Shown here in pieces: positions 1-5,560 of a stretch of DNA of 5,560 bases. The notes under the pieces were generated by a model, which was not told the DNA's origin, did no database searches, and saw only the letters and a list, made by a program, of their open reading frames with translations. The position numbers and the translations under genes are program-made. Within the stretch, counting starts at the first letter, position 1. The number at the start of each line of letters is the position of its first letter. The stretch comes from an uncultured Flavobacterium sp. GTDB taxonomy: Bacteria > Bacteroidota > Bacteroidia > Flavobacteriales > Flavobacteriaceae. Location of the stretch: contig CAMLKV010000176.1 in the NCBI GenBank assembly GCA_946480635.1, forward strand, positions 1 through 5,560, written 5' to 3'.

Positions 1-2
1 CA

Positions 3-188
3 TCTAATTCAGAATTTACTGGAAAACAATACTTATTGAACAATAAAAGCTATGTCATTCTTGGTTTCGGCATAATCAATAATCAGCCGTTATTCTTGAA
101 TATGAGTTTCGAAAAAGAACCAAAATCGAACGAAGATTTCGATGATTTAATGAAAAAATTTATAGTTTACGGGGAAAACAACCGTTAA
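3..188 (+). CDS. 3' end of an unrecognised protein (5' truncated by window)
   Basis: An open frame runs from the window edge to TAA at 186-188 and gives the last 61 residues of a protein. The other two forward frames stop early (TAA at 5-7, TGA at 37-39). The visible part has a hydrophobic, beta-like stretch (YVILGFGIINNQPLFLNMSF) followed by an acidic and then basic C-terminus ending in NNR. I do not recognise the family. The stop codon lies inside the R'' box (CGTTAAC, 183-189) of the attC-like site that follows, the usual arrangement for the last gene of an integron cassette. No function is proposed. Confidence 0.7.
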   Translation, partial: SNSEFTGKQYLLNNKSYVILGFGIINNQPLFLNMSFEKEPKSNEDFDDLMKKFIVYGENNR

Positions 189-243
189 CACTCGCTAAAC
201 TCCATTGCAGCATTCTGGATGCCGCAAGCATTTATCTACCAAT

Positions 244-298
244 ACGCAAAACCTTTTTACTTTTGCGTCAAAATGTAGCAAAAGCAAACGGTTTTGCT
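244..298 (+). repeat. Two consecutive hairpins inside attC-like site 1
   Basis: ACGCAAAA (244-251) pairs perfectly with TTTTGCGT (261-268) across a 9-base loop. AGCAAAA (277-283) pairs perfectly with TTTTGCT (292-298) across an 8-base loop. They resemble the variable terminal structures found at the tip of long attC sites. The first hairpin overlaps the TACTTTTG promoter-like motif, so folding and promoter use would compete on single-stranded DNA. A role as a transcription terminator is less likely because neither hairpin is GC-rich or followed by a clean T tract. Confidence 0.6.
258..265 (+). promoter_or_regulatory. Candidate Bacteroidota -7 element (TACTTTTG) in attC site 1
   Basis: TACTTTTG fits the Bacteroidota consensus TAnnTTTG exactly. 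It lies between the arms of the attC-like site, about 120 bases before the gene at 385, and points into it. No clear -33 TTTG is seen at the right distance. The motif is short in an AT-rich sequence, so taken alone it is weak; support comes from its recurrence in four other sites of the array. Confidence 0.4.
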
Positions 299-384
299 TT
301 ATATTCGTTTTCGCAGAAAATACTCAGCTAACCAAGACGCAACGAGAGTTTAGCGGAGAACGTTAGGTGCAAGCTTAAGAAAAA

Positions 385-1155
385 ATGACAGAAAACAAAT
401 TCATTTACCAATTGATTAAAGCTCGATTTTTCGGGATTAGAAAAGAACTACGATATCTTTTTATCTTGAGCTTTACTTCTATTTTTCTAAGTCAATTATG
501 GTTAGAAAAAGTAGAAGCATTCAATGATTTCCATTATAACATTGGTATTATTTATATAAAACTTTGTTATTCATACTTATCTGCATTCATCTTTTATTAT
601 TTAGTTGTGTATGCTCCGAAAGAACGAAAAAGAGCAAAAGCTTTTAGATTCATCAACAACAAAATTCACAGAATAAATAATTTAATTAAAGGAATTCTAA
701 TTGTGATACTGCAAGAAAGCGGAGGCAAAATTACTGAATTAGAAAATTTAAAATACAAACAAATAAACGACTATTGCTCTAAAATTGATGCTAATAAAAA
801 AGTTCATTTTCATAATTCAAAAATTGTACTACACAATTCATTTACAGAATTTCTTCAATATAAAATATCGCTTTTAAAAACTGAAGTCCAGCAATTAATG
901 CTTTTAAATGATTTGTTAAGCGACGAAATATTTTTAAACTTAAATAACATTAATGATGTCTTATCTGAAATATTTGATGATTATAATATTTTTCCTGACA
1001 AAGATTTTACAAGATATTCTCATTCAATAACAGATTTAAATTTTGAGAGAAAAGAACTCTTTGAAAACTTTAATACAAAATATAGAATAAAATATGATTT
1101 CGAATACCACCGTAACGAAAAGAAAAGAAAAAGAACAGAAAAAGCCTTCACCTAA
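385..1155 (+). CDS. Two-helix membrane protein with long cytosolic helical tail, unknown function
   Basis: This encodes 256 residues and is the only gene of cassette 363-1276. The start ATG is 22 bases after the cassette junction, with an A-rich leader and no Shine-Dalgarno, as usual in Bacteroidota. A basic N-terminus (KARFFGIRKELR) precedes a first membrane helix at about residues 24-40 and a second at about 53-76, followed by a strongly positive stretch (PKERKRAKAF). This predicts an inner-membrane hairpin with both ends in the cytosol. Residues 80-256 are soluble, charged and mostly helical, ending in a Lys/Arg-rich tail (RNEKKRKRTEKAF). No catalytic motif is visible and I do not recognise a named family. 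The TAA stop sits inside the R'' box ACCTAAC of the next attC-like site, so the gene fills its cassette completely. A sensor, scaffold or phage-defence membrane component would fit the shape, but nothing shows it. Confidence 0.85.
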   Translation: MTENKFIYQLIKARFFGIRKELRYLFILSFTSIFLSQLWLEKVEAFNDFHYNIGIIYIKLCYSYLSAFIFYYLVVYAPKERKRAKAFRFINNKIHRINNLIKGILIVILQESGGKITELENLKYKQINDYCSKIDANKKVHFHNSKIVLHNSFTEFLQYKISLLKTEVQQLMLLNDLLSDEIFLNLNNINDVLSEIFDDYNIFPDKDFTRYSHSITDLNFERKELFENFNTKYRIKYDFEYHRNEKKRKRTEKAFT

Positions 1156-1284
1156 CAGCGGTTTGGCACAATAGCTAAATTTATCTTAGCCACGCGCCTA
1201 TTTTCCGCAAGGAAATATTATCTTAGCAAGAAAATAAATCGTTCACGCAGCCGCTACTGCGCCAAGCCGCGGAACGTTAACGGC
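1149..1284 (+). other. attC-like recombination site 2 (end of cassette 1)
   Basis: R'' is CACCTAAC (1149-1156), the exact complement of GTTAGGTG at the start of the same cassette (362-369); its core ACCTAAC fits RYYYAAC. R' is GTTAACG (1276-1282). The arms GCGGTTTGGCACAATAG (1158-1174) and CTACTGCGCCAAGCCGC (1254-1270) pair at 14 of 17 positions, and the right arm carries extra bases (GGAAC) before GTTA. The interior contains a direct repeat TTATCTTAGC (1191-1200 and 1218-1227). Unlike the other sites it has no perfect TAnnTTTG motif; the nearest is TATCTTAG, one base off, occurring twice. Confidence 0.8.
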
Positions 1285-1406
1285 AACCGACGTGACGAGG
1301 CGTGTAAACTGCATGTGATTCAGTTGCTTAGCAAACTAAAAAAAACATTACGAAGATTACTTTTTTAACTGCGGGTAGAAATATCCTTTCCGCATTTAGA
1401 TTTATT

Positions 1407-1616
1407 GCTATTGCGCTGAAATATTTAGCTGTTGCGCTGAGATATATTGCTGTTGCGCCGAGAAATCTCCTAGTTGCGCCGAGACATTTTGCTGTTGCGT
1501 TGAGACATCTTGCTGTTGCGGTGAGATATTTTGCTATTACGCTGAGATATCTTGCTATTGCGCTGAGATATCTTGCTGTTGCGCCGTGACATTTTGCTGT
1601 TATGCTGAGAAATCTC
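1407..1616. repeat. Ten tandem copies of a 21-bp repeat
   Basis: Ten uninterrupted 21-base units start at 1407, 1428, 1449, 1470, 1491, 1512, 1533, 1554, 1575 and 1596. The consensus begins GCTGTTGCGCTGAGATAT and ends in CTT or TTT. A degraded eleventh copy begins at 1617 (CTTATTGCG). Copies differ mostly at a few positions (GCT[AG]TTGCG[CT][TC]GAGA). The period is two helical turns, which would place identical sites on one face of the DNA. It is also a multiple of three, so one forward frame (A-V-A-L-R-Y-L heptads) stays open from 1332 to 1586 and reverse frames are open too, but none has a credible start codon. There are no spacers, so this is not a CRISPR. Function is unknown. Confidence 0.9.
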
Positions 1617-1654
1617 CTTATTGCGAAAAGAAGTATAATAACTCAAGGACGGCA

Positions 1655-1789
1655 GCCGTTAACAGCGGTTTTAAAAAATTGGGGCTTTAGGCAGAATTTA
1701 AATGTAATTTTATACATTTGACTTCAGTCCTAATGGAATGGTTTGGGAACAAAAATCCCCAACTTCTTAAAGCCGGCGGGACGTTAGCA
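1655..1789 (+). other. attC-like recombination site 3 (end of gene-less cassette 2)
   Basis: R'' is GCCGTTAAC (1655-1663) and R' is GTTAGCA (1783-1789). The arms 1664-1684 (starts AGCGGTTTTA, ends TTGGGG) and 1757-1777 (starts CCCCAACTTC, ends AAGCCGGC) pair at 16 of 21 positions. The right arm has the extra bases GGGAC before GTTA. The 34 bases at 1722-1755 are identical to 3109-3142 in site 5. A short open frame at 1718-1918 runs across this site and is an artefact of it. Confidence 0.8.
1713..1720 (+). promoter_or_regulatory. Candidate -7 element (TACATTTG) in attC site 3
   Basis: TACATTTG matches TAnnTTTG exactly and lies between the arms of the attC-like site, 99 bases before the ATG at 1819. 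No clear -33 TTTG is present. Transcription from here would place the right arm of the attC in the 5' untranslated region of the next gene. Confidence 0.45.
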
Positions 1790-1818
1790 GTAATAACCTC
1801 AAACTATACGCATACAGA

Positions 1819-2139
1819 ATGGGACATCTTCCGAAATCATTATTTGAACTTCTTAAACTGGAAAATTTTAGATTTAAGACTGGAATGTATATTGGAGATA
1901 AAAAAATTACCATATTGAGAGCATTTATTGATGGCTATTTATTTGCTTTAGAAGCGAATAATATTAATCTGGCAGAAAAAGAAAAGTTTACAGAATTTCA
2001 TGATTGGGTTGCAAATTATTTTGGATGGTATGAGTCTACTGCAGGTTGGAAAAATATTATTCTAGAAGAATGCAATGGAAATGAAGAAATTGCTGTTGAC
2101 AAATTTTTTGAACTCTATGACAAGTTTATTAAAAGGTAG
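1819..2139 (+). CDS. Small soluble protein with a GMYIG motif, unknown function
   Basis: This encodes 106 residues and is the only gene of cassette 1784-2311. The ATG is 35 bases from the junction and is the only plausible start in frame, although the frame stays open upstream into the attC. The protein begins with an amphipathic helix (LPKSLFELLKL), then KTGMYIGDKK at about residues 20-29, ITILRAFIDGYLFALE, a charged helix (AEKEKFTEFHDWVANYFG), and an acidic/aromatic C-terminal helix (VDKFFELYDKFIKR). The order 'FELL - GMYIG - L.aFidGY - F..W - FF.L...F' looks like a recurring small Bacteroidota protein of unknown role, but this is from memory and I cannot name a family. GMYIG resembles a segment of GyrB-type ATPases, yet nothing else of that fold is present. 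No membrane segment or signal peptide. It could be an immunity or antitoxin-like protein by size; this is a guess. Confidence 0.8.
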   Translation: MGHLPKSLFELLKLENFRFKTGMYIGDKKITILRAFIDGYLFALEANNINLAEKEKFTEFHDWVANYFGWYESTAGWKNIILEECNGNEEIAVDKFFELYDKFIKR

Positions 2140-2150
2140 ATAAAAGTTAC

Positions 2151-2320
2151 TACTTCTAACAGCGGTTTTGTGCAAGTGGGGTTTTGGGGATTTTTTGGAA
2201 TGGTCAGTGAGTGCATTTCTTCTTTAAAAAGAAGTTTTTTCTTAATTACTTTTCGGTATATTTGTAATCGTCAGTAATAAAAATCCCCACCAGCACAAAG
2301 CCGGCGGGACGTTAGCAGTA
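2151..2320 (+). other. attC-like recombination site 4 (end of cassette 3)
   Basis: R'' is TACTTCTAAC (2151-2160), which matches the complement of its cassette start GTTAGCAGTA (1783-1792) at 9 of 10 positions. R' is GTTAGCA (2311-2317). Arms 2161-2181 (starts AGCGGTTTTGTGC, ends GTGGGG) and 2285-2305 (starts CCCCACCAGCAC, ends AAGCCGGC) pair at 16 of 21 positions, with GGGAC extra before GTTA. An inner ATTTTT/AAAAAT pair can extend the stem. The interior also has TCTTTAAAAAGA (2221-2232), a short perfect palindrome. The bases 2301-2323 and 1773-1795 are identical, running past R' into the next cassette. Confidence 0.8.
2257..2264 (+). promoter_or_regulatory. Candidate -7 element (TATATTTG) in attC site 4
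   Basis: TATATTTG matches TAnnTTTG exactly, between the arms of the site and 73 bases before the TTG start at 2337. No clear -33 TTTG is visible. It would serve the membrane-protein gene of the next cassette. Confidence 0.45.
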
Positions 2321-2336
2321 ATAATAAAAAAACACG

Positions 2337-3035
2337 TTGAAAACAGAATTTAAACTTAACTTTCGAAATCAATATAATTCATCAAAAGAATGTTTTAGTA
2401 TTTTATTATGGCTATTGATATTATTGCCAATTATTTCATTTTTTAAGAACGCTAATTTATCAATTGAGCTTTTCATTTTTGCATTTGTTTTTTGGTTTTT
2501 CACTTCTTTTCTAATGATATTACCCTTTCACATTCAATATCTAATTAAAAACTGGAATACTAAATTGATTATTTATGACGCAGAAGAAAAAATAGAAATT
2601 CATAATGGACAAACTGTAGATAGTTTCAAATTTTCTGACATTGCAATTCAAAGACATATTCTAGGTCACTATAAGCCTGGAAGAAAGAAAAGTTGGACTC
2701 CTATTCCTTTTGATTATTATGGTTATATAAATATTAAAACAAATGACGATAGAAATTTCACAATAACTTCTCTAATTGCTAATCCTTTTAAATTTCCGCT
2801 AAAAATAGACTCAACTATTTATAGATTTCCATTCATAAAAACAGAAATTACCAAAAAAGATTTAGAAGTAATAAAAGCTTTAAAAATTGAAGAAACAGAA
2901 CGAAGAATCAATTATTTTATTAAAAACTTCAGTTCAATTTCTAAAGAAGAGTTAGAAATGAAATTAAAAAATGAAGAAATGCTAGATAAAAATGCAAAAA
3001 TTGCTATTGAAAGAATTTTAGAGCGTAAAAAATAA
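2337..3035 (+). CDS. Two-helix membrane protein with beta-rich domain, unknown function
   Basis: This encodes 232 residues and is the only gene of cassette 2312-3170. The start is TTG, 25 bases after the junction and at the usual distance for this array; the first in-frame ATG comes only at residue 60, inside a membrane helix, so the TTG start is preferred. Membrane helices lie at about residues 20-36 and 43-63. Residues 72-170 alternate hydrophobic and polar residues (TKLIIYDAEEKIEIHNG, IAIQRHI, YGYINIKT, NFTITSL), as in a beta-sandwich or PH-like domain next to the membrane. Residues 172-232 form charged helices ending in ERILERKK. The layout of two helices followed by a PH-like domain occurs in uncharacterised bacterial membrane proteins; the PH assignment is inference from pattern only. 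TAA at 3033-3035 is followed after eight bases by the next R'' box. Confidence 0.8.
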   Translation: MKTEFKLNFRNQYNSSKECFSILLWLLILLPIISFFKNANLSIELFIFAFVFWFFTSFLMILPFHIQYLIKNWNTKLIIYDAEEKIEIHNGQTVDSFKFSDIAIQRHILGHYKPGRKKSWTPIPFDYYGYINIKTNDDRNFTITSLIANPFKFPLKIDSTIYRFPFIKTEITKKDLEVIKALKIEETERRINYFIKNFSSISKEELEMKLKNEEMLDKNAKIAIERILERKK

Positions 3036-3043
3036 ATTACTAC

Positions 3044-3176
3044 TGCTAACAGCGGTTTTGTGCAAGTGGGGTTTTGGTGAATAATGGAACGATGTTTTGT
3101 ATATTTGGCTTCAGTCCTAATGGAATGGTTTGGGAACAAAAAACTTCAACTTCTTAAAGCCGGCAGGACATTGTGC
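3044..3176 (+). other. attC-like recombination site 5 (hybrid arms, end of cassette 4)
   Basis: R'' TGCTAAC ends at 3050, and the extended box 3037-3050 matches the complement of its cassette start (2311-2324) at 13 of 14 positions. R' reads ATTGTGC (3170-3176), with A in place of the usual G at the exchange point. The left arm 3046-3077 is identical to site 4 (2156-2187), while the right half 3109-3142 is identical to site 3 (1722-1755). As a result the arms 3051-3071 and 3144-3164 pair at only 11 of 21 positions, against 16 of 21 in sites 3 and 4. It looks like a recombinant of two attC types. Confidence 0.7.
3100..3107 (+). promoter_or_regulatory. Candidate -7 element (TATATTTG) in attC site 5
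   Basis: TATATTTG matches TAnnTTTG exactly, with a TTTG at 3073-3076 lying 23 bases upstream as a possible -33 element (a long spacing). It is 90 bases before the preferred ATG at 3197 of the propeller lipoprotein. Confidence 0.45.
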
Positions 3177-3196
3177 GTCATATTAAGACAAACGAA

Positions 3197-4261
3197 ATGA
3201 ACATAAAAGTGAAAATGATAACTCTAATAGTCATATTGACACTAAACTTTTCTTGCGTTGAAAATAAATCAACAGAAAAAGAAACTAACAAGCCTGAATT
3301 GGTAGTAACTTCAAAAACCGACACCTTAAAATTTACTTCTGCAATACGTGCTATCTTTCAGGATAGTAATGGCAATTATTGGTTTGGAAGTCATAATGAA
3401 GGTATAAGTTTTTATAACGGTAAATCATTTGAATACTTTACAACTAATGAAGGTTTATCCGACAATCAAATCCGTTCAATTCAAGAAGACAAGTATGGAA
3501 AAATTTGGTTTGGAACTGCAAAAGGAATAAGCTTATATGACAAAGGAAAGTTTACTAATTATCCATCTAAAAATAACAACCCAATATTTGATTGGAATGA
3601 AACCAATGGATATTTATGGTTCTATTCGTGGGAAGAAGACGGGATAAATCGTTTTGACGGAATAAATATGAATTATTTGATTTTCCCAAAACCCCAAAAT
3701 AAAAATTATAATAATTCTTATGGTGTTACGGGTATCTCAAAAGATAAAAACGGTAAAGTTTGGATTGCGACTTATGCAGCACTATTCAGTTATGATAACA
3801 AAATGGTAAACATCTTTGATGCTGAAAAATTAAACCTAAAGGATAATGAGCAACTGCATATAAGAAGTGTATTAGCAGATTCAAAAGGACGAATTTGGAT
3901 AGGAAATAATGGAATTGGCGTTTTACTTATGGAAGGCAATTCAACAATTAATTTTTCTGAAAAGAATAATTTAATCCACCCTACAAGCACAAGAAGAGGA
4001 GATAATAAATCACAACCAGGTACACTTGAACATCCTTTTGCTATTGAAGAAGATTCGGACGGCAATATTTGGTTTGGAGATGTATATACAGGAGCTTGGA
4101 AATATGACGGTAAAACGTTTACAAACTATTCAGTTAGCGACAATCAATCTAAACCAATGATTTGGACCATTTATAAAGACAATAATGACAATTTGCTTTT
4201 TGGAATGGCAGATGGAAGTATATATAAGTTTAACGGAAAGACTTTTGAAAAGCAATTTTAA
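3197..4261 (+). CDS. Lipoprotein with a seven-bladed Reg_prop beta-propeller
   Basis: This encodes 354 residues from ATG 3197; a longer frame from GTG at 3173 would start inside the R' box and spoil the signal peptide. Residues 1-20 (MNIKVKMITLIVILTLNFSC) form a lipoprotein signal with the lipidated Cys at 20, followed by a polar, Lys/Glu-rich linker. Seven repeats follow, each with the Reg_prop pattern 'i..D..G.iWfGt..Gi..ydG..f..y': the [IVLY]W[FI][GA]-type strands lie at about residues 61, 103, 140, 188, 233, 291 and 333 (the last is LLFG). Seven blades close a complete propeller. Reg_prop blades are best known from the sensor part of Bacteroidota hybrid two-component systems, where two propellers bind polysaccharide fragments; here a single propeller stands alone with no membrane helix, Y_Y_Y domain, kinase or regulator. 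A membrane-anchored ligand-binding or protein-interaction role is likely; the ligand is unknown. Sole gene of cassette 3171-4400. Confidence 0.88.
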   Translation: MNIKVKMITLIVILTLNFSCVENKSTEKETNKPELVVTSKTDTLKFTSAIRAIFQDSNGNYWFGSHNEGISFYNGKSFEYFTTNEGLSDNQIRSIQEDKYGKIWFGTAKGISLYDKGKFTNYPSKNNNPIFDWNETNGYLWFYSWEEDGINRFDGINMNYLIFPKPQNKNYNNSYGVTGISKDKNGKVWIATYAALFSYDNKMVNIFDAEKLNLKDNEQLHIRSVLADSKGRIWIGNNGIGVLLMEGNSTINFSEKNNLIHPTSTRRGDNKSQPGTLEHPFAIEEDSDGNIWFGDVYTGAWKYDGKTFTNYSVSDNQSKPMIWTIYKDNNDNLLFGMADGSIYKFNGKTFEKQF

Positions 4262-4271
4262 GAAATACGAA

Positions 4272-4406
4272 CACACAACAGCGGTGTAATGAAAGTGGGA
4301 CTTTAAAGCTTAATTTAATGTTGGTTTTGTATTTGTAAACTTTATCTTAAATTTATACTTTTGGGTAAACTAATCCCAAACTTCGCAAATCTACGGGACG
4401 TTATGT
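4272..4406 (+). other. attC-like recombination site 6 (end of cassette 5)
   Basis: R'' is CACACAAC (4272-4279), whose complement GTTGTGTG matches the cassette start TTGTGCG (3171-3177) except for one base. R' is GTTATGT (4400-4406), one base off GTTRRRY. The left arm from AGCGGTGTAATG (4280) to TGGGA (4300) pairs imperfectly with TCCCAAACTTCGC onward (4374-4396), with CGGGAC before GTTA shared with sites 3 and 4. The left and right arms are more diverged from the other sites. Its R' predicts that the attC closing the next cassette should begin with an R'' close to GGCACATAAC. Confidence 0.7.
4332..4363 (+). promoter_or_regulatory. Candidate promoter (TTTG-N20-TACTTTTG) in attC site 6
   Basis: The -7 candidate TACTTTTG (4356-4363) fits TAnnTTTG exactly, and a TTTG at 4332-4335 lies 20 bases upstream, a good spacing for the Bacteroidota -33 element. 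This is the best formed promoter in the window. It is 71 bases before the ATG at 4434 and would drive the three-gene run that follows. Confidence 0.55.
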
Positions 4407-4433
4407 GCCTACTTAAAAAAATCATCTAAAAAT

Positions 4434-4832
4434 ATGATAACCAAAAAATCTAAATTAGAATCTTTTCTCCCTAAAAAAATTGACACTTTATCAAAAAATG
4501 ATATTGAAGAAATTGCTTTTAAGATTATTGCGAGTTTAGATTTCAAGTCTAAAAAACAAATGCAAATTTTAAACTCAATTCCTTTCAACACGAATACTTT
4601 TCGTAGGGATTTAAAAGATAAATTTGAAAGTTTGGAAAGATTCGAAAATGAAAAACAACATTTAAGAAATGAGCTCTTTGTTGTTGACCAAGAAATAATT
4701 TCAAAAAACTATAATAGCAAATTCAGATTCAAACATTTTCTATCAGATAAACAGATCGATGTTACTTCAAATCGACAACTTAAAGAGTTAATCCGAGAAT
4801 ATAAAAAACTGAAAAATCAAGCCAGCTCATAA
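4434..4832 (+). CDS. Charged, mostly helical small protein, unknown function
   Basis: This encodes 132 residues. The ATG is 33 bases after the cassette junction at 4400/4401, consistent with the other cassettes. The protein has no signal peptide or membrane helix and is rich in Lys, Glu, Asp, Phe and Ile. Predicted helices include KNDIEEIAFKIIASL (about 21-35), FRRDLKDKFESLERFENEKQ (about 56-75), which could form a short coiled coil, and RQLKELIREYKKLKNQ (about 114-129). The shape is that of a soluble cytosolic accessory protein; I do not recognise it. The TAA stop at 4830-4832 lies in GCTCATAAC (4825-4833), which resembles an R'' box matching this cassette's start, but no attC stem follows. 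The next gene starts 14 bases downstream, so the two are probably co-transcribed. Confidence 0.75.
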   Translation: MITKKSKLESFLPKKIDTLSKNDIEEIAFKIIASLDFKSKKQMQILNSIPFNTNTFRRDLKDKFESLERFENEKQHLRNELFVVDQEIISKNYNSKFRFKHFLSDKQIDVTSNRQLKELIREYKKLKNQASS

Positions 4833-4833
4833 C
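4825..4833 (+). other. Possible orphan R'' box (GCTCATAAC) without attC stem
   Basis: The complement of GCTCATAAC is GTTATGAGC, matching this cassette's start GTTATGTGC (4400-4408) at 8 of 9 positions. It contains the stop codon of the gene at 4434, just as in sites 1 and 2. No arm sequence (AGCGG-type) or R' box follows, and the next gene starts at 4847. It may be the remnant of a deleted attC or a chance match. Confidence 0.3.
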
Positions 4834-4846
4834 ACCTTCTAAAATT

Positions 4847-5434
4847 ATGTACAATAAATTCACAGATGACGAACTTATCGAAGCATACACCACAATGATG
4901 GATTATTCAGGTAAAGCTGATGAAAGCATTTTAAAGGAAATCGATCATCGCGGTGGATTAGAAAGATTTCTTAAAGAAATAGAACAAAAAAATATAAATA
5001 AAGCTGAATCAGACAGAGTATTAAATGAATTAATTAAGCTTAATAAAGAAGGTTTTAGTCTTGACGAAATTAAATCAAATATTTCATCCGAACTTTGGAC
5101 AAAACAGCATTTAAACGCATTCATAGAAAATAGATATATCAAGCATCAATTGTTTCTTAATGACAAATCAATTGATAAAGAATTGATTTTGAAGAGTATC
5201 CTAGGAATAGCAATTGCTAGTTTTGCAGGAACTGGTTTAATTTTACTAATCGTAATCGTATTTAAATTTGCTCATTTTGGGCTTTTAGTACCAGTTTATT
5301 TTTTATCCTATATGGTAATTAAGGGTTTCACTGGAAAAACACATAATAACGGAATAGTTTTTATTGCTTGCTTAATAGCAACCATTATTTCTGGAATTTC
5401 ATTCTTCTATATTATGAATCGATTAGCTGGTTAA
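4847..5434 (+). CDS. Protein with soluble helical N-terminus and three C-terminal membrane helices
   Basis: This encodes 195 residues. Residues 1-110 are soluble and helical, starting YNKFTDDELIEAYTTMMDYSG, with an RGGLERFL segment at about 35-42 and a charged helix around 45-68. Hydrophobic helices lie at about 115-138 (ILGIAIASFAGTGLILLIVI), 142-158 and 168-189, with a short basic loop (KGFTGKTHNN) between the last two. The N-terminal half is predicted cytosolic. I have an impression of similar uncharacterised flavobacterial proteins but cannot name a family. It sits 14 bases after one gene and five bases before an acetyltransferase start, which suggests an operon. No catalytic motif is visible. 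Confidence 0.8.
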   Translation: MYNKFTDDELIEAYTTMMDYSGKADESILKEIDHRGGLERFLKEIEQKNINKAESDRVLNELIKLNKEGFSLDEIKSNISSELWTKQHLNAFIENRYIKHQLFLNDKSIDKELILKSILGIAIASFAGTGLILLIVIVFKFAHFGLLVPVYFLSYMVIKGFTGKTHNNGIVFIACLIATIISGISFFYIMNRLAG

Positions 5435-5439
5435 AAAGT

Positions 5440-5560
5440 ATGAAAGACATAACAATATACAAAGACCAATTTTCCATCTCAACAGACAAGTCAAGATTAG
5501 ATATAGATTCTATTCATGAGTTTTTATCAACCAAAGCCTATTGGTGTTTAAACATTCCTA
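5440..5560 (+). CDS. GNAT-family N-acetyltransferase, N-terminal part (cut by window end)
   Basis: The ATG at 5440 begins five bases after the previous stop; the first 40 residues are visible and the frame runs off the window. The segment pattern 'ITIYKDQFSISTDKSRLDID' then 'IHEFLSTKAYW...NIP' matches the start of the common bacterial GNAT family in which a helix ending in L(S)..SYW..gip precedes the acetyl-CoA fold. The CoA-binding motif (Q/RxxGxG/A) would lie beyond the window, so the activity cannot be confirmed and the substrate is unknown. Acetyltransferases are frequent cassette cargo, but with no attC before it here it could equally belong to the chromosome beyond the array. Confidence 0.65.
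   Translation, partial: MKDITIYKDQFSISTDKSRLDIDSIHEFLSTKAYWCLNIP

What the first reader, a model, noticed from the sequence alone, without database searches (positions are those of the whole stretch)
362..4406. Each cassette start is complementary to the R'' box at its own far end
Five successive cassettes show it, each with a different sequence: GTTAGGTG (362) with CACCTAAC (1149); GTTAACGGC (1276) with GCCGTTAAC (1655); GTTAGCAGTA (1783) with TACTTCTAAC (2151), 9/10; 13/14 between 2311-2324 and 3037-3050; TTGTGCG (3171) with CACACAA (4272), 6/7. Generic repeats would not produce matched, cassette-specific end pairs; site-specific excision and insertion at G^TT does. This indicates a real integron-type array in a Bacteroidota-like genome, with no integrase nearby.
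Basis: partly seen in the sequence, partly recalled or inferred. Interest (0 to 1): 0.85.

Follow-up and report, generated by a model that had tools for sequence, protein, structure and literature searches.

The report
Integron-like gene cassettes without IntI
The window is a stretch of a bacterial gene-cassette array that looks and moves like an integron's, but in related bacteria the enzyme beside such arrays is a relative of the known integron integrase that lacks the part thought to be needed for the job.

Summary
In detail: all five end pairs are where stated. Of 231 cassettes, 170 have 6 or more consecutive own-end matches beyond GTT; the two halves of one site do in 6.

The sites form a conserved family: 124 of 296 genomes sampled from the phylum of Flavobacterium carry at least one. 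Three cassettes about 99% identical between species begin and end at GTT with unlike flanks. In 31 of 40 loci an attI-like site follows a tyrosine recombinase gene. That enzyme is an IntI relative, separate from XerC/XerD, and lacks the IntI-specific insertion in 40 of 40 compared. Its presence tracks the sites (odds ratio 11); true IntI does not. None of these sites was found in 309 kb around 20 true IntI genes.

Best reading: an integron-type system run by a patchless IntI relative, a new variant of a known kind. It bears directly on the published chicken-and-egg question of attC and the I2 domain (PMC4792948, passages). Recombination was not tested, 50 of the 124 genomes with sites lack the recombinase at the threshold used, and the window's own integrase is unseen.

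The parts
182..369 (+). attC-like site 0, divergent subtype: R'' CCGTTAAC 182-189, arms 193-202 / 346-355, R' GTTAGGTG 362-369
   Evidence: Read by eye from the sequence; only a weak, shifted match to model R1 at 240-372, E 0.033
363..1276 (+). Cassette 1, ORF 385-1155 (256 aa, no Pfam family; 15 homologs, none named beyond 'hypothetical protein')
   Evidence: ends complementary 8/8
1146..1286 (+). attC-like site 1
   Evidence: R1 98.1 bits, E 3e-19 (one of the 51 sites used to build R1)
1277..1783 (+). Cassette 2; no forward ORF of 50 aa or more lies wholly within it; repeat of period 21 nt over 1350-1643
   Evidence: ends 9/9
1653..1793 (+). attC-like site 2
   Evidence: R1 110 bits (used to build R1)
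1784..2311 (+). Cassette 3, ORF 1819-2139 (106 aa, no Pfam family)
   Evidence: ends 9/10
2150..2321 (+). attC-like site 3
   Evidence: R1 56.9 bits, E 5.7e-11 at 2156-2321 (not used to build R1)
2312..3170 (+). Cassette 4, ORF 2337-3035 (232 aa, no Pfam family)
   Evidence: ends 13/14
3040..3180 (+). attC-like site 4; the core reads ATT instead of GTT
   Evidence: R1 90.3 bits (used to build R1)
3171..4400 (+). Cassette 5, ORF 3173-4261 (ATG at 3197) with Reg_prop repeats
   Evidence: PF07494 E 2.5e-29; homologs with the same borders in G550 and G350
4269..4410 (+). attC-like site 5
   Evidence: R1 49.7 bits, E 1.6e-9 (not used to build R1)
4401..5560 (+). Start of cassette 6 or the end of the array: ORFs 4434-4832, 4847-5434, and one from about 5440 to the end; no further site found in the window

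Best explanation
The window is part of a cassette array of an integron-type system widespread in Bacteroidota. Each cassette carries most of an attC-like site at its 3' end, and the last bases of that site (TTNNNNNNNA) stand at its 5' start, so the two ends are complementary. When the cassette is a free circle the halves meet and, as single-stranded DNA, fold into a hairpin: a 10-bp R box, a short unequal unpaired region, a covarying L arm and a variable loop. A tyrosine recombinase related to IntI but lacking the IntI-specific I2 insertion inserts the cassette at a conserved attI beside its own gene, or at another attC, with the crossover in or next to the GTT. Shown here by comparison: end pairing, covarying hairpin arm, exchange borders, attI, linkage and co-occurrence with the patchless recombinase. 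Inferred: that this enzyme catalyses the exchange, that the substrate is a folded single strand (probably the bottom one), that its N-terminal domain, weakly HARP-like, helps to read branched DNA, and that the window belongs to the same system as its relatives. A further inference: as R boxes seldom pair in sites standing in the array, insertion may be favoured over excision.
For: Own-end pairing. L-arm covariation: 6 of 9 pairs with compensatory changes, at one pair in 28 of 51 sequences. Borders at GTT in three cross-species cassette pairs and for window cassette 5. Two arrays in one Flavobacterium genome agree in 995 of the 1000 bases before the GTT and in 27 of 100 at 23-123 bases beyond it. 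attI-like site in 31 of 40 loci; a partner for the first cassette's start within 4.4 kb in 27 of 31, shuffled mean 4.6, maximum 10. Linkage: 78 of 78 sites downstream and co-oriented, in 19 of 20 loci; other set 138 of 142, the remaining 4 divergent, in one subclade. Co-occurrence odds ratio 11.2, p 1e-18. Insertion absent in 40 of 40 (39 with a site in the fetched stretch), present in 22 of 22 IntI. As it stands in the array the R box pairs in 29 of 150 sites; with its own cassette start in 150 of 150 (cassettes preselected for end pairing); bottom strand predicted the more stable in 129 of 150.
Against: No recombination was measured. The window's own integrase was not seen. Of 124 genomes with sites, 50 have no such recombinase at E 1e-70, 9 of them with 5 or more sites; 20 of the 94 genomes with the recombinase have no site. 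In the first 19 array-holding genomes, 2 (G015, G018) showed no such enzyme. Fisher p-values ignore shared ancestry. The loci had more downstream (130 kb) than upstream (75 kb) sequence. A predicted hairpin does not show single-strand recombination. Nine of 40 loci lack the downstream attI motif (for four of these a candidate attI lies upstream instead). Two further similar cassette pairs, within one genome, share also the site before the cassette, so their left border is not at GTT.
Confidence: 0.87

Rival explanations
1. A classical integron array or CALIN whose cassettes are moved by a true IntI, here or in trans; the patchless recombinase is an unrelated neighbour.
For: True IntI (over the TIGR02249 cut-off) is present in 84 of 296 sampled genomes, and 24 of these 84 also have a site somewhere; layout and cassette logic are the integron's.
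Against: No R1 site in 309 kb around 20 of the 84 true IntI genes; sites are negatively associated with IntI (odds ratio 0.45); none of 19 array-holding genomes has IntI over the cut-off; R1 found nothing in two resistance-integron plasmid loci; the patchless gene heads the arrays with its own attI.
Confidence: 0.06
2. Cassettes are moved by XerC/XerD, as in integrative elements exploiting Xer, with dif-like half sites.
For: The array enzyme matches XerA/XerD profiles and structures well; XerC- and XerD-like genes were found in the genomes sampled for the tree.
Against: The patchless enzymes separate from the Xer rows with 100/100 support and lie on the side of IntI; the 7 variable bases differ between cassettes, unlike a fixed dif arm.
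Confidence: 0.03
3. Each unit is a small transposon with its own terminal inverted repeats, inserted in tandem by chance or preference.
For: Each unit has about 10-bp complementary ends.
Against: One shared hairpin site per junction, the same orientation along the array, a fixed attI at the array head, and, in the junctions printed and read by eye, identity that stops at the GTT without target duplications.
Confidence: 0.02
4. Ordinary intergenic repeats that recombine homologously; the end pairing is a by-product.
For: Window sites are 73-91% identical to sites of Flavobacterium enshiense.
Against: Homologous exchange gives no reason for cassette-specific pairing at opposite ends (runs of 6 or more in 170 of 231 own ends against 6 of 231 within a site), nor for borders at one trinucleotide in three cross-species pairs.
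Confidence: 0.02

Closest known systems
Integrons (IntI, attI, attC cassettes)
   Same: Tandem co-oriented cassettes, attC-like hairpin at each 3' end, own start complementary to own R'', attI beside the recombinase gene, borders at GTT, cassettes shared between species
   Different: The array-linked recombinase lacks the IntI-specific insertion and scores below the IntI cut-off; it carries an extra N-terminal domain; R boxes pair over 10 bp with 7 variable bases and rarely follow GTTRRRY; in most loci examined the gene points into the array (divergent in one subclade)
CALIN (cluster of attC sites lacking integron-integrases)
   Same: The window holds sites but no integrase
   Different: CALINs are defined with classical attC and IntI; in 39 of 40 relatives examined here a recombinase gene and at least one site lie in the same fetched stretch
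Integron-like subgroup of simple tyrosine recombinases (Smyshlyaev 2021, PMC8138268; section 'Simple YRs' read, passages elsewhere)
   Same: [quoted passage not shown] the patchless enzymes may fall there
   Different: That section calls the insertion essential for integron function and links no patchless member to cassette arrays; whether these proteins are in its dataset was not checked
XerA/XerD-type recombinases
   Same: NF040815 (XerA) is the best NCBIfam model for 5 of 7 enzymes scanned, the shorter ones; best solved-structure matches by sequence and fold
   Different: Separate from XerC/XerD rows (100/100); archaeal XerA was not in the tree; found beside cassette arrays
HARP domain of SMARCAL1 (PDB 4o66)
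   Same: First hit for the enzyme's N-terminal domain by Foldseek and by sequence profile
   Different: Both hits are weak (E about 0.5); relationship not established

Membership tests
Integron (IntI-defined) | Integrase with the IntI-specific additional domain (I2 / patch) | tested here: not met
   67-72 residues between the KGxKDR and LRH motifs in 40 of 40 recombinases of relatives, 109 in 22 of 22 IntI. The window itself shows no integrase
Integron (IntI-defined) | Integrase scores over the TIGR02249 cut-off (265 bits) | tested here: not met
   7 array-linked enzymes score 183-222 bits; 0 of 19 array-holding genomes over the cut-off
Integron (IntI-defined) | attI next to the integrase gene, first cassette inserted there | tested here: met
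   31 of 40 loci; first-cassette partner in 27 of 31 (the search required TATA or TATT upstream); candidate upstream attI in four divergent loci
Integron (IntI-defined) | Each cassette's start is complementary to its own R'' | tested here: met
   170 of 231 with runs of 6 or more; window 30 of 35 bases
Integron (IntI-defined) | Classical core R' GTTRRRY / R'' RYYYAAC (consensus recalled) | tested here: not met
   6 of 231 and 7 of 231
Integron (IntI-defined) | attC folds as an imperfect hairpin with L arms | tested here: met
   Covarying L arm; R box pairs in 150 of 150 own-assembled sites, which were preselected for end pairing. Prediction only
Integron (IntI-defined) | Extrahelical bases and unpaired spacer that fix strand choice | tested here: inconclusive
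   Constant T.G in the L arm (47 of 51), C/A at the outer end (180 of 192), unequal spacer; bottom strand predicted the more stable in 129 of 150; no equivalence to known extrahelical bases shown
Integron (IntI-defined) | Cassettes move as units with borders at GTT | tested here: met
   by comparison only
Integron (IntI-defined) | Integrase recombines single-stranded attC with double-stranded attI | not testable with these tools
   Needs a bench assay
CALIN | At least two attC less than 4 kb apart, no IntI in the element | tested here: inconclusive
   Five clear sites in 5.56 kb, but not classical attC; no genome around the window
XerC/XerD chromosome-dimer recombinase | Groups with Xer proteins | tested here: not met
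   100/100 separation of 14 Xer rows from the 65 others; 11 of the 14 checked against NCBIfam, best model XerC or XerD in all 11
HARP domain | Significant sequence or fold match | tested here: inconclusive
   4o66 is first in Foldseek (E 0.53) and in the profile search (E 0.52), not among the VIA-align rows shown; Pfam listed no HARP but a weak DUF5710 in 5 of 9 pieces

The most novel reading that the evidence does not exclude
Cassette integrons exist, and may have arisen, without the I2 helix. A patchless IntI relative, widespread in Bacteroidota, already captures single-stranded folded cassettes, perhaps using an N-terminal HARP-like domain to read branched DNA. IntI integrons are then a derived branch that later gained I2, or the two solved the same problem by different domains.
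Probability: 0.4. Interest if true: 0.95.

Novelty: new variant of a known kind. Interest (0 to 1): 0.86.

Why it matters
The I2 insertion is described as necessary for cassette capture and as the innovation that turned a double-strand recombinase into a single-strand one (PMC7790495, abstract and passages), and its origin is called a chicken-and-egg paradox: how could I2 be selected without attC, and attC before I2 (PMC4792948, passages)? A relative without I2 that heads cassette arrays with attC-like hairpins makes that question testable. It also suggests that searches demanding the IntI-specific domain (as IntegronFinder does, PMC9668308 passage) would miss the enzyme of a cassette system whose sites were found in 124 of 296 sampled genomes; that was not run here.

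Tried and rejected

The model search scored at most 10 candidates per genome with strict filters. Cassettes over 3.5 kb were left out. L312 gave no row for the tree. The 94 recombinase genomes were not each checked for the insertion. Labels XER for three rows (L303, L308, L309) were not checked against NCBIfam.
Full report
The five end pairs are present at the stated coordinates. In the window alone there are 30 of 35 own matches over the seven bases beyond GTT, and 2 of 120 permutations are as good. In these and the window a tolerant pattern found 361 sites and 231 cassettes, in 66 sequences. Own ends match in runs of 7 or more in 140 cassettes and of 6 or more in 170; the two halves of one and the same site in 4 and 6. 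Per position: own 0.90, 0.84, 0.81, 0.85, 0.88, 0.82, 0.72; shuffled 0.68, 0.34, 0.35, 0.26, 0.67, 0.36, 0.38; shuffled within arrays 0.72, 0.49, 0.45, 0.43, 0.75, 0.49, 0.49. Mutual information is highest on the diagonal. 51 cassettes have runs of 2 or fewer. This is the arrangement that integron theory predicts (recalled): the last bases of a cassette's own attC stand at its start.

The site. Fifty-one sites aligned give a consensus hairpin in which 6 of 9 L-arm pairs have compensatory changes, one pair in 28 of 51 sequences. A T.G pair is kept in 47 of 51. I folded 150 of 192 distinct sites with DNA parameters. Assembled from the cassette's own halves (these cassettes were chosen for end pairing), the R box pairs with 7 or more pairs in 150 of 150 on either strand; in the site as it stands in the array, in 29 of 150. 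The bottom strand is predicted the more stable in 129 of 150, by 2.7 kcal/mol on average; of the two window sites printed, one is more stable as top strand. The outermost bases are C and A in 180 of 192. The classical core consensus (recalled) is met by 6 of 231 R' and 7 of 231 R'' boxes.

The enzyme. The IntI model found no genome over its cut-off among 19 that hold such arrays. In 17 of them its best match was a tyrosine recombinase of 355-468 aa (14 genomes) or 593-627 aa (3), matched in two pieces with the middle of the model skipped; G018 showed only Xer-like matches and G015 none. Fetching neighbourhoods showed the gene beside the arrays. In set 2 (20 loci, mostly the best recombinase matches), 78 of 78 sites lie downstream on the same strand, in 19 of 20 loci (130 kb downstream and 75 kb upstream were searched). 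In set 1 (19 loci), 138 of 142 sites do; the other four lie divergently, in L144, L145, L146 and L148, one subclade, and where more sequence was fetched the arrays run on away from the gene. A control with 20 of the 84 true IntI genes, 309 kb, gave no site.

attI. From 46 to 159 bases after the recombinase gene stands a motif close to TATAAACNAGTT in 31 of 40 loci (the search required TATA or TATT upstream of AGTT); the start that follows has a partner, within one mismatch and within 4.4 kb, in 27 of 31, against a mean of 4.6 and a maximum of 10 in 200 shuffles. One Flavobacterium genome (L313, L314) has two divergent arrays whose sequences agree in 995 of the 1000 bases before the GTT, in 3 of 3 in it, in 8 of the next 20 and 27 of the 100 after that; beyond 1000 bases before it the ungapped identity also falls, 463 of 900. 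Each start has its own partner downstream: one attI, different first cassettes.

Movement of cassettes. Between different species, cassettes of 1436, 590 and 887 bp are 99.1-99.9% identical; in two the alignment ends within 3 bases of the GTT on both sides, in the third the left side runs on 32 bases into the similar site end. Flanks are unlike. Two further pairs, 88% and 74% alike within one genome (L004/L143, L022, L058), share also the preceding site. The window's cassette 5 has homologs at 78% and 73% identity in two other Flavobacteriaceae genomes; both alignments run from 3171 to 4283. The site model found no site directly beside either copy; one copy is followed by a much shorter putative site (by eye).

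Distribution. 124 of 296 genomes have at least one site at E 1e-4; 94 match the patchless profile at E 1e-70. Both: 74; sites only: 50; recombinase only: 20; neither: 152; odds ratio 11.2, p 1.1e-18. Sites against true IntI: 24, 100, 60, 112; odds ratio 0.45. Of 35 genomes with the strongest recombinase matches, 33 have a site. Nine genomes have 5 or more sites and no recombinase at that threshold. These p-values ignore shared ancestry.

Kinship. Between the KGxKDR and LRH motifs the 40 recombinases from the two sets and one plasmid have 67-72 residues, IntI 109 (22 of 22), Xer 71-76 (14 of 14). In a tree of 79 rows the 14 Xer rows separate from all others with 100/100, the 22 IntI form one clade (100/100), and IntI lies among the patchless ones with weak support; holding the patchless ones together is not rejected (p-AU 0.26). 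Most patchless enzymes shown share with IntI a C-terminal SP(L/F)D motif. NCBIfam scores of 7 enzymes: IntI model 183-222 bits (cut-off 265), XerA model 192-229 (cut-off 220, one above).

N-terminal domain. It is about 75 aa, with W46, D50 and R55 invariant in 13 rows; the long enzymes seem to hold three related copies (by eye). I noted a likeness to the HARP domain from the sequence before searching. Foldseek then ranked SMARCAL1 HARP (4o66) first in the PDB library, but with E 0.53; a profile search of solved structures also ranked it first, E 0.52; the second aligner did not list it, and Pfam's nearest was DUF5710, below its cut-off. Suggestive, not established. The full-length model (mean pLDDT 81.5, pTM 0.53) matches XerA and the integron integrase 2a3v best.

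Prior knowledge. Seen as passages: IntegronFinder 2.0 (PMC9024848) reports few Bacteroidetes integrons, with a complete one in Salinibacter; Escudero 2016 (PMC4792948) and 2020 (PMC7790495) treat I2 as the innovation for single-strand recombination and state the paradox; Ghaly 2022 (PMC9668308) counts the IntI-specific domain among the defining characters. Smyshlyaev 2021 (PMC8138268; one section read) says the insertion is not fully conserved in its integron-like subgroup. NCBI names several relatives 'site-specific tyrosine recombinase/integron integrase', so the kinship is half visible in annotation.

Verdict. It shares the integron's logic and anatomy, but fails the defining test of the known family, the IntI-specific domain. 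I file it as a new variant of a known kind. Shown by comparison: sites, borders, attI, linkage. Inferred: catalysis by the patchless enzyme, single-strand substrate, role of the N-terminal domain, and the window's membership, which rests on its sites matching the model (two of the five clear ones were not used to build it) and on cassette 5.

Noticed in passing
window 1350-1643: Cassette 2 holds a repeat of period 21 nt over about 294 bases (some 14 units); the reverse frame 1470-1646 encodes a 7-residue repeat.
   Followed up: no
L249-L268: True IntI over the curated cut-off in 84 of 296 genomes of the phylum, more than the few Bacteroidetes integrons mentioned in PMC9024848; their own attC sites were not examined.
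   Followed up: partly
L296 (Chryseobacterium plasmid NZ_CP041688.1): A plasmid carries the patchless recombinase and five sites downstream on its strand, with a group II intron reverse transcriptase and an IS110 transposase gene among the cassettes, so the system can be on a plasmid.
   Followed up: partly
L131, L132, L134: Recombinases of 593-627 aa (open frame) in which the N-terminal domain seems to occur three times; they head arrays too.
   Followed up: partly
L289, directly after the cassette-5 homolog: A very short putative attC-like site, about 56 bases from AAC to GTT, that the model misses; the model probably undercounts short sites.
   Followed up: no
L031, L053, L056, L080: Arrays or sites in MAG contigs labelled Proteobacteria and Chloroflexi; misbinning or transfer not resolved.
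   Followed up: no
L310, L311, L295: Patchless recombinases that fall near IntI in the tree (two from genomes of the phylum sample, one on a Sinorhizobium plasmid beside an IS91-family gene); L295 has no R1 site, the surroundings of the other two were not examined.
   Followed up: partly
L131 from 7041, seen in L123: The ORF after the recombinase in one array looks like a reverse transcriptase (YRDD motif, by eye).
   Followed up: no
window 4401-5560: At least three ORFs after the last site without a further site; either a long last cassette or the end of the array.
   Followed up: no
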